NCBI GenBank assembly: GCA_902786815.1
Contig: CADADV010000004.1
Location: forward strand, 1-64,000
DNA: 64,000 nt
Reading direction: 5' to 3'
Origin: an uncultured Eubacteriales bacterium
GTDB taxonomy: Bacteria; Bacillota; Clostridia; Peptostreptococcales; Anaerovoracaceae
Shown here one piece after another: positions 1 through 64,000 of the stretch (its first letter is position 1; each line of letters starts with the position of its first letter). The position numbers and the translations under genes are program-made. The notes beneath the pieces are model-generated. The model saw only the letters and a program-made list of their open reading frames with translations. It searched no databases and had not been told where the DNA came from.

Positions 1-246
1 GACCGCTTCGATCAGCTCAGGATGTGAGTATCCGATGTTCAGTACGCCTACGCCTGCGATCCAGTCGAGGAAGATGTTTCCGTCTACGTCCTCGAACATA
101 GCGCCTTCGCCTCTTTCGATGACTGCTTTGTACGCAGTTCCGATGGCCTTAGGGGTGGACTTTGCTCTTCTTTCGATCAGAGCTGCAGCCTTAGGACCTG
201 GAAGCGGAGTCGAGATCTTAGGTAATGCTGTTCTTAATTCTGACAT
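1..246 (-). CDS. Class III (GabT-like) aminotransferase, N-terminal part
   Basis: The first 82 codons of a gene that runs off the left edge of the window. The reading LPGPKAAALIERR followed by a GAMFEDVDGNIFLDW block and a GVLNIGYSHPE motif is typical of the N-terminus of PLP-dependent 4-aminobutyrate / omega-amino-acid aminotransferases (fold type I, class III). The ATG at 246 is preceded by a strong AAGGAGG site at 254-260. The PLP lysine and substrate-binding regions lie outside the window, so the exact substrate (GABA, 5-aminovalerate, ornithine or another amine) cannot be decided. The family call is firm; the GABA assignment is inference. Confidence 0.8.
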   Translation of the reverse strand, partial: MSELRTALPKISTPLPGPKAAALIERRAKSTPKAIGTAYKAVIERGEGAMFEDVDGNIFLDWIAGVGVLNIGYSHPELIEAV

Positions 247-260
247 GATTTTTCCTCCTT

Positions 261-374
261 GAATAATAATTCTCGTGCCTGAATTGAAAATAAAAGTTGT
301 TAATTATTTGTCGAACAATATTAACTTTTTAAAGTTTAACATACTAATAATTGAGTGTATAGCAAATCAAACTA
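261..374. promoter_or_regulatory. AT-rich upstream region of the aminotransferase with imperfect palindromes
   Basis: This stretch upstream of the aminotransferase is very AT-rich. It holds an imperfect inverted repeat with arms GTTAAT (299-304) and ATTAAC (320-325) around TTGT/ACAA, followed by a second one, AACTTTTTAAAGTT. These could be operators. I could not pick out one convincing -35/-10 pair, so the regulatory role is inference. Confidence 0.3.
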
Positions 375-401
375 AAAAATGCAGATTCTTTCTGCATTTT
401 T
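375..401. terminator. Bidirectional intrinsic terminator
   Basis: A perfect 11-bp stem (AAAAATGCAGA at 375-385 with its complement at 391-401) closes a 5-base loop. The A/T-rich arms give a T tract in either direction. On the minus strand it lies about 90 bases past the hemW stop codon and would end the deoD-lepA-hemW transcript ahead of the aminotransferase promoter. Confidence 0.75.
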
Positions 402-491
402 GCATAAAAATTCGTTCACGTCACACGAATCGTTTTATCAAAGCTTGTTAATGAAATAACGACACCATCGATTTATCTGTTTAAAACGGTA

Positions 492-1649
492 TCACACGAA
501 CTCTGCCATGACTTGGTTGGAAACGTCCAGACCTTTGTCAGTCAGTTTCATAACAAAGCCGTCCATCTTGATCAGACCCCTCAGTTTGGTGATCAGCATG
601 GGATCATACACATAGAAGAAATCAGTGCCGAAAGTCTCTTCGAAATCTCTGATATCGAACCCTTCTCTCTTCCGGAGCGCGGTGAATACATAAATGCCCA
701 TTTCATCCCGTAAGGAATAATTCTCAACATCCTCCTTCTTGACCGGAGGAAGCCCCTGCTTAATGAAATTGACATATTCCAGCATGGAAGACGTGTTTTT
801 GAACCGGTATCCGCCGATAAATGAACTGGCGCCCAGTCCCATCCCAAGATACTCCTTGTAAGACCAGTATTTGAGATTGTGTCTGCTTTCAAATCCGGGG
901 AGCGCGGCATTGGAGATCTCATAATGATGGTATCCGGCATTCTCCAGCATATCCAGTGCGTCATGGTACATCGTTCTGTCTACATTTTCGCTTACCGGGT
1001 CGATCGTTCCCTTTTCCATCATCTGATAAAATGGCGTTCCCTCTTCGATCTGAAGACTATACAGAGAAATATGCTCCGGTCTGAGGAAGATGCACTGCCG
1101 CAGAGAATCCCTCCACATCTTCAGTGTCTGTCCCGGAATACCGAACATCATATCCACATTGATATTTTTGAAACCTGCTTTCTTCGCCAGTCGGATAGCG
1201 TTGAGCGCGTCATTCTTGTTGTGGACGCGCCCCAGCATGTTCAGGATCGAATTATCGAAGGACTGGGTCCCGATGCTGATTCTGTTGATGCCGGCAGCAA
1301 GATATGTTTCGAGTTTTTTCTCATCGATGGTCGCAGGGTTCACTTCGATGGTGATTTCGCTCCCGTCAACAACAGTGAAGTTATCTGTGATACATTCCAT
1401 GATATGCTTCATATCCGTTTCAGACAGGATCGAAGGAGTGCCCCCGCCGATATAAACAGTGTCAACCACTTTATACGGCCACTCTTCATAACGGGTCTCG
1501 ATCTCACGCATCAGCGCATTCGCATACTGGTGGAGCGCACGGTCATCACGGCATTCAAAGGACAGGAAATCGCAGTATCTGCACTTCCTGAGACAAAACG
1601 GAACGTGGACATACAATCCTATGTTGTTGTCGCTACTTGTTATCGTCAT
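492..1649 (-). CDS. hemW: HemW, radical SAM haem chaperone-like protein
   Basis: A 385-residue radical SAM protein of the family long called oxygen-independent coproporphyrinogen III oxidase-like. Cys19, Cys23 and Cys26 (CLRKCRYC) form the CxxxCxxC motif that binds the SAM-coordinating 4Fe-4S cluster, and YIGGGTPS follows. HemN_C-type helices fill the C-terminal third. Characterised HemW proteins bind and transfer haem rather than oxidise coproporphyrinogen; that role is taken from the family. The start overlaps the end of lepA by 17 bases, a lepA-hemW pairing common in Firmicutes, so translation is probably coupled. The usual downstream hrcA-grpE-dnaK genes are absent; a terminator follows instead. 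Confidence 0.9.
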
Positions 1650-3444
1650 ATTTCAGCACCGCTGTGAACGCTTCCTGCGGAACTTCTACAGTTCCGAACT
1701 GGCGCATCCGCTTCTTTCCTTCTTTCTGTTTTTCCAGAAGCTTCTTTTTTCGCGAGATATCGCCGCCGTAGCATTTGGCGATAACATCCTTTCTGTATGC
1801 TCTGACAGTCTCACGGGCGATGATTTTCTGCCCGATGCTGGCCTGGATCGGCACTTCAAACTGATGCTTCGGTATGATCTCCTTCAGCTTTTCACAGACG
1901 AAACGGCCCCTTGCGTAAGCTTTGGACTCGTGAACGATCATGCTGAAGGCGTCAACGATTTCTTTATTCAGCAGGATATCCAGTTTCACGACCTTGCTTG
2001 GTTCATACTTGGTAAACTCGTAATCCAGCGACCCGTAACCGCGTGTCTTGGATTTCAGCGCATCGAAGAAATCGTAGATGACTTCGTTCAAAGGCATATC
2101 ATAGTGCAGGTTCACCCTTGTTTTCGTGATATATTCCATGTGGATCATGCGTCCTCTGCGTTCCTGGCAGATTTCCATGATACTGCCGACATATTCCTTC
2201 GGCACCATGATGTCCGCGCGGACCATGGGTTCCTCCACGTGATCGATTTCCATCGGGTCAGGCAGGTTGGATGGGTTTTGCACCATGACTACCGTCCCGT
2301 CGTTCTTCACGACCCTGTAGATAACGCTCGGCGACGTGGTGATGACGCTCAGGTCGAATTCCCGCTCAAGCCGTTCGACGATGATTTCCATATGCAAAAG
2401 CCCCAAAAACCCGCATCGGAAACCGTATCCGAGGGCTGTGGATGTCTCCGGCTCGAAATGGAAGGCCGCGTCGTTCACCTGCAGTTTTTCCAACGCATCC
2501 TTGACGTTCTCGTACTTTTCCCCCTCCGCCGGGTAGATCCCGCAGTAAACCATGGACGGAACCTTTTTGTAGCCTGGCAGAGGTTCGTCTGCCGGCGCAT
2601 CATCCAATGTGATCGTATCGCCCACTCTGGCGTCTGCGACATGCTTGATGCTGGCGCAGATATAGCCGACTTCCCCTGCTCTGAGGCAGTTGCACTCGAC
2701 AGGTCCCGGAGAATACACACCAACTTCAGTGACCTCGTATTTTTTGTTTGTATTCATCAGACGGATCATGTCACCTTCTTTGACCTGACCGTCGAAAATG
2801 CGCGTATAGATAACAACGCCTTTATAGTTGTCATAGTAGGAATCAAAGATGAGCGCCTTCAGGCGTGCGTTCTCATCACCGGATGGCGCCGGGATCTTCT
2901 GCACGATCTCTTCCAGAAGCTCATCCACGCCGGTTCCCTCTTTCGCGGAAACAAGCGGCGCATCCTGCGCTTCCACGCCTATGACTTCTTCGATCTCATC
3001 GCGCACCTCATCCGGTCTGGCGCTTGGCAGATCGATTTTGTTGAGCACCGGCATGATCTCCAGATCCTCGTCCATCGCCAGATATACGTTGGCAAGGGTC
3101 TGTGCTTCCACGCCCTGTGTGGCATCCACGACGAGAACAGCGCCTTCGCAGGCGGCCAGCGAACGGGATACCTCGTATGTGAAGTCAACGTGTCCCGGCG
3201 TATCGATGAGGTTGAAGATGTATTCATTGCCGTCTTTGCTGTGAAAGACCATTCTGGTCGTCTGCAGTTTGATCGTAATGCCCCTCTCCCGTTCCAGTTC
3301 CATGTTGTCCAGATACTGATCCCGCATATCGCGGTGACTGACCGTTCCGGTCATTTCGATCATTCTGTCAGCAAGTGTGGATTTGCCGTGGTCGATGTGG
3401 GCTATAATGCTGAAATTTCTGATGTATTGTTTATAATCGCTCAT
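1633..3444 (-). CDS. lepA: Elongation factor 4 (LepA)
   Basis: A 603-residue translational GTPase, full length for LepA. The G1 loop AHIDHGKST lies at residues 15-23, with DTPGHVDF (G3) and NKIDLP (G4) following. The C-terminal region has the LepA-specific [19 protein letters not shown] tail, which separates it from EF-G. EF4 acts on stalled or mistranslocated ribosomes and affects initiation and elongation efficiency (family knowledge). It starts 3 bases after the DtxR-family gene with only a weak ribosome binding site, so it probably relies on translational coupling within the deoD-dtxR-lepA-hemW unit. Confidence 0.97.
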
Positions 3445-3447
3445 ATA

Positions 3448-3831
3448 CTACTTAAGATACTCTTCTTTGTGGGCTGTATACGCTCTCTTGATACTTTCAA
3501 ATGTCTCTTCGCTCAGGTCATGTTCGATCTTGCAGGCATCCTCCCTGGCAGTTTCCGGGTTCACGCCCAGTCTGACGAAAATGTCAGTCAGCAGATTGTG
3601 GCGTTCATAGATCATCCGCGCGATTTCTTCTCCGCTCTCCGTCAGGCAGATATAGCCGTCGCCGTCTCTTCTGATCAGGTCGTCAGCTTCCAGATGTTTC
3701 ATGGCAACGCTCACACTGGGTTTGCTGAAGCCCAGATGATTGACAACATCGATTGATCTCACGGCACCCTTTTCTTCCCGGCCCATAAGTATCGCTTCCA
3801 GATAGTTTTCTGCAGATTCAAGTATTTTCAT
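3448..3831 (-). CDS. DtxR/MntR-family metal-dependent repressor
   Basis: A 127-residue protein with an N-terminal winged helix (residues about 1-65, SAENYLEAI... and FSKPSVSVAMKHL recognition helix) and the metal-binding dimerisation domain (IYERHNLLTDIF, DACKIEHDLSEETFESI). The C-terminal SH3-like domain of long DtxR/IdeR proteins is missing, so it resembles short MntR/IdeR-type regulators that sense Mn(II) or Fe(II). The start chosen is the ATG at 3831, with AAGGAG just upstream, rather than an upstream in-frame codon inside deoD. It is an obvious candidate to bind the TTAG-N6-CTAA operators of the feo promoter at 30,470-30,533, but nothing here proves that. Confidence 0.88.
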   Translation of the reverse strand: MKILESAENYLEAILMGREEKGAVRSIDVVNHLGFSKPSVSVAMKHLEADDLIRRDGDGYICLTESGEEIARMIYERHNLLTDIFVRLGVNPETAREDACKIEHDLSEETFESIKRAYTAHKEEYLK

Positions 3832-3832
3832 T

Positions 3833-4561
3833 TTATTCACTCCTTGATTCCGAACACAGAACCGCTGTTTCAAGGGCCAGCTTCATCATATTCGTAAAAC
3901 TGTTTTGTCTCTCTTCAACTGTGGACTTTGCGCCCGTTACAAAGTTGTCGCTGATGCTCATGATGGCCAGGGCATTCACTCCTGCTGCTGCGCAGTTCAT
4001 ATACAGTGCTGCAGCTTCCATTTCAACGCCGAGTACGCCGACTGCCGCCCATGACTTCCACCAGTCCGGATCGCTTTCGTAGAACACGTCACATGACACC
4101 AGATTTCCTGCGGCAAATTCAATGCCGGTCGCGTCTGATGCATCTCTGACCTTGGAAAGCAGTTCGTAGCTTGCCGTCGGTGCATAGGTTCCATTCAGCT
4201 TGTATGTATGCGCGAAATTGGAGTCCGTTGACGCACCTACCGCGACAACGATCTTACCCAGATCCAGATCTTCCAGGAATGCCCCTGCAGTCCCGATCCG
4301 GATCAGATTCTTGCATTTGTATTCATGGATCAGCTCATAGGAATAGATGCCCATGGACGGCATTCCCATGCCGGTTCCCTGCACGGAGACAGGGACGCCC
4401 TTATAGGTTCCTGTAAAGCCCAGCATATTGCGGACATCCGTATAGCATCCGGCGTTTTCCAGAAAATTCTCCGCAATAAACTTTGCCCTCAGCGGATCGC
4501 CCGGCAGAAGAACTGTTTCCGCAATATCGCCTACATTCGCTGCATTGATATGTGTACTCAT
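3833..4561 (-). CDS. deoD: Purine nucleoside phosphorylase, DeoD type
   Basis: A 242-residue hexameric-type nucleoside phosphorylase that cleaves purine (deoxy)nucleosides with phosphate to give base and (deoxy)ribose 1-phosphate. Visible motifs are LPGDPLRAKFIAE near the N-terminus, the phosphate-binding GTGMGMPS, RIGTAGA, the EMEAAALY block that contacts the ribose, and SISDNFVTG with the catalytic Asp. The start at 4561 has GAGGTAAT upstream; an upstream in-frame ATG lacks a site and would add non-conserved residues. It is the first gene of a tight minus-strand cluster with the DtxR-family gene 1 base downstream. Confidence 0.95.
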   Translation of the reverse strand: MSTHINAANVGDIAETVLLPGDPLRAKFIAENFLENAGCYTDVRNMLGFTGTYKGVPVSVQGTGMGMPSMGIYSYELIHEYKCKNLIRIGTAGAFLEDLDLGKIVVAVGASTDSNFAHTYKLNGTYAPTASYELLSKVRDASDATGIEFAAGNLVSCDVFYESDPDWWKSWAAVGVLGVEMEAAALYMNCAAAGVNALAIMSISDNFVTGAKSTVEERQNSFTNMMKLALETAVLCSESRSE

Positions 4562-4668
4562 GATATTACCTCGGTCAAAACCCTGCAAACTACAAATTTC
4601 CGGATACTAATTATAACACAAAATCACGCATTGCATACCAATTATCCATAACAAGTCGCGGCGACAAT

Positions 4669-4703
4669 AAAAAACCACTCCGCTGAGACAATCCGGAGTG
4701 GTT
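4669..4703 (-). terminator. Intrinsic terminator after rpsT
   Basis: A CCACTCCG/CGGAGTGG stem, extended by AA/TT pairs, is followed on the minus strand by a T6 tract. It lies about 60 bases after the rpsT stop codon and isolates rpsT from the deoD operon downstream. Confidence 0.85.
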
Positions 4704-4764
4704 CGTCTTCTCTGGCGCTGTGCGCCGCACATTTAACTTATGTGCCGGTGGGGACGGGTGAGAA

Positions 4765-5031
4765 TTAGGCGTTCGCCTTGTTGAATCTCTGTGTCAGTCT
4801 TGAAACTTTTCTTGAAGCAGCGTTCTTATGGATCGTGCCCTTAGCTGCAGCCTGCATCAGCTTCTTCTCAGCCAGTGCCAGATCTGCCTTTGCCTGTTCC
4901 ATATCGCCAGCTGTGATAGCTGCGTCGAATGACTTCAGGACATCCTTCAGGTGACCCTTGACTCTTCTGTTTCTAGCAGTTTTCTTGTCGATTACACGGA
5001 TTCTTTTCTTTGCGGATTTAATATTAGCCAT
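4765..5031 (-). CDS. rpsT: 30S ribosomal protein S20
   Basis: An 88-residue basic protein beginning MANIKSAKKRIRVIDKK, the standard S20 N-terminus, with the conserved KNAASRKVSRLTQ block near the C-terminus. It binds 16S rRNA early in 30S assembly. It is a single-gene unit with its own promoter at 5100-5128 and terminator at 4669-4703. Confidence 0.97.
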   Translation of the reverse strand: MANIKSAKKRIRVIDKKTARNRRVKGHLKDVLKSFDAAITAGDMEQAKADLALAEKKLMQAAAKGTIHKNAASRKVSRLTQRFNKANA

Positions 5032-5039
5032 TAAATTAC

Positions 5040-5128
5040 CCCACTTTCCTAATTTACAGCTCGCGCAGCCTTATTGCCGCGCCTAAACACGCAAGCAGTA
5101 TTATATACTAAGCATCAAAGGCTTTCAA
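5040..5128 (-). promoter_or_regulatory. rpsT promoter and structured 5' leader
   Basis: On the minus strand TTGAAA (5123-5128) and TATAAT (5100-5105) are spaced by 17 bases, with the -35 inside the 3' end of the mtaD-like gene. The leader, about 60 bases long, contains a GCGCGGC/GCTGCGC hairpin around 5060-5082. S20 represses its own synthesis in some bacteria; whether this hairpin does so here is inference. Confidence 0.6.
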
Positions 5129-6413
5129 GCACTTTCTTGAAGCTTTCTGAAGCTTTTGCTCTTGTCTCTTCTTCGTCGACAAAAAGTACTTCGCCGTCCT
5201 TATAAATGATTTCTCCGTCGCATACTGTCATCACGATATCCGAACTCTGCGCCGCGAAGACAATATTGGCAAGTGTATCATAGTCCGGCGTCAGATGCTC
5301 CCGGTCGAGATCGAACAAGATGAAGTCCGCACGGAAGCCTTCCTTGATGAGGCCGCAGTCGGTTCTCCCCTGAGCCAGAGCGCCGTCTCTTGTAGCAGCC
5401 TTGATCAGATCCGCCGCGGAGATCGCATTCGCGTCCAGGGTGCTTCCTCTGCAGAGAAGCGCAGCCAGATGAAGTTCTTCCATCACATTGAGGTTGTTGT
5501 TGGAAGACGCCCCGTCCGTTCCGATGGTGATCTTCATGCCTTTATCATAAAACTCCTTGATCGGTGCGATCCCGCTGCCCAGTTTCAGGTTCGAAGAAGG
5601 ATTGTGAGACACGACTGCACCGTGTTCCGTCATAATATCAATGTCTTCTGCTTCAAGCCATACGCAATGGGCGGCCAGAACCTGTGATTGGAATGCTCCG
5701 AGTTTTTGGAAATAGGCGACCGGAGTCATGCCATGCCGCTGTTTGCATTCCTCATGCTCCAGCTTGGTCTCTGAGACATGCACCTGTGTGATCATTTTAT
5801 TCTCCGCTGCAAATTCAAAAGCTTCCCTCAGGGCTTTTTCTTTATTTGCGTATTCCGAATGGACAGAAGCGTCGGCTGCGAGACGTCCGTCGTTTTCCTT
5901 CTCGTTGTCCTTGATCCACTGCATCAGCCGGAGTGTGTCTTTATAAGCGTTATCCGTATAGTATGACGCGTCATCATCGAAAGTCACAAGGCCGTTGCAC
6001 AGATTCGCTTTCATGCCTGCCTCAAAGAGCGCCCTGCCGTAATCCACTAGATCAAAATACATATCGGAAATGGAAACGCAGCCGGATTTGATCAGTTCCA
6101 GCGCACCAAGTTTCGCGCCCCAGTACTTATACTCCGGGCTGAACTTCGCCTCGAATGGGAAAATCCTTTCGTTCAGCCACCGCTGGAGCGGAAGTCCTTC
6201 ACCGTATCCACGCAGCAGCGTCATCGGGACATGGCAATGGGTGTTGTAGAACGCCGGCATCATGAACTTGCCTCTGCCGTCTATGATCTCCCGTCCTTCC
6301 GGATCCGGCATGCCCTTTGTAATGGACAAAAACCTGCCGCCTTCTACGACAACATTCATATGATCCTTTACCTGAAACTGCTCATCGAGAATTTTAATGT
6401 CTTTGATAATCAT
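5115..6413 (-). CDS. mtaD: 5-methylthioadenosine/S-adenosylhomocysteine deaminase-like amidohydrolase
   Basis: A 432-residue TIM-barrel amidohydrolase of the TrzN/MtaD group. It shows the metal-binding HxH in FYNTHCHVPMTLLRG, a further His in QVHVSET, AAHCVW, and the catalytic TIGTDGASSNNNLN. MtaD converts 5'-methylthioadenosine to methylthioinosine and S-adenosylhomocysteine to the inosyl product, clearing by-products of SAM-dependent reactions. Related members deaminate other aminohydrolase substrates such as 8-oxoguanine or 5'-deoxyadenosine, so the exact substrate is inferred. The start has GGAGG 5 bases upstream. Its 3' end overlaps the -35 of rpsT. Confidence 0.85.
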   Translation of the reverse strand: MIIKDIKILDEQFQVKDHMNVVVEGGRFLSITKGMPDPEGREIIDGRGKFMMPAFYNTHCHVPMTLLRGYGEGLPLQRWLNERIFPFEAKFSPEYKYWGAKLGALELIKSGCVSISDMYFDLVDYGRALFEAGMKANLCNGLVTFDDDASYYTDNAYKDTLRLMQWIKDNEKENDGRLAADASVHSEYANKEKALREAFEFAAENKMITQVHVSETKLEHEECKQRHGMTPVAYFQKLGAFQSQVLAAHCVWLEAEDIDIMTEHGAVVSHNPSSNLKLGSGIAPIKEFYDKGMKITIGTDGASSNNNLNVMEELHLAALLCRGSTLDANAISAADLIKAATRDGALAQGRTDCGLIKEGFRADFILFDLDREHLTPDYDTLANIVFAAQSSDIVMTVCDGEIIYKDGEVLFVDEEETRAKASESFKKVLESL

Positions 6414-6520
6414 TTGCGCCTCCGCTGTCCTTTACGGTTCGTGTCTGTGTCCTGCTAAATCTTCTAATATTGTAGCATAAACGTCAAGAAAAATAACACA
6501 ACTAAACGCATACGAAACTG

Positions 6521-7255
6521 CTAAACACAGATATAATCCTTTAACTTCTCGAAGGTCTTGTCTCCGATGCCGGAAACATTCTTCAGGTCTTCAATGGTTG
6601 TGAAACGTCCGCTGGAATCCCTGTAATCGATAATTTTCTGGGCAGTAGCTGGACCGACCCCGTTCAAGGTCTGCAGCTGGGTCGAATCGGCGGTGTTGAT
6701 ATTGACTTTACCGGATGCATCGACAGTACCTGCTCCGGCGGACGTTCCGCTGCCTGAAGCAGATTCGCCGGAAGCGCTGCTCTCGATGATATTCCCTTTT
6801 TCATCCAGTGCGTAAGAAGGAATGAACACCTTCTGTCCATCTACCAGAAATTCAGCCCTGTTGACATTCGTCATATCTGCCTCTTTCCTAAGGCCGCCGG
6901 CGGCTTCGATCGCGTCGTCCACGCGGCTGCCGTCAGGAAGCTCTGCAAGCATAGGCGTTTTGACAGCCCCGCCGATATCAACAAAAATAGTACCGTCCAG
7001 AGGCGTACCGGTACTATCAGATACCTGTGCATCATCACCGGAAACAGCAGAACTGCCTGACTGCCCGGAGCCGCCCGAACTTCTCTCATACACCTGCAGA
7101 TCCGGCTCATTGTTGTCATGAACCAGTGCGTAACCTGCGAAAATCACAAGCCCCAGAAGGCAGATCACTGTCATCTTCCGTAGCTGCGGTCCGTATTCAT
7201 CCAGGAAATCCCGAACCGCTTTGTTGTTTTTGATCGCATCAAAAAAACTCTTCAT
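6521..7255 (-). CDS. comEA: ComEA-like DNA-binding protein (SLBB plus helix-hairpin-helix)
   Basis: A 244-residue membrane-anchored protein. A cytoplasmic N-terminus is followed by one transmembrane segment at about residues 28-45, a Ser/Gly-rich linker, an SLBB-type fold (IFVDIGGAVKTPMLAELPDGSRV), a second Ser/Gly linker, and a C-terminal pair of helix-hairpin-helix motifs (VNINTADSTQLQTLNGVGPATAQKI and IEDLKNVSGIGDKTFEKL). In ComEA this domain binds incoming double-stranded DNA outside the membrane during transformation. comEB/comEC are not adjacent, so a competence role is inferred from domain order. Confidence 0.88.
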   Translation of the reverse strand: MKSFFDAIKNNKAVRDFLDEYGPQLRKMTVICLLGLVIFAGYALVHDNNEPDLQVYERSSGGSGQSGSSAVSGDDAQVSDSTGTPLDGTIFVDIGGAVKTPMLAELPDGSRVDDAIEAAGGLRKEADMTNVNRAEFLVDGQKVFIPSYALDEKGNIIESSASGESASGSGTSAGAGTVDASGKVNINTADSTQLQTLNGVGPATAQKIIDYRDSSGRFTTIEDLKNVSGIGDKTFEKLKDYICV

Positions 7256-7282
7256 CTCTATTCACCTTTCCGCCCCTTAAAA

Positions 7283-7320
7283 AATACCAATCATGCGTTC
7301 ATTATCACATGATTGGTATT
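7283..7320 (-). terminator. Intrinsic terminator after the TIGR03936 gene
   Basis: A perfect 13-bp stem (7283-7295 with 7308-7320) is followed on the minus strand by a T6 tract. The stem begins directly next to the stop codon of the upstream gene at 7321, leaving no spacer. Confidence 0.85.
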
Positions 7321-8043
7321 TTATGTCAATATTTCCTTGAAATGTATTTTCTTTCGGGTAACACTGATTTCGTTTCTCGGGATTTCCATTCCGAATGTAT
7401 CCAGAATGGTGGTGATCACAAGCTCCGGGCTCAGGTTGGAATCACTGCCTGAATCCAGGCATGCTTCGATGCGGAGCATCGCATCCGGCGTTCCTGTATC
7501 GATCAGATAGAACGTGATCTCACGGATCTTAGGACGGATATTCACAGGAACAAGATCCTTTTTCTTTTTCTGTTTTTTGAGAGTGATGATCTCGTCCCGG
7601 TCCATGTATATATGCCAGATTTCACCGGCGTCTGCAGGCAAAGAACCGGTCCTGCCTTCCGGCAGCGGTATCTCGATCTGATAATCCGCCGCAACCGTAT
7701 TGGCTGCCAGGGTCTTTGGATGAGTCGCTTCTTTGATCGAGATCAGTTCCAGGCCCTCAGGCATCAGTGCGCGCATTTTGTCCAGAATCATCTGCTTGTC
7801 GCCGTTGACCTGGGCGCCGTCCTCCGCCACATCGACAGTTTCGAACTCGATATACTCATCCATGCTCTCGTATCCCAGCGAAAGCGGCTGGGCGAACCCC
7901 ATCTTCGGATGGGGATTGAACCCCTGCGAATAAGCAAGACGGATCCCGGCCCTCTTGAAGGACCGCTTGAACACTTTCATGATGTCGAGATGTGAGGTAT
8001 AGCAGATCACACCTGTCTTTTGGAATCGAATCACGTATTTCAT
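7321..8043 (-). CDS. TIGR03936/DUF2344 radical SAM-associated protein
   Basis: A 240-residue protein beginning MKYVIRFQKTGVICYTSHLDIMKVFKR, the signature of the DUF2344 family that accompanies TIGR03960 radical SAM proteins. The family's function is not established; it lacks a Cys cluster of its own. Its ATG directly abuts the TAA of the upstream radical SAM gene (no gap), so the two are almost certainly translated together and may form a complex. In some bacteria the two are fused. The run KKQKKKKDL in the middle is a short basic patch. Confidence 0.85.
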   Translation of the reverse strand: MKYVIRFQKTGVICYTSHLDIMKVFKRSFKRAGIRLAYSQGFNPHPKMGFAQPLSLGYESMDEYIEFETVDVAEDGAQVNGDKQMILDKMRALMPEGLELISIKEATHPKTLAANTVAADYQIEIPLPEGRTGSLPADAGEIWHIYMDRDEIITLKKQKKKKDLVPVNIRPKIREITFYLIDTGTPDAMLRIEACLDSGSDSNLSPELVITTILDTFGMEIPRNEISVTRKKIHFKEILT

Positions 8044-9969
8044 TTAAACAAAACACTCCGTGTGTTCATTGACGCCGCACAGATTGCATCCGAGCCGGCA
8101 GTCCGGTGTCGTCTGCGCCGCTTCTGCCTTATGCTTTTCTGTCAGCAGGAACTGACGGTCAATAAAGGAATCGATATGATCCCACGGAAGGATCTCGTCC
8201 TCCCGGCGTTTTCTGTAATTATAAAAGGCCTCCAGGCTTTTGCCGTCGGCGAATCCCAGTTCCGCAGCGCAACGAGCAAAAGCATCTTCCCACAGCTCCG
8301 GCCGGAAGTGCTCCGTCCATGCGTCGAATGTGCATCCGTTCTTCCAGGCTTCCTCGAGGATCCTGCCCGTCCTCCGATCACCCCTGGCAAATACAGCTTC
8401 CAGGTTGCTGGTATGCGTCTCGTGGTAGTTAAAGGTCACGCCTTTGATGCGGAGTTTGCCGGACAGATAGTTGTGCTTCTCTATGAAGTCCTCCGGTCTG
8501 TCCTGGGCCTCCCACTGGAACGGCGTGTGCGGCTTCGGTACGAAGTTGGACACGCTGACAGTTACGCGGAATCTGCCGCCCTTCCGCCCGCGGATCTCGT
8601 AGTTGATATCCATGATCCGCCGCGCGATCTCCGCGATGCCGTCCAGATCCTCATAGGTCTCTCCGGGAAGCCCTATCATGAAGTACAGTTTGATGTGCTC
8701 CCAGCCAAGTTCCACCGCCTGACGTACTGCACTATAGATATCGTCCTCTGTGATGTTTTTGTTGATCACGTCACGCAGTCTCTGAGTCCCTGCTTCCGGC
8801 GCAAAGGTCAGCCCGGACTTGCGGTAGCCCTGGATCTCATCCAGCACCTTGAAGGAAAAGGAATCCAGCCTGAGGGACGGGAGAGAAAGCGCCACATTCT
8901 GCGCCTTGCAAAGACCCATCAGATCGACGGCCAATTCCTCGAACTGTGAATAATCACTGGTGGACAGGGATAACAGGGAGAGTTCTTCGTGCCCCGTATT
9001 GGCAAGCTGTTCCATCGCCAGGTGCTTGATCGTTTCAGGCTTTCTTTCCCGGACCGGCCGGTAGATCATGCCTGCCTGACAGAACCGGCATCCGCGGGTA
9101 CATCCCCGGAAGGTCTCTACAACGGATCTGTCGTGGACCGTATCGATGAACGGAACGATATTGCACGTCGGAAACGCCGCTTTATCGATGTCCGGGACGA
9201 CTGCACGGATGACCCGTTCCGGCGCCATTTCATGCACCGGCTTGATGGCTTTCACCGTACTTGCCAGATCTCCTGCTTCACTGTCATAGTATTCCACTTC
9301 ATAGAATTCCGGGATATAGACGCCGTCCCAGCCGGCGATTTTCCCGAGGAACGCGCTGCGGACATCATGCGCCGCATCACAGGCAGCAGCATCTGCAGCC
9401 GCAGCCTTTGCATCAGCATAAGCCTCACAGACTTTCTCCAGAAGTTCCTCTCCGTCTCCGATCAGGAACACATCAATAAAGTCGGCCAAAGGCTCCGGAT
9501 TGAACGCGCACGGTCCGCCGGCGAGAATGACCGGCATATGCTCGCCGCGGGCAGCAGCCTCCAGACGGTCGCTTCTGCGCACAGGCAAACCTGCCAGATC
9601 CAGCATGTTCAGCACATTGGTATAAGACATCTCATACTGCAGCGTGAACCCAAGCAAATCAAGTTCCCCTGCCGGTGTGAATGTCTCAAGCGTGAAGAGC
9701 TTCCTGCCCCTATCCCGCATGAGTTTCTCCATGTCGCCAGCCGGCGCGAACAGACGCTCGCAGTATATCCTGTCGTTGTTGTTCAGAATAGAATAAAGGA
9801 TCTGCATCCCCATATAGGACATTCCTATCTCATAGGTGTCCGGGAAAGCAAATCCCATGCGAACATCAACACTGCCAATATCCTTCCTGGCAATGTTGAC
9901 CTCTCCTCCTGTATAACGCGCAGGTTTTTCCACGCATTTCAAAATACTGTCAAGTTCTCTGTCAATCAT
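8044..9969 (-). CDS. TIGR03960-family B12-binding radical SAM protein
   Basis: A 641-residue protein. The N-terminal third resembles a cobalamin-binding Rossmann domain (ending ILAGGPCAFNPEPLADFIDVFLIGDGEE). A radical SAM core follows, with the cluster motif CTRGCRFCQAG near residue 280 (CxxxCxxC) and a TFAPEAGTQRLRDVINK segment. A Cys-rich C-terminus (CRLGCNLCG) may bind another Fe-S cluster. The family is widespread in Clostridia and usually paired with the DUF2344 gene that follows here. Its substrate is unknown to me; methylthiolation or methylation of RNA or protein is possible but unproven. The start lacks an obvious Shine-Dalgarno site. Confidence 0.88.
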   Translation of the reverse strand: MIDRELDSILKCVEKPARYTGGEVNIARKDIGSVDVRMGFAFPDTYEIGMSYMGMQILYSILNNNDRIYCERLFAPAGDMEKLMRDRGRKLFTLETFTPAGELDLLGFTLQYEMSYTNVLNMLDLAGLPVRRSDRLEAAARGEHMPVILAGGPCAFNPEPLADFIDVFLIGDGEELLEKVCEAYADAKAAAADAAACDAAHDVRSAFLGKIAGWDGVYIPEFYEVEYYDSEAGDLASTVKAIKPVHEMAPERVIRAVVPDIDKAAFPTCNIVPFIDTVHDRSVVETFRGCTRGCRFCQAGMIYRPVRERKPETIKHLAMEQLANTGHEELSLLSLSTSDYSQFEELAVDLMGLCKAQNVALSLPSLRLDSFSFKVLDEIQGYRKSGLTFAPEAGTQRLRDVINKNITEDDIYSAVRQAVELGWEHIKLYFMIGLPGETYEDLDGIAEIARRIMDINYEIRGRKGGRFRVTVSVSNFVPKPHTPFQWEAQDRPEDFIEKHNYLSGKLRIKGVTFNYHETHTSNLEAVFARGDRRTGRILEEAWKNGCTFDAWTEHFRPELWEDAFARCAAELGFADGKSLEAFYNYRKRREDEILPWDHIDSFIDRQFLLTEKHKAEAAQTTPDCRLGCNLCGVNEHTECFV

Positions 9970-9991
9970 ATTCTGAGTCCGGCACGATTCA

Positions 9992-10639
9992 TCAGTCAGC
10001 CATCAGCTCGTCCAGTGTCATACCGATCCTGTCCTCGATCTGTCTCAGGAGGACCTTTGTTTCTTCTTTTTTCTTAAGTATGATCGGCCTGGCCGCCATG
10101 TTCCCCTGCCGTTCTGCCTTTGCAATAATGTATTCCATGCGTTTATCGATGCCCGCATAATAGTCTTCCAGTACGACCCGGTCACCGATGCATACCAGAT
10201 CCGCCTCCGTCAGATGCATGGCGTCCGTAGTGAACTCATACATCATGTGCACGCGGATGATTTTCGCTTCCTCCGGCAACCCTTCGCGCAGGCAAAAGTC
10301 AGCAGCTACATCCCAGTGATTCTCCTCAACTCTGGCCATATCATGCAAAAGCCCCGCAGCCAGCGTGAGATCCAAATCTAATGATCTCGCTTCGCCTGCG
10401 TCGATACAGGTCAGATCGTGGTCGATCCTGTATCCAATGCGCCCGCCGTCTCTTTCAAAACTCTCAAAAGTCACTTCAGAAATGGGCGGCGCCAATGTTC
10501 CGCCTGCTTCATTGAGTACCTTGCCGATCCTGCAGGCTACATCTGCGACTGCCTCGCAGTGCCCTATGACATGGACTGGCGAGTTATAGTCATGCAGATA
10601 CTTCATGCATCTTTCTCTGTCAGGATGTTCATATGTCAT
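9992..10639 (-). CDS. HD-domain phosphohydrolase
   Basis: A 215-residue protein. Metal-ligand motifs of the HD superfamily are visible: a His in SPVHVIGHCEAVADVA, the HD pair in LAAGLLHDMARVEENHWD, and later Asp/His residues. Such proteins hydrolyse nucleotides or phosphodiesters; no specific substrate can be read from the sequence. I chose the ATG at 10639, giving an 11-base overlap with the end of obg; an internal ATG 11 codons later is an alternative. Co-transcription with obg and the radical SAM pair is likely given the short spacing. Confidence 0.75.
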   Translation of the reverse strand: MTYEHPDRERCMKYLHDYNSPVHVIGHCEAVADVACRIGKVLNEAGGTLAPPISEVTFESFERDGGRIGYRIDHDLTCIDAGEARSLDLDLTLAAGLLHDMARVEENHWDVAADFCLREGLPEEAKIIRVHMMYEFTTDAMHLTEADLVCIGDRVVLEDYYAGIDKRMEYIIAKAERQGNMAARPIILKKKEETKVLLRQIEDRIGMTLDELMAD

Positions 10640-11960
10640 AATCGTATTCTTCGTCATAATACTCAAATTCCATGTCGAAGAGTTTGATCGTATCGCCCTC
10701 TTCAATGCCCATCTCTCTGAGTTCATCATATACACCGCTGTTTTCGATGTATTTAAAGAGGTATCTTCTCGATCCGGCGTCGTTGAAGTTCGTGGAGTTG
10801 AAGATCTTCTCCAGCTGACGGCCGGTAATGATATAGTTTTCGCCGTCGTACTCCGCAAAGACCTTTCTGTAGTCTTCGTCGACATCATCGATAGCGAAAT
10901 CGAAATACTCTAATTCATTATACTCTTCCGGCGGATTTGCTTCCACCTCAAGAAGCTGTCTGTACGCTTCTTCGATCACTTCTTTGACGCCGAATCCGGA
11001 TGCTGCTGACATCGGCATGACCTTGTAGCCTTTGCTTTCTGCGTATTCTTTGAACTCGATGTATTCATCGCAGATTTCCAGGTCCTCCGGGTCCGTACAG
11101 CCGAGGATATCGATCTTGTTCGCGGCAACGATCTGGGGCTTCTTCATCAGTTTCCTGCTGTACTGCTCCAGTTCGCTGTTGATTTTATCAAAATCCTCTT
11201 TTGGATCCCGTCCTTCGCTTCCCGACACATCAACGATATGGATCAGCACCTTGGTGCGTTCGATGTGCTTGAGGAAATAATGACCAAGGCCTGCACCTTC
11301 ATGCGCACCTTCGATAATGCCCGCGATGTCCGCCATGACGAAGCTGTTGTCATAGATGCTGACGACACCAAGGTTCGGATCAATGGTCGTGAAATGATAA
11401 TTCGCGATTTTGGGCCGGGCGCTGGTTGCCACAGAAAGCAGAGAAGACTTGCCTACATTCGGGAATCCTACGAGTCCCACATCGGCAATGAGTTTCATCT
11501 CGAGGATGACCTGCCGCTCCTTGGCGAAACCGCCGGCCTCCGCAAAGTTCGGCGCCTGCCGTGTAGGCGTGGCAAATCTGGCGTTGCCTCTGCCGCCTCT
11601 GCCGCCTTTGGCTGCAACGAAAGACTGGCCGTGCTCCGTCATATCCGCCATGATCTTGCCGCTTGCTTCATCGATGACCATCGTGCCAACCGGCACCTTG
11701 ATCACAAGGTCCTCTCCGTTCTTACCGAAACGTTTTTTCTTCATGCCGTTCTGGCCGCTTTCGGCTTCGTACTTTCTCTTGTAGCGGAAGTCCATGAGTG
11801 TTCTGAGATTCTCATCAGCCGTGAACACCACATCTCCGCCTTTGCCGCCGTCGCCGCCGTCCGGGCCGCCTTCCGGCACGAAGGGTTCCCGGCGGAAGGT
11901 AACCGCGCCATTGCCGCCTTTGCCTGATTTAATTGTAATTTTCGCTCTGTCTACAAACAT
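10629..11960 (-). CDS. obg: Obg/CgtA ribosome-assembly GTPase
   Basis: A 443-residue protein in the usual Obg order: a glycine-rich OBG fold (residues about 1-158, [27 protein letters not shown]-type), a G domain with GFPNVGKSS (G1), DIAGIIEGA (G3) and NKIDI (G4), and a C-terminal OCT domain ending in an acidic tail ([13 protein letters not shown]). Obg binds late 50S precursors and is linked to the stringent response. It follows rplU-rpmA as in many bacteria, but a strong terminator hairpin sits 18 bases before its ATG and no clear ribosome binding site is visible, so expression depends on read-through or an internal promoter. Confidence 0.96.
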   Translation of the reverse strand: [443 protein letters not shown]

Positions 11961-11977
11961 TTGCTCAAAAACCTAAA

Positions 11978-12000
11978 AGCCCCTAACAGGGTTAGGGGCT
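11978..12000 (-). terminator. Terminator/attenuator between rpmA and obg
   Basis: A perfect 10-bp stem (AGCCCCTAAC at 11978-11987 with its complement at 11991-12000) has a 3-base loop and is followed on the minus strand by TTTTAGGTTTTT. It ends the rplU-rpmA transcript 9 bases after the rpmA stop codon and just ahead of obg. Confidence 0.85.
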
Positions 12001-12009
12001 CGAAATAGC

Positions 12010-12270
12010 TTACGCTTCCTTAGGATATACACTTACCTGCTTACGTTTCTTGTCTTTTCTTTCGAATTTGACATTTCCGTCAACTGTAGCAAATAATGTA
12101 TCGTCTCCGCCTTTGCCTACATTGTTGCCAGGGTGGAACTTTGTTCCTCTCTGTCTGACAAGAATGCTGCCGGCACTTACGAACTGACCATCCCCGGTCT
12201 TAACGCCCAGACGTTTCGACTCAGAATCACGACCGTTCTTCGAGCTACCTACACCTTTTTTACTTGCCAT
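12010..12270 (-). CDS. rpmA: 50S ribosomal protein L27
   Basis: An 86-residue L27 beginning [22 protein letters not shown], which lies at the peptidyl-transferase centre. Most Firmicutes make L27 with an extra N-terminal peptide (ending xLQxFA) that is cut off by the protease Prp, encoded between rplU and rpmA. Here the start codon has AAGGAGG 6 bases upstream, so translation begins directly at the mature-type N-terminus, and only 67 bases separate rpmA from rplU, leaving no room for prp. The two absences fit each other. Confidence 0.97.
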
Positions 12271-12337
12271 GATATACCTCCTTGTATGATTATATCACCA
12301 ATCTAAACTCTAATTTCCGTTTCTTTGCGCTGTATGC

Positions 12338-12853
12338 TTATTTAGCTGCGTTGATAGCTTCGAGGATCTCAGCCTTCGTAGCCTTAGCGTCGATTTCGAT
12401 GCCGTTCTTCTCAGCATATTCAACCAGTTCTGCCTTCAGCATCTTGTCCAGCGGCTTTTCTTCTGTCTCTGCTGCAACTTCTTCTACTGCTTCTTCAACA
12501 GCTTCTTCTGCAGGCTCTTCTACCTTCTTCGGTTCAGCCTTGACACCCGCTACGGATGTGATTTCAACCAGTGTGTACGGCTGTCTGTGACCCTGTTTCT
12601 TTCTGTAATCCTTCTTAGCCTTGTACTTGAAGATGATTACCTTGTCACCCTTGCCGGATTCTACAACGTCTGCTTCTACAGTAAGTCCGTCAAGATACGG
12701 AGTTCCGACTTTAATATCAGAACCTTCTCCTGCGGCGAGGACTTTGTCAAATACTACAGTGCTTCCGATTTCAGCGTCCAGTTTCTCAACTCTGATCTGA
12801 TCACCGTTCTGTACCTTGTACTGTTTTCCGCCTGTTTCAATAATTGCGTACAT
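12338..12853 (-). CDS. rplU: 50S ribosomal protein L21 with C-terminal extension
   Basis: A 171-residue protein; ordinary L21 is about 103. Residues 1-102 are canonical L21 ([15 protein letters not shown]... [11 protein letters not shown]). An acidic Glu/Ala/Val-rich linker follows, then a helical module [20 protein letters not shown]...TKAEILEAI that looks like a HeH/SAP-type fold known from nucleic-acid-binding tails. The extension is in frame with no stop and keeps the same codon character, so it is not an annotation artefact. The start has GAGGAGG upstream. It is the first gene of rplU-rpmA(-obg). Confidence 0.95.
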
Positions 12854-12984
12854 TTAATTCTTTCCTCCTCTAACCAGTCTCGCCTACCGGGGCAGCGCGG
12901 CTGAATTGCGCGCATTTAAATAGCCCTGTTCGAGCGGCTCATACTCTGATACTATACAACACTCGCCATTACTTGTAAAGCACT
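12854..12984 (-). promoter_or_regulatory. rplU promoter and leader (possible L21 leader element)
   Basis: On the minus strand TTTACA and TATAGT are spaced by 17 bases. They lie at about 12,980 and 12,957 respectively and drive a leader of about 95 bases. The leader contains GC-rich segments that can pair (GCGCGC, GCCGCGC, CCCCGG) before GAGGAGG. Firmicute rplU operons often carry an L21 leader RNA that senses a ribosomal protein; position and length fit, but I cannot confirm the family from memory. Confidence 0.5.
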
Positions 12985-13030
12985 TTTTTCCGAATTCCGC
13001 GAGAATACGTCGAAAATCCGAGATGATAGA

Positions 13031-13061
13031 AACAGCACCGGACATGAGACCCGGTGCTGTT
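13031..13061 (-). terminator. Intrinsic terminator after recA
   Basis: A perfect 11-bp stem (AACAGCACCGG at 13031-13041 with 13051-13061) has a 9-base loop and a short, interrupted T stretch on the minus strand. It lies about 30 bases after the recA stop codon. Confidence 0.75.
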
Positions 13062-13089
13062 ATTTGTCTTTCATCAACTAGTCTGCCGC

Positions 13090-14217
13090 TTACTCAATGA
13101 TCACGCCGTCTTCATCGACGAGAATCCCGTCAGGACCAGCTGCGCCGGCGGGATCGTCTGCGCCGTCTCCTTCCCCTCCTGTGCGGGATGCACGGAGCAT
13201 ATCCAGGAGCTGGGTCTGGATCTCATCCATGACCTGCGGATTGGTTTCGAGATATGATTTGACATTCTCACGGCCCTGGCCGATGCGGTCTCCCTTGTAG
13301 CTGTACCAGGAGCCGGCCTTCTCGATCAGTCCGCCGTCAACAGCACAGTCAAGGATGTCACCGGATCTGGAAATGCCTTTGCCGTACATGATATCGAATT
13401 CAGCCTGCTTGAACGGCGGCGCCACCTTGTTCTTGACGATCTTGGCCTTGGTCCTGTTGCCGAGAACCTGATCGCCCGCCTTGATGGAATCGATTCTTCT
13501 GACATCGATTCTCATGGAAGAGAAGAACTTCAGCGCGCGACCGCCGGTCGTTGTCTCCGGGTTGCCGAACATAACGCCGATCTTCTCTCTGAGCTGATTG
13601 ATAAAGATAATAGTCGTATTAGTCTTATTGATCACGCCTGCAAGCTTTCTGAGCGCCTGAGACATGAGTCTGGCCTGGAGTCCTACTGCTGCGTCACCCA
13701 TAGCGCCGTCGATCTCGTGCTTCGGAACAAGAGCTGCGACAGAGTCGACTACAACGACATCAAGCGCGCCGCTCCTGACGAGCGTTTCTGCGATTTCCAG
13801 AGCCTGTTCGCCGTAATCCGGCTGCGCTACCAGCAGTTCATCCACATCGACGCCGAGATTGCGCGCATATTCCGGATCCAGTGCATGCTCAGCATCGATA
13901 AAAGCTGCTTTGCCGCCGTTCTTCTGCGCTTCTGCTATGATATGCAGTGTCAGCGTTGTCTTACCGGACGATTCAGGTCCGTATATCTCTACGATACGTC
14001 CGCGCGGAACGCCGCCGATTCCGGTTGCCATATCCAGACTCATGGAACCAGTGGAAATTGCTTCTATATTCAGCCTGGCACTGTCATCACCAAGTTTCAT
14101 CACTGCGCCCTTGCCGAACTGTTTCTGTATCTGCGCCATCGCGCTGGCCAATGCCTTCTCACGGTCCGCATCGCTTGCAAAACCGGGATGATATCCGTTG
14201 TCATTTTTTGTTGCCAT
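13090..14217 (-). CDS. recA: Recombinase RecA
   Basis: A 375-residue RecA. Walker [10 protein letters not shown], Walker B with VVVDSVAAL, the L1/L2 DNA-binding loops ([14 protein letters not shown] and [20 protein letters not shown]) and an acidic C-terminus are all present. It forms filaments on single-stranded DNA for strand exchange and triggers LexA self-cleavage. GGAGGAG lies upstream of the ATG at 14217. The promoter carries two LexA boxes, and the cinA-recA order is the common Firmicute one, though recA here has its own promoter. Confidence 0.98.
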
Positions 14218-14230
14218 GATTTCTCCTCCG

Positions 14231-14260
14231 TTAACCCATGTTAATCCATGTCTAACCCAT
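14231..14260 (-). other. Three tandem minimal ORFs in the recA leader
   Basis: Between the recA promoter and its ribosome binding site three near-identical 10-11 base units each read ATG-one codon-stop on the minus strand: ATGGGTTAG (14252-14260), ATGGATTAA (14241-14249) and ATGGGTTAA (14231-14239). Whether ribosomes use them is unknown; none has a clear Shine-Dalgarno site of its own. Confidence 0.5.
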
Positions 14261-14271
14261 GTTCAATTCGT

Positions 14272-14341
14272 GAACATCTGTTCTTTAGTTATAATACCCT
14301 TCAATGCAACGTTTGTCAATATAGAAATTGAACATCTGTTC
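14272..14341 (-). promoter_or_regulatory. recA SOS promoter with two LexA boxes
   Basis: The minus strand has TTGACA (14314-14319) and TATTAT (14291-14296) spaced by 17 bases. Two identical GAACATCTGTTC palindromes, matching the Firmicute/Gram-positive LexA box GAAC-N4-GTTC, lie upstream of the -35 (14330-14341) and downstream of the -10 (14272-14283). This indicates SOS control of recA; the lexA gene is not in the window. Confidence 0.88.
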
Positions 14342-14447
14342 TTAATGTTTTGTTGCTGTATATTATTGACACTATTTACATTTTATGTAATTTAATCACA
14401 CTTGCCCGATTCTGTCAACCCTATTCATCAAACATAGTCAAACAGAA

Positions 14448-15731
14448 TCAAACATTTCTGTAAATCATGTCAAACATACTCAGTACGGCATGCCGTCTGT
14501 TCCGCTGACGATCCTTGATCCTCCGGTCGATTTTACGGCAAAGGGTCATGCCGTCCTTCTCACCGCAAACGGATTCGCTCAGCGACAGACCGATATACAC
14601 CAGTCCGACAGGCTTCTCTTCTGTTCCGCCATCCGGCCCTGCTATGCCGGTAACCGAAACACCGATATCCGTTCCGGCTTTTAAACGGACACCTTCTGCC
14701 ATCTCGATCGCAGTCTGCTCACTGACCGCCCCGTACTTCTCGAGCGTCTCAGCCTTGACATCAAGTTCATCCATCTTCGCCTGATTGCTGTATGTCACCA
14801 GGCTCCGGTCGAATACAGCTGAAATCCCCGGAACATCTGTCAATGAAGCGCCAAACAGGCCGCCGGTGCAGGACTCTGCAGCTGCAATGGTTATATTGCG
14901 TGACATAAGCATATTACCGACAACCACCGGGAATTCTTCTCCCTCGGTGCTGTAGATATACTGGCCGATGTATTCTTTGGCCTTTGCGATCATTTCATCA
15001 ACAGCAGAGGCGGCTTCTTCCCTGCTCGACCGTTTCGAAGCGATTCTTACAGAGCATTCTCCGTTCTTCGCATATGTCGCGATCGTAGGATCCGTCTGCC
15101 CGTCGATCAAAGGCAAAAGCACCGTTTCCAGATCTGATTCGCCGATGCCGAACGTCCTGATTTCTTTATAGACCAGGCAGCCCTCCGTCAGTTCCTCCAG
15201 CCATGGCATTACGGAGCGTTCAAACATCCGTGTCATCTCCTTCGGAGGCCCCGGCAGGCAAGCGATCCACTGCCTGCGGTCCGAACCGGATCCGTCTTCA
15301 CAAACCTTTCTGTCAAGAGCGAATCCCGGCGCTGTCCCTGCATCATTATAAAAAACACGGCACCGCGATGGCAGCAGCGCCTGTTTGATGTTGTTATCCG
15401 TCATCACGGCTTTATACGCAAGCATACGGCTGCGTATGCTCTCCAGGATGTCGTCATGCATCACGAGTTCATCACCCATGACCTGACAGGCGATTTCCTT
15501 CGTCATGTCATCCTGCGTCGGTCCAAGCCCGCCTGTTGTGATCACGATATCACAGTCCCTGAGGGATGTTTCGATCATCTCAGCAAGCCGTCCGGGGTTG
15601 TCGCCCACTGTATAGTGGTACATGACATCGATCCCGATATCGTTCAGTCTGCGCGACAGATATACCGTATTCGTATTTGTGATCTCACCGAAAAGAATCT
15701 CAGTTCCAACAGTAAGAATAGCTGCTTTCAT
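14448..15731 (-). CDS. cinA: CinA (competence/damage-inducible protein A)
   Basis: A 427-residue protein with an N-terminal MoCF/MogA-like domain (AAILTVGTEILFGEITNTNT, TTGGLGPTQDDMTKE) and a C-terminal CinA amidase domain (AAAESCTGGLFGASLTDVPGIS, SVTGIAGPDGGTEEKPVGLVYIG). Family members act as NMN deamidase and/or ADP-ribose pyrophosphatase. A clear CTGGAG site precedes the ATG. It belongs to the rimO-pgsA-cinA-recA neighbourhood seen in many Firmicutes. Its stop codon sits within a set of helically phased TCAAACA repeats. Confidence 0.94.
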   Translation of the reverse strand: MKAAILTVGTEILFGEITNTNTVYLSRRLNDIGIDVMYHYTVGDNPGRLAEMIETSLRDCDIVITTGGLGPTQDDMTKEIACQVMGDELVMHDDILESIRSRMLAYKAVMTDNNIKQALLPSRCRVFYNDAGTAPGFALDRKVCEDGSGSDRRQWIACLPGPPKEMTRMFERSVMPWLEELTEGCLVYKEIRTFGIGESDLETVLLPLIDGQTDPTIATYAKNGECSVRIASKRSSREEAASAVDEMIAKAKEYIGQYIYSTEGEEFPVVVGNMLMSRNITIAAAESCTGGLFGASLTDVPGISAVFDRSLVTYSNQAKMDELDVKAETLEKYGAVSEQTAIEMAEGVRLKAGTDIGVSVTGIAGPDGGTEEKPVGLVYIGLSLSESVCGEKDGMTLCRKIDRRIKDRQRNRRHAVLSMFDMIYRNV

Positions 15732-15782
15732 GCAAAATCTCCAGATTCCGGCTGAATGTCCGGCTTTGCGCCTGCGGGGACA

Positions 15783-16352
15783 TCAGCCCTTATTCTTCAT
15801 TGAAAAGACTTGTTTGTTCTTGATGATATACTCTGCACCGGACCAGATGGTCATTACCAGAGCCGCCCAAAGCATGATCTGATCCAGCGGGCAGTAGAAC
15901 GGCAGCAGGCTGCACGGCCAGTTTTTCAGCATGAGCAGCGGAATCGCGACCATCTGGCAGACGGTCTTGATTTTGCCTGACCATCCGGCGGCGATGACGA
16001 TGCCTTCCGCTGCGGCTACCTGCCGCATACCTGTGATAATAAACTCACGGCCGAGAATAACGATGACCATCCATCCTGGGATGTCTCCAAGCTCCACAAG
16101 ACAGACAAAAGCCGACATGGTCAGCAGCTTGTCCGCGAGCGGATCCATCAGTTTGCCGAAATTCGTCACCAGATTGTACTTACGGGCAATTTTGCCGTCC
16201 AGCATGTCTGTAAGCGCAGCTGCCAGGAATACGATGGTTGCAGCTACCCGGAACCCCATCAGCAGCAGGACGATAAAGAGCGGAATCGCGCAGACCCTCG
16301 CGATCGTCAGCTGATTCGGCAGATTTTTGAACTTAAAATCCTGTTTTTCCAT
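15783..16352 (-). CDS. pgsA: CDP-diacylglycerol-glycerol-3-phosphate 3-phosphatidyltransferase
   Basis: A 189-residue integral membrane enzyme that makes phosphatidylglycerol phosphate, the first committed step to phosphatidylglycerol and cardiolipin. The CDP-alcohol phosphotransferase motif D-G-x2-A-R-x8-G-x3-D-x3-D is visible as TDMLDGKIARKYNLVTNFGKLMDPLADK. About five hydrophobic segments follow. AAGGAT precedes the ATG. It lies 6 bases after rimO in the same unit. A cardiolipin synthase that would use its product chain is encoded at 30,550-32,151. Confidence 0.95.
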   Translation of the reverse strand: MEKQDFKFKNLPNQLTIARVCAIPLFIVLLLMGFRVAATIVFLAAALTDMLDGKIARKYNLVTNFGKLMDPLADKLLTMSAFVCLVELGDIPGWMVIVILGREFIITGMRQVAAAEGIVIAAGWSGKIKTVCQMVAIPLLMLKNWPCSLLPFYCPLDQIMLWAALVMTIWSGAEYIIKNKQVFSMKNKG

Positions 16353-16358
16353 GATAAT

Positions 16359-17717
16359 TTATCCTTTCTCTCTTACCGCAGTCCCCACAAGGTCATAGTC
16401 AAATGCATCTTCTATCAGGACCGGGACAAATTCACCCGGTTCAAATCTTCTCTCGGCGATGGGAACCTTGAAAATCACGGTCCCGTCGATTTCCGGGGCG
16501 TCATACTCGCTCCTGCCGATGTATGTTACAAATTCTGCGTCCTCCGCATCGATGCCCTCAACAAGCACATCCATCACGCGACCGATTTTATCCTCGTTCC
16601 GTTCTCTGGAAATATCGACCTGCATACGCATGATGCTGTCCGCCCTGGCCTGTTTCACATCTTCATCGATTTGATTGTCCATCTCGCCGGCCGGAGTACC
16701 TTCCTCCTGGGAATAAGCGAACACGCCCAGTCTCTCGAATCTGGTTTCCCATGCAAAATCAGCAAGTTCCTCGAAGTCTTCTTCGGTTTCCCCCGGAAAG
16801 CCGGTAATAAACGTTGTCCGGATGTGGATATCGGGAACCGCTTCCCGCAGCTTGCTGATCGTGGCGCGGATGGATTCCGAAGTGGAACGGCGCCGCATGG
16901 TGTGCAGCACGTGATCAGCGCTGTGCTGGAGCGGGATATCGATATACTTGCAGATCCGTTCTTCGGAGGCCATGACGTCGATCAGCTCGTCTGTGATCTT
17001 ATCCTCATAACAATACATAAGACGGATCCAGCGGAATCCCTTGCTTAAGTCATCTCCGCCGATACGGCACAGTTTCCGCAGCAATTCCGGAAGGCTGAGT
17101 CTGCCGTACAGATCGCGGCCGTATTCTGTCAGATCCTGTGCAATCAGGATCAGTTCCCGAACACCTGCCTTTGCGAGCAGTTCAGCTTCCTCAAGAATGT
17201 TTTCCATCGGTCTGCTTCTGTAAGATCCGCGGATATCCGGGATCACGCAGTAGGCACAGCGGTTGTTGCAGCCTTCTGCAATGCGCATAGTCGCAGAGTA
17301 ATGAACGTCTTCGAGCCTGCGGCTGCTGAACTCGTTGAAACATTCAGGCGCATCGCTTCTATACACCCGCTGCCTTCCGCCGATGATTTCCGGAAGTTTC
17401 TCGTAGTCATTGACCCCGAGGATATAATCGATCTCAGGGATCTCTTCTGCCAGTTCATCCCCATACCGCTGGCTGAGACAGCCGCTCACGACGAGTTTCG
17501 GCTTGTTTGGCAGCCTGGTCATATCGAAGACCGCATCGATAGACTCGCGTTTGGCGTCGTTGATAAAGCCGCAGGTGTTCACAATAACGACCTCAGCTTC
17601 CTCAGGGCTTGCGACGATCTCGCCGCCGGCCGCTTCCCATATGCCTCCGATGCCTTCGGAATCATTGAAGTTCTTCGGGCATCCAAGTGTTTCTATGTAT
17701 AATCTTTTGTATTTCAT
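16359..17717 (-). CDS. rimO: Ribosomal protein S12 methylthiotransferase RimO
   Basis: A 452-residue radical SAM methylthiotransferase acting on the conserved Asp of ribosomal protein S12. The UPF0004 domain with TLGCPKNFNDSE and further Cys residues (NTCGFINDA, SGCLSQRY) binds the auxiliary 4Fe-4S cluster. The radical SAM motif CNNRCAYCVIP follows, and a C-terminal TRAM domain closes the protein. RimO-type sequence GCPKN distinguishes it from MiaB. I chose the ATG at 17717, which shares one base with the ftsK stop (TGATG); a GTG one codon earlier is also possible. Confidence 0.94.
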   Translation of the reverse strand: MKYKRLYIETLGCPKNFNDSEGIGGIWEAAGGEIVASPEEAEVVIVNTCGFINDAKRESIDAVFDMTRLPNKPKLVVSGCLSQRYGDELAEEIPEIDYILGVNDYEKLPEIIGGRQRVYRSDAPECFNEFSSRRLEDVHYSATMRIAEGCNNRCAYCVIPDIRGSYRSRPMENILEEAELLAKAGVRELILIAQDLTEYGRDLYGRLSLPELLRKLCRIGGDDLSKGFRWIRLMYCYEDKITDELIDVMASEERICKYIDIPLQHSADHVLHTMRRRSTSESIRATISKLREAVPDIHIRTTFITGFPGETEEDFEELADFAWETRFERLGVFAYSQEEGTPAGEMDNQIDEDVKQARADSIMRMQVDISRERNEDKIGRVMDVLVEGIDAEDAEFVTYIGRSEYDAPEIDGTVIFKVPIAERRFEPGEFVPVLIEDAFDYDLVGTAVREKG

Positions 17718-20266
17718 CACATATCCGATGTTGTATTCTTCATGTTCTCCAGGTCCTCCATTGAAATGAGCACCTGTCTAGGCCGGCTTCCGTCAGGCGG
17801 CCCGACGATCTGCCGCTCCTCCATCATATCGATGATGCGGGCGGATCTGTTATAGCCGATACGGAATCGTCTCTGCAGCATCGAAACGGATGCAGATCCA
17901 TGATCCACGACGAATTCAATAGCATCCGGCAGAAGCTCATCCTCGTATTCCGATTTATCACCTTTTTCGGCGTCCGGCATATTTGCCTTTTCGATCGTGT
18001 CGAGGACATCAGCCTCCGCAGCCTCATCAGCTTCCCCCTGCTGCTGGACGAACTGGATCAGTTTCTTGACTTCGTCCTCCGAAATGAACGTGCCCTGGAT
18101 TCTCGTCGGTTTGTTGCTGCCGATCGGCGCAAAGAGCATATCGCCCTTTCCGACCAGCTTTTCGGCGCCGACGCCGTCCAGAATCGTTCTGGAATCGACC
18201 TGTGAGGTCACTGCAAAGGCAATTCTCGACGGAATATTGGCTTTGATCAGACCAGTGATCACGTTGACCGACGGTCTCTGCGTGGCTACGATGAGGTGCA
18301 TGCCGGCGGCCCTTGCCTTCTGGGCGAGCCTGCAGATAGACTCTTCAACCTGTGAAGAGGATACCATCATCAGATCAGCCAGCTCGTCGATGATGATGAC
18401 GATCTGCGTCATCGGTCCGTCAACTTCGCCGTTTCTCACACTGTTCTTCTGTTTCGCCTTCAGCTTGTTGAATCCATGGATGTCTTTGACACCGTTTTCA
18501 GCGAACCGCTTGTATCGTTCATCCATTTCGGCGACAGCCCAGTTGAGAGCAGCCGCAGCCTTCGCGGCGTCGGTGACGACAGGGATCAGCAGGTGCGGTA
18601 CGCCGTTATAATGTGATAGTTCGACGATTTTCGGGTCGATGAGCACCATCTTGACCTCGTCAGGCCGCGCTTTGTACAGGATACTAGCGATGATGCTGTT
18701 GATACAGACTGACTTACCTGAACCTGTAGCGCCTGCAATCAGCAGATGCGGCATTTCTGCCAGATCCGCAACAATGGATTTGCCGCCGATGTCTCTGCCC
18801 ACAGCAAATGTGAGTTTCGACTTCGCTGTCTGGAACTCATTGGATTCGATGATCTCACGCACAGTGACTGCATTGGGGTGTTCGTTTTCGATTTCTACGC
18901 CCACTGCGTCTTTACCCGGAATCGGTGCTTCGATCCTGACGCTCTTTGCCTTCATGTTCAGCGCGATATCATTGTGGAGATTCAGGATCCTGGAGACCCT
19001 GACACCGCTGTTCGGATGTACTTCGAACCGTGTGACGGTAGGTCCCTGTATTACATCTGTGACAGTCGTCGCAATTCCGAAGCTGTTCAGCGTGTCTTCC
19101 AAAAGCTGTGCTTTGTACCGGAGTTCACTCTCGCTTGACGCAGACTGTGTCCTGGACGGTTTCTTCAGCAGATCGAACGATGGGAACTCGTAGTCAGCAT
19201 AGTTGTCAGAAGGCAGGAAATCGCCATCATCCAGTCTGCTCTGTGCCGCTTCGCTCTTTGTCATTGGCTTCGGGGTATCATGGGCCATTCCTGACTGAGA
19301 AGAACCGTTCGATGTGCCTGCCCCGATGATATTCGGACCTTCCGGATCAGAAAACATACTCCTGCTCCGCGGCCGGGCGCCCGGCTTCTTCCCGGGCGAT
19401 CCGCCTGCAGGGTCCTCGTGCATATAGTCAAGGATCTTTCGCTGCCCTTCCGTCATGTTCCCGGCACCGAGTCCGGGTGCCTGGATACGCGGACCCGACG
19501 ACACAGGTGCGCCGCCGATTTCCTGTTCTTCGGCTTCCTTGAGCGCCCGTTCCTTCTCTCGTTCTTCTCTTTCAAGACGTTTTCTTACCCTGCGTTCTTT
19601 GAATCCTTCAAAGAACCTGGAAATCGGTGTGTTGATCAGCAAAAGCAGGAATATGAAGATGATGCAGAACGCAGCGAGATATAACCCGGCGATCCCGATC
19701 AGCTGGGTAATGAGTCCGCCTACACCCATGCCAAAGACACCGCCGCCGTCCAGGGCAATGCCGTCATTGTAACATTTGGAGAATCCTCCCCATGATCCGC
19801 CTGCTGCGATCTTATCCATGAATCTGGCTGCATTCACAAGGTCAATAGCCAGATAGATAATGACCAGATAAATGATCGACTTGATGCTGATGTGAATCGT
19901 CTTCTTCAGGAACAGAAGGATACCGTATACGATAAAATAATACGGCAAAAAATAGGCGATCAGGCCAAACATTCCTTTGAGACCATGGCTGATAGCTTCT
20001 CCTGCCATTCCGGAAGCATGCGTCTGGAGCGCTATGATCAGGAATACCCCGAGTGCGATCACAAGGATCCCCAGGATCTCGTCTTTGATCTGCGCTTTGG
20101 ACTCAAGCCTCAGTTCCATCTTCTCAACCGCTTTCTGCACTTCTGGTGAAGCTTCTGTCTTGCGTTTGGAAGAGGATCGGGCAGGCGTATCTGCTTTTGC
20201 TTTTGCTTTAGTTTTTTTGTTTTTGCTTCCCGGAGGTCTTCCGGGTCCCCTTTTCTTTTCTGCCAT
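17717..20266 (-). CDS. ftsK: DNA translocase FtsK/SpoIIIE
   Basis: An 849-residue membrane-anchored DNA pump. The N-terminus is Lys/Arg-rich (residues 1-45), several transmembrane segments follow (about 65-215), then a variable linker, the alpha/beta motor with Walker A GATGSGKSVC and Walker B IVIIIDELADLMM, and a C-terminal winged-helix gamma domain (about 780-840, MLQRRFRIGYNRSARIIDMM) that reads KOPS-like sequences. It moves chromosome ends through the closing septum or into the spore. The size fits single-membrane-domain Firmicute SpoIIIE/FtsK. GAGGTAGTA precedes its ATG. Confidence 0.96.
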   Translation of the reverse strand: MAEKKRGPGRPPGSKNKKTKAKAKADTPARSSSKRKTEASPEVQKAVEKMELRLESKAQIKDEILGILVIALGVFLIIALQTHASGMAGEAISHGLKGMFGLIAYFLPYYFIVYGILLFLKKTIHISIKSIIYLVIIYLAIDLVNAARFMDKIAAGGSWGGFSKCYNDGIALDGGGVFGMGVGGLITQLIGIAGLYLAAFCIIFIFLLLLINTPISRFFEGFKERRVRKRLEREEREKERALKEAEEQEIGGAPVSSGPRIQAPGLGAGNMTEGQRKILDYMHEDPAGGSPGKKPGARPRSRSMFSDPEGPNIIGAGTSNGSSQSGMAHDTPKPMTKSEAAQSRLDDGDFLPSDNYADYEFPSFDLLKKPSRTQSASSESELRYKAQLLEDTLNSFGIATTVTDVIQGPTVTRFEVHPNSGVRVSRILNLHNDIALNMKAKSVRIEAPIPGKDAVGVEIENEHPNAVTVREIIESNEFQTAKSKLTFAVGRDIGGKSIVADLAEMPHLLIAGATGSGKSVCINSIIASILYKARPDEVKMVLIDPKIVELSHYNGVPHLLIPVVTDAAKAAAALNWAVAEMDERYKRFAENGVKDIHGFNKLKAKQKNSVRNGEVDGPMTQIVIIIDELADLMMVSSSQVEESICRLAQKARAAGMHLIVATQRPSVNVITGLIKANIPSRIAFAVTSQVDSRTILDGVGAEKLVGKGDMLFAPIGSNKPTRIQGTFISEDEVKKLIQFVQQQGEADEAAEADVLDTIEKANMPDAEKGDKSEYEDELLPDAIEFVVDHGSASVSMLQRRFRIGYNRSARIIDMMEERQIVGPPDGSRPRQVLISMEDLENMKNTTSDM

Positions 20267-20276
20267 TACTACCTCG

Positions 20277-21113
20277 TTACGCAGTCAGCAGTGAATAACC
20301 AAGTACACATGCTGCTACGATCCAAACATATATTGTAAAACCTATCAGTCTCTTATTTGATACGACCTTGATCATCGCCTTGATGGCAAATATACCGGAC
20401 AGAGCCGCCAGAATGACGCCGACGATGAGAGGCCCCGCCATAGACGCATCCATTCCCTCTGCGAGAGCTTTTGGCATCTCCAGGACAACAGAGCCCAGAA
20501 TAGAAGGAATCGAGATGAGGAATACGAATTCAACGGCGAATTCCCTCTTCAGCCCGGAAATCAGGCTGCCGAACAGCGTTGATCCGGATCTGGATACGCC
20601 CGGACAGATGGCTATGCCCTGCATGATCCCGATGAAAATGGCGTGTCTCCATTTCATCTCCATCGGACCTTTGTCGCTTTTGCCCATTCTTTCAGCGACA
20701 AACAGAATGATACCGGTGAAAATCAGACCGATCGCAATCGATACGATAGACGCGTATAAGCTTTCAAAGAAATCTTCAAACAGCAGACCGATCAAAGCTG
20801 TCGGGATCGTCGCGACAATGATCATGAAACCCATGCGCCGCATGGGGCTGGAATTGATCCTGGGTCCTTTCCCGGTGCAGAGATCTTTGATCGTGTCGAT
20901 CAGCTCAAGAATCAGCGCCCAGATGTCTTTGCGGTAGATAATAAAGACTGATACCAGTGTTCCGACGTGCATCATAACAGTGAACAGAAGCACACTGTCT
21001 GCTTCCACTCCAAAGAAGTATTGCAGCAGAGCCAGATGTCCGCTGCTGCTGATGGGCAGAAACTCTGCTAAACCCTGTACAATACCAAGTATGGCGGCCT
21101 GTATATATGTCAT
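20277..21113 (-). CDS. uppP: Undecaprenyl-diphosphatase UppP (BacA)
   Basis: A 278-residue polytopic membrane protein. The BacA signatures GLAEFLPISSSGHL near residue 15 and PGVSRSGSTL near residue 175 are intact and contain the catalytic Glu, Ser and Arg residues. It dephosphorylates undecaprenyl diphosphate to recycle the lipid carrier for cell-wall synthesis and confers bacitracin tolerance when abundant. CAGGAGAAG precedes the ATG. It is the first gene of a minus-strand run into ftsK-rimO-pgsA-cinA. Confidence 0.96.
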   Translation of the reverse strand: MTYIQAAILGIVQGLAEFLPISSSGHLALLQYFFGVEADSVLLFTVMMHVGTLVSVFIIYRKDIWALILELIDTIKDLCTGKGPRINSSPMRRMGFMIIVATIPTALIGLLFEDFFESLYASIVSIAIGLIFTGIILFVAERMGKSDKGPMEMKWRHAIFIGIMQGIAICPGVSRSGSTLFGSLISGLKREFAVEFVFLISIPSILGSVVLEMPKALAEGMDASMAGPLIVGVILAALSGIFAIKAMIKVVSNKRLIGFTIYVWIVAACVLGYSLLTA

Positions 21114-21142
21114 AATCTTCTCCTGTCAATTGATTTGATTCC

Positions 21143-21162
21143 ATTCGAATACATTCGAATAC
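21143..21162. repeat. Tandem 10-bp repeat in the uppP leader
   Basis: Two exact, adjacent copies of ATTCGAATAC, each containing the palindrome TTCGAA, lie between a TGCTATAAT extended -10 box and the uppP ribosome binding site. The one-turn spacing would suit a dimeric protein, but no function can be assigned. Confidence 0.6.
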
Positions 21163-21210
21163 AGAATAGATTATAGCACAAGACCACTAGAATTTGTATA
21201 TATAATTATT

Positions 21211-21242
21211 AAGCCACACATGATTTGGTGCATGTGTGGCTT
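21211..21242 (-). terminator. Terminator after the thiamine-precursor ABC operon
   Basis: A perfect 12-bp stem (AAGCCACACATG at 21211-21222 with 21231-21242) directly follows the stop codon of the ATPase gene. The downstream tract is A/T-rich but not a clean T run. Confidence 0.7.
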
Positions 21243-21246
21243 ATCT

Positions 21247-21993
21247 TCACTCTTCCAGGACCCCCATGATCTGCCGCTTGTATTGCATGAACTCATCGGT
21301 AAGGTCGTACCCCTGCCGCTGACTTCGCGGCGTATCGATCCGGATCTCGTATCGTATTCCGCCGGGCTTTCCTGTCATGATGTAGATGCGGTCTGACAGC
21401 AGGATCGCCTCATTGATGTCATGGGTAATGAAAACTGTCGTCAGGTTGATCTTCTCCATGACATCCAGATACCAATTGTGGATCTTGCCTTTGGTGATCG
21501 TATCAAGGGCGGAAAACGGCTCATCCAGGAGCGCTACGTTGTCTGAGAACAGATAGGTCCGCAGCAGCGCCGCCCTCTGCCGCATGCCGCCTGACAGCTG
21601 CTTCGGGTACTTCTTCTGTGTTCCCTCCAGACCAAACTCTTCGAAATGCTCCGATGCCTGTTTTCTGGCTGCTTCTTTGGACATGCCTTGGATCACCAGC
21701 GGAAGTCCAACATTGTCTTCGATCGTCTTATACGGCAAAAGCAGGTCCTTCTGGAGCATATAACTGATATGTCCCGTCGTACCTGTGATATCCGCACCGT
21801 CCAGAAGCACTCTGCCTGCAGTCGGCTGGTATATCCCGGAAATGCAGTTAAAGAGCGTGGTCTTGCCGCTTCCGGATACGCCGAGCAGGCTGACCAGTTC
21901 CCCCTGATCCACAGCAATGGAAATATCGCGGATGATCGTTTCGTCTCCGAATTTCATTGAGATATTCTGTGTTTCAAGTTTATGGGTACTCAT
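21247..21993 (-). CDS. thiZ: ABC transporter ATP-binding protein (thiamine-precursor uptake, ThiZ-like)
   Basis: A 248-residue ABC ATPase with Walker A GVSGSGKTTLF, signature LSGGMRQRAALLR, Walker B NVALLDEPFSAL and the H-loop ITHD. It resembles the nitrate/taurine/HMP-type importers (SsuB/TauB group). It is the last gene of an operon led by a TPP riboswitch and preceded by an NMT1/THI5-like binding protein and a permease, so import of a pyrimidine (HMP or formylaminopyrimidine) precursor is the likely role. The ThiZ name rests on this context. Confidence 0.85.
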   Translation of the reverse strand: MSTHKLETQNISMKFGDETIIRDISIAVDQGELVSLLGVSGSGKTTLFNCISGIYQPTAGRVLLDGADITGTTGHISYMLQKDLLLPYKTIEDNVGLPLVIQGMSKEAARKQASEHFEEFGLEGTQKKYPKQLSGGMRQRAALLRTYLFSDNVALLDEPFSALDTITKGKIHNWYLDVMEKINLTTVFITHDINEAILLSDRIYIMTGKPGGIRYEIRIDTPRSQRQGYDLTDEFMQYKRQIMGVLEE

Positions 21994-21999
21994 TGGCTT

Positions 22000-23025
22000 T
22001 TACTTCTGCGGCAGATAATCGTTGGTGAATCCGATGTCCATCGGGATTTCCTGCTCGGAAAGGCCCTTGTCATTGATGAACTGATAAAATTTGTTCCATC
22101 TTGCAGCGTCGATAACGCCCCACTGGTCCGCCTCAGCCTGATACTGATCCGACAGATACTTCTGGCTTGCCTTAGCGAGTTCGGCGTCGACTTCCGGATT
22201 TGCTTCTACGAGAATGTCCGCTGCCTCGTCAGGGTTTTCAATGGCGTATTCATAACCCTTGGCAACAGCTGCCAGGAAAGCTTTTGCAGTGTCCGGATTG
22301 TCTGCCAGGAAATCATCGTTGGCGATGATGACCGGTGAATAGTAATCAAAGACATCGTCGATATCCTTGAACGCGAAGTAGTTGATGTCGAAATCCTGCA
22401 CCTGTGCGCTGATGCCTGCCCACCCGTAGTAGACCCAGATGGTATCGACCTGCTTGGCCTTAAGGGCTGCGACCTCGTCATCGATGGTTTCCGGAATCAT
22501 CTCAACCTTGTCGAAATCTCCGCCGTCAGCCTCTACGCATTCTTTGAGGATGGCCTGCTCGATCGGCAGTTCCCAAGTGGCGTAAGTGTGGTTTTCCATT
22601 TTTGCAGGGCTTGTAATGCCCAGATCCTTAGCCGACATGATGCCGGACAGATTGTGCTGCAGGATCGCTGCGACCGCCGTGATCGGCATGGTCTTCTCCT
22701 CTCCTGCAAGGGCCGGTACCATGTAATCCTGGAAAGATACGCCGAACTGCGCCTTGCCGGAAGCAACCATTGCTTCTGCGCCGTTGTCAGGCGGCTGTAC
22801 GATCTCGACATCGAGACCTGCCTCATCGAAGTATCCCAGTTTTTCTGCTACATAGACGCCGGTGTGGTTCGTGTTCGGCGTCCAGTCAAGAACGAATGTC
22901 ACAGGTGTGGAGTCGGTCGGACCGTCCGCATCGCTTTGTTCTTCACTTCCTCCGCAGCCGGCCAGCACAAGTGTGAATGCAGCCATCATTGATATGAGCA
23001 TAACTATAGTCAGTTTCTTTTTCAT
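22000..23025 (-). CDS. thiY: ABC transporter substrate-binding lipoprotein (ThiY-like, NMT1/THI5 family)
   Basis: A 341-residue secreted lipoprotein. The signal peptide ends in a lipobox LVLAGCGG, so the mature N-terminal Cys is lipidated and tethers it to the membrane. The mature part has VTFVLDWTPNTNHTGVYVAEKLGYF, the hallmark of the NMT1/THI5-like family whose ThiY members bind formylaminopyrimidine. The start chosen is the ATG at 23025, 9 bases after AAAGGAT; the longer frame reaches into the permease gene. A TPP riboswitch upstream supports the vitamin B1 role. Confidence 0.88.
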   Translation of the reverse strand: MKKKLTIVMLISMMAAFTLVLAGCGGSEEQSDADGPTDSTPVTFVLDWTPNTNHTGVYVAEKLGYFDEAGLDVEIVQPPDNGAEAMVASGKAQFGVSFQDYMVPALAGEEKTMPITAVAAILQHNLSGIMSAKDLGITSPAKMENHTYATWELPIEQAILKECVEADGGDFDKVEMIPETIDDEVAALKAKQVDTIWVYYGWAGISAQVQDFDINYFAFKDIDDVFDYYSPVIIANDDFLADNPDTAKAFLAAVAKGYEYAIENPDEAADILVEANPEVDAELAKASQKYLSDQYQAEADQWGVIDAARWNKFYQFINDKGLSEQEIPMDIGFTNDYLPQK

Positions 23026-23029
23026 TGTT

Positions 23030-23833
23030 TTATCCTTTCGCAACTTTGTTTTGGTCTCTTTTTCTAACCGGTACGTCCACCTGATCCCAAGGCATGCATT
23101 TTTTCTGCAGTACGCTGACCAGCCAGATCAGAATCAGGCTGATAATGGAAATCAGGAAGATGACCGCGAACATCTTGTCATAGGCGAATGATTTCTTGAC
23201 TCTGGTCATGTAAACGCCAAGTCCTGCGAAGCCTCCCAGCCACTCTGCGAGGACCGCGCCGACGACAGAATACGCGACGGTGATCCGCAGTCCTGAGAAG
23301 AAATTCGGCAATGCGTTCGGGAATTTGATATGGCGGAAGATCTGCCATCTGCTCGCTCCCATGGAACGCAGCAGATTGATGGCATCTTTGTCAGCGCTCC
23401 GGAATCCGTCCAATACGCCGACCACAATCGGAAAGAATGTGATCAGCACGATGAGTACGACCTTCGGCATCATCTTGTATCCGAACCAGAGCACCAAAAG
23501 CGGCGCGATCGCCACAGCCGGGATCGTCTGTGTCAGTACGATGATCGGATACATGGCCTTGTACGCCGGATCCCATCTGTCCATCAAAACGGCAGACAAA
23601 AATCCGATGCTGACACCCATCAGAGTTCCAATGACAGTCTCCAGAAGGGTCACCTTCAGGTGCGACATCAGCAGCCAGAAATCGCCGATAAAGGCCTGCA
23701 CCGTCTGCTGCGGTGACGGGAGCATGAAATTCGGAACGATTTCAAAGAACGACAGCGCCTCCCACAGAGCCAGAATCGCCAGAATCGAGATGAACGGGTA
23801 GATTTTGTTTGAAAACCAGCCCGTTTTATTCAT
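23030..23833 (-). CDS. thiX: ABC transporter permease (ThiX-like)
   Basis: A 267-residue membrane protein with about six transmembrane segments and the binding-protein-dependent permease EAA-like loop (LRSMGASRWQIFRHIKFPNALPNFFSGLR). It pairs with the adjacent ATPase and lipoprotein. I chose the ATG at 23833, which overlaps the upstream gene by 8 bases (ATGAATAA), because MNKTGWFSNKIYPF leads straight into the first membrane helix; the longer frame only repeats antisense of the neighbour's tail. Confidence 0.87.
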   Translation of the reverse strand: MNKTGWFSNKIYPFISILAILALWEALSFFEIVPNFMLPSPQQTVQAFIGDFWLLMSHLKVTLLETVIGTLMGVSIGFLSAVLMDRWDPAYKAMYPIIVLTQTIPAVAIAPLLVLWFGYKMMPKVVLIVLITFFPIVVGVLDGFRSADKDAINLLRSMGASRWQIFRHIKFPNALPNFFSGLRITVAYSVVGAVLAEWLGGFAGLGVYMTRVKKSFAYDKMFAVIFLISIISLILIWLVSVLQKKCMPWDQVDVPVRKRDQNKVAKG

Positions 23834-24122
23834 GGTACTTTCCGATCTTCCTTTCAATGGAAAGGACCTCGCCTTCCGGCTTGTAACTGATCTTGACATA
23901 GGATGCCACCGACGGTGCTCCCGCCCGGATCGCGATATGCTGGCATTCCTTCACGATGTCCATCAGTTCCTCATAGGGCCCTTCGATCGTCGTCTCAAAC
24001 GGCCCTACGTAATAGTTGTACCCCTGCTCCGCAATGTATGCGATGACTTCATCGACAATGCGGCACAGTTCTTCGTCATTTGGTGCTTCAGGCAGCACCT
24101 GGATCGCTACACTTGCTTCCAT
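23826..24122 (-). CDS. MTH1187/YqgV-family thiamine-binding protein
   Basis: A 98-residue small protein of the MTH1187/YkoF-like fold (ASVAIQVLPEAPNDEELCRIVDEVIAYI ... YYVGPFETTIEGPYEELMDIV). Family members bind thiamine or a pyrimidine moiety. It is the first gene after the TPP riboswitch and overlaps the permease gene. The start is the ATG at 24122 with AAGGAG upstream; a longer in-frame extension would run into the riboswitch expression platform and is rejected. Confidence 0.85.
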   Translation of the reverse strand: MEASVAIQVLPEAPNDEELCRIVDEVIAYIAEQGYNYYVGPFETTIEGPYEELMDIVKECQHIAIRAGAPSVASYVKISYKPEGEVLSIERKIGKYHE

Positions 24123-24190
24123 TTCGCTATTCTCCTTTCTTCCATGCGCTGCTTTTTGCCTTTGATATAAGTCTTTGCCGGCAATAAAAC

Positions 24191-24214
24191 AACGCTCCAC
24201 ACAAAAGGAGCGTT
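24191..24214 (-). terminator. Riboswitch expression-platform terminator
   Basis: An 8-bp stem AACGCTCC (24191-24198) / GGAGCGTT (24207-24214) is followed on the minus strand by GTTGTTTTATT. It sits directly between the TPP aptamer and the first gene, so TPP binding probably favours this terminator. Confidence 0.8.
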
Positions 24215-24228
24215 CAGAATCGGTCTTA

Positions 24229-24315
24229 TTCTGCTTCCCTACGCCGGTATGATCCGGATCAGGTTATGAGGGTATCCGGGACGAACCCGGGCTCTCAGCT
24301 TTCGCTCCCCTAGCT
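24229..24315 (-). ncRNA. TPP riboswitch (THI element)
   Basis: The minus strand carries the conserved thi-box blocks in order: GGGGAGC, GCTGAGAG, ACCCTCATAACCTGATC, and CATACCGGCGTAGGGAAG. These form the TPP aptamer. A terminator hairpin follows at 24191-24214, so control is most likely by transcription termination when thiamine pyrophosphate is plentiful. The genes controlled are the thiamine-binding protein and the ThiXYZ-like ABC transporter. Confidence 0.96.
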
Positions 24316-24323
24316 TTGTACCT

Positions 24324-24352
24324 ATTTTAGCTTATATCCGCTTAATATGCAA
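24324..24352 (-). promoter_or_regulatory. Promoter of the TPP-riboswitch operon
   Basis: On the minus strand TTGCAT (24347-24352) and TAAAAT (24324-24329) are spaced by 17 bases. Transcription would start a few bases before the aptamer. Confidence 0.55.
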
Positions 24353-24376
24353 ATCAATTAAGCTCATTTTTCCAGT

Positions 24377-27300
24377 TTATTTCACGGTGACTTTGATTTT
24401 GGCGAAGACGCCGTTCTGTGTGTAGGCGTAAACATAGCATGTGCCTTTGCCAACTGCCTTGATAACTCCCTTTGAGGTAACTTTCGCAATCTTGTTATTT
24501 GAAGTCTCGTAAGCCATCTTGCGGTGCCGCTGGACTTTGAGTTTCTTGGATGCCGGAACTGCCTTCGCCTTCAGTTTGAAAGTTTTGCCCTTCTTTAGTG
24601 TTACCTTATTCTTTTTTGCCGCAGTTTTTACACTTTTGTCATTGCCGACTTTGCCGCCCGGGGTGGCAACGTGTACAGTCTTTGAAGTCGATAATGTCTT
24701 TCCGTTTTTACCGACTGCGTAGATGATAAATTTGTAATAAGTCCCTTTCTTGACTTTTTTCCCAGCGACTTTTTTGAATGTAAGCTTCGTTCCGGTAATT
24801 GTTTTCAGCTTTTTGTACTTGTTTTTAGTGCCGCACTTGTTGCCGTAAATGACATATTTCTTTGCACCGGATACCTTCTTCCATTTAATGAGAACAGATG
24901 TCTTCGTTATTTTACCGGATCTTGCTTGCAGGAGATTGAATTTCGTTCCTGAAGGGTCGTCCTTTTTCGGAGGTTTGATGGATGCTGTTGAGACTGCGAT
25001 ATTGCTGTTCTTCCCTTTGAACGTTCCGGCCGCAGTCGTTCGGATCGGTACCAGCATGTAATTATAAACCGTGTAAATATCCGCAGATGTATCAGTATAC
25101 GATGTCACGGTTCCAGTTGTAGTAAGCAGCGTCCTGCTTCCGGAAGCCCCCTTCCCGCGCCAAATTTCATAACCTGTGGCGCCGTCTGTCCTATCCCAGC
25201 TCAGTACATATTTGCCGGTATTTTTTACACTAAGTTTCGTGGTGCCGCTGAATACCGGCGCCGCTTTTATTACATTGCTCGCGTCGCTGTAAAAATCATA
25301 ATCAGGAATCGCGGACCTCACATAGTAGGAATATTCTCTGCCGGTGACAAGCCCGGAATCCTTAAATGAGGTATTCGTTACATAGGATATTTTATCGTAG
25401 TGTTCGCCATCCTCGGATCTGTAAATTTCATAACCGGATGCTCCGGAAACTCTATTCCAGGAAAATCCGGACGAGTCATAGCCGACACCTCCCTCCTGGA
25501 TCGCAGGAGGCTCCAGCATATGGGCCAGTTTGATGATATTGCTTCTTTCTCCGTGAGCTTCCGCTCCAGAGGAACAGTTTCTTACAGGCTCGATGGTGTA
25601 TTCCCAGGGCTCGCATGGAATAAGCTCGTTATGATCGAATGAAGTCGTACTTGTAGTTGTAAGAAGCGTGAAACTGCTTTCTCCTTGTTTCTTTCCGTAC
25701 ACTTTGTAGCTGGTTGCGCCATCTGATTGTGTCCAATTCAGATGATGGCTGTAGGTGTCGGCCGTTCCGGAAAGCGTAACCATCCCCAGTTCTTTGACGT
25801 TAATATCAAATGCGGTCGTCTTTGTAAGACATTTCACCTGTACCTGGTTTACATCAGAAGATAGATTAACATCAGGCGACGGGTTCAGCGTGAACATATC
25901 CCTATGGGTTTTATAGGATAGGGGTGCAACGGAACCGTCAGCGAACTTCACGTTGAGAACGAGATTTGCCGGATCATAACGGTCCCCAACGTACAGTTCT
26001 CCGGTCGGAGCAGATTTGATGCTGATTGAATCGGCTTTCTGGAGCACGGCTTTTGATGATTTTGTACCATCCTTGCTACAAATATATCCTTCTCTTTGAT
26101 TGAAATGGATATTACCATCCGCAGGTGCGGAGAGCCAGATATCGCCGGCTACCTGCGCAGGGTTTTCAGAATAAACAATGTCCAAGCAGGATTCACTGTC
26201 CAAAATAAGCTCTCCACCCTTCATCTGCAGCTTATCTTCTGTACAAATGGAATATCTGCTCTGTGAAGAAGCTGTGACAGTGCCGCTGTTGAGAGTGAAT
26301 GAACCGAGTGTATGGATTCCATGACCTGTCCCGCCGGACGCTTTCAAAACAGCATTGTTGTTTACTTGTATGTACTTTTGACAGGATATACCTGTGGATT
26401 TCGGACCGGCAGTTGCAGTAAACTGACCACCCTGTAAATATACGGTATTATCAAATTGTGCTGCTGAATAATTGGTCTCAGAATTGTTGATTTCTGCCGT
26501 GATGGTACCTCCATTTACGATAGCTTCGCCGGATACGGAAATTGCATTCCCCGCAGAGCCATTTTGAAATGCCTGCAATGTTCCGCCATCTACAATGAAT
26601 TTGCCAACCGCTTGTAATGAGGCCTTATAATAACCTGTACCATCTTCCTCTGCAGTCGTTCTTATTCTTCCGGACCCGGAAAGTCTCAGATCGTTTCCTA
26701 CGTACAGACCGCCTTTATCCACAGTCAGGCTGCCAGCAGATACATTTAAGTTTCCGCTGATGTGTGCTTTACCGGATTCTGCCCTTACAGTAGTTCCTTT
26801 CAGTGTCATATCACCTTTGCGAACGATAATATCTGTCTTTGCAGACAGCGAGCCGCCGCTGCCAACATAATCCCCATCGTAGAGAGTAACTGCACCATTT
26901 AGTGTCGAAATGAGACCGTTGCTTTGTGTAAGGTCATTAGAGCAATTGATCTCTCCTCCCGTAAGAGAGGCGTTGTCTTTGATTTCAAGCGGATTAAATA
27001 TATTAACAGAATCGTACGCAATCACCTGACTTCGACTGATAGAAGAAGTTCCCGTCGATGCGTTTGCATAAAGGTATCTCGCAGCCCTTACACTGCTGTC
27101 CTTGATCTCAAATGTGCCTGCCGACAGTGAAGATGCATTAACTGTGCTGTTAGTTATGGCAAGATCACCGGTATAGAATACCCCGTATTCATCATTTTGA
27201 CATGTTGATGTGAGTTTTATCGAATCGAACGAACCGCTGGATGCCATTATTGCCTGGCCGCTATCATATGTGGTTGTTGTAATGGTCAGGGATGAATCTC

Positions 27301-27700
27301 CGTTCCCCGAAACGGATAATGATCTAAAATCCCCTCCTTGTAAAACAATAATGCCTTCCGTCTTAGCCGTTATACTGTTAGTTCCTGTAGCAATAATTGT
27401 CAGCGGAGCATCAGAATAAAGACCTCTCACACCTTCCCTATCCGATGAAAACTTCAACCCATTAATATGAAGCGTTGAAGAATCCTGTGATAGTACATAA
27501 CTTCCTGATGTCCATCCGCTGATGGATGCTCCGCTATCGTTCCATCTGTGCTCTTGGTTATCGTTGATCAGCGTCTGTCCTCCAAGCTGGACATGTGAAG
27601 AAGCTGCATTGGCAGCCTGCGGAAATACAACGATCAAAAAACAAAAAAACAAGAATACTGCAAATATCCTTGAAATGTGCCTGCAAATGATTCTGTCCAT
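24377..27700 (-). CDS. Large secreted surface protein with beta-helix-like, FN3 and Big2 domains
   Basis: An 1107-residue exported protein. A signal peptide (about residues 1-33, ending ANAASS) is followed by a 500-residue Gly/Ser/Thr-rich region made of short beta-strand repeats (patterns such as LTIxxTGTNSITA, GGxLxAxxxI), typical of right-handed beta-helix/carbohydrate-binding proteins. Then come an Ig-like stretch (about 565-640), four fibronectin type III-like modules (about 640-1010; recurring W..xxGAtgYeIyr) and a C-terminal Big2 domain, very Lys-rich in the last 150 residues. No LPXTG or SLH anchor is visible, so the basic tail may hold it to wall polymers. Adhesion or glycan binding is inferred. 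Confidence 0.85.
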   Translation of the reverse strand: MDRIICRHISRIFAVFLFFCFLIVVFPQAANAASSHVQLGGQTLINDNQEHRWNDSGASISGWTSGSYVLSQDSSTLHINGLKFSSDREGVRGLYSDAPLTIIATGTNSITAKTEGIIVLQGGDFRSLSVSGNGDSSLTITTTTYDSGQAIMASSGSFDSIKLTSTCQNDEYGVFYTGDLAITNSTVNASSLSAGTFEIKDSSVRAARYLYANASTGTSSISRSQVIAYDSVNIFNPLEIKDNASLTGGEINCSNDLTQSNGLISTLNGAVTLYDGDYVGSGGSLSAKTDIIVRKGDMTLKGTTVRAESGKAHISGNLNVSAGSLTVDKGGLYVGNDLRLSGSGRIRTTAEEDGTGYYKASLQAVGKFIVDGGTLQAFQNGSAGNAISVSGEAIVNGGTITAEINNSETNYSAAQFDNTVYLQGGQFTATAGPKSTGISCQKYIQVNNNAVLKASGGTGHGIHTLGSFTLNSGTVTASSQSRYSICTEDKLQMKGGELILDSESCLDIVYSENPAQVAGDIWLSAPADGNIHFNQREGYICSKDGTKSSKAVLQKADSISIKSAPTGELYVGDRYDPANLVLNVKFADGSVAPLSYKTHRDMFTLNPSPDVNLSSDVNQVQVKCLTKTTAFDINVKELGMVTLSGTADTYSHHLNWTQSDGATSYKVYGKKQGESSFTLLTTTSTTSFDHNELIPCEPWEYTIEPVRNCSSGAEAHGERSNIIKLAHMLEPPAIQEGGVGYDSSGFSWNRVSGASGYEIYRSEDGEHYDKISYVTNTSFKDSGLVTGREYSYYVRSAIPDYDFYSDASNVIKAAPVFSGTTKLSVKNTGKYVLSWDRTDGATGYEIWRGKGASGSRTLLTTTGTVTSYTDTSADIYTVYNYMLVPIRTTAAGTFKGKNSNIAVSTASIKPPKKDDPSGTKFNLLQARSGKITKTSVLIKWKKVSGAKKYVIYGNKCGTKNKYKKLKTITGTKLTFKKVAGKKVKKGTYYKFIIYAVGKNGKTLSTSKTVHVATPGGKVGNDKSVKTAAKKNKVTLKKGKTFKLKAKAVPASKKLKVQRHRKMAYETSNNKIAKVTSKGVIKAVGKGTCYVYAYTQNGVFAKIKVTVK

Positions 27701-27786
27701 CTGTGTCCGCCCCTATTCGTTGTCTGACTCAGCTGTAAAACTTAATGTCACTTGCATTGTAGCATAAATTTCAGTATGTATCAAAA
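27701..27786 (-). other. Short intergenic region upstream of the surface protein
   Basis: The region holds an AT-rich stretch and an AGGGGCGG ribosome binding site before the surface-protein ATG. No strong -35/-10 pair or operator could be chosen by eye. Confidence 0.3.
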
Positions 27787-27808
27787 CAGGGCTGCTGACG
27801 CAGCCCTG
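27787..27808 (-). terminator. Terminator after the feo operon
   Basis: A perfect 9-bp GC-rich stem (CAGGGCTGC at 27787-27795 with 27800-27808), a 4-base loop and TTTTGAT on the minus strand. It ends the feoA-feoB-Cys-rich-protein transcript. Confidence 0.85.
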
Positions 27809-27830
27809 CCTGAATCATTGTGTCGTTATA

Positions 27831-28061
27831 TTACTTGCCTGCGTGTCCGCAGCAGGATGCGGATGCATTCTCTGCTGCAATCCCTGCAGAGATCTCTGCT
27901 GCTATTTCATCCAGCTCTTTCGAGGAATACTTGCAGCATTCTCCTGCATAGGGACAGCCGACGCATTTGTTCCCCTTTTTCTTCTCTTTTATGATGTACC
28001 ACAGCGCCAGACCGACAATGATGATCAGTGCCAGCGATGCGATTACAGTTGCAAGATTCAT
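27831..28061 (-). CDS. FeoB-associated Cys-rich membrane protein
   Basis: A 76-residue protein with one N-terminal transmembrane helix (about residues 5-24), a basic KEKKKGNK junction, a Cys cluster CVGCPYAGECC and a C-terminal CCGH. This is the pattern of the small FeoB-associated Cys-rich membrane proteins (FeoC-like position) found after feoB in Firmicutes. It may bind iron or an Fe-S cluster or tune FeoB; that is inferred. AAGGGG precedes the ATG, and a terminator follows. Confidence 0.85.
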   Translation of the reverse strand: MNLATVIASLALIIIVGLALWYIIKEKKKGNKCVGCPYAGECCKYSSKELDEIAAEISAGIAAENASASCCGHAGK

Positions 28062-28112
28062 ATTTCTACCCCTTTCTGCTGCAAATGCTGTTTCAGCATG
28101 ATAAGCAGCACT

Positions 28113-30125
28113 TTATGCAGCGCTTGCTGCTGCCGCGTGCAGGTTGTACTTCTCGTTGAAGTGTGCGCGGATCTTTCTGGAGATCATGATGACTGCGAAG
28201 ATCATCACGAGGATCGCGATGGCTCCGGGAACAAATCCTGCTGCGAAGTGACCGGCAGTGACCAGTGTTCCGATCTGGTTGATCAGGAATGCGAGGGTGT
28301 AACCGACGCACATCTGCAGTCCGATCGCGCACCACAGCCAGCCTTTGCTCTGCATCTCGGAGTTCATGGCGCCGATCGCAGCGAAGCACGGCGGTGTGAA
28401 CAGGTTGAAGAACAGGAATGCCATTGCGCTGATTCCGGTCAGTCCCATGGTCATAGCGATATCGCTCGCGCCGCCTGTCATAGCCAGTTCATCCGTATCG
28501 ATGAATCTGGTGAGTCCGTATACGACGGCCAGTGTACCAACAACGTTTTCCTTCGCGATGAAGCCTGTTACGGCTGCTGCCGCCAGCTGCCATACGCCGA
28601 ATCCCAGCGGAATCAGCAGGAATGCGAACGGTGTAGCGATGGTTGCAAGGATCGATGTATCCTCCATTCCTTCCGGTACGACCTGGAATCTCCAGTTGAA
28701 TGTCTGCATGAGTGTTACGATCAGGTTGCAGACCAGGATAATGGTCGCAGCCTTGATGATGTATGCCTTTGCACGTTCCATCATGGACCAGAACGCTCTC
28801 TTAAGGCTCGGCGTCTTCCACTTCGGCAGTTCCATGATGAAGAATGATTTTCTGAATTTCGCTCCTGTAACTGCCTTGATCAGAAGTGCGCACAGGAAGA
28901 TGAGCATCAGTCCGGAGAAGTAACTAACAAATGTTACCCAGCCGGCGCCTGCGAAGAATGCTCCCGCGAAAAGCGCGATAACAGGGATTTTGGCACCGCA
29001 AGGAATAAATGTGGTCAGCATCGCTGTCGCTCTTCTCTCACGTTCATCGCGGATGGTTCTGGAAGCCATGATGCCCGGAACGCCGCAGCCTGTTCCGACG
29101 ATGATCGGAATGATGGACTTGCCGGAGAGGCCGACACGCTTGAAGATCGGGTCAAGCAGCGCCGTGACACGTGCCATATATCCGCAGTCTTCCAGAAGCG
29201 CAATCAGGAAGAACATGACCATGATCAGAGGCAGGAAGCCTACGACAGCGCCAACGCCGCCGATGATTCCGCTTCCGATGATCGTTGACAGTAATGCCGG
29301 GCTGTTTTCCATAGCGCCTTCCACAAATCCCTGGAAGGCCTCGATCCATCCTACAAGCCAGTCTGCGATCCATGTTCCCAGATAGGTCTGTGAAATCGCA
29401 AACACGCACCACATAACTGCCGCGAAGATGATGATGCCGGCGATCGGATTCGTCAGCACGTTGTCCAGTTTGTCAGCCTTTGTCGTTTCACTGGATGCGA
29501 TTTTCCGTGTTTCTACTGCCTTTACAATATCGTTTACAAAAGCAAAACGTTTCCTGTCTTCGGCGTCAACTGCATTCTTATCGTGCAGATCGATATCCGC
29601 CTGCAGATACGGGGCCTTCTGGCCTTTGCCTTCAAGTGATGCCGCTGCTTCGACGACTGCTTTCACTCCGCTGTCTTTTTTATCCGTCGAAACGGTTTTG
29701 ATGACCGGACAGTTGAGCTTGGCCGAAAGCGCGTCTACATCGATCGTGGTTCCTTCCTTTTCATTGATGTCGCTCTTGTTCAATGCGACGATGACCGGAA
29801 TCCCGAGTTCCAGCAGCTGTGTAGTGAAGAACAGGCTTCTGCTCAGGTTCGTTGCGTCCACGATATTGATGATTGCGTCCGGATGCTCGTCGCGGACGAA
29901 TTCACTGGTGATGCTCTCTTCCGGTGTGAACGGGGACATGGAGTATGCTCCCGGCAGGTCTACTGCAATCAGTTCCTTTCCTCCGGTAAACGCCTCGTCA
30001 AAGGGAGCTTCCTTCTTACCGACGGTAACGCCTCCCCAGTTGCCCACGCGCTCATTTTCGCCGGTGATCACGTTGTACATTGTTGTCTTACCGCTGTTCG
30101 GATTTCCCGCAAAAGCGATTCTCAT
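28113..30125 (-). CDS. feoB: Ferrous iron transporter FeoB
   Basis: A 670-residue Fe(II) transporter. The N-terminal G domain shows GNPNSGKTTMYN (G1), DLPGAYSM (G3) and NKSD (G4); a GDI-like helical segment links to a polytopic membrane region with two Gate motifs containing GTGCGVPGIMASR and TPPCFAAIGAMNSE, each with a Cys near the iron path. It works with FeoA, encoded 68 bases upstream, for anaerobic Fe(II) uptake. GAAGGAGG precedes the ATG. Operators of DtxR type control the operon. Confidence 0.97.
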   Translation of the reverse strand: MRIAFAGNPNSGKTTMYNVITGENERVGNWGGVTVGKKEAPFDEAFTGGKELIAVDLPGAYSMSPFTPEESITSEFVRDEHPDAIINIVDATNLSRSLFFTTQLLELGIPVIVALNKSDINEKEGTTIDVDALSAKLNCPVIKTVSTDKKDSGVKAVVEAAASLEGKGQKAPYLQADIDLHDKNAVDAEDRKRFAFVNDIVKAVETRKIASSETTKADKLDNVLTNPIAGIIIFAAVMWCVFAISQTYLGTWIADWLVGWIEAFQGFVEGAMENSPALLSTIIGSGIIGGVGAVVGFLPLIMVMFFLIALLEDCGYMARVTALLDPIFKRVGLSGKSIIPIIVGTGCGVPGIMASRTIRDERERRATAMLTTFIPCGAKIPVIALFAGAFFAGAGWVTFVSYFSGLMLIFLCALLIKAVTGAKFRKSFFIMELPKWKTPSLKRAFWSMMERAKAYIIKAATIILVCNLIVTLMQTFNWRFQVVPEGMEDTSILATIATPFAFLLIPLGFGVWQLAAAAVTGFIAKENVVGTLAVVYGLTRFIDTDELAMTGGASDIAMTMGLTGISAMAFLFFNLFTPPCFAAIGAMNSEMQSKGWLWCAIGLQMCVGYTLAFLINQIGTLVTAGHFAAGFVPGAIAILVMIFAVIMISRKIRAHFNEKYNLHAAAASAA

Positions 30126-30193
30126 AGTGTTTCCTCCTTCAGTTGAATTCTATCTAGTTGATATATGATTTTGGATATTTGACGAATTTAGTT

Positions 30194-30418
30194 CTAGTTG
30201 TTTGCTTCAACCAATACTGCTGAAGCCAGCTGTTTGTCCAGGCTGTATCTTCCGTCTTTGATTGCAACCACACATCCCTTCCGCTTCTTTGATATGAGCG
30301 TTACCGGTTCCCCCTCGTAACATCCGAGCCGGAACAGGAATGCAGTCATTTCATCATCGTTCGTGTTGATTTCACTGACGATGTATGTCTTTCCTTCTTC
30401 TGCCTCTAAAAGATTCAT
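30194..30418 (-). CDS. feoA: FeoA, small SH3-like partner of FeoB
   Basis: A 74-residue protein of the FeoA fold (LGCYEGEPVTLISKKRKGCVVAIKDGRYSLDKQLASAVLV), similar to the SH3-like C-terminal domain of DtxR. FeoA is needed for full FeoB activity and probably contacts its G domain. It is the first gene of the feo operon, with GGAGG ahead of the ATG and a regulated promoter 95 bases upstream. Confidence 0.93.
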   Translation of the reverse strand: MNLLEAEEGKTYIVSEINTNDDEMTAFLFRLGCYEGEPVTLISKKRKGCVVAIKDGRYSLDKQLASAVLVEANN

Positions 30419-30469
30419 TTTCTAAGCCTCCATAAGCATCATGCAAAACCTTACGTCCTTGTTTTGTAG

Positions 30470-30541
30470 TTAGTTTTTTCTAATTTTTGTTAGTCTTTCC
30501 TAACTCATAGATATTATAGTTAGACAATGCTAACCTGTCAA
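30470..30541 (-). promoter_or_regulatory. feo promoter with three DtxR-type operators
   Basis: On the minus strand TTGACA (30536-30541) and TATAAT (30513-30518) are spaced by 17 bases. Three inverted repeats TTAG-N6-CTAA occur: 30520-30533 within the spacer, 30490-30503 and 30470-30483 downstream. Centres are 30 and 20 bases apart, whole helical turns, so repressor dimers would line up on one DNA face. The motif resembles metal-dependent DtxR-family sites; a DtxR-family gene lies at 3448-3831. Iron repression is inferred. Confidence 0.8.
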
Positions 30542-30549
30542 CCATTTTT

Positions 30550-32151
30550 TTAGAGAAGCGGTGCGATGAGTTTCGCAATAGGTCCCATGATCTTGTAGAA
30601 AGTTCCCATTTCACGGACCGATTCTTCCGTGATTTCTTTGCACTTCGCCAGTGTCTCCTGGAAATCGCGTTCGATCAAAGGAATGCAGTCCGTCTTATAC
30701 ATATAAGTCGCGCATTCGAAGTGGTGGTACAGGCTCCGGTAATCCAGATTGATTGTGCCGACCACGGCCTTTTCGTCATCGCTAGTCCACACCTTGGCAT
30801 GCACGAATCCCGGCGTATATTCATAGATTTTCACGCCTGCTGCTAGTAAACTGCGATAGTGGGATTTTGCCAGGGAAAACGCGATCTTCTTGTCCGGTAT
30901 GCCGGGCAGGATCAGTTTGACATCAATGCCCCTCTGACCAGCATACTTCAGAGCAGTCTCCAGTTCCCCATCCAGGATCAGGTACGGTGACATAATGTGA
31001 ACATAGTGACCAGAACGGTTCAGAATATCCATGTAAACGGCTTCGCCCACCTTATCATCATCCAGCGGATTGTCGCAGTACGGGATAACAAAACCGGACG
31101 GATGGATCTCCGCGCTGACATCCGGAGCCGGCTCAAGCGCCTCCTTGTAATCCGGATGATCTTCGAGTGTGTTCCACATCTGCAGGAACATCAAGGTAAA
31201 GCTTCGAACCGCATCACCCTTCAGCATAACAGCCGTATCCTTCCAATGCCCGAACCGTTCGATTTTATTGATGTATTCATCTGCCAGATTGACGCCGCCG
31301 TTGAACGCGACCTTTCCGTCGATAACACAGATCTTGCGGTGGTCTCTGTAGTTGTAGTGGGACGAGAGGAAAGGCGTGATCGGAGCATAGGATTTCGCCT
31401 TGATTCCCTGCTTTTCCAACAGATCCGTGTAATTGGACGGCAGCGTCGAGATTTCACACATGCCGTCATACATCACGCGGACATCCACGCCTGCTTTTGC
31501 TTTTGCGATCAGGATATCAAGGATCTTGCCCCACATATAACCTTCTTCGATGATGAAGTACTCCATGAAGATATACTTTTCCGCCTTTTCCAGCTCGGTC
31601 AGCATTGCCTTGAACTTCTCCTCACCGATCGGAAAATATGTCGTTTCCGTTCCAGCAAAGGCAGGAAAGCAGCCGCTGCGGTTCAGGTAAGTCACCAGAT
31701 CATCCGTATAACTGTCCTCTTCCCGCAAATGCGCGAGAACCTGCGGATCCTGCGGAACCGCGTCCTTTGTTTCCTTGATCCGCTCGTTCGCTCTCTCCTT
31801 GACCATGCGGTGGCCGAAATTGACCTGTGTGAACAAAAGCATAAGAGCCCCTGCGACCTGGAACGCAGATATGATCAGCATCCACGTGAGTTTCGCCGTG
31901 GAGTCCATCTTGCTGTTGAACAGGTAAAGCATAATGATCAGCGTGAAGACCAGCAACGCTATAATATAATGGTGCAACCAATCCTGCAGCAAAATGATCG
32001 GCAGTATCAGGACCGCCAGTTCCAGCAGAATCAGCAAAACGATAATAAAGAATCTGCTGAAAATCAGGCCTAAGATCCCCTTGCGCTTTGGCTTTGCCAG
32101 GCGTGTAACTGCTTCCTGTGTGTCCATTTCTTGTATCCTCTCTTCACTCAT
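30550..32151 (-). CDS. cls: Cardiolipin synthase
   Basis: A 533-residue phospholipase D-superfamily enzyme. Two N-terminal transmembrane helices (about 30-85) are followed by two HKD motifs, HRKICVID (with upstream Tyr/Asp residues) and HAKVWTSDD, that form the active site joining two phosphatidylglycerols into cardiolipin. Length fits bacterial ClsA. It starts 13 bases after the aromatic fusion gene and could be the last gene of that transcript, although functionally unrelated. Its substrate pathway links to pgsA at 15,783. Confidence 0.93.
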   Translation of the reverse strand: MSEERIQEMDTQEAVTRLAKPKRKGILGLIFSRFFIIVLLILLELAVLILPIILLQDWLHHYIIALLVFTLIIMLYLFNSKMDSTAKLTWMLIISAFQVAGALMLLFTQVNFGHRMVKERANERIKETKDAVPQDPQVLAHLREEDSYTDDLVTYLNRSGCFPAFAGTETTYFPIGEEKFKAMLTELEKAEKYIFMEYFIIEEGYMWGKILDILIAKAKAGVDVRVMYDGMCEISTLPSNYTDLLEKQGIKAKSYAPITPFLSSHYNYRDHRKICVIDGKVAFNGGVNLADEYINKIERFGHWKDTAVMLKGDAVRSFTLMFLQMWNTLEDHPDYKEALEPAPDVSAEIHPSGFVIPYCDNPLDDDKVGEAVYMDILNRSGHYVHIMSPYLILDGELETALKYAGQRGIDVKLILPGIPDKKIAFSLAKSHYRSLLAAGVKIYEYTPGFVHAKVWTSDDEKAVVGTINLDYRSLYHHFECATYMYKTDCIPLIERDFQETLAKCKEITEESVREMGTFYKIMGPIAKLIAPLL

Positions 32152-32164
32152 TGACTACTCTGGT

Positions 32165-33634
32165 TCAGTACCCCAGTTTCTCTCTTATTTCGTTCGCCGT
32201 TTCGTTGATTACATGATTCTCGACTGTGAGATCCTGCCAGCCTTCGTACCTTTCCCTGCGTCTTTCGAAGATGTTTTGTACGCCCTCTGCCCTGCTAATC
32301 GGGCGGCCGCCTGCCGGAAGCTTGTCCAGGTCTCTTCTGATGTACACGATCCGGCCGTTGCTTCGGAGCAGATTTCTGTTTTCCTCGCGTTCGACAACGC
32401 CGCCTCCTGTGGCTATGACCTGCCCGCCCTCCTTGGCGAGGGATTCGATGACCGCGGTCTCATATGTTCGAAACACATCCTCTCCCTCGGATAAGATGAG
32501 TTCTTCAGCAGTCTTCCCATAGGTTTCCTGCAGGCACGCATCCGAATCCCTGAACTGTTTGCCCGTAAGCTCCGCCAGCTTTCTTCCAATAACGGTCTTT
32601 CCGGATCCGGGCATGCCGATGAGGACGATGTTTTCCTGCTCGCGCCGGATCATTTCGCAGACAGCATCGATGATGTCTGTATGGTCTTCTCCGGTGAAGA
32701 GCAGGCCCGCGTACGCTGCCTGAGCAACCAGCATTTCCAGACCGGAAGCTGCCGGGATTCCCAGTCTTTCGGCTTCCAGGATCAGCTCGCTGCGCAGGGG
32801 GTTATAGATAAGGTCGAATACGCCGCAGCACGCTTCGAACTGCTCCGGATGGACAGGACTGACCCCGTTGTTCGGATACATTCCTACAGGCGTGGCGTTC
32901 ACCAGTATTTGCGCGTCAAAATGTTTATCGAGATTCTCATAATTGTCAGGACCCTTTCGCGAAATGATCCTGATTTCGACTGCTCCGCAGTCCTCCAAGA
33001 CTTTTCTCACTGTGCCCGAAACGCCCCCGCTGCCAAAGATAAGACACTTTTTCCCTTTGATATCCACTCCTGATTTCTCAACGGTGTATTTGAACCCGTC
33101 ATAATCTGTATTGTATCCTGCGAGAGTTCCATCCGTTCGCTTTACAATGGTATTGACGCTGTTTACGGCCTTTGCTGTTTCGGAGACTTCATCCAGGTAC
33201 TTCATGACGGAACGCTTGTACGGCATCGTGACGCTGGCGCCTTTCAGCGGGAATGCCGAAAAGAAACCATCCAGGTCATCCGGCTCAAGATCGATCAGTC
33301 CATATGCATATCCGCCCAGAGCCTCGTGGACCTCCGGCGAAAGACTGTGTCTCAGCCCCCTGCCTAAAAGCGCGTACTCGAATCTCCTGTCTTGCTGGTA
33401 GTTCCTGCTGCCTTCCATAATGGCTTCGATCACTCCGATGACATAGTTTCTTCTGTCTTCCTCAAAAAGGCCGGCAAAAGAATCAATCTTCTTTTTTTCT
33501 CTCGCCGCATCCAGTACCGGAAGTCCTCTTTCCTGCTTGTACTTTCCGATTTCCGCAGCGACATCCAGCCGCTCGTCAAGCAGCCTGGCGATTTCCGCGT
33601 CGATCCGGTCTATTTCTTTCCTGTACTGATCCAT
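32165..33634 (-). CDS. Trifunctional chorismate mutase / shikimate dehydrogenase / shikimate kinase
   Basis: A 489-residue single frame holding three enzymes. Residues about 1-85: AroQ-type chorismate mutase (RIDAEIARLLDERLDVA, IGKYKQERGLPVLDAARE, matching the Arg/Lys/Asp active-site pattern). About 88-335: shikimate dehydrogenase (HSLSPEVHEALG, VTMPYK with the catalytic Lys, VNTIV, GYNTDYDGF, NADP loop GSGGVSG, NATPVGMYP). About 335-489: shikimate kinase (GMPGSGKTVIG Walker A, FRDSDA, ATGGGVV, RPIS lid). The start at 33634 shares one base with the aroC stop (TAATG) and has GGAGG upstream. It closes the aromatic operon. I see no frameshift or internal stop. Confidence 0.92.
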   Translation of the reverse strand: MDQYRKEIDRIDAEIARLLDERLDVAAEIGKYKQERGLPVLDAAREKKKIDSFAGLFEEDRRNYVIGVIEAIMEGSRNYQQDRRFEYALLGRGLRHSLSPEVHEALGGYAYGLIDLEPDDLDGFFSAFPLKGASVTMPYKRSVMKYLDEVSETAKAVNSVNTIVKRTDGTLAGYNTDYDGFKYTVEKSGVDIKGKKCLIFGSGGVSGTVRKVLEDCGAVEIRIISRKGPDNYENLDKHFDAQILVNATPVGMYPNNGVSPVHPEQFEACCGVFDLIYNPLRSELILEAERLGIPAASGLEMLVAQAAYAGLLFTGEDHTDIIDAVCEMIRREQENIVLIGMPGSGKTVIGRKLAELTGKQFRDSDACLQETYGKTAEELILSEGEDVFRTYETAVIESLAKEGGQVIATGGGVVEREENRNLLRSNGRIVYIRRDLDKLPAGGRPISRAEGVQNIFERRRERYEGWQDLTVENHVINETANEIREKLGY

Positions 33635-34704
33635 TACGACCTCCATTCCAGCAACGCATCGTAAACAGCAATCGCTACCGCAGCCTCAATACACGGCACC
33701 GCTCTCGGCACGATGCACGGATCATGTCTTCCCTTCACGATCAGTTCTGTGTTCTCCATCGTCTCAAGATCTACCGATTCCTGCCTGATCCCGATCGACG
33801 GTGTAGGTTTCATTGCCGTTCTCACAACGATCGGCATCCCGCTGCTGAGTCCGCCCAGGATCCCGCCGTGATGGTTGGTCCTGGTGACGATCCTGCCATC
33901 CTGAACGAGGAACGGGTCATTGTTCTCCGACCCCTTCATACCTGCCGATGCGAAACCGTTTCCGAACTCGATTCCCTTGACAGCCGGCACCGCGAAAACA
34001 GCTTGGCTGATCAAACCTTCCAGACTTCCGAATATAGGCTCTCCCACACCGACGGGCATTCCAAACACCTTGCACTCAATGACTCCGCCAATGGAATCTC
34101 CAGCGCTTCGGACCTCTTCAATGACAGCCTTCATTGTTTCTGCAGCCTCTTCCGATACTGTTGCAAAATCAATCCCTACCAGGCTGTCCGCTTCCATATA
34201 CGCATCCTTTACGTCCCCGATGCGTTCAATATGGGCTTTGACCGAAATCCCCTCTGCAGCCAGCCATTCGCAGCAAAGCGCTCCGGCAATGCAAAGCGCT
34301 GCGGTCATCCGCCCTGAGAACGGACCTCCTCCCGACGGGATTTCCCCGTATTTCACCCACGCGGGATAATCTGCGTGAGATGGTCTGGGAACGCTCTTGA
34401 TGTTCTTGTAATCAGCCGGTCTGATGTTCTTGTTGTATATCACCGCTTCGATGGTTTCCCCCGTCGTGCTCCCGTCCTTGACGCCGCTGATAAAAACAGG
34501 TTCATCCGTTTCTTTTCTCGGCGTTGACCAGGGGTTTTTGCCGGGTGCTCGTCGCGCCATGAAAGCGTCCAGAAATTCCCTGTCCACAGGCATGCCCTGT
34601 TTGATTCCGCTGATTCTCACACCGATTTTCTCTGCGTGGGATTCCCCGTAGATCTGTACTTTGATGCTTCGTCCGAATTGTATTCCGTCGTTTGCGTTCA
34701 TCAT
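33634..34704 (-). CDS. aroC: Chorismate synthase
   Basis: A 356-residue FMN-dependent enzyme that forms chorismate from EPSP. It shows the N-terminal IQFGRSIKVQIYGESHAEKIG, the RPSHADYPAWVKYG motif, SGRMTAALCIAGALC, and HHGGILGGLSSGMP. Reduced FMN is required. The start overlaps the aroA stop by 4 bases (ATGA), with a second ATG directly behind it. It is part of the continuous minus-strand aro operon. Confidence 0.97.
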   Translation of the reverse strand: MMNANDGIQFGRSIKVQIYGESHAEKIGVRISGIKQGMPVDREFLDAFMARRAPGKNPWSTPRKETDEPVFISGVKDGSTTGETIEAVIYNKNIRPADYKNIKSVPRPSHADYPAWVKYGEIPSGGGPFSGRMTAALCIAGALCCEWLAAEGISVKAHIERIGDVKDAYMEADSLVGIDFATVSEEAAETMKAVIEEVRSAGDSIGGVIECKVFGMPVGVGEPIFGSLEGLISQAVFAVPAVKGIEFGNGFASAGMKGSENNDPFLVQDGRIVTRTNHHGGILGGLSSGMPIVVRTAMKPTPSIGIRQESVDLETMENTELIVKGRHDPCIVPRAVPCIEAAVAIAVYDALLEWRS

Positions 34705-35912
34705 TCTGTCAAAACCCTTCCTCCCAGGCTCTTGTAATCTTCAAAAAATCCCGGATATGATTTTCTCACCGCCTGACTGCCGATGATCTCAACGGGACCG
34801 TCACAGAGCAGTGCCCCGATGGAGGCCATCATGACGATCCGGTGATCATTGAACGAATCGATCGGCGCCAGGGGCCTGCGTTTCCTGTCTCCCGTACCAA
34901 CAATGTGGATTTCGTCTTCTGTTGCTTTTGCATTGCCTCCCAGATGATTGACTGTCGTCACCACGGATTCGATTCTGTCGCTTTCTTTCATTCTGAGTCT
35001 CTTCCCGTTGGTGATCTTCGTCAGTTCTCCGTCTTTTCTGGCCATCGCGAGGAGCGCGATCTCCGGGACCAGATCCGGCGTCTGGCCCACATCGACGATC
35101 CATTCGCCGGGTCTGCTGTATGTATCGATGAGCTCTTTTATTTTCCTGTCCCCCTGGACAGAATCCTCTTTCAGGCCAATGCAGCTGATCTTCGCTCCGA
35201 GCGCGTCTGCAACCAGCCAAAACGCACCGTTCGACCAGTCGCCTTCTATATCCTCAAGCCCGAATGAACCGAGCTCGTATTTCTGGTTCCCTTTGATTCT
35301 GAAGATGCTCTCAGTCTCACCGCAATTCGCTTCAACAATAATGTTAGCCTGTTTGAGAGCTTCCGTTGTCATCTCCACATAAGGTCTCGACTGGAGTCCG
35401 CCGCTCACACAGATCTCGCTGTCCTCATGCAGGAGCGGCAGCGCAAAAAGCAGTCCCGAAATATACTGGGAAGATACGTCGCCGGGCAGCGTGAACTTAC
35501 CGCCGCGGAGCCTCCCTGAAATATGAATCTTGCCGTTTTCTTTATCGATCGTGCATCCATGTCCACGGAGTTGTTCTTCCAGCTCCTTCAGCGGCCGGTT
35601 CATCAACCGTTCGGAGCCCTCGAGACAGGCTTCGGAAGAAAGCACAGCGCTCAACGGCAATAAAAACCGCAGGGTCGATCCGCTTTCCCTGCAGTTCAAA
35701 ACCGGCGTTCCTGCCGCATCCCGTTCTGAAACATCGCGCAGCGCGAGCAGGCATTCAGTTGTGGCTTTCAGATCCTCAGACAGATTCTCGCAGACACCCT
35801 GGATATCCAGTCCTGACAGGCAGGCACAGATCAGCAGCCTGTGAGCCGCGGATTTTGAAGGGATTGCTTTGATCGTTCCGCCTGAAGGCGGACGGGTTAT
35901 GATCGTCTTCAT
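34701..35912 (-). CDS. aroA: 3-phosphoshikimate 1-carboxyvinyltransferase (EPSP synthase)
   Basis: A 403-residue enzyme that adds the enolpyruvyl group of PEP to shikimate 3-phosphate. Motifs include PSKSAAHRLLICACLS near the N-terminus, NCRESGSTLRFLLPLSAVL, and the C-terminal LRMKESDRIESV and FNDHRIVMMASIGAL. The NCRESGSTLRF block has Glu and Ser where the common class I form has an alternate spacing, so herbicide class is not called. GAGGAG precedes the ATG; the start overlaps the aroB stop by 4 bases. Confidence 0.96.
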   Translation of the reverse strand: MKTIITRPPSGGTIKAIPSKSAAHRLLICACLSGLDIQGVCENLSEDLKATTECLLALRDVSERDAAGTPVLNCRESGSTLRFLLPLSAVLSSEACLEGSERLMNRPLKELEEQLRGHGCTIDKENGKIHISGRLRGGKFTLPGDVSSQYISGLLFALPLLHEDSEICVSGGLQSRPYVEMTTEALKQANIIVEANCGETESIFRIKGNQKYELGSFGLEDIEGDWSNGAFWLVADALGAKISCIGLKEDSVQGDRKIKELIDTYSRPGEWIVDVGQTPDLVPEIALLAMARKDGELTKITNGKRLRMKESDRIESVVTTVNHLGGNAKATEDEIHIVGTGDRKRRPLAPIDSFNDHRIVMMASIGALLCDGPVEIIGSQAVRKSYPGFFEDYKSLGGRVLTE

Positions 35913-37000
35913 AGAAACTCCTCAAGTCTTGCCATACTCATTTTTTCAATTGCGCATTTTCCGATGCGCTCCGGGATCACGACATAGATCCCGTCGTCTG
36001 TGCTTTTCTTGTCCATGGCGATGTTCTCCATCAAAGCATCCTTGTCCGGAAGATTCGCCTGATTGCTGTCTTTGCCTGTGGGCAGGCCGAAGATTTTCAG
36101 TGCCTGCTCCAGTTTTCCGGATGCTCCCGCATCACACCTGCCGGCTCGTTCGGCGGCCTGTGTCATCCTCATCATGCCGATGGCAACCGCCTCTCCGTGA
36201 TATAAACGGTAGTTTGTAGCCTTTTCCACTGCATGCCCGACTGTATGCCCGAAGTTCAAAAGCCGCCGCTTTCCTCCTTCGAATTCATCCTCAGCAACCA
36301 CATCCGCTTTGATTTCGACGCAGCGTGAAATCAGTTCCTCCAGTTCCTGCTGGATGGCGCTGCTATATTCGCCGAGGTCTTTGATCTGTTCCAGTATCTG
36401 CGGATCCTCGATCATCCCGTATTTTATGATCTCTGCGAACCCGCTGCAGTAGTCTCTCATGGGCAGTGTTCCAAACACCTCCGTGTCGATGATGACCAGT
36501 GCAGGCTGGTGAAATGCTCCTGCCAGATTCTTTCCCTGCGGAAGATCTATGGCGGTTTTACCTCCAACAGAGCTGTCCACTGCTGCCAGAATGCTCGTAG
36601 GCACCTGCACATAATCGATGCCCCGCATATATATGGCGGCAGCAAGGCCTGCCATATCCCCGGTTACTCCGCCGCCCAGGGCGATCACAAGATCTTCTCT
36701 GGTGAGTCTGCAGTCCGCAATAAATCCAAGTATATCAAATAAAGTCCTTGCGTTCTTGTTTTCCTCACCTGCCGTGAAGACAAATGTTGCCGTTTCAAAT
36801 CCTGAACGGCTGAGTGATTCTGCCAGTTGATCCCCGTAATATCCGCCGACATTGCTGTCAGTTACGATGACGGCTCTTCTTCCCGGGCGAGCCTTGGCGA
36901 TCAGTTCACCTGCATCGGCAAGCAATCCCCCGCCGATCAGCACGTCGTATTCCTTCCCTGTCCTTACCTTGATTCGTTTCATCTCTCTATTCCGGTTCAT
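35909..37000 (-). CDS. aroB: 3-dehydroquinate synthase
   Basis: A 363-residue NAD- and metal-dependent enzyme that cyclises DAHP to 3-dehydroquinate. Typical sequences are VIVTDSNVGGYYGDQL, LVIALGGGVTGDMAGLAAAIYMRGIDYVQVPTS, DSSVGGKTAIDLPQGKNLAGAFHQP and NFGHTVGHAVEKATNYRLYHGEAVAIGM, with the zinc-binding Glu and two His. Two starts are possible: 37000 (2 bases after the tyrA stop) and the sixth codon downstream at 36982, which matches family N-termini better; both have weak ribosome binding sites. Confidence 0.95.
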   Translation of the reverse strand: MNRNREMKRIKVRTGKEYDVLIGGGLLADAGELIAKARPGRRAVIVTDSNVGGYYGDQLAESLSRSGFETATFVFTAGEENKNARTLFDILGFIADCRLTREDLVIALGGGVTGDMAGLAAAIYMRGIDYVQVPTSILAAVDSSVGGKTAIDLPQGKNLAGAFHQPALVIIDTEVFGTLPMRDYCSGFAEIIKYGMIEDPQILEQIKDLGEYSSAIQQELEELISRCVEIKADVVAEDEFEGGKRRLLNFGHTVGHAVEKATNYRLYHGEAVAIGMMRMTQAAERAGRCDAGASGKLEQALKIFGLPTGKDSNQANLPDKDALMENIAMDKKSTDDGIYVVIPERIGKCAIEKMSMARLEEFL

Positions 37001-37001
37001 T

Positions 37002-37850
37002 TTAGTTTTCGCCGGTCCCGTCTATCTCAACCTTTATTCTGCTGCCTTCTGCCAGGATTTCCTCGAGCTTTTCTCTGTCGCCCCTGCGGATGCAGTCCCT
37101 GTACTCCTGCAGACTCTCAATCAGGTGATCCAGTTCCTCCGCCAGATTGTCCCCGTTGTCCAGGAACAGTTCGCTCCACATCACCTCATTCAGCCGGGCA
37201 ACCCTGGTCAGATCCCGGTAGCTTCCGGCACTGAATCCTTTGTGTTTCTTCGCTCTGGGGCTCTTCATATAGGCGTTGGATACCACATGGGCAAGCTGCG
37301 ATGTGAATGCAATCACCTGATCGTGTTTCTCAGCAGTGGTAATGCTGATGCTCCCGAACCCCGCGGGAGAAAGCATCTCCTTGATCCTGGAGAATTCATC
37401 GATATCATCGTATCTCTCCGGCACGATCACCATAGGCTGGCCGTCGAAGAGGTCTTCCCTGCTGAATTTGTATCCCGAGCTGTGTCTTCCTGCCATGGGA
37501 TGTCCCCCGACATAGGTAAAGCCATATTCTTTCGCGATCTTGAAACAGGGTTCGCACACCGAGCGCTTCACGCCGCAGCAGTCGATCACCAGTGTGTCCT
37601 TCGAAATGTATTTTGCCATTTCCTGCAAGTATTCTACCGCTGCCTGCGGATAGACGGCCAAAAGCAGGAGATCTACGTCCCCAATGTTATCTGCGGTGAG
37701 TTCCTCCTCTATGTCCTCTGCAAGCAGGGCAAGCTGTGTGATCCGGCTGTCCCTGTCGTATCCGTAGATTTTCCAGTCTTCCGACCGTTCATAGGATTTC
37801 ACAAGAGAGCCTCCTATCAGACCAAGGCCCACGACACCAAGTGTTTTCAT
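37002..37850 (-). CDS. tyrA: Prephenate dehydrogenase
   Basis: A 282-residue NAD(P)-dependent enzyme that oxidatively decarboxylates prephenate to 4-hydroxyphenylpyruvate, the tyrosine branch. The Rossmann motif GVVGLGLIGGSLVKS opens the protein, and GGHPMAGRHSSGYKFSREDLFDG contains the catalytic His. There is no fused chorismate mutase or ACT domain, unlike many TyrA proteins; mutase activity is supplied by the trifunctional gene at 32,165. GGAGGATTAAT precedes the ATG, one base after the aroF stop. Confidence 0.94.
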   Translation of the reverse strand: MKTLGVVGLGLIGGSLVKSYERSEDWKIYGYDRDSRITQLALLAEDIEEELTADNIGDVDLLLLAVYPQAAVEYLQEMAKYISKDTLVIDCCGVKRSVCEPCFKIAKEYGFTYVGGHPMAGRHSSGYKFSREDLFDGQPMVIVPERYDDIDEFSRIKEMLSPAGFGSISITTAEKHDQVIAFTSQLAHVVSNAYMKSPRAKKHKGFSAGSYRDLTRVARLNEVMWSELFLDNGDNLAEELDHLIESLQEYRDCIRRGDREKLEEILAEGSRIKVEIDGTGEN

Positions 37851-37851
37851 A

Positions 37852-38859
37852 TTAATCCTCCAACGCGATGCTTCTGATCTTCATCACTTTTTTCGCAACT
37901 GTATCGAACTGCTCCGGTGTGATAGACTGTGCCCCGTCACACAGAGCCCTTGCCGGATCGTTGTGCACCTCGATCATGACCCCGTCTGCTCCGGCAGCCG
38001 CGGCGGCCATCGCCATAGGTTCCACGTATCTGGCCCGCCCAGTGGCGTGGCTCGGATCAATGACGACAGGCAGGTGGGTCAGTTCCCGGAGTGCCGGAAT
38101 TGCCGACAGATCCAGCGTGTTCCTTGTAAACGTTTCAAATGTGCGGATGCCCCGCTCACAGAGAATGACATTTTCATTTCCTTCAGACATGATATACTCT
38201 GCGCTCATGAGCAGTTCCTTGAAAGTGTTGGCAAGTCCCCGTTTGAGGAGAATCGGTTTCCTGGTTTTGCCCACTTCTTTCAGAAGTTCGAAATTCTGCA
38301 TGTTTCTGGCGCCGATCTGGATCATGTCCACATCCTCAAACAGCGGCAGGTGGCTCGCATTCATGATTTCGGTAACGATCGGCATGCCGGTTTCCTTCTT
38401 CGCTTCTGCCAGCAGTTCCAGTCCTTCTGCCCGCATCCCCTGGAAATCATACGGTGATGTCCTTGGCTTAAATGCTCCGCCTCTCAAAATGGATGCTCCG
38501 GATGCCTTGACTGCTTTGGCGATTCCTTTGATCTGACTCTCAGATTCCACCGAACATGGTCCGGCGATCAATGCGAAATGTCCGCCACCTACCTTCACAT
38601 TTCCAACTTCTATGACCGAATTTTCAGGATGGAACTTCCTGTTTGCCTTCTTGAATGATTCACTGACCCTTGTGACGGATTCTACGATATCAAGAGCCAT
38701 GACCAGCTCTTCATCTACTTCTGATGTGTCTCCCACGAGCCCGAGAACTGTCTGGTACTTTCCCTTGGAGATATGGACTTGAAGACCCTGATTCTCGAAC
38801 CATTTGATCAGTTTGTCCTGTTGTTCCTTTGTCGCGTTCTGTTTCAGTACTGTAATCAT
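37852..38859 (-). CDS. aroF: 3-deoxy-7-phosphoheptulonate (DAHP) synthase, type I beta
   Basis: A 335-residue enzyme that condenses PEP and erythrose 4-phosphate, the entry step to aromatic synthesis. An N-terminal ferredoxin-like regulatory domain (about 1-75) precedes the barrel with LIAGPCSVES, RGGAFKPRTSPYDFQG, ARNMQNFELLKEVGKT-KPILLKRG and PVIDPSHATGRA. The N-terminal domain in this subfamily can bind aromatic products for feedback inhibition, which would add to the leader-peptide control at 39,799-39,957. GGAGC-type site upstream of the ATG. Confidence 0.95.
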   Translation of the reverse strand: MITVLKQNATKEQQDKLIKWFENQGLQVHISKGKYQTVLGLVGDTSEVDEELVMALDIVESVTRVSESFKKANRKFHPENSVIEVGNVKVGGGHFALIAGPCSVESESQIKGIAKAVKASGASILRGGAFKPRTSPYDFQGMRAEGLELLAEAKKETGMPIVTEIMNASHLPLFEDVDMIQIGARNMQNFELLKEVGKTRKPILLKRGLANTFKELLMSAEYIMSEGNENVILCERGIRTFETFTRNTLDLSAIPALRELTHLPVVIDPSHATGRARYVEPMAMAAAAAGADGVMIEVHNDPARALCDGAQSITPEQFDTVAKKVMKIRSIALED

Positions 38860-38890
38860 TTTTATCCTGCTCCCTATCTATATTGTTTCG

Positions 38891-39769
38891 CTATATTTTC
38901 TCGCTGTAGCTTCCCAGATACTCCATTCTATCACATAAACCGTCCACTCTTTCAATCACGTCTATAAAATCTTCTCGGTAGACGGAACTTTCGAAGTCAA
39001 AATAGAACATGAATTCGAACTCTGTGTTCGGTAAAGGCCTGCTTTCAAGCTTAGTAAGGTTGTATCCTGCCTCTGCAAACTCCTTGATGACAGCGTAGAG
39101 ACTCCCTGCCTTGTGCGGAAGGACTGCCATCAAACTGGTCCTGTCTGAGCCCGGGTATATTTCCAGCTCCTTGCTGATGCAGATAAATCTGGTGTAATTA
39201 CTGTCGTTATCCTGAATGTTCCTGTCCAGCAATTCAAGCCCGTACAATGCGCCGCATTCTCTTGATGCGATCGCTGCCTTCCCTCCGCTGTCAGATTCAG
39301 CCACTAGCTTTGCCGCTGCCGCTGTGTTTGAACATATGATGCGTTCCGCCCCGGGATAATGGTCCAGGTACTTTTCACATTGTGCCAGTGCCTGTTCATG
39401 GGAGTATACCTCGCTGATATCTTCTCTGCGCGTCCCGCTTTTGACCAGCATGCTGTGATCTATTTTGACCCTCACGCTTCGCACGATATAGAATCTATGC
39501 TCTTTCATCAAATCGTAAATCTGATTGACCGATCCGGCGGTGCTGTTTTCTATCGGCAGGATCCCATATCTGCAAAGGCCTTTTTCGATTGCACTGAAGA
39601 CCCCTTCGAAATTCTTAAAGAACAGTATGCTTGGGTTCCTGAAGATCCTGTTTGCAGCCTCCTGGGAATAGGACCCCTCTGTTCCCTGACACGCAACATT
39701 TGAACCATCCTCAAGGAGCCTGGGTGAGTTCTCGATTGCTTCTTCAATGTGCATTCTGATATTTTCCAT
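38891..39769 (-). CDS. pheA: Prephenate dehydratase
   Basis: A 292-residue enzyme that converts prephenate to phenylpyruvate, the phenylalanine branch. The catalytic domain carries ACQGTEGSYSQEAANRIF, YGILPIENSTAGSVNQIYDLM and SNYTRFICISKE; a C-terminal ACT domain (TSLMAVLPHKAGSLYAVIKEFAEAGYNLTKLESRP) binds Phe for feedback control. No chorismate mutase is fused here. It is the first enzyme gene after the leader peptide and terminator, with AGGAGGCGG 8 bases before the ATG. Confidence 0.95.
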   Translation of the reverse strand: MENIRMHIEEAIENSPRLLEDGSNVACQGTEGSYSQEAANRIFRNPSILFFKNFEGVFSAIEKGLCRYGILPIENSTAGSVNQIYDLMKEHRFYIVRSVRVKIDHSMLVKSGTRREDISEVYSHEQALAQCEKYLDHYPGAERIICSNTAAAAKLVAESDSGGKAAIASRECGALYGLELLDRNIQDNDSNYTRFICISKELEIYPGSDRTSLMAVLPHKAGSLYAVIKEFAEAGYNLTKLESRPLPNTEFEFMFYFDFESSVYREDFIDVIERVDGLCDRMEYLGSYSEKI

Positions 39770-39798
39770 TTGATCCGCCTCCTGTTAAAAACGAAAAA

Positions 39799-39827
39799 AC
39801 ATGGTGTCTGCCGGGCAAACACCATGT
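39799..39827 (-). terminator. Attenuator terminator upstream of pheA
   Basis: A perfect 9-bp stem (ACATGGTGT / ACACCATGT on the minus strand, 39819-39827 with 39799-39807) is followed by a T6 tract and then by the pheA ribosome binding site. It lies between the Phe/Tyr-rich leader peptide and pheA. A competing pairing is possible between GGTAAAC just after the leader stop codon (39870-39876) and GTTTGCC in the loop (39814-39820). Confidence 0.88.
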
Positions 39828-39876
39828 TATCAACCTTTGTTATCTATCTAACCCAGATCACCAACAATCGTTTACC

Positions 39877-39957
39877 TCAGCACAAATCACCAGCGCTATA
39901 ATAAAAGCCCTGGAACGTAAAGCCGAAGTATGCTGTTGTCAGTTCTCTTCTGATCAT
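39877..39957 (-). CDS. pheL: Aromatic leader peptide of the phe/aro operon
   Basis: A 26-codon ORF with a strong GAGGAG site 6 bases before its ATG at 39957. Residues 10-20 read YFGFTFQGFYY: four Phe and three Tyr among eleven codons. It lies between a promoter (39984-40011) and the terminator at 39799-39827, directly ahead of pheA, the classic arrangement for ribosome-mediated attenuation. When Phe- or Tyr-tRNA runs short, ribosomes would stall here and allow read-through into pheA-aroF-tyrA-aroB-aroA-aroC-fusion. The symbol is given by analogy to enteric pheL; the mechanism is inferred from layout and composition. Confidence 0.85.
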   Translation of the reverse strand: MIRRELTTAYFGFTFQGFYYSAGDLC

Positions 39958-39983
39958 TTTCTTCTCCTCAAATAACTGTAACC

Positions 39984-40011
39984 ATTTTATACCTTACTGT
40001 GTAAAAGTCAA
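39984..40011 (-). promoter_or_regulatory. Promoter of the aromatic operon leader
   Basis: On the minus strand TTGACT (40006-40011) and TAAAAT (39984-39989) are spaced by 16 bases. The transcript would start about 20 bases before the leader-peptide ATG. Confidence 0.65.
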
Positions 40012-40025
40012 GATGATTTCTTTGA

Positions 40026-40856
40026 TTATCTATGTGCTCTTTCTTTATCAACACTCCACTTATCGTTCCAGATCGCATGTATCTCTGCTCTCTTTGCGGG
40101 GCGGAGAAGATACAGTCCCCAAATGCCGGCTATTACGTCAACTAATACTGCAAGCATCAATGCGCTCGTAGCTATTTCATTGGCCATGATTCCGTTTACC
40201 AATGAAGGGTCCGTTGTAAAGCACATATAGTCATATATACCGTGCATGAAGATCGGAATCAATATGTTTCCGGTCCTGAGATATGCAGCTATAAAAAATA
40301 TTCCTGCGAAGATCGTGGCGATGCCCTGCGCAATTCCCATCTGGATGCTCGCACCGTTCGCAATGTTTCCAATGTGCATAAGACCGAATACCAGGGCTGA
40401 TAGGAGCACAAGAATGCCCACTCTTTTTTCGCTCTTGAAATATCTCATTCCGATAGGAACAGTAACTCCTCGGAATATCGTCTCTTCGTAAAAACCTGCT
40501 GCAATTGCCATGGCAAAAGCTGCTATGGTAGGTTTGAAATAAAAGCCGCTGCCTGCAAGATTCACGAAATATGCTCCGAAGAACTTAAATGCAAAAGCTA
40601 ACCATACGAACGCGAGTCCTGTCGCAAGATGACTTGTCTTGAATACACCTTTGAACTCAGGAGCAAACCACCTTGTGAAGGCAAGCATAAACAGTACAGC
40701 GAGAACGCTGGATACCAGGTTAGATACTGCATCTGAAAGACCGATCAGCCCGGGTATGGATAAAACTACTAAAGCGAGAGCTGCTGCCAGGATCATAGCG
40801 ACAAGCGGCGCTTTCTCGCATAATGTGTGTTTTCTTGATTTTGCTTTCTTTCTCAT
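40026..40856 (-). CDS. CPBP-family intramembrane glutamic protease
   Basis: A 276-residue polytopic membrane protein with about eight hydrophobic segments. The motif FYEETIFRGV (EExxxR) and later GLMHIGN and FMHGIYDYM (His residues of motifs 2 and 3) define the CPBP/Abi/Rce1 family. Members cleave membrane peptides, protect from self-made bacteriocins, or act as membrane chaperones. No bacteriocin gene lies near it, so its role is unknown. AAGGAGAGG precedes the ATG. The gene is transcribed toward the aromatic-operon promoter. Confidence 0.85.
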   Translation of the reverse strand: MRKKAKSRKHTLCEKAPLVAMILAAALALVVLSIPGLIGLSDAVSNLVSSVLAVLFMLAFTRWFAPEFKGVFKTSHLATGLAFVWLAFAFKFFGAYFVNLAGSGFYFKPTIAAFAMAIAAGFYEETIFRGVTVPIGMRYFKSEKRVGILVLLSALVFGLMHIGNIANGASIQMGIAQGIATIFAGIFFIAAYLRTGNILIPIFMHGIYDYMCFTTDPSLVNGIMANEIATSALMLAVLVDVIAGIWGLYLLRPAKRAEIHAIWNDKWSVDKERAHR

Positions 40857-40928
40857 TTTGATATTTCCTCTCCTTCAAAGCAATTATACGATAAACAGCG
40901 TGCCAAATGGGCATTTTTTTGGATGTAT

Positions 40929-40944
40929 GTGGAGATGACGGGAA
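40929..40944. repeat. Direct repeat of the ssrA 3' end
   Basis: GTGGAGATGACGGGAA (40929-40944) is an exact 16-base copy of the tmRNA 3' terminal region at 41014-41029, 85 bases away. Repeats of this type mark attachment sites of elements that integrate in ssrA; here nothing large lies between the copies. The copy also forms the left arm of a hairpin ending near 40971. Confidence 0.6.
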
Positions 40945-40973
40945 CGCGTATGCTTCGCATCCGCCGTCCTCCG

Positions 40974-41012
40974 ATGAAATGAAAAACCGCCTGTTTGGCG
41001 GTTTTCATTTCA
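40974..41012 (-). terminator. Intrinsic terminator after ssrA
   Basis: A perfect 17-bp stem (40974-40990 with 40996-41012) with a 5-base loop starts directly at the tmRNA 3' CCA. A T-containing tract within the stem end lies on the minus strand. It defines the 3' side of the tmRNA precursor. Confidence 0.8.
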
Positions 41013-41368
41013 TGGTGGAGATGACGGGAATTGAACCCGTGTCCGAAAGCATTTTCACCGGAATTTCTCCGAGCGCAGTTTCCGATTTATAATTCGCCCT
41101 TCTGCCCGTCCGGAAACGAACTGACCGAAAGACTATCCCGTTAGTCCCTTATGCGGCCGGGATCACGCATAAGGTTTTCCTGCATGTTTGACGTCCGGCA
41201 CTGGGCCTGCAGGTGAACTCAGGCGGACGCGCGGGGCAGAACTAAGCTGCCAGTGCGAAATTATTGTTAGTTTTTGCGTTTATCTTTAACGGCCCTTTTT
41301 TACGAAGACTGGGCGACTTCGGCTCGCTTATCCAGTTTCCACACCCCCGTCGAAACCAGTGCATCCCC
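41012..41368 (-). ncRNA. ssrA: tmRNA (ssrA)
   Basis: A 357-nt transfer-messenger RNA. The 5' end is GGGGATGCACTGGTTTCGAC, the usual start of the tRNA-like domain; the 3' end has the T-arm GGTTCAATTCCCGTCATCTC with an encoded CCA. The resume codon GCA begins a tag read as A-K-T-N-N-N-F-A-L-A-A followed by TAG, ending in the standard ALAA protease signal. It rescues stalled ribosomes with SmpB, whose gene lies 355 bases upstream on the same strand. Confidence 0.96.
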
Positions 41369-41393
41369 ATATTTTAACGCGCTGTGCGCGGCG

Positions 41394-41723
41394 TTATCTG
41401 ATTCTGTCTTCCGACCTTTCAGCAGCTTTCTGTTCGTATTCCTCCCTGACGGCTTCGATTTCTTCTCCAAGTTCATCGATCTCGTCCCTGAGGTTCTGCA
41501 TCTTATCGCAGAACTCGATCAGCGCGCTGTCTTCCAGTTTTCCTTCCTGATACTGCTTGAAGACGTATTCCGCAAGTTTTCTCTTCGTAACGGTGTATTC
41601 ATTCTTCAACTCGCTCCGTTCGCCCTTGAGCTTGTTGATTTCTCTCATCTCATCAGCCTTATGCGCTGCGTTTGTCGCTGCCGATGTTGCTGCCTTTCCT
41701 AACTTGTCGAATAAACTCTGCAT
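41394..41723 (-). CDS. Small coiled-coil protein between smpB and ssrA
   Basis: A 109-residue soluble protein of no family I recognise. Residues about 25-100 are strongly charged and heptad-like (ADEMREINKLKGERSELKNEY ... RDEIDELGEEIEAVREEYEQKAAERSE), so a long coiled coil is expected; the N-terminus [16 protein letters not shown] is amphipathic. It overlaps smpB by the TAATG junction and has AAGGAG upstream, so it is co-translated with SmpB, and tmRNA begins 26 bases past its stop. A link to trans-translation is suggested only by position. Confidence 0.75.
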   Translation of the reverse strand: MQSLFDKLGKAATSAATNAAHKADEMREINKLKGERSELKNEYTVTKRKLAEYVFKQYQEGKLEDSALIEFCDKMQNLRDEIDELGEEIEAVREEYEQKAAERSEDRIR

Positions 41724-42166
41724 TATTTTCTCCTTGCCTGCTGCATTCTACGCTCCGCATCCCGCTTCGCGATATCATGCCGTTTGTCGTAGTTTTTCTT
41801 TCCTCTGGCTACAGCCAGTTCGACCTTGGCTCTGCCCCGGTCGTTAATATACATCCGCAAAGGCACTAAAGTCAAGCCGTCCAGTGTCTGATACCCGATC
41901 AGTTTCCGGATCTCCCGCTTATGAAGCAAAAGCCTTCTGGGCCTTACAGGATCGACGTTGAACCGGTTTCCCTGTTCGTACGGGCTGATATTCATCCCCA
42001 GGATGAATACTTCGCCGTTCCTGATTCTGGCGTAACTCTCCTTGATGCTGACCTTGCCCTGCCGCACGGACTTGATTTCCGTTCCGGTCAGTTCGATGCC
42101 TGCCTCATAGGTCTCTTCAATGAAGTAGTCATGCCTTGCTTTTTTGTTATTTGCAACTAATTTCAT
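41723..42166 (-). CDS. smpB: SsrA-binding protein SmpB
   Basis: A 147-residue basic protein. [47 protein letters not shown] and the C-terminal tail [21 protein letters not shown] are the SmpB signatures; the tail mimics an mRNA in the A site during trans-translation. It partners the tmRNA encoded just downstream. Its ATG follows the lepB stop after 2 bases, with only a weak ribosome binding site. Confidence 0.97.
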
Positions 42167-42168
42167 CT

Positions 42169-42729
42169 TTATAATAACCCGATTTCATTGAACGGGAACA
42201 GTCTTACAAAAGCCTTCCCCACGACGCTGTCTTCCTGGACCATCCCGACATCCGGGCTCCGGCTGTCCAGACTCACGGACCTGTGATCGCCCATGGCGAA
42301 AATCTCATCCTCACCAACTGTGAACGTGCTGCCGTTCGGATAACCTCTGTATTCCGGCTCTTCCTGGAAGATATAGTCTTCTGCGATCGGCTCACCGTTT
42401 CTGTATACCTGGTCGTTCTCAAAAGAAATCTCATCGCCTTCGACGCCGATGACCCTCTTGATCAGGAGTTTCTTGGAACCGTCTTCGTCATTTGTCAGAT
42501 CTGACCGGAACACGATAATGTCACCCCTCTCAGGATGATCCTTGAACTTATACGCCAGTTTGTTTACAAAGAGATAATTGTTCTCCTGCAGCGTATCCAG
42601 CATGGATGATTCCTTGACAATCGTCGGTTTGATCACCGCCGTAACCGCAAGCACGATGACGACAGCGATGATAATGTCTTTGATCAGATCCTTGATAAAA
42701 CTTGATTTTCCGGATGTTTCATTACTCAT
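42169..42729 (-). CDS. lepB: Signal peptidase I
   Basis: A 186-residue type I signal peptidase. One N-terminal transmembrane helix (about 15-35) is followed by the catalytic Ser in [14 protein letters not shown], the catalytic Lys in [12 protein letters not shown], and the [11 protein letters not shown] box. It removes signal peptides of exported proteins such as the surface protein at 24,377. It overlaps the RluA-type gene by 8 bases and has GGAAAG upstream. Ser-Met-Leu in place of the common Ser-Met-x-Pro is a small deviation. Confidence 0.95.
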
Positions 42730-43717
42730 TATGTGTCTTTCCTTTTAGTTTCTCCCATGCCCTTTCGAATCCGGAGGGCAGCGGAGCTTGTATTTCTTTA
42801 TTTTTAAGGCCCTGCAGGACCGTAAACTCTTCCGGTATGTCTCCGAAGACGAGTCTTCCGGCATGAAGGAGCTGCGTGGTCACGCCGTAATGCTTCAGTC
42901 GCTCATTCGCAGCGCGCCCTGCTTTTGTCACGGCATACTTGGAATCACCCGCCAGCGGGAAGCCTTTGCTGGCCAGATGCACTCTGATCTGATGCGTACG
43001 TCCGGTTACCAGTTTGACTTCGGCGAGCGTGAACCGTCTGTCCGCGCTGTGGGCAAGCGGTCTGACCTCGGAATGCGCCGACTGTCCTGATTCAGATACG
43101 CGCACTCTGTTTCTGCGCTCGTCTTTTTCCAGGCTGCCTGTGATGGTCATCTCTTTCGTCAAATCACCAATCACGATCGTCTGATAGAATTTCGAAACAT
43201 GATCCCTGTCCCGGATCAGTTTTGTCAGCTGCCTGAGACCTTCCGCGGTCTTGCCGAATATGACCAGTCCTGTTGTGTTCCGATCCAGCCGGTTCACCGG
43301 CGAGGGTGTAAATGACTTCTCTCTGGAAGGATCATACTCCCCTTTATCCTGCAGGTACCCGCAGACCTGATTCATCAGGGTGTTCTTCTTCTCGTGGGAA
43401 TCGCCGTGTGTCAGCAGACCCCATGGCTTGCAGACGATGAGAACGTCATCGTCTTCATAGGCGATGGTAAACTGCCGTTTCGCTCTGTGCTTTCCCGGAT
43501 CCCGGGTCAGTTCCATCAGCCTGTCTTCGTCCATATAAAGACTGAGCACATCGCCCTCTTTCAGGACAGTGTCCTCTTTGGCGCGTTTGCCGTTGATTTT
43601 GAGGTCTTTGCGTATGATTTTATAAACAGCTGACAGACTTGCTTTCTTCAGATATTTTCTGAGAAACCTGTCCAGCCGCTGACCTGCGTCATTGGAACCG
43701 ATTTCGACTTTGACCAT
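42722..43717 (-). CDS. RluA-family (RluC/D-like) 23S rRNA pseudouridine synthase
   Basis: A 331-residue protein with an N-terminal S4 RNA-binding domain (QRLDRFLRKYLKKASLSAVYKIIRKDLKINGKR-type, about 1-65) and the RluA catalytic core with PVNRLDRNTTGLVIFGKT (catalytic Asp), KFYQTIV and TGRTHQIRVHLA. It converts specific uridines of rRNA to pseudouridine; the exact positions cannot be told from sequence. A consensus promoter lies at 43,749-43,777. It heads the rluA-lepB-smpB-coiled-coil unit, with genes overlapping or almost touching. Confidence 0.92.
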   Translation of the reverse strand: MVKVEIGSNDAGQRLDRFLRKYLKKASLSAVYKIIRKDLKINGKRAKEDTVLKEGDVLSLYMDEDRLMELTRDPGKHRAKRQFTIAYEDDDVLIVCKPWGLLTHGDSHEKKNTLMNQVCGYLQDKGEYDPSREKSFTPSPVNRLDRNTTGLVIFGKTAEGLRQLTKLIRDRDHVSKFYQTIVIGDLTKEMTITGSLEKDERRNRVRVSESGQSAHSEVRPLAHSADRRFTLAEVKLVTGRTHQIRVHLASKGFPLAGDSKYAVTKAGRAANERLKHYGVTTQLLHAGRLVFGDIPEEFTVLQGLKNKEIQAPLPSGFERAWEKLKGKTHNE

Positions 43718-43748
43718 GATCCGTTTCTGCTACCCCTCCCATCGCGTT

Positions 43749-43777
43749 ATTATACATAATATTGTACGCTATTACAA
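43749..43777 (-). promoter_or_regulatory. Promoter of the RluA-type gene
   Basis: On the minus strand TTGTAA (43772-43777) and TATAAT (43749-43754) are spaced by 17 bases. The -35 lies within the first of two ATTACAAGTTGAAC repeats. Confidence 0.65.
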
Positions 43778-43828
43778 GTTGAACCGCATATATTACAAGT
43801 TGAACGGTACTATATTTTGTGGTATTGT
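43771..43828 (+). promoter_or_regulatory. Divergent control region with two 14-bp repeats and the small-protein/fba promoter
   Basis: ATTACAAGTTGAAC occurs at 43771-43784 and again, identical, at 43792-43805, a 21-base period (two helical turns). The second copy supplies a plus-strand -35 TTGAAC (43800-43805), spaced 17 bases from TATTGT (43823-43828); the first overlaps the minus-strand -35. Such placement fits operators of an unknown regulator acting on both promoters. Confidence 0.55.
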
Positions 43829-43889
43829 ATACATGGCAATTTAGAAAGACACAAAAGATTCAATTGGACTCACTATAATTCATAATAAA

Positions 43890-44108
43890 ATGAAAGATTT
43901 TTTCTACAAAAACAATGATATCATCGTCGTTCTGATCATTCTGATCGCCGCGGGATTCCTGATCTACAACCGGATCGGCATCATCATGGACTACCCTGCC
44001 AAACTTGCAGAGCAGCAGCAGGCAAAGGCGCAGGCGGCACAGGAAATCGAGGACGGCGAAGCATTAGAAGACACCGAAAACGTCAAAGAAACTGACAAAG
44101 CTCAATAA
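43890..44108 (+). CDS. Small single-pass membrane protein upstream of fba
   Basis: A 72-residue protein of no known family. A transmembrane helix spans residues about 12-28 (IIVVLIILIAAGFLIYN); the C-terminal part is a Gln/Ala/Glu-rich helix (KLAEQQQAKAQAAQEIEDGEALEDTEN). The start has no clear Shine-Dalgarno site. It lies 23 bases upstream of fba on the same strand and likely shares its transcript. The reading frame is uninterrupted and shows coding-like codon use, but support is moderate. Confidence 0.6.
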   Translation: MKDFFYKNNDIIVVLIILIAAGFLIYNRIGIIMDYPAKLAEQQQAKAQAAQEIEDGEALEDTENVKETDKAQ

Positions 44109-44131
44109 GCAACATACAAGGAGGAAATAAT

Positions 44132-45100
44132 ATGGCTTTAGTTACAACAACAGAAATGTTCAAAAAAGCGTATGACGGAGGATATGCTGTTGGCGCGTTC
44201 AATGTCAACAACATGGAAATCGTACAGGGCATAACGGAAGCAGCCGGCGAGCTGAACAGTCCGGTCATTCTTCAGGTTTCAAAGGGCGCCCGCGCATATG
44301 CCAACCATACGTATCTCGTGAAGCTGGTCGAGGCGGCAGTTAAAGAAAACCCTGATATTCCTATGGCCCTTCATCTCGACCACGGCGACAGTTTCGAAAC
44401 ATGCAAATCCTGCATAGACGGTGGTTTCACTTCCGTCATGATCGATTGCTCTTCCATGCCTTTTGAAGACAATATCAAGATCACCAAACAGGTCGTTGAT
44501 TACGCGCACGATCACGGTGTCGTAGTCGAAGCTGAACTTGGTACTCTGGCAGGAGTCGAAGACGAAGTATCTGTTGAGGCCGGCAGCGAAAGCTATACAC
44601 ATCCGGATGAGGTCGAGGAGTTTGTAACAAGAACCGGCTGCGACTCTCTGGCAATTGCGATCGGAACATCACACGGTGCGTATAAGTTCAAGGCTTCACA
44701 GTGCACCCGCAACGAGGAAGGTATTCTGGTACCGCCTCCACTTCGCTTTGATATCCTTGAGGAATGCATCAAGAGACTCCCTGGCTTCCCGATCGTACTC
44801 CACGGTTCATCATCCGTTCCGCAGGAATTCGTGAAAATCGTAAACCAGTACGGAGGCAACATGCCTGATGCCATCGGCATTCCGGAAGAACAGCTTCGTC
44901 ACGCTGCAGAACTGGCCGTTTGCAAAATCAACATCGACTCAGATATCAGACTTGCAATGACAGCCACGATCCGTAAGTATATGGCCGAGCATCCTGATCA
45001 CTTCGATCCGCGCCAGTATCTGAAACCTGCCCGCCAGGCAGTCAAGGACATGGTCGCTCACAAGATCAAGAACGTACTCGGATCCGTCGACAAGGCATAA
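44132..45100 (+). CDS. fba: Class II fructose-bisphosphate aldolase
   Basis: A 322-residue zinc-dependent aldolase that reversibly cleaves fructose 1,6-bisphosphate in glycolysis and gluconeogenesis. Visible sites: HLDHGDSFETCKSCIDGGFTSVMIDCS (catalytic Asp and zinc His), EAELGTLAGVEDE, GTSHGAYKF with a zinc His, and the phosphate loop LHGSSSVPQEF. ACAAGGAGG precedes its ATG. It is one of few plus-strand genes here and lies after the small membrane protein. Confidence 0.96.
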   Translation: MALVTTTEMFKKAYDGGYAVGAFNVNNMEIVQGITEAAGELNSPVILQVSKGARAYANHTYLVKLVEAAVKENPDIPMALHLDHGDSFETCKSCIDGGFTSVMIDCSSMPFEDNIKITKQVVDYAHDHGVVVEAELGTLAGVEDEVSVEAGSESYTHPDEVEEFVTRTGCDSLAIAIGTSHGAYKFKASQCTRNEEGILVPPPLRFDILEECIKRLPGFPIVLHGSSSVPQEFVKIVNQYGGNMPDAIGIPEEQLRHAAELAVCKINIDSDIRLAMTATIRKYMAEHPDHFDPRQYLKPARQAVKDMVAHKIKNVLGSVDKA

Positions 45101-45153
45101 TTTGCCGTGAATTGTCTGCTGCGTTTTCCGCAGAGGCGATTGAAATAGACTGT

Positions 45154-45334
45154 GACGGCCGTTGTCACCGGCGTATTCCGCAGGAGCAGCTGCAATCACA
45201 TGCGAAATGAATAAAGAAAACAGCAAAACCCGAAGATGTTTGAGCCGTTAGGCGAGTTTCTTCGGGTTTCTGTTTTCTATGAATGAGCATCTGTGATTGC
45301 CTGCGACGAGGACCTCGCCGTGATAACAGCCGTC
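45154..45334 (-). ncRNA. Long structured RNA element, copy A
   Basis: A 181-base imperfect palindrome between the convergent ends of fba and pncB. Stems from outside in: GACGGC/GCCGTC with GTTGTCAC/GTGATAAC, GCAATCACA/TGTGATTGC, AGAAAACAG/CTGTTTTCT, an AACCCGAAGA/TCTTCGGGTT stem, and an apical GCC-GTTA-GGC. Copy B at 61,557-61,749 keeps the same order of stems with different base pairs, while unpaired blocks (TTCCGCA, AAATGAA, TGTTTGAG, CGAGTT, AATGAGC, GAGGAC) are conserved. Strand is uncertain; both copies begin 7-18 bases past a minus-strand stop codon. I cannot match it to a named family. Confidence 0.72.
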
Positions 45335-45340
45335 AACAGA

Positions 45341-46768
45341 CTATTTCGCATCGTTGATCATCTTCTTCTTGAGATCCCACAGCTTATCTGACAGGTCTAC
45401 ATAGTAGGTCTGCGGGTTCTCGAAACGTTTCATCTCGTCCCACATCAGATCCATCTGCTCTGAGCAGTATTTCTTGATTTCCTTGATGTCAGGGCTCTCA
45501 TAGACTTTCTTGCCGCCGTCGAAGATGCGCTCACGCAGGTGCTTGGCGTAGAAGTTCGTGATTGTCTTCTTCTTCCAGGTCGCGTTCGGATCGAAGATCA
45601 CGATGGAATCGCCGGATGGTGCTTCCTCTTCATCCAGTGCGATGATATCCGCCAGCATCCTGTCGGTGTCTTTGTCGAAGAGTCTCCAGATCGTCTTGAA
45701 TCCCGGGTTTGTGATCTTCTCAACGTTTTCGCTGATCTTGATCTTCGGGATCATCTTGCCCTCTGTCTCCAGTGCAGCCAGCTTGTATACTCCGCCGAAT
45801 ACAGGTTCGGACTTGGATGTGATCAGACGCTCGCCTACGCCGAAGGAATCGATGCAGGCGCCCTCATCCAGGACATCTCTGATGATGTACTCATCCAGGG
45901 AGTTGGAGATGACGATCTTGCATTCTTCCAGTCCTGCGTCATCCAGCATTTTACGCGCTTTCTTCGTCAGGAAGGAAATGTCGCCGCTGTCGATTCTGAT
46001 TCCCTTGTTCGGCGGATCCAGTTCCTTGAACACCTTGATCGCCGCCGGAACGCCGGATTTGAGAACATTATAGGTATCGACCAACAGCGTAGCGTTTGTC
46101 GGATAGATTTCAGTGTATGTTTTGAATGCCTCATATTCATTGTCAAACATCTGGACCCAGCTGTGTGCCATTGTTCCGAGTGCCGGAGTTCCGAATGTTT
46201 CATCCGCGATCGTACATGCTGTTCCCGCGCAGCCGCCGATATAGGACGCTCTTGCTCCGTAGATGGCTGCTGTCGTACTGTGGGAACGGCGGGTGCCGAA
46301 TTCCATGATCGGTCTGCCCTTGGCTGCACGTACGATCCTGCTTGCCTTGGTCGCGATCAGGCTCTGGTGGTTGACCAGCAGCAGAATCATGGTTTCCACG
46401 AACTGCGCCTGCATCACAGGGCCTCTGACCGTGATCAGCGGCTCATATGGGAATATAGGCGTTCCTTCCGGTACTGCCCAGACATCACAGGAGAACTCAA
46501 AGTTCTTAAGATAATCGAGGAATTCCTCACAGAAGATTCCTTTTCCTCTCAGATACTCGATGTCCTCATCTGTGAACTCCAGATTGTCCAGATATTCGAT
46601 GACTTGCTCCAGTCCTGCCATGATCGCATATCCGCCGTCATCAGGGATCTTGCGGAAGAACATATCGAAGTACGCGATATCGTCCTTCATGTTCGCTTCG
46701 AAATACCCATTTGCCATGGTCAGCTCATAGAAGTCTGTGAGCATCGTCAGATTGATTTTTTCTATCAT
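45341..46768 (-). CDS. pncB: Nicotinate phosphoribosyltransferase
   Basis: A 475-residue enzyme that makes nicotinate mononucleotide from nicotinate and PRPP, using ATP, in NAD salvage. It shows LTDFYELTMANGYF at the N-terminus, EFGTRRSHSTTAAIYGARASYIGG, GTMAHSWVQMFDNEYEAF and IRIDSGDISFL, all typical of the long bacterial NAPRTase type. GGGAGG lies before the ATG, and its promoter overlaps the uvrA stop codon. Confidence 0.95.
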   Translation of the reverse strand: MIEKINLTMLTDFYELTMANGYFEANMKDDIAYFDMFFRKIPDDGGYAIMAGLEQVIEYLDNLEFTDEDIEYLRGKGIFCEEFLDYLKNFEFSCDVWAVPEGTPIFPYEPLITVRGPVMQAQFVETMILLLVNHQSLIATKASRIVRAAKGRPIMEFGTRRSHSTTAAIYGARASYIGGCAGTACTIADETFGTPALGTMAHSWVQMFDNEYEAFKTYTEIYPTNATLLVDTYNVLKSGVPAAIKVFKELDPPNKGIRIDSGDISFLTKKARKMLDDAGLEECKIVISNSLDEYIIRDVLDEGACIDSFGVGERLITSKSEPVFGGVYKLAALETEGKMIPKIKISENVEKITNPGFKTIWRLFDKDTDRMLADIIALDEEEAPSGDSIVIFDPNATWKKKTITNFYAKHLRERIFDGGKKVYESPDIKEIKKYCSEQMDLMWDEMKRFENPQTYYVDLSDKLWDLKKKMINDAK

Positions 46769-46842
46769 TTTGTTTTTCCTCCCGGCATTTTATGTTAGCC
46801 AAGCGGCCTCAGCAGCCCTTTGCTGTGCCGGCCGCAACTATT

Positions 46843-46871
46843 ATTATAGCAATTTGCTCAGGAACTGTCCA
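46843..46871 (-). promoter_or_regulatory. pncB promoter overlapping the uvrA stop codon
   Basis: On the minus strand TGGACA (46866-46871, inside uvrA) and TATAAT (46843-46848) are spaced by 17 bases. The -10 contains the uvrA TAA stop codon. No terminator is visible between uvrA and pncB. Confidence 0.6.
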
Positions 46872-49687
46872 GTATACGACCCCTTGGTCTTCGCGACTTC
46901 CTCCGGCGTTCCCTGGGCAACGATCTGCCCTCCGCGGAATCCGCCGTCAGGTCCCAGGTCGATGATATGGTCTGCGCATTTGATCACATCCAGATTGTGT
47001 TCAATGACGATGACCGTATTGCCCTGGTCTGTGAGACGTCCCAGAATATCCAGCAGTTTCTCCACATCTGCGAAATGGAGACCGGTCGTAGGTTCATCCA
47101 GTATATACAGAGTTTTTCCCGTGCTCCGCTTCGACAGCTCTGAAGCCAGTTTGATACGCTGCGCCTCTCCTCCTGACAGCTGCGTGCTCGGCTGCCCCAG
47201 TTTGATGTATCCGAGGCCGACATCCTCGAGGGTCTGCAGGTGCCGCTTGATCGGCGGATGGTTCTTGAAGAATTCCAGCGCCTCGCTCACGTTCATGTCG
47301 AGCACATCGTAGATGCTCTTGCCCTTGTACTTGACTTCCAGCGTTTCCCTGTTGTACCGCTTGCCTTTGCAGACTTCACAAGGCACATAGACATCCGGCA
47401 GGAACAGCATCTCTATTTTGATAATGCCGTCTCCGCTGCAGGCTTCGCACCGGCCGCCCTTGACATTAAAGCTGAACCGACCTTTGCCGTAGCCGCGGAG
47501 TTTGGCCTCCGGCAGCTGGGCGAACAGATCGCGGATATTTGTGAAAACTCCTGTATAAGTCGCCGGGTTCGACCGCGGCGTCTTGCCGATGGGCTTCTGG
47601 TCGATGTTGATGATCTTGTCGATGTTCTGCACGCCGGTGATGCTCTTGTGTTTGCCGGGACGGTCCTTTGCGTTGTACATCTCGGCTGCGACCGCCTTGT
47701 ATAGGATCTCGCCGACGAGGCTGCTTTTGCCTGAACCGGAAACCCCCGTGACGCAGATGAACTTGCCGAGCGGGAATTTCACGTCGATATTCTTCAGATT
47801 GTTCTGGGCGGCGCCTTTGACAGTAAGGAACTTCCCTGTGCCCTTGCGTCTCACATCCGGTATTTGGATGCTCCGCCGGCCGCTCAGGTACTGCCCGGTG
47901 ATAGAACGCTCGCTCGCCTTGATGTCGTCAACAGTGCCCTGGGCGATCAGTTCACCGCCGTTCACACCCGCGCCGGGTCCGATATCGATGATCTGATCCG
48001 CCGCGTACATCGTCTCTTCATCGTGTTCTACAACAATCAGCGTATTGCCGATATCCGTCAGCTCGCGCAAAGACTTCAAAAGCTTCTCGTTATCCTTCTG
48101 GTGCAGTCCGATGCTCGGCTCATCCAGAATGTAGGAAACTCCTACCAGTCCGGAGCCGATCTGGGTCGCCAGCCGGATCCTCTGGGACTCGCCGCCGGAC
48201 AGCGTCATCGCCGCACGGCTCAGAGTCAGATAATCAAGGCCCACATCGGCAAGGAACTGCAGTCTGCCCTTGATTTCCTTGATGATCTCGGCGGATATCT
48301 TTTCTTCTGTCGGTGAAAGATCCAGACTGTTAAGGAACTCCAGCGCCTCAGAAACAGAAAGATCGCAGAATTCCATGATATTCTTGCCGCCGATGGTCAC
48401 CGCCAGGAGTTCCTCACGGAGTCTGCGGCCGTGGCACGACGGGCATTCCGAGACATTCATATACTGCTCGATCTTGCCTTTGATCCATTCAGAACCGGTT
48501 TCCTGATACCGCCGCTCGAGATTCGGGATGATGCCTTCATATGTGTGGCTCCTGTGCTGCACGAATCCGCTGCGGTTGGTGTAGTCGTAAGTCAGTTCCT
48601 CATCACCCGAGCCGTAGAGCAGAACTTCCCGGAACCGTTTGGGCAGCTTGCCGAAGGGTTTCGACAGATCCGCCTTGTATTTGTCCGCAAGCGCCCGGAT
48701 CACCTGCCAGTAATAGCTGGTGAACTCCATGGTCGCAAAGGCATTCACGAGGGCTTTATCCATGATGCTTTTGGTCTGATCCGGAATGAGAAGATCCGGA
48801 TCCACCTTCTGCATATAACCGAGGCCTTTGCACTCCGGGCAGGCGCCAAGTGGGTTGTTGAAAGAAAACATGCGCGGTTCGATCTCATCGATACTCACGC
48901 CGTGCTCCGGACAGGCAAGCGAGGTGCTGAAAGTCCGCTCTGTTTCTTCTCCGCCCGGCGGTTTCACAATGACCTGCACCAGACCCTCGCCGTGTTCGAT
49001 GGCAAGCTCGCAGGCTTCCGCCAGACGGCTCAGGATCCCGTCCTTTACCTTGATCCTGTCTACCACGATCTCGATGGTGTGTTTGAAGTTCTTATCAAGA
49101 GTGATCTCGTCTTCTTCGATATGCCTGACTTCCCCGTCAACGCGCACACGTGTGAAGCCTTCTCTCCTCACCCGGTCGATGATCTTCTCATGGCGTCCCT
49201 TGCGCTGACGTACCACCGGCGCGAGAATCGTGAGACGTGTTCCCTCTTCCTCCAGCATCAGCGTTCCGACGATCTGGTCCACAGACTGGCTGGAGATCTC
49301 TCTGCCGCAGATCGGACAATGCGGGATGCCGATGCGCGCGTACATGAGACGGAGATAGTCGTAGATCTCCGTCACAGTCCCCACTGTGGATCTCGGGTTG
49401 TGGTTCGTGGACTTCTGGTCGATGCTGATGGCCGGACTGAGCCCCTCGATAGACTCCACGTCGGGCTTTTCCATCTGCCCCAGGAACTGGCGCGCATAAG
49501 ATGAGAGGGATTCCATATACTTTCTCTGGCCCTCTGCATAGATCGTATCAAAGGCAAGAGACGACTTGCCGCTCCCCGAAAGGCCGGTCAGAACCACCAG
49601 CTTGTTTCTGGGAATGGTCACGTCCATGCTCTTGAGATTGTTCTCTCTGGCGCCCTTTATTACAATATCTTTACTGAATTCTGTCAT
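46844..49687 (-). CDS. uvrA: Excinuclease ABC subunit A
   Basis: A 947-residue DNA damage sensor with two ABC ATPase halves: Walker [11 protein letters not shown] and [10 protein letters not shown], signatures [12 protein letters not shown] and [12 protein letters not shown], and zinc-binding Cys pairs such as [25 protein letters not shown] and CEVCKGKR. UvrA2 loads UvrB at lesions in nucleotide excision repair. It lies 36 bases after uvrB and is the last gene of the LexA-controlled dinB-yolD-uvrB-uvrA unit. AAGGAT precedes the ATG. Confidence 0.97.
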
Positions 49688-49723
49688 AATACTATCCTTG
49701 ATTCTGAATGATTGCTTTTGCCT

Positions 49724-51709
49724 CTACATTCTTGCTCTGTATTCAAATACCAGATCACGCAGTTCGGCAGCCCGTTCGAACTGAAGATCTGCAGCGGCCT
49801 GCTTCATTTCCTTCTCGAGCTTGCCAACGTAATCCCTCAGTTCCTTCTTGGTCAGTTCGTCCGGTTTCCGTCCCTTCAGGAAGGAATCGTATCCTTCTGC
49901 ATCTTCTGCCTTTGCCGTAGCCTCGATGACCTGTCGGATGCCTTTGTGTACGCTGGCCGGCGTGATACCGTTGGCTTTGTTGTATTCGTCCTGTTTTTTG
50001 CGCCGCCGTTCTGTTTCCTTCATGGCAGCATTCATGGCTTTGCTAATCGTGTCGCAGTACATAATGACCTTACTGTCAACATTACGGGCAGCCCTGCCGA
50101 TCGTCTGTATCAGTGATGTTTCAGTTCTCAGGAAGCCCTCTTTGTCCGCATCAAGTATCGCGACAAGGGAAACCTCAGGGATATCAAGGCCTTCCCGGAG
50201 CAGATTGATACCCACGAGCACGTCAAATACGCCCATGCGCAGATCCCGGATGATCTCCATACGTTCCAGCGTATCCACCTCGGAGTGGAGATATCTGACC
50301 TTGATGCCGTTGCTCCTCAGATAATCTGTCAGGCTTTCGGCCATTTTCTTGGTAAGTGTCGTAACAAGGACTCGTTCCCCCTTGGCTGTGACCTTGTTGA
50401 TTTCCCCGATCAGGTGATCGATCTGGCCTTCGCTCGGATGGGTCTCGATCACCGGATCCAGAAGACCTGTCGGTCGGATGATCTGTTCCGCACTGATTCC
50501 TCCGGACTGTTCCTTCTCGTATTCAGCCGGCGTTGCGCTGACATAGACGATCTGCTGGACCAGTTCGTTGAACTCCTCGAACTTCAGCGGACGGTTGTCC
50601 AGCGCTGACGGCAGTCGGAATCCGTAATCCACAAGAGACTGTTTCCTCGCCCGGTCGCCGTTGTACATTGCCCTGAGCTGGGGCAGCATGACGTGGGATT
50701 CATCGATCATAATGAGAAAATCGTCCGGGATATAGTCGATCAGTGTATAGGGCCGGCTTCCCGGAGGCAGACCCACCAGATGCCGGGAGTAGTTCTCAAC
50801 ACCTTTGCAGGTTCCGATTTCACGGAGCATCTCCACATCGTACCGGGTCCTCTGTTCGATACGCTGGGCCTCGATGAGCTTGCCCCTGTCCTTAAACCAG
50901 GTGATCCGCTCCTTCAGTTCTTCATTGATAGTCTGCGTGGCGCGCTCGATTTTCTCCGGACTGGTCACATAGTGGGATGCCGGGTAGATGGCAACGTGCT
51001 TCCGCAGTCCCAGGATCTCTCCTGTCACCGGATTGATTTCCTTGATAGTCTCCACCTCGTCTCCGAAGAGTTCGATGCGGACAGCATTCTCCGCGCCTGC
51101 AGGATAGATGTCGATCGTATCGCCCCGCACGCGGAACATCCCGCGCTCGAACGCCATATCATTTCTCGTGTATTGGATGTCCACCAGCTTGCGGAGCAGT
51201 TCATGACGGTCCTTCTCCATGCCCGGACGGATGGAGATCACCTGGTTTTCATAGTCGATCGGGCTGCCCAGCCCGTAGATGCAGGATACGGAAGCCACGA
51301 TGATAACATCCCGGCGCTCGCTGAGCGCTGCTGTTGCAGAGTGCCGCAGTTTCTCGATTTCGGCGTTGATGTCCGAATCTTTCTCAATATAGGTATCCGT
51401 GGAAGCAACATACGCTTCAGGCTGGTAATAGTCATAGTAGGACACGAAATACTCCACCGCATTGTCCGGGAAGAACTCCTTGAACTCCCCGTGTAGCTGC
51501 GCAGCCAGTGTCTTGTTATGTGAAATGACAAGAGTCGGCTTCTGGACCTTCTCGATGATCTTCGCCATCGTAAAGGTTTTGCCGCTTCCTGTGACGCCCA
51601 TCAGCGTCTGGGAACGTTTCCCGTCCATGATCCCTCTGGCGATCGCATCGATTGCTTCAGGCTGGTCTCCCATCGGTTCAAATTCTGAATACACCTTGAA
51701 ATCAGGCAT
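49724..51709 (-). CDS. uvrB: Excinuclease ABC subunit B
   Basis: A 661-residue DNA helicase-like repair factor: Walker [13 protein letters not shown], the beta-hairpin region [34 protein letters not shown] (Walker B/DEAH-like), GRAARN motif VI, and a C-terminal UVR domain ([22 protein letters not shown]) that contacts UvrC. It verifies lesions found by UvrA. AGGAGGAAT lies upstream, inside the end of the yolD-like gene, which stops 5 bases before the uvrB ATG. Confidence 0.97.
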
Positions 51710-51714
51710 AGTTG

Positions 51715-51897
51715 CTATTCCTCCTCAGTATGCGGATCTGAGTCGACTGATTCGCCGTCAAACGGCTCATACCGCACATTCCGATTGATTATACCACAAT
51801 CGGACTCTACTTCCTTCTCTTTTTGGCGAAGGGCTTCCTCTAATCCTGTGACTGCCGCAAAAGGCATAAACTGTTTGGCTCTATCGCTTCTGTCCAC
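51715..51897 (-). CDS. YolD-like small protein
   Basis: A 60-residue protein with the [27 protein letters not shown] block typical of YolD-like proteins that travel with Firmicute Y-family polymerases. It starts at a GTG (51897) that overlaps the end of the polymerase gene by 17 bases, and ends 5 bases before uvrB. Family members are thought to act like a UmuD stand-in or accessory to the polymerase; this is not proven. It is short and lacks the longer beta-rich region seen in some YolD proteins. Confidence 0.78.
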
Positions 51898-53242
51898 TCT
51901 TATGACCCCCGATCTGCATGTTGCGTTCCCGCGTCGTCGCCTCCGCTTTGAAATTCACGCCTTTCAGAATAGCGTTCTTTCCGAATTTATCTTTGATGGC
52001 CAGTTCTGCCTCCTGCAGTTTCCTGTCCTTCTCCAGCACCTCTTCCTGCGGTCTGCTTTTGCTTTCTTCCTTGATCATATCGAACAGGTTCATCTGCCGG
52101 GTGCCCTTGTCTTCCTGTACATTGTTGCAGGAAATGTTCACTCTGCGGATCATCCTGCTGCGGTCCATGATCCTCTCATAAAGAGCAACGACTTCCGGCA
52201 CCATCACGGATTCTTCGTTGCTGCCTCCCTCGAAGCGCACCGTACCTCCTTCCCGGTGTCCGTACCGGCCGAACCTTCCGCCTGCCGCATCCGCTCCGCC
52301 GCCCTGCTGCGACGACTTGGCGTATCCTACGGATATCGTCACCGATTCGGCTGTAACGCCTTTTTTGACAAGGTCCAGACACATGAGATCCATCATCTCA
52401 CGGATGATCGTCCGGCCTTCTTCAAAGGTATAGTCCCGCATGAGCACCTGTCCGCTGGTCATGCTGTGATCCTTCGGCTTATATGCCTTGATATCTGCCA
52501 TCGTCACCGGCTCCCTGCCCCATGCGTGGTCGATCAGCAGTTCTGCATCTACGCCGAATATCTTATACAGAAGCGCTTCATCTGTCTGGGATGCTTTTGC
52601 CAATTCTCCCATTGTATAGATCCCGATTCTCTCCAGCTTCCGCGCCGTTCCCGCACCGATCCTCCAGAAATCTGTCAAAGGTCTGTGATCCCACAGTGTC
52701 TGCCGATACTTCTCCTCATCCAGTTCCCCGATGAAATCCTCCGCGTGCTTGGCCGTAATATCCAGGGCGATCTTAGTCAGATACAGATTCGTTCCGATCC
52801 CGCACGTAGCTCTGACGCCGATCCCGGTGGTGATCTCGTTCATGACTTTGACGGCAAGCTCGCGCGGCGTACATCCGTAGACATGCAGATAGTGCGTCAC
52901 ATCGATGAACGCCTCATCGATAGAATAAACGTGGATATCATCCTTCGAGAACCATTTCAGGTAGATGCCGTAGATTTCCGCAGCGTAGTCGATGTACTTC
53001 TGCATCCGCGGCTGTGCCATGATGTAGTCGATGCCGTCCGGGATCTCGAAGACCCTGCACCGGTTCTTCACACCCAGCTTCTTCATGGACGGCGAGACCG
53101 CAAGACAGATCGTCTTATCGCTGCGCTCCGGGTCCGCCACGACCAGGTTCGTCGTCATCGGATCCAGCCCCCGCTCCACGCACTCCACCGAAGCGTAGAA
53201 GGATTTCAGATCTATGCAGATGTAGGTGTTTTCTTCGCTCAT
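51881..53242 (-). CDS. Y-family translesion DNA polymerase (DinB/UmuC/UvrX-like)
   Basis: A 453-residue lesion-bypass polymerase. The palm carries CIDLKSFYASVE and YSIDEAFIDVT with the catalytic Asp and Asp-Glu; the thumb holds an HhH region (WRIGAGTARKLERIGIYTMGELA), and a C-terminal little-finger domain ends with [20 protein letters not shown], typical of Firmicute UvrX/YqjW types. The promoter holds a LexA box between -35 and -10, and the predicted transcript start equals the A of the ATG at 53242. A Gly-rich insertion (QQGGGADAAGGRFGRYGHREGG) near residue 330 is unusual. Confidence 0.92.
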   Translation of the reverse strand: MSEENTYICIDLKSFYASVECVERGLDPMTTNLVVADPERSDKTICLAVSPSMKKLGVKNRCRVFEIPDGIDYIMAQPRMQKYIDYAAEIYGIYLKWFSKDDIHVYSIDEAFIDVTHYLHVYGCTPRELAVKVMNEITTGIGVRATCGIGTNLYLTKIALDITAKHAEDFIGELDEEKYRQTLWDHRPLTDFWRIGAGTARKLERIGIYTMGELAKASQTDEALLYKIFGVDAELLIDHAWGREPVTMADIKAYKPKDHSMTSGQVLMRDYTFEEGRTIIREMMDLMCLDLVKKGVTAESVTISVGYAKSSQQGGGADAAGGRFGRYGHREGGTVRFEGGSNEESVMVPEVVALYERIMDRSRMIRRVNISCNNVQEDKGTRQMNLFDMIKEESKSRPQEEVLEKDRKLQEAELAIKDKFGKNAILKGVNFKAEATTRERNMQIGGHKSGQKR

Positions 53243-53277
53243 GCTTACATTATACGAACATGTGTTCCTGTAGTCAA
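53242..53277 (-). promoter_or_regulatory. SOS promoter of the dinB-yolD-uvrB-uvrA operon
   Basis: On the minus strand TTGACT (53272-53277) and TATAAT (53249-53254) are spaced by 17 bases, with the LexA box GAACACATGTTC (53256-53267) filling the spacer. Six bases separate the -10 from the ATG, so the expected start is at or next to position 53242 and the mRNA would be leaderless. Confidence 0.85.
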
Positions 53278-53311
53278 GTGCGTTATGCCGGCATGTTTCG
53301 GAGACAACAAA

Positions 53312-53333
53312 ACGACCCGGTAGTCCGGGTCGT
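53312..53333 (-). terminator. Intrinsic terminator after thrH
   Basis: A perfect 9-bp stem (ACGACCCGG at 53312-53320 with 53325-53333), a TAGT loop and TTTTGTTG on the minus strand. It separates thrH from the SOS promoter. Confidence 0.88.
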
Positions 53334-53359
53334 CATGATTTGCGATTCTTATGCAGGTT

Positions 53360-53974
53360 CTACAGAACACTTACGATTGCCTCATACAGGTCGTCGAACT
53401 CTTCAAAGGCCGGATACTGCGGATAATCCTTCTTGATCTGCTCCGTGGTTCTGAAGAGGAATCCTGCTTTGCTTGCCTGGATCATTGCCAGGTCGTTGAA
53501 ACTGTCCCCAGAAGCGATGGTGTTGTAGCCGATGGTCTGCAGGGCCTTGACAGTGCTGAGTTTTGATTTCTCAACACGCATGTGGTGCTTCAGGACTTCA
53601 CCGTCCTCTGCGACTTCAAGGGTATTGCACATCAGTGTCGGCCATCCCAGCTTTCTCATCAGCGGCTGGGCGAACTGCTCGAATGTATCGCTCAGAATGA
53701 GGACTTGCGTCTTTTCGCGGAGCTTGTCGAGGAATTCCTTCGCACCCGGAAGCGGGTCGATCTTGGCGATGACAGCCTGTATCTCATTCAGGCCCAATCC
53801 GTGCTCCTTGAGGATGGCGATCCTGTATTCCATCAGCTTGTCATAATTCGGCTCATCACGGGTCGTTCTCTTCAGTTCCGGGATTCCCGACTCTTCTGCA
53901 AAAGCAATCCATATTTCCGGTACAAGTACGCCTTCCATATCCAGGCATACGATATTCATTCTGTTTTCGCTCAT
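53360..53974 (-). CDS. thrH: ThrH-like phosphoserine phosphatase / homoserine phosphotransferase
   Basis: A 204-residue HAD-superfamily enzyme. The nucleophile motif LDMEGVLVPE (Asp at residue 11 with the ThrH-type Glu at position +2), LILSDTFEQFAQPL (motif II Ser) and ASGDSFNDLAM (motif IV) fit ThrH, which can move phosphate from phosphoserine to homoserine or hydrolyse it. AAGGAG precedes the ATG. Nearby genes (saccharopine dehydrogenase-family, serine/threonine transporter) also concern amino acids, but it has its own terminator. Confidence 0.9.
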   Translation of the reverse strand: MSENRMNIVCLDMEGVLVPEIWIAFAEESGIPELKRTTRDEPNYDKLMEYRIAILKEHGLGLNEIQAVIAKIDPLPGAKEFLDKLREKTQVLILSDTFEQFAQPLMRKLGWPTLMCNTLEVAEDGEVLKHHMRVEKSKLSTVKALQTIGYNTIASGDSFNDLAMIQASKAGFLFRTTEQIKKDYPQYPAFEEFDDLYEAIVSVL

Positions 53975-54054
53975 TGATCGTTCTCCTTCAGATAATGAAT
54001 AAAGTTATAATGATGTAAAGGATTATAGCAAATAAATCCAGCTAGTACAATGTC

Positions 54055-55458
54055 TTACTTGATCTTGATCCTGTTTCCTTTGTGCTTCACACTGTATTCA
54101 CCGAATTTCATGAGTGCTTTCTGTGAAGACACGAGTTTGCTATGTGAAGAAGCTCCCATCACGATGGAGATGTAGAGCCTGTCATTGTACTTCCAGGCGT
54201 TTGCATAACAGTAGCCTGCAGGTGGATTATAACCGCTCTTGATGCCGATCGATTTGCCGTTTTTGATCAAATCAGTGGACATGCCACCCATCTTGACAAT
54301 GTATTTCTTCTTTTTCTTCAAGGTTTTGAAGGTATAGGATTCTTTTTTGACGATCGCACGCAGATTGTCATACTTCGGGTTCGTCATGAATTCCCGGCCG
54401 ATCAGCGCCTGGTCATAGGCTGTCGAATGGGTATCGCAGTGCCAGTCGCCGAATGCGTACTGGAACGTAGTCTCTGTTGCGCCGAGGCTCTTGGCTTTTG
54501 CTTCCATCAAAGGCGCAAATTTTTTCTGCGTCCCGCTGACGCCGCATGCCGCGGCAGCGGCTGCGTCATTGGCTGATTCCATCAGTGTCGCGTGTTCCAG
54601 ATCCTTCATGTAGACCACATCACCCTTGACCAGTCCCATGCCGCTGCTCATCTTTCTCGCGTCTACAGCTTCCTGCGTGATCGTGACCTTTGTCTTGTCC
54701 TTCGCGCGGTCATCTGCCAACATCATGGTCACCATTTTCGTCATACTGGCGATTTTCAGGTGTTTGCGGGCATTCTTCGCATAGAGAACCTCTCCTGTCT
54801 TCCCATCCATGATAATGGCGGCTTTTGCATTGACGATCGTGTTGCTGATTTTTACTGTCTTATAAGCCTTTTTATATTTTTTGTAGGTCGGACAATAAAC
54901 TTGCCATTTGGATGTGGAATAGGACTTCCAGAGTTTCGGATAACTGATCGTGATCTTCGCCGTCTTCTTGTTCTCCGTCTTATAAGTTTTCTTCACAGCC
55001 CATTTGCCTTTGTACGGATCATAAAAATACAGTTTTACGATCCTGCCGTACGCCGGCGAAACGGTGATCGTGTCCGTAATGGATTTCGTATAAGACTTGC
55101 TGTATTTCGTTTTGACGGAATCCAGCGTTGTTTTGACGGTTGCCTTAGGTGCGGCAGTCGTGGTCTCCGGCTGTGGGGCTTCCGTCTTCTGCGCAGCATC
55201 AAAAAGCTGTACTGCATGCTCCGGCTGTGATTCTTCAGGGGGCTGTGTTTCCCCAATTTCCGGGAGCATCGTCTCAGCGGGCTGCTCCGGTATGATCGGT
55301 TGTGTGGGGTCGTACTCGTTTTCCGGATCCCCGACTGTCAAAGGATCTTCCGACTGCGGATCGTTTTCCGATGCAAAAGCACCCCAGGGCGCTGCAGGAA
55401 CGGCAGCGGTGATCAGAAACAGTGACAGTATTAAGATGATTGTAAGATTCTTTTTCAT
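54055..55458 (-). CDS. Exported D-alanyl-D-alanine carboxypeptidase with extra N-terminal domain
   Basis: A 467-residue secreted penicillin-binding protein. A signal peptide (MKKNLTIILILSLFLITAAV..., about 1-29) is followed by an acidic Pro/Glu/Thr-rich linker, a Lys/Tyr-rich beta domain of about 100 residues, and the serine peptidase domain with SMTKM (SxxK), ESAND (SxN) and IKSGY (KSG, replacing the usual KTG). It trims peptidoglycan stem peptides. The start is the ATG at 55458; the longer frame lacks sense. A TATAAT box ends six bases before this ATG and no ribosome binding site is visible. Confidence 0.9.
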   Translation of the reverse strand: MKKNLTIILILSLFLITAAVPAAPWGAFASENDPQSEDPLTVGDPENEYDPTQPIIPEQPAETMLPEIGETQPPEESQPEHAVQLFDAAQKTEAPQPETTTAAPKATVKTTLDSVKTKYSKSYTKSITDTITVSPAYGRIVKLYFYDPYKGKWAVKKTYKTENKKTAKITISYPKLWKSYSTSKWQVYCPTYKKYKKAYKTVKISNTIVNAKAAIIMDGKTGEVLYAKNARKHLKIASMTKMVTMMLADDRAKDKTKVTITQEAVDARKMSSGMGLVKGDVVYMKDLEHATLMESANDAAAAAACGVSGTQKKFAPLMEAKAKSLGATETTFQYAFGDWHCDTHSTAYDQALIGREFMTNPKYDNLRAIVKKESYTFKTLKKKKKYIVKMGGMSTDLIKNGKSIGIKSGYNPPAGYCYANAWKYNDRLYISIVMGASSHSKLVSSQKALMKFGEYSVKHKGNRIKIK

Positions 55459-55476
55459 GGGCTCATTATAACAAAC

Positions 55477-55497
55477 AACCTGCCGGGTCGGCAGGTT
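55477..55497 (-). terminator. Intrinsic terminator after the saccharopine dehydrogenase-family gene
   Basis: A perfect 9-bp stem (AACCTGCCG at 55477-55485 with 55489-55497) with a 3-base loop. Its T-rich tail on the minus strand, GTTTGTTATAAT, runs into the TATAAT box of the next gene, so the two signals share bases. Confidence 0.75.
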
Positions 55498-55551
55498 GCT
55501 TAACAATCTTTCAGAATTCTGTTGTGTGCAGGACTGCATTAGAGGACTGCA

Positions 55552-56859
55552 TTAGAGCGGCTCGACCGGTGTGATCGTCGGGCCATCCCACCATGGCTCA
55601 AATTCCTTGGCAGGCTCTTGCTTCTCGTAATACGGGTCATCCCAAACGATTCTTCTCTCGATGGTGATGTCCAGTTCCTTCGCGTATTCCAGGTACCTGT
55701 CGTTTGCTTCCTCTGTCAGTTCAGCGGATGAAATGAATCCTGTCTGATCCAGTTCATCATTGACAAAGAGCTTGGTGAAGAGGAATCCGCCCTGTCCTGT
55801 CAGATACTGCTCGCCTGTAACGCCGAACTTCTCAAAGGATTCTACGAATCCCGGTGCGAAGAGGTGTGATTCCACGCGGACATCCTTACCGTCCTTCTTA
55901 CCCATTGCTTCGCAGACGAATGCGCCGGTATCGGATACGAGTCCTTCGTCGATGATTTCCTTGATCTCACGCTCAAACCTTGGCGGATGCGGAAGTGCCT
56001 TCAGGATCACTTCGTGCGGATCTACCATCTGACCATTGACTTCGACAGGATCGTGCTTGAGCAGGCCGGCTCTTGCCAGCGGCTCCGCGAATTCGATGCC
56101 TACGCCGCCGTATTTGAAGTATGCATTCTTGCAGCCCTTGAAGAGCTCATTCGCTCTGACGCCTACATAGAACGGCTCATCGTGTGCGTGTTCTACGAAT
56201 CTGACCGGATATCCCACGTAATCGATGTTTCTTACGATCGGAAGTGAGAACGGTTTCGTGTTGACCATCTTACCGTCGATCCATGCAACAGGCAGGTCAT
56301 CCATGTCAGCCAGTGCTGTGACCGGTGACCACCAGTACGGCTGGAATCTCTTGGCTTCCACGCCTTCATATACCATCATGTAGAGGGAATCGCACTCATC
56401 GATATCCTTCATGGTGTCTCTGGCGACAACGCACATGGTTCCCGGTGCAGAGCCTGTTCCCATGATGCCCAGGATACCTGCTTCCTTGAACTTCTCGTTA
56501 TAGTCGCCGAGCAGTCTGTACATGCACTTTTCCCAAGTGTCCTCGAAACCTTCCGGTGCTGCGAAGTCCTGGTAGTTTACCTTAGCTTCCAGGCATGCGT
56601 CGATTACGTTCTTTCCGAATGCCAGCGGCAGCGCGTTGACAACGAGGTCACAGCCTTCTACCAGCTTGACGACCTGGTCCTTCTTGGACGCGTCGCAGAA
56701 GTATCCCTCTGCCTTATTCAACTCGCCCGCCAGTTCCTTTGCTGCGGCCTCATCATAGTCTGCGCAGATGATCTTATCTACATTTGGTTCCAGATCCAGT
56801 CTCTTCGCAACTGTCGTTCCCTGTGCACCTGTTCCTAATACTAATACTTTCTTACCCAT
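55552..56859 (-). CDS. Saccharopine dehydrogenase-family NAD(P)-dependent oxidoreductase
   Basis: A 435-residue enzyme with an N-terminal Rossmann fold (VLVLGTGAQGTTVAKRL) and the saccharopine dehydrogenase-type C-terminal domain. Members include lysine 6-dehydrogenase, saccharopine dehydrogenase and carboxynorspermidine synthase; I cannot choose among them from sequence alone. A divergent AraC regulator and an SstT-like transporter lie upstream, and AAGGAG precedes the ATG. The gene is followed by its own terminator. A role in lysine or related amino acid breakdown in this anaerobe is a guess from context. Confidence 0.8.
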   Translation of the reverse strand: MGKKVLVLGTGAQGTTVAKRLDLEPNVDKIICADYDEAAAKELAGELNKAEGYFCDASKKDQVVKLVEGCDLVVNALPLAFGKNVIDACLEAKVNYQDFAAPEGFEDTWEKCMYRLLGDYNEKFKEAGILGIMGTGSAPGTMCVVARDTMKDIDECDSLYMMVYEGVEAKRFQPYWWSPVTALADMDDLPVAWIDGKMVNTKPFSLPIVRNIDYVGYPVRFVEHAHDEPFYVGVRANELFKGCKNAYFKYGGVGIEFAEPLARAGLLKHDPVEVNGQMVDPHEVILKALPHPPRFEREIKEIIDEGLVSDTGAFVCEAMGKKDGKDVRVESHLFAPGFVESFEKFGVTGEQYLTGQGGFLFTKLFVNDELDQTGFISSAELTEEANDRYLEYAKELDITIERRIVWDDPYYEKQEPAKEFEPWWDGPTITPVEPL

Positions 56860-56980
56860 AAAATCATATCTCCTTGTGTCTTCAAAACATTGGTTTCTAT
56901 TATCTACAAAAATTATCGCCTACACTCCGCACAAAGGCTATAGCCGTTTTTTATTAGTATTTAATGTTTTTAACTAAAAT

Positions 56981-57009
56981 TTGACTATACTTGTTATGTG
57001 TGTTACATT
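56981..57009 (+). promoter_or_regulatory. Promoter of the AraC-sstT unit
   Basis: TTGACT (56981-56986) and TACATT (57004-57009) are spaced by 17 bases on the plus strand. The start codon at 57042 lies about 25 bases past the expected transcript start. The intergenic region is divergent and AT-rich; a perfect 10-bp palindrome GGCTATAGCC occurs near 56936. Confidence 0.55.
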
Positions 57010-57041
57010 GGATCCACCAAACAGGAAGGAATACTCTGTCT

Positions 57042-58010
57042 ATGATACTCAAAGAATACAAGTTGAAATATAAGGGCGGTCTGCCCTTTCAGGCGGAGCT
57101 TTCAAGAGTCTCGAACCTGATTCCCCACCGGCACGACAAAGAACTGGAACTTGTGTATTGTCTGGAAGGCACGGTACATCTGGAAGCTGCAGAACAGAAA
57201 CAGACGCTGCACGCCGGTCAGCTCCATTCCATCGATTTCGGCGACATACACTGCCTTTGGTCTGAAGACGACAACACGACGCTTATCTTCCATCTGGATC
57301 TGACGCGTATGCCGAATTGGGAATATCTTAAAAACATTTTCTTTTCCTGCGAAGACAATCATCTATACCCTTACCAGAAGGCGGCCATGGCCAGCGTCAA
57401 AGACATTGTTCTCTCCCTTTCACATGAATATTTCACGGGGAACCTGGACGATGCGGAACGCTTCTCCAGGCCGCTTAAGGAACTGGTCGATCTGCTTCTC
57501 AAATACTTCAACTGGTTCAATTATGAAAACCACGATGAGCATATGAACGTGGACTTGTTCGAACGCTTCTACCGCGTGCTCAGTTACTGCATCAACAATT
57601 ACGAGAAGAAGATCACCGTGTCCCAACTTGCCGCGCAGGAAAATATCAACCGGAACTATTTCTCCCAGTTCATTGGCAAAAGCATTTTCTCCAGTTTCAG
57701 CAATATGGTGAATTATATCCGTTGCTGGCATGCTGAAGACCTGCTCCTGACAACAGACATGCCGAACGCCGAGATTTCCTATGCCTGCGGCTTCAGCGAT
57801 CCGAAATACTTCTATGCCGCCTTTAAGGATCTATGGGGATGCACGCCTTCCGAACACCGCCAGCAATATGAAGAATACTATCAGGAATGTCTTCGTGATC
57901 CGGTCAACAGAAAAAACGAAACGACATTGGACGACAGCACTGCCGCTATGATCCTGAAAGACTTTATGATCCGGTGGCATCTTGACAAAACCTTCGATTC
58001 TGTTCAATAA
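57042..58010 (+). CDS. AraC-family transcriptional regulator
   Basis: A 322-residue regulator. An N-terminal cupin-like sensor (IPHRHDKELELVYCLEGTVHLEAAEQKQTLHAGQLHSIDFGDIHCLWS) precedes two C-terminal helix-turn-helix motifs (ITVSQLAAQENINRNYFSQFIGKSI and AEISYACGFSDPKYFYAAFKDLWGCTPSEHRQQ). The start at 57042 has AGGAAGGAAT upstream; the longer frame from 56991 lies before any ribosome binding site. It is transcribed with sstT downstream and divergently from the saccharopine dehydrogenase-family gene, so control of one or both is likely. Confidence 0.9.
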   Translation: MILKEYKLKYKGGLPFQAELSRVSNLIPHRHDKELELVYCLEGTVHLEAAEQKQTLHAGQLHSIDFGDIHCLWSEDDNTTLIFHLDLTRMPNWEYLKNIFFSCEDNHLYPYQKAAMASVKDIVLSLSHEYFTGNLDDAERFSRPLKELVDLLLKYFNWFNYENHDEHMNVDLFERFYRVLSYCINNYEKKITVSQLAAQENINRNYFSQFIGKSIFSSFSNMVNYIRCWHAEDLLLTTDMPNAEISYACGFSDPKYFYAAFKDLWGCTPSEHRQQYEEYYQECLRDPVNRKNETTLDDSTAAMILKDFMIRWHLDKTFDSVQ

Positions 58011-58054
58011 TAGTTTCAATACTATTTGATTTAGAGGCATTAATAGGAGGCAGT

Positions 58055-59281
58055 ATGAAAATCTTTGAAAAATGGAATTCTATCAGTCTGATCATTAGAA
58101 TAGTATGCGGACTGATCATTGGCGTGATTCTCGGTCTTCTGATTCCAAAGGCGACCGGGATCGCTATTCTCGGAGAACTGTTTGTCGGTGCTCTGAAAGC
58201 GATCGCTCCTATTTTGGTACTGGTACTTGTAGCATCCTCTCTTGCCAACGCCAGAGGCGGGCATGCCCACAAGTTCCGCACCGTTATCCTTTTGTACCTG
58301 CTTAGCACCATGGCGGCGTCTGTACTGGCAGTCATTATTAACTTCATTTTCCCGACATCTGTCCCGGTGGAAGGTGTCACCACCTCGGATGAGTTTGTGG
58401 CTCCAAGCGGCATGGCTGAGGTCATCACCAATCTGCTGAAGAACGTCGTCGCGAATCCGGTAGACGCGGTCCTCAACGCCAACTACATCGGCATCCTCTT
58501 CTGGGCAGTCATTCTCGGTCTGGCACTCAAGCGCTCCTCCGACGGAACGAAGCGCTTCCTGGACGATCTGGCAGATGCCATTTCGAAGATCGTACGTTGG
58601 ATCATCAGTTTCGCACCGTTCGGCATCCTCGGACTTGTGTTCAATTCCGTTTCCACAAGCGGTCTGGATATCTTCGTTACTTACGGGCATCTGGTTGCTG
58701 TGCTTGTGTGCACCATGCTGCTGGTTGCCTTTGCAATGAATCCGCTGATCGTCGGACTGATACTGCGGCATAACCCTTATCCTCTGATCTGGAAATGCAT
58801 CCGTACCAGCGGCGTCACGGCATTCTTCACAAGAAGCTCTGCTGCGAATATCCCTGTCAACATGGAACTGTGCGAGGATCTGGGGCTTGATGAAGATATG
58901 TACTCTGTTTCGATTCCTCTCGGTGCCACCATCAATATGAGCGGTGCGGCAGTCACTATCACAACATTTTCACTTTCGGCAGCCTATACGATGGATATTC
59001 CTGTCTCAGTCGGCATGGCCATCGTACTCAGCTTCGTGGGAGCATTCTCAGCCTGCGGCGCATCCGGCGTTGCCGGCGGATCCCTTCTGCTGATTCCGCT
59101 TGGATGCTCGCTGTTCGGCGTATCACCGGATGTTGCCATGGCATTCGTCGGTGTCGGATTCATCATCGGCGTGATCCAGGACTCCATGGAGACAGCGCTG
59201 AACTCCTCCGGAGATGCGATTTTCACCGCGACCGCCGAGTTCAGAGAATGGAAAAAAGAGGGGCGTGCGCTCCCTCTCTGA
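58055..59281 (+). CDS. sstT: Serine/threonine:sodium symporter SstT-like
   Basis: A 408-residue dicarboxylate/amino acid:cation symporter with about eight transmembrane segments and two re-entrant loops. AFFTRSSAANIPVNMELCEDLGLDEDMYSVSIPLGATINMSGAAVTITT and the Gly/Ala-rich GVAGGSLLLIPLGCSLFG match the SstT subfamily, which imports serine and threonine with Na+. It follows the AraC gene by 44 bases with AGGAGG upstream. ThrH at 53,360 also acts on serine/threonine precursors. Confidence 0.92.
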   Translation: MKIFEKWNSISLIIRIVCGLIIGVILGLLIPKATGIAILGELFVGALKAIAPILVLVLVASSLANARGGHAHKFRTVILLYLLSTMAASVLAVIINFIFPTSVPVEGVTTSDEFVAPSGMAEVITNLLKNVVANPVDAVLNANYIGILFWAVILGLALKRSSDGTKRFLDDLADAISKIVRWIISFAPFGILGLVFNSVSTSGLDIFVTYGHLVAVLVCTMLLVAFAMNPLIVGLILRHNPYPLIWKCIRTSGVTAFFTRSSAANIPVNMELCEDLGLDEDMYSVSIPLGATINMSGAAVTITTFSLSAAYTMDIPVSVGMAIVLSFVGAFSACGASGVAGGSLLLIPLGCSLFGVSPDVAMAFVGVGFIIGVIQDSMETALNSSGDAIFTATAEFREWKKEGRALPL

Positions 59282-59311
59282 TAATGATCTGACATCTGAT
59301 TGTTATTACAG

Positions 59312-59344
59312 CCGGGAAAATCATTTGGTTTTCCCGGTTTTTTT
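59312..59344 (+). terminator. Intrinsic terminator after sstT
   Basis: A 9-bp stem CCGGGAAAA (59312-59320) / TTTTCCCGG (59329-59337) with an 8-base loop and a T7 tract on the plus strand. Confidence 0.9.
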
Positions 59345-59352
59345 ATCCTGTT

Positions 59353-60225
59353 TTACTTTCTTCTTTGTTTTTTCCCTTCTTTTGACTCTTTGAATTCCTT
59401 TTGTATTTCTTCCCACTTTATTTCAAACTTATGCGCCAGTTCGCCCCTGTGGGTGAGTCTGTAATGGCCGAGTTTTCTATGGGCAGACCGAACCTTGCCA
59501 ATGCCTCGGTTATAGAACTTGTATCCCAGGACGCCCGTCCAATGCTCCTTGGCTTTGCCGCTCCTGGTCTCTTCCCTCTCCGTTCCGGAAGCATTGATTT
59601 TTGCTCCGCTGATTACTGCATTGATGAAGTCATTGTTGCATCTGATCTCCGCGTCGATTTCCGTGCAGGCCATGCCCAGATACTCCGCTTTGTGTGCATC
59701 GGTCCCTGCAATGCCCGGCAGTTCGTATTTCGCCGCCAGTTCGCCCGCCAGCTGATTGGATACGGGGGACTCGCAGGTGTTGAAGGTCTCAATAAAATCC
59801 AGCTCATCGATCAGATCGTAATTCATGATCGTAAATCCCATTGCTGAAGATGACGCGGCCCCGAAAGGATGCGCCAGCCCCAGTACTCCGCCGCAGGAAT
59901 GTACAACATGGATGAGTTTGCGCAGGCGCATTCCCCTGATGTGGAAGAGCCTGATATACATGTCGTCCGGCATGACGATCAGAACATGCCCGGCGTCCTT
60001 CGTGTCATATTCTATTCCCCGGATCACCGTAAAGTTCTCAAACTCTTCCTGCAGTTCCGGCATTGCACGGAGTTTATCAAAAGCTTTGCATCCCTTATAT
60101 GAGTTGTGGTCGGAGATCATGAACCCGTCATAACCCAGTTTCCTGTATTCGCTGATGTATTTCAGTATGGATACTTTTGAATCCAGTGATCCCTCTCTTG
60201 TGTGACAATGTAAATCGAATTTCAT
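59353..60225 (-). CDS. PHP-domain phosphoesterase-like protein
   Basis: A 290-residue protein of the polymerase and histidinol phosphatase (PHP) superfamily: KFDLHCHTREGS (metal HxH), GFMISDHNSYKG, GVLGLAHPFGA and PGIAGTDAHKAEYLG contribute metal ligands. A basic tail (KEFKESKEGKKQRRK) ends it. Relatives hydrolyse phosphates of nucleotides or small metabolites; the substrate is unknown. It follows the CDF gene by 16 bases on the same strand and converges with sstT. Confidence 0.85.
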   Translation of the reverse strand: MKFDLHCHTREGSLDSKVSILKYISEYRKLGYDGFMISDHNSYKGCKAFDKLRAMPELQEEFENFTVIRGIEYDTKDAGHVLIVMPDDMYIRLFHIRGMRLRKLIHVVHSCGGVLGLAHPFGAASSSAMGFTIMNYDLIDELDFIETFNTCESPVSNQLAGELAAKYELPGIAGTDAHKAEYLGMACTEIDAEIRCNNDFINAVISGAKINASGTEREETRSGKAKEHWTGVLGYKFYNRGIGKVRSAHRKLGHYRLTHRGELAHKFEIKWEEIQKEFKESKEGKKQRRK

Positions 60226-60241
60226 TTCATTTACACCCTTT

Positions 60242-61408
60242 CTATATGAATGACTGATCGAAATTGATAACGATCTCGTACTGGCTGCCTTCTCTTTTGA
60301 CGGCGTCCTCCAGCTGCTTGCGGATCTCTTCTCTTGATACCTTCATCCCCGGTGTGAGCACCAAATCAAATATGATGTTTGTATGGGTCGTTCCCGGCAC
60401 AACACGCAGATCATGATAACTCTCAACGCCGTCGATGTCCATGATGGTCTGCGCGACCACTTCCTGCATTCTGATTCTCACAGGATCGTCAAGCACGATC
60501 GGGTCCATATGACATGCTGCGTTGATGTTCATTTTCTCGTCCAGTTCCCGCTCGATCCGATCGATCACATCGTGTATCTCCAGAATATCACCGCGCGAAT
60601 CCACTTCCGCATGGAAAGACGCGAAAGTCCTTCCCGGTCCGTAGTTGTAGATGACCAGATCATGTACGCCGATGACCTCAGGATGTGACATGATGATATT
60701 GTGCATCTCGTCAACGACTTCCCTGTCCGGCGGCTCCCCGAGCAGCGGATTGATGGTCTCTCGGATCAGACTGACGCCGGAATACAGGATGAACAGGGAA
60801 ACGATGCATCCCATGTACCCGTCCAGATCATAACCTGTGAAGTGATGCACCAGCATGCCGATCACAATGATAATGCTGGTGATCACATCGTTCCGATTAT
60901 CTGTTCCTGCCGCAATGACCGGCAGGGAATTGATATGTCTTCCGGTCGCAATGGTGAACAGCGCCTGAGACCCCTTCAGCAGGATCGCAAACACCATAAA
61001 ACCCACCATGAGCCACGAAAAGTCCGTAGGCTGAGGGTGGATGCATTTGTCGACAGAGTTCTTCAGAAGCTCGAATCCGACGATCAGAACGATCGCTGAG
61101 ACCACAAGACTGCATAGGTATTCCACCCGGGCGTGCCCATAGGGGTGATTTTTGTCGGCAGGCTTTCTGGCGATCCGCGCGCCAATCAGCGTGATCAGCG
61201 CAGCAACTGAATCCGCCATATCGTGAGCACCGTCAGCGACCACTGCAATCGAATGGATCCCCAGGCCCAAAATGATCTTCACAACACAAAGAACACTGTT
61301 CACAACAATGCCCAGCGTTCCCGTCAGCTTCGTATACCGACCCCTTACCTCCGGATCCTTGTAATTCTCATAGTCCTTAACGAACTTCCTCCACAAAAAC
61401 TCTTTCAT
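60242..61408 (-). CDS. Cation diffusion facilitator (CDF) family transporter
   Basis: A 388-residue exporter of divalent cations (Zn, Mn, Fe or Co class). Six transmembrane segments; the metal-binding motifs VADGAHDMADSVAALI (HxxxD) and HPYGHARVEYL are clear; the C-terminal cytoplasmic domain is extended by about 100 residues relative to short CDFs (two ferredoxin-like modules, ISFHAEVDSRGD and THTNIIFDLV). Substrate cannot be told. Its ATG at 61408 lies 8 bases past a TATAAT box on the minus strand, with GGGGGCG between. Confidence 0.9.
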   Translation of the reverse strand: MKEFLWRKFVKDYENYKDPEVRGRYTKLTGTLGIVVNSVLCVVKIILGLGIHSIAVVADGAHDMADSVAALITLIGARIARKPADKNHPYGHARVEYLCSLVVSAIVLIVGFELLKNSVDKCIHPQPTDFSWLMVGFMVFAILLKGSQALFTIATGRHINSLPVIAAGTDNRNDVITSIIIVIGMLVHHFTGYDLDGYMGCIVSLFILYSGVSLIRETINPLLGEPPDREVVDEMHNIIMSHPEVIGVHDLVIYNYGPGRTFASFHAEVDSRGDILEIHDVIDRIERELDEKMNINAACHMDPIVLDDPVRIRMQEVVAQTIMDIDGVESYHDLRVVPGTTHTNIIFDLVLTPGMKVSREEIRKQLEDAVKREGSQYEIVINFDQSFI

Positions 61409-61556
61409 ACGCCCCCATTATACCCCATCCCCGACCAAGTTGCATTCATTAAAGTCGCATTCATCATATAAAAAGACCGATAGGCAGTGAACGAGGCGAC
61501 TTCCGCAGGAGCATTTACAGCCAAAGGTGATACAGTAGCGTTCAAGTACTAAAAAA
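61409..61556. other. Intergenic region with a truncated copy of the structured element
   Basis: The stretch holds the CDF promoter region and, at 61472-61513, a sequence nearly identical to the left arm of the full element at 61,554-61,596 (three substitutions in about 42 bases: A/G, A/G and G/A). The matching right arm is missing, so it cannot fold the same way. No gene is visible here. Confidence 0.6.
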
Positions 61557-61749
61557 GACCGATAGGCAGTGAGCGAGGCGGCTTCCGCAAGAGCTGCTAC
61601 GATCACAGGCAAAATGAACATAGAGAATAGTAAAATCCCGGACATGTTTGAGAGCGTTAGCTCGAGTTTGTCCGGGATTCTATTCTCTGTAAATGAGCCG
61701 TAGTGATCGTCAGCGATGAGGACTTAGCCTCGCTTACTTCCTATCGGCC
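61557..61749 (-). ncRNA. Long structured RNA element, copy B
   Basis: A 193-base imperfect palindrome 18 bases past the stop codon of the NfnB-like gene. Stems: CCGATAGG/CCTATCGG with AGTGAGCGAGGC/GCCTCGCTTACT (one G-T pair), ACGATCAC/GTGATCGT, AGAGAATAG/CTATTCTCT, ATCCCGGACA/TGTCCGGGAT and an apical AGC-GTTA-GCT. It aligns with copy A with compensatory changes in the stems and conserved unpaired blocks. On the minus strand the base is followed by TCTTTTTT, so it could also act as a terminator in that direction. Confidence 0.75.
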
Positions 61750-61767
61750 TTTTATTGCTTTTGCATG

Positions 61768-63156
61768 CTACTTGCTCAGGTACTCATCCATGGACGCCGC
61801 GGCAACTTTGCCCGCACCCATCGCCTTGATAACAGTAGCTGCACCTGTTACAGCGTCGCCGCCTGCGAAGATGCCGTCACGGTTTGTAGCAGCCGCATCA
61901 TCCGTTCCGATGCCGCCTCTCTTGTTGGCTTCCAGCTGATCCGTTGTGTCGAGGATCAGTGTGTTCAGCTTAGTTCCGATGGACATGATGACCATGTCGA
62001 CAGGAACTTCGAAGTTGGAGCCTTCGATCGGAATCGGTCTTCTTCTTCCGGAAGCATCCGGTTCGCCCAGTTCCATCTGAACGCATTCGATGGCCTTTAC
62101 ATTACCGTCCTCGTCTCCAAGGATCTGAACAGGATTGTGCAGCAATTTGAAGATGCATCCTTCCTCAATCGCGTGGTGAACTTCTTCTGCTCTTGCAGGC
62201 AGTTCTTCCATGCTTCTTCTGTAGATGACATATACTTCGCTTGCACCCATTCTCTTAGCACATCTGGCAGCGTCCATTGCAACGTTTCCGCCGCCGACAA
62301 CTGCGATTCTGTCACCGTGCATGATCGGAGTATCGTATTCAGGCAGGTATGCCTTCATCAGGTTGATTCTTGTCAGATACTCGTTCGCTGAGCAAACGCC
62401 GATCAGGTTCTCGCCCGGGATGTTCATGAAGGAAGGAAGTCCTGCACCGGTTCCGATGAATACGGATTCGAATCCTTCTTCTTTCATGAGTTCATCGACT
62501 GTGATCGCTCTGCCGACAACTGCGTCTGTGACGAACTTGACGCCTTTGGCTTCCAGTTTGGATACTTCTGCAGCTACGATTTCCTTCGGAAGTCTGAACT
62601 GCGGGATTCCGTAAACCAGTACGCCTCCTGTCTTATGCAGTGCTTCGAATACTGTAACTTCATAGCCTTTGTTGACCAGATCTCCGGCACAGGCCAGCCC
62701 TGCCGGACCGGCTCCGATGATTGCAACCTTGTGGCCGTTGGACTCTACAGGAGGAATCTCCTCGTCACCGTAGTGTGCCGCATGCCAGTCAGCAGCAAAT
62801 CTTTCAAGTCTTCCGATGGCAACAGGCTCACCCTTTGCACAGCGTGTGCAGACACCCTGGCACTGGTTCTCCTGCGGGCAGACTCTTCCGCAGATAGCAG
62901 GAAGTGAACTGTCTTCGGAAATGATCTGATATGCTTCTTCGAACTCGCCGATTGCGATCTGTGCGATGAAGTCAGGAATCTTGATATTTACAGGGCATCC
63001 TGAAACGCAAGGCTTTTTGCGGCACTTGAGGCATCTCATGGCCTCTCTGATCGCCATTTCTTCAGTATAGCCTTCTGCGACCTCCAGGAAGTTTTTGTTT
63101 CTAACGTCTGGTGCCTGTTCAGGCATCGGGTTCTGTTCTTTTACGAGATTAATCAT
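61768..63156 (-). CDS. NADPH-dependent glutamate synthase-like / NfnB-type flavoprotein
   Basis: A 462-residue FAD protein of the GltD family. The N-terminal domain has two cysteine clusters for Fe-S binding (CLKCRKKPCVSGCPVNIKIP and CGRVCPQENQCQGVC); the FAD-binding GAGPAGLACAGDL and NAD(P) motif VVGGGNVAMDAARCA follow, ending with IFAGGDAVTGAATVIKAMGAGK. It overlaps the preceding ferredoxin-NADP reductase-like gene by 8 bases, the arrangement of NfnAB (electron-bifurcating transhydrogenase) or SudBA. The start is the ATG at 63156 behind AGGAGGTG; a GTG four codons upstream sits inside that site. Confidence 0.88.
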   Translation of the reverse strand: MINLVKEQNPMPEQAPDVRNKNFLEVAEGYTEEMAIREAMRCLKCRKKPCVSGCPVNIKIPDFIAQIAIGEFEEAYQIISEDSSLPAICGRVCPQENQCQGVCTRCAKGEPVAIGRLERFAADWHAAHYGDEEIPPVESNGHKVAIIGAGPAGLACAGDLVNKGYEVTVFEALHKTGGVLVYGIPQFRLPKEIVAAEVSKLEAKGVKFVTDAVVGRAITVDELMKEEGFESVFIGTGAGLPSFMNIPGENLIGVCSANEYLTRINLMKAYLPEYDTPIMHGDRIAVVGGGNVAMDAARCAKRMGASEVYVIYRRSMEELPARAEEVHHAIEEGCIFKLLHNPVQILGDEDGNVKAIECVQMELGEPDASGRRRPIPIEGSNFEVPVDMVIMSIGTKLNTLILDTTDQLEANKRGGIGTDDAAATNRDGIFAGGDAVTGAATVIKAMGAGKVAAASMDEYLSK

Positions 63157-63997
63157 GGTAACGAACACCTCCTGTCAATCTGCATACATGTGCTCTGTCC
63201 TCAGCTTCCTGATCCTTGTAGTAGTTGGATCTCTTGATGAGGTCGTCCCAGTCTACCAGTGATCCGTCAAATTCAGGACCGTCAACACATACGAACTTGT
63301 CTTCTCCGCCGATCTTGCATCTGCAGCCGCCGCACATTCCTGTGCCGTCGATCATATATGCTGTCAGGGATGCGATCGAGTGGATGCCGTAGTCAGCTGC
63401 CATCTTGCAGGTGAACTTCATCATCATCGGAGGTCCTACTGCAACGATTTCATCATATTCTTTGCCGGATTCGATGAGCTCCTTCAGCTTATCTGTAGTG
63501 AATCCCTTTTCGCCGTATGTACCGTCGTCTGTCATCATGTAGAGGTTGTCGACGCCGGCTCTGAATTCATCTTCCAGGATTACGAGGTCTTTGCTCTTGT
63601 ATCCGCAGATCATGTCAACTTCCACACCGTGATCGTGCATGCCGCATGCGAGCGGATATGCCAGGGCGTTTCCAGTACCGCCGCCTACGACGCAGACCTT
63701 CTTGAGGCCGTCCATGTTGGTCGGCTTGCCGAGTGGTCCGACAACGTCCAGAAGGTATTCACCCTCCTGAAGCTGTGACATGAGCATTGTTGTTCTGCCT
63801 ACTGCCGCGAAAATCAGGTCGATCGTTCCGGCTTCGGAATCGTGTCCCGCCATGGTGAGCGGAATTCTTTCACCGTATTCATCGGTGATCAGGATAACGA
63901 ACTGTCCCGGTTTTGCCTTGCGAGCTACGAGAGGAGCTTCAATTACAAGCCAGAACATGTTATCGTTCAACTGTCTTCTTTTTACTACTTTAAACAT
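63149..63997 (-). CDS. NfnA/SudB-type FAD- and 2Fe-2S-binding reductase subunit
   Basis: A 282-residue protein of the ferredoxin-NADP reductase/dihydroorotate dehydrogenase electron-transfer type. It has the FAD-binding region, an NAD(P)-binding VCVVGGGTGNALAYPLA and a C-terminal Cys motif CGGCRCKIGGEDKFVC for a 2Fe-2S cluster. It forms a pair with the downstream NfnB-like gene (8-base overlap). In anaerobes such pairs couple NADH, NADPH and ferredoxin. Its start lies 3 bases from the window edge and its promoter is outside. Confidence 0.88.
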   Translation of the reverse strand: MFKVVKRRQLNDNMFWLVIEAPLVARKAKPGQFVILITDEYGERIPLTMAGHDSEAGTIDLIFAAVGRTTMLMSQLQEGEYLLDVVGPLGKPTNMDGLKKVCVVGGGTGNALAYPLACGMHDHGVEVDMICGYKSKDLVILEDEFRAGVDNLYMMTDDGTYGEKGFTTDKLKELIESGKEYDEIVAVGPPMMMKFTCKMAADYGIHSIASLTAYMIDGTGMCGGCRCKIGGEDKFVCVDGPEFDGSLVDWDDLIKRSNYYKDQEAEDRAHVCRLTGGVRYHD

Positions 63998-64000
63998 TGA

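Follow-up and report, generated by a model that had tools for sequence, protein, structure and literature searches.

What controls the transcription of the aromatic amino acid operon that begins with pheA in the 64,000-nucleotide stretch of DNA analyzed here (the window), and what is the role of the short open reading frame that precedes it? In enteric bacteria, the pheL and trpL leaders are ribosome-mediated attenuators in which a leader ORF with control codons, a set of alternative hairpins, and a terminator lie before the first gene. A preliminary description of the window, made from the sequence, proposed an arrangement of this type with ribosome stalling at Phe or Tyr codons. On the basis of the computational analysis described here, the pheA leader very probably acts as a ribosome-mediated transcription attenuator that responds to the charging of tRNA-Phe and tRNA-Tyr.

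The genes downstream of the leader are as follows.

38891..39769, minus strand: pheA, prephenate dehydratase, 292 aa, with no chorismate mutase match
37852..38859, minus strand: aroF, DAHP synthase
37002..37850, minus strand: tyrA, prephenate dehydrogenase
35909..37000, minus strand: aroB, 3-dehydroquinate synthase
34701..35912, minus strand: aroA, EPSP synthase
33634..34704, minus strand: aroC, chorismate synthase
32165..33646, minus strand: chorismate mutase/shikimate dehydrogenase/shikimate kinase fusion (CM/aroE/aroK), the last gene of the operon

Together they constitute a seven-gene aromatic operon (39769..32165, minus strand) with the order pheA-aroF-tyrA-aroB-aroA-aroC-(CM/aroE/aroK). 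The operon had been described as complete; its seven genes are indeed present, but the dehydroquinase is not among them. A type II dehydroquinase is encoded on another contig, outside of the operon, and no type I dehydroquinase was found in the genome. Note that the PheA of the window, at 292 aa, is without the N-terminal extension of its relatives; in the 29 relatives in which pheA was located the reading frame measures 332-542 aa, mostly 380-410 aa. The chorismate mutase may have moved between genes, as suggested by the shortness of PheA and by the three-domain fusion that closes the operon. No match to trpE was observed in the genome of the window, and trpD gave one weak match below the cut-off, the assembly being 91.9% complete. 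The organism may be without tryptophan synthesis, and phenylalanine and tyrosine may be the main amino-acid products of the operon, which fits a leader devoid of Trp codons.

The leader element itself is composed of the following features.

Ending at 40026: gene for a CPBP-like membrane protein (weak NCBIfam matches), flanking the leader element on the side opposite pheA
39984..40011, minus strand: promoter-like site, TTGACT-16-TAAAAT (consensus scan, 10/12 matches)
39964..39969, minus strand: Shine-Dalgarno sequence of the leader ORF, GAGGAG (sequence)
39877..39957, minus strand: leader ORF of 26 codons, MIRRELTTAYFGFTFQGFYYSAGDLC* (sequence; rarity in the genome; recurrence in relatives)
39898..39930, minus strand: control codons 10-20, Tyr Phe Gly Phe Thr Phe Gln Gly Phe Tyr Tyr
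39922..39930, minus strand: arm 1, UACUUCGGC, codons 10-12 (fold; 9 bp possible with 39881..39873)
39869..39881, minus strand: arm 2, overlapping the stop codon (folds)
39814..39876, minus strand: antiterminator (fold, -20.0 kcal/mol before synthesis of the terminator 3' arm)
39798..39828, minus strand: intrinsic terminator of 14 bp with the loop CCG, followed by TTTT (terminator scan)

The promoter, the ribosome binding site, the 26-codon ORF, and the run of seven aromatic codons in eleven that had been reported previously were all found in place on the minus strand, the promoter being weak when taken alone (2 promoter-like sites in a 600-base stretch versus 1.0 in shuffles). The leader RNA would start near 39977 and, if terminated, would be about 180 nt long. 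Codons 10-20 include four Phe and three Tyr codons; the number of Trp codons is 0. The terminator ahead of pheA is likewise present, but its stem is 14 bp long rather than the 9 bp given before. The predicted fold of the leader RNA has a z-score of -4.9, and 0 of 200 shuffles were equally stable.

How unusual such a leader is within its own genome was computed from the upstream regions of 597 predicted genes, covering 863 kb or about 39% of the assembly. The leader rule called for a Shine-Dalgarno score of at least 4/6 and an ORF of 10-50 codons within 400 bases upstream, and counted Phe, Tyr, and Trp in the best 12 residues. At least five aromatic residues in 12 were observed in 14 of the 597 upstream regions, at least six in two, and at least seven in one, namely the pheA leader. 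Scanning of the same 863 kb for leaders specific for other amino acids produced eight raw matches, none of which was convincing on reading. As a separate observation, upstream at L222:8043-9219 (minus strand) a 26-residue aromatic-rich ORF, MKNHKFFAWATVFCFLMTMYTGYKKA, is followed by a terminator-like site and then by a malic-enzyme-like gene; this ORF may encode a small membrane protein.

The recurrence of the leader was examined in a family sample of 148 genomes, the window's own among them. In 25 of the 29 relatives with a located pheA, aroF shares the contig and strand of pheA and is found 3-6 kb upstream of it (hand tally); in the remaining four, aroF and pheA are on different contigs or aroF is without a match. 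Directly upstream of pheA in these 29 relatives, in which pheA is not known to be the first gene, the cut of five aromatic residues is reached once, and the sole ORF that does so is Trp-rich, not Phe/Tyr-rich. Upstream of aroF, 89 of the more than 120 listed family places were taken (the 29 best relatives and 60 more), 87 of which were usable, and a leader ORF by the rule was present in 58 of the 87. The corresponding count for the named loci, the best 80 of 586 relatives, is 54 of 80. After removal of four duplicates and one short region, the pooled set contained 163 distinct upstream regions (the window's pheA and 162 aroF), and in 110 of these an ORF preceded by a Shine-Dalgarno sequence carries at least five aromatic residues in 12.

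A terminator is positioned between the leader and the gene in 100 of the 110 leaders, the window included, versus 2.3% of dinucleotide shuffles (20 each); in the other 10 it is absent by the scan. The 53 regions without a leader by the rule include L126, in which the leader is present and only the Shine-Dalgarno cut-off failed. They also include, by virtue of their aroF upstream regions, L040 (identical in sequence to L151) and L130, in both of which pheA is the first gene and is preceded by a leader and a terminator, as in the window. Both sampled members of the window's genus (L075 and L091) carry the leader. Loss of the ORF or of its aromatic codons from relatives that retain the terminator had been named in advance as the pattern that would speak against attenuation. 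The comparison, counted from the regions with an ORF, did not go against it: the ORF recurs with its Phe and Tyr codons, together with the terminator, and does so in the pheA-first relatives as well.

Among the named loci, with L130 and L151 counted, the leader is present in 55 of 70 Bacillota, in 0 of 9 Bacteroidota, and in the one MAG titled Treponema. Leaders occur in clusters on the AroF tree (FastTree), where 11 changes are counted. The AroF of L125, on a contig titled Treponema sp., is 74% identical to that of the window, and the gene is accompanied by a Tyr-rich leader and a terminator; either gene transfer or a misassigned bin would account for this. A scan of IMG/VR with PheA revealed no relatives.

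For analysis of the switch, the window RNA was folded up to the terminator loop, that is, without the terminator 3' arm, and the ribosome edge was set 13 nt downstream of the first base of the A-site codon, an assumed footprint. With the ribosome held at Tyr 20, the antiterminator (39876..39814, -20.0 kcal/mol) forms, and with the ribosome at the stop codon it is lost. The antiterminator is built from three helices, in which 39876..39869 pairs with 39821..39814, 39866..39862 with 39829..39825, and 39860..39855 with 39836..39831. Its 5' arm in the folding is GGUAAACG at 39876..39869, within arm 2, which a ribosome at the stop codon hides, and on the other side it uses both the top and the base of the terminator 5' arm. 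The GGTAAAC/GTTTGCC pairing suggested in the preliminary description is there, but it forms only the distal part of this longer antiterminator, which also engages the base of the terminator 5' arm. The exact switch, called unsure in that description, becomes clearer once the unmade 3' arm is excluded from the folding. As the ribosome edge advances in 3-nt steps between 39941 and 39875, the pairing probability of the terminator 5' arm is 0.71-0.78, with one dip to 0.66; it is 0.36 at an edge of 39872 and 0.25 at 39866, the edge expected for a ribosome at the stop codon.

In each of the three states folded for the window, the terminator is more stable than the antiterminator as soon as its 3' arm is present, and thus the order of events must decide between the two mutually exclusive structures, as in known attenuators. 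With the 3' arm unmade, the antiterminator is also predicted to be favored in the untranslated leader (0.64), and therefore neither a protector helix nor silencing of the leader in the absence of translation can be regarded as secured. The pairing of arm 1 with 39881..39873 is a possible protector helix (helix 1:2) in the folding model. By simple duplex energy, the window antiterminator is not better than shuffles (z of 0.64), and the pairing of the window ranks at 0.88 among 25 partner swaps.

The same behavior was sought in 84 nonredundant leaders drawn from the 100 with terminators, which were treated as independent beyond a simple redundancy filter. The measure employed was the pairing probability computed on RNA lacking the terminator 3' arm, compared with shuffles and with partner swaps; it replaced simple duplex energies, which gave a weak signal in 100 cases (median z of -0.68, with 17% below -1.645). 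For a ribosome positioned on the first aromatic codon, the mean probability is 0.733 versus 0.522 for shuffled upstream sequences, and 81 of the 84 leaders lie above their shuffle mean. With the ribosome at the stop codon, the mean is 0.394, the value being below that of the first-aromatic-codon state in 74 leaders and not below it in 10. The corresponding mean with no ribosome is 0.477, below the first-aromatic-codon state in 79 of the 84 (0.47 over 100 relatives). When the ribosome is placed at the last aromatic codon, the probability is 0.727 versus 0.571 for partner-swapped arms and is higher in 77 of 84 leaders (p = 2e-13), although only 14 of the 84 rank at 0.96 or above among their partner swaps. 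The drop that accompanies movement of the ribosome to the stop codon is 0.33 versus 0.08 in shuffles, and is larger in 69 of 80 (p = 4e-12). All three pheA-first leaders contain UGUUUGC in the terminator arm, and the sequence with which it pairs, which differs in its letters, is found at the stop codon or immediately beyond it. Placing the ribosome at the stop codon lowers the pairing probability in L040 from 0.57 to 0.0; the decrease in L130 is slight, from 0.62 to 0.53, yet its minimum-energy fold changes.

These results bear on the first of three other explanations for the locus, namely that the ORF encodes a functional small hydrophobic peptide and that the hairpin is a simple terminator whose read-through is constant. 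Such a peptide would agree with the recurrence of an ORF that is aromatic-rich in frame. The peptide sequences drift across the relatives, however, while the Phe/Tyr content stays; 100 of the 110 leaders have a terminator separating the ORF from the enzyme gene; and the antiterminator pairing both beats swapped partners in 77 of 84 leaders and depends upon the position of the ribosome. A small functional peptide is accordingly considered very improbable.

An equally slim chance is given to the second, in which an incidental ORF lies in a 5' region that is a T-box, another riboswitch, or an attenuator bound by a protein. What lends it substance is the presence elsewhere in the genome of five T-box matches (L202-L206), all below the Rfam gathering score and two of them near 80 bits. 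The genes beside them read, from their translations, as thrS, ileS, leuA, and an acyl-CoA ligase, and the weakest match is at what reads as an oxidoreductase locus. None of the five is located at the aromatic operon. In the searches made for RNA families, no Rfam family reaches the gathering score at the leader, the T-box included, permissive searches gave only chance-level matches, and an Rfam search of 16 relative loci returned a single tRNA. The curated Rfam cut-off, it should be noted, misses all five T-box matches of this genome. Elsewhere in the window, Rfam identifies a TPP riboswitch (24219..24321, minus strand) and a tmRNA (41013..41368, minus strand).

Covariation was evaluated in a set of 19 similar, Oscillospiraceae-type leaders, hand-picked from named loci in the range L141-L201 (alignment A2). 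In this set CUAUUACUUUUU, which runs across Tyr-Tyr-Phe-Phe codons, pairs with AAAAAGUAAUAG, in which the stop codon lies, and the bases that follow pair with the terminator arm. The resulting control hairpin, between the Tyr/Phe codon run and the stop-codon region, is 12 bp long (A2 columns 44-74), and 9 of its 12 pairs never vary. In the terminator, 8 of 12 pairs are changed on both sides, a value matched by 0 of 500 shuffles; the count of further pair types in these 19 leaders is not above that of shuffles (481/500). The antiterminator and control hairpin are 97% paired, with a covariation score reached by 3 of 500 shuffles, and two-sided changes occur in 3 of 11 antiterminator pairs and in one hairpin pair. 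Covariation in the Oscillospiraceae-type set thus moderately supports the antiterminator. No covariation support was observed for helix 1:2 in the 19 leaders, where it is 75% paired (137/500 shuffles).

The codon content of the leaders is distinctive. Of the 190 possible amino-acid pairs, Phe plus Tyr is the most enriched across the 163 regions. Both amino acids occur in 108 of the 110 leaders and Tyr only in two, with Trp present additionally in 15. The aromatic share of the core is 0.64 in frame versus 0.14-0.15 in the other frames, a contrast that is overstated because the cores were picked for their aromatic content in frame 0. Shuffling of the core letters yields 2.9 aromatic residues of 12, as compared to the 7.7 observed. 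The last and least probable of the other explanations, that an RNA structure requiring many U residues yields the aromatic richness incidentally, draws on the U-richness of Phe and Tyr codons (core T fraction of 0.495) and on the pairing of CUAUUACUUUUU in the codon run with AAAAAGUAAUAG, but is countered by these letter shuffles, by the frame comparison even with its bias, and by the rank of Phe plus Tyr above other U-rich combinations, and it merits scarcely any credence. With respect to Trp codons, they accompany 6 of 15 family genomes with trpD and 7 of 43 without it, a difference that is not significant (Fisher p = 0.077) in a tally made by hand, in which one of the 15 trpD genomes was scored from fragments below the cut-off.

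An ORF with a ribosome binding site ahead of the operon, control codons for its end products, a terminator, and, by computation, an exclusive antiterminator that depends upon ribosome position were thus all found at the locus. The proposal of stalling at Phe or Tyr codons made in the preliminary description is supported by the computed recurrence of leader and terminator and by the antiterminator pairing. From these we infer translation of the leader ORF, its coupling to transcription, stalling, and regulation in the cell. According to the proposed mechanism, a ribosome would translate the leader ORF directly behind RNA polymerase. When both tRNAs are charged, it would reach the stop codon, cover the RNA to about 39867, and hide GGUAAACG; the terminator (39828..39798) would then form and transcription would end before pheA. 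If either Phe-tRNA or Tyr-tRNA were in short supply, the ribosome would stall within codons 10-20 and leave GGUAAACG free to pair with UGUUUGCC of the terminator 5' arm, and the polymerase would read through to the seven-gene operon. The same outcome is predicted whichever of the seven codons causes the stall, and the peptide would therefore act as a Phe-or-Tyr sensor. That both amino acids would be sensed is suggested by the codon content, with the two occurring together in 108 of 110 leaders.

The leader resembles enteric pheL and trpL in its product-specific control codons, its alternative hairpins, and the terminator before the first gene. It differs from them in its Clostridia host, in its mixture of Phe and Tyr codons, in the combination of much of the common shikimate pathway with pheA and tyrA in one operon, and in the lack of a matching Rfam family at the locus.

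Firmicutes had been set apart in the preliminary description as relying mostly on T-boxes or protein regulators, a contrast that is too strong given the published leader-peptide attenuators for branched-chain genes in S. aureus, where an ilv-leu attenuator peptide is described (PMC5794164), and for hisS*/hisZ in bacilli, which are preceded by a his leader (PMC2965389). Both are likewise cases of amino-acid attenuation in Firmicutes, but they concern branched-chain amino acids or histidine and belong to the Bacilli. Attenuators in Actinobacteria (PMC1262725) and a branched-chain case in Listeria (PMC5864092) are also on record. Closer in content are the candidate uORFs with Phe and Tyr at shikimate metabolism genes in Fig. 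6b of PMC6429828, from five genomes, one of them Clostridium novyi. They share with the window leader the Phe/Tyr content and the shikimate association, but in that figure legend they stand as candidates, with no switch tested there and the host of the two uORFs not stated in the text. The uORFC-13-1 motif at Acholeplasma aroF, for which attenuation has been proposed, combines a Phe uORF with an intrinsic terminator (PMC8632094). The motif has 24 representatives, from Acholeplasma and environmental sequences only, and at least one Phe codon is noted. Compared by description, it is similar to the window leader in having a Phe uORF before an aromatic gene and a terminator, and Tyr codons are not mentioned in the portion describing it. 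The open-access literature, judged by titles, abstract openings, and selected passages, yielded no description of this leader in Anaerovoracaceae or Oscillospiraceae. The kind of element is thus already known, with Phe/Tyr candidates in print; added here are the switch, its recurrence, its place before pheA where pheA comes first, and its spread.

Taken more broadly, there is about an even chance that these leaders represent a fast-drifting attenuator family spread over Clostridia, in which a single peptide would gate much of the aromatic pathway in response to Phe or Tyr, in a genome where other amino-acid genes retain T-boxes, and whose control codons, in the Oscillospiraceae-type clade, would form a hairpin with the stop-codon bases such that sensor and lock are the same bases. 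Classical leader-peptide attenuation, which is often taught as proteobacterial, is indicated here for the aromatic pathway across a wide range of Clostridia, as is the ability of one peptide to sense two end products. The leader offers a concrete sensor open to testing in the cultured relatives Aminicella lysinilytica and Eubacterium pyruvativorans, and it presents a case for asking why T-boxes would serve other pathways in a lineage that employs a leader peptide for one.
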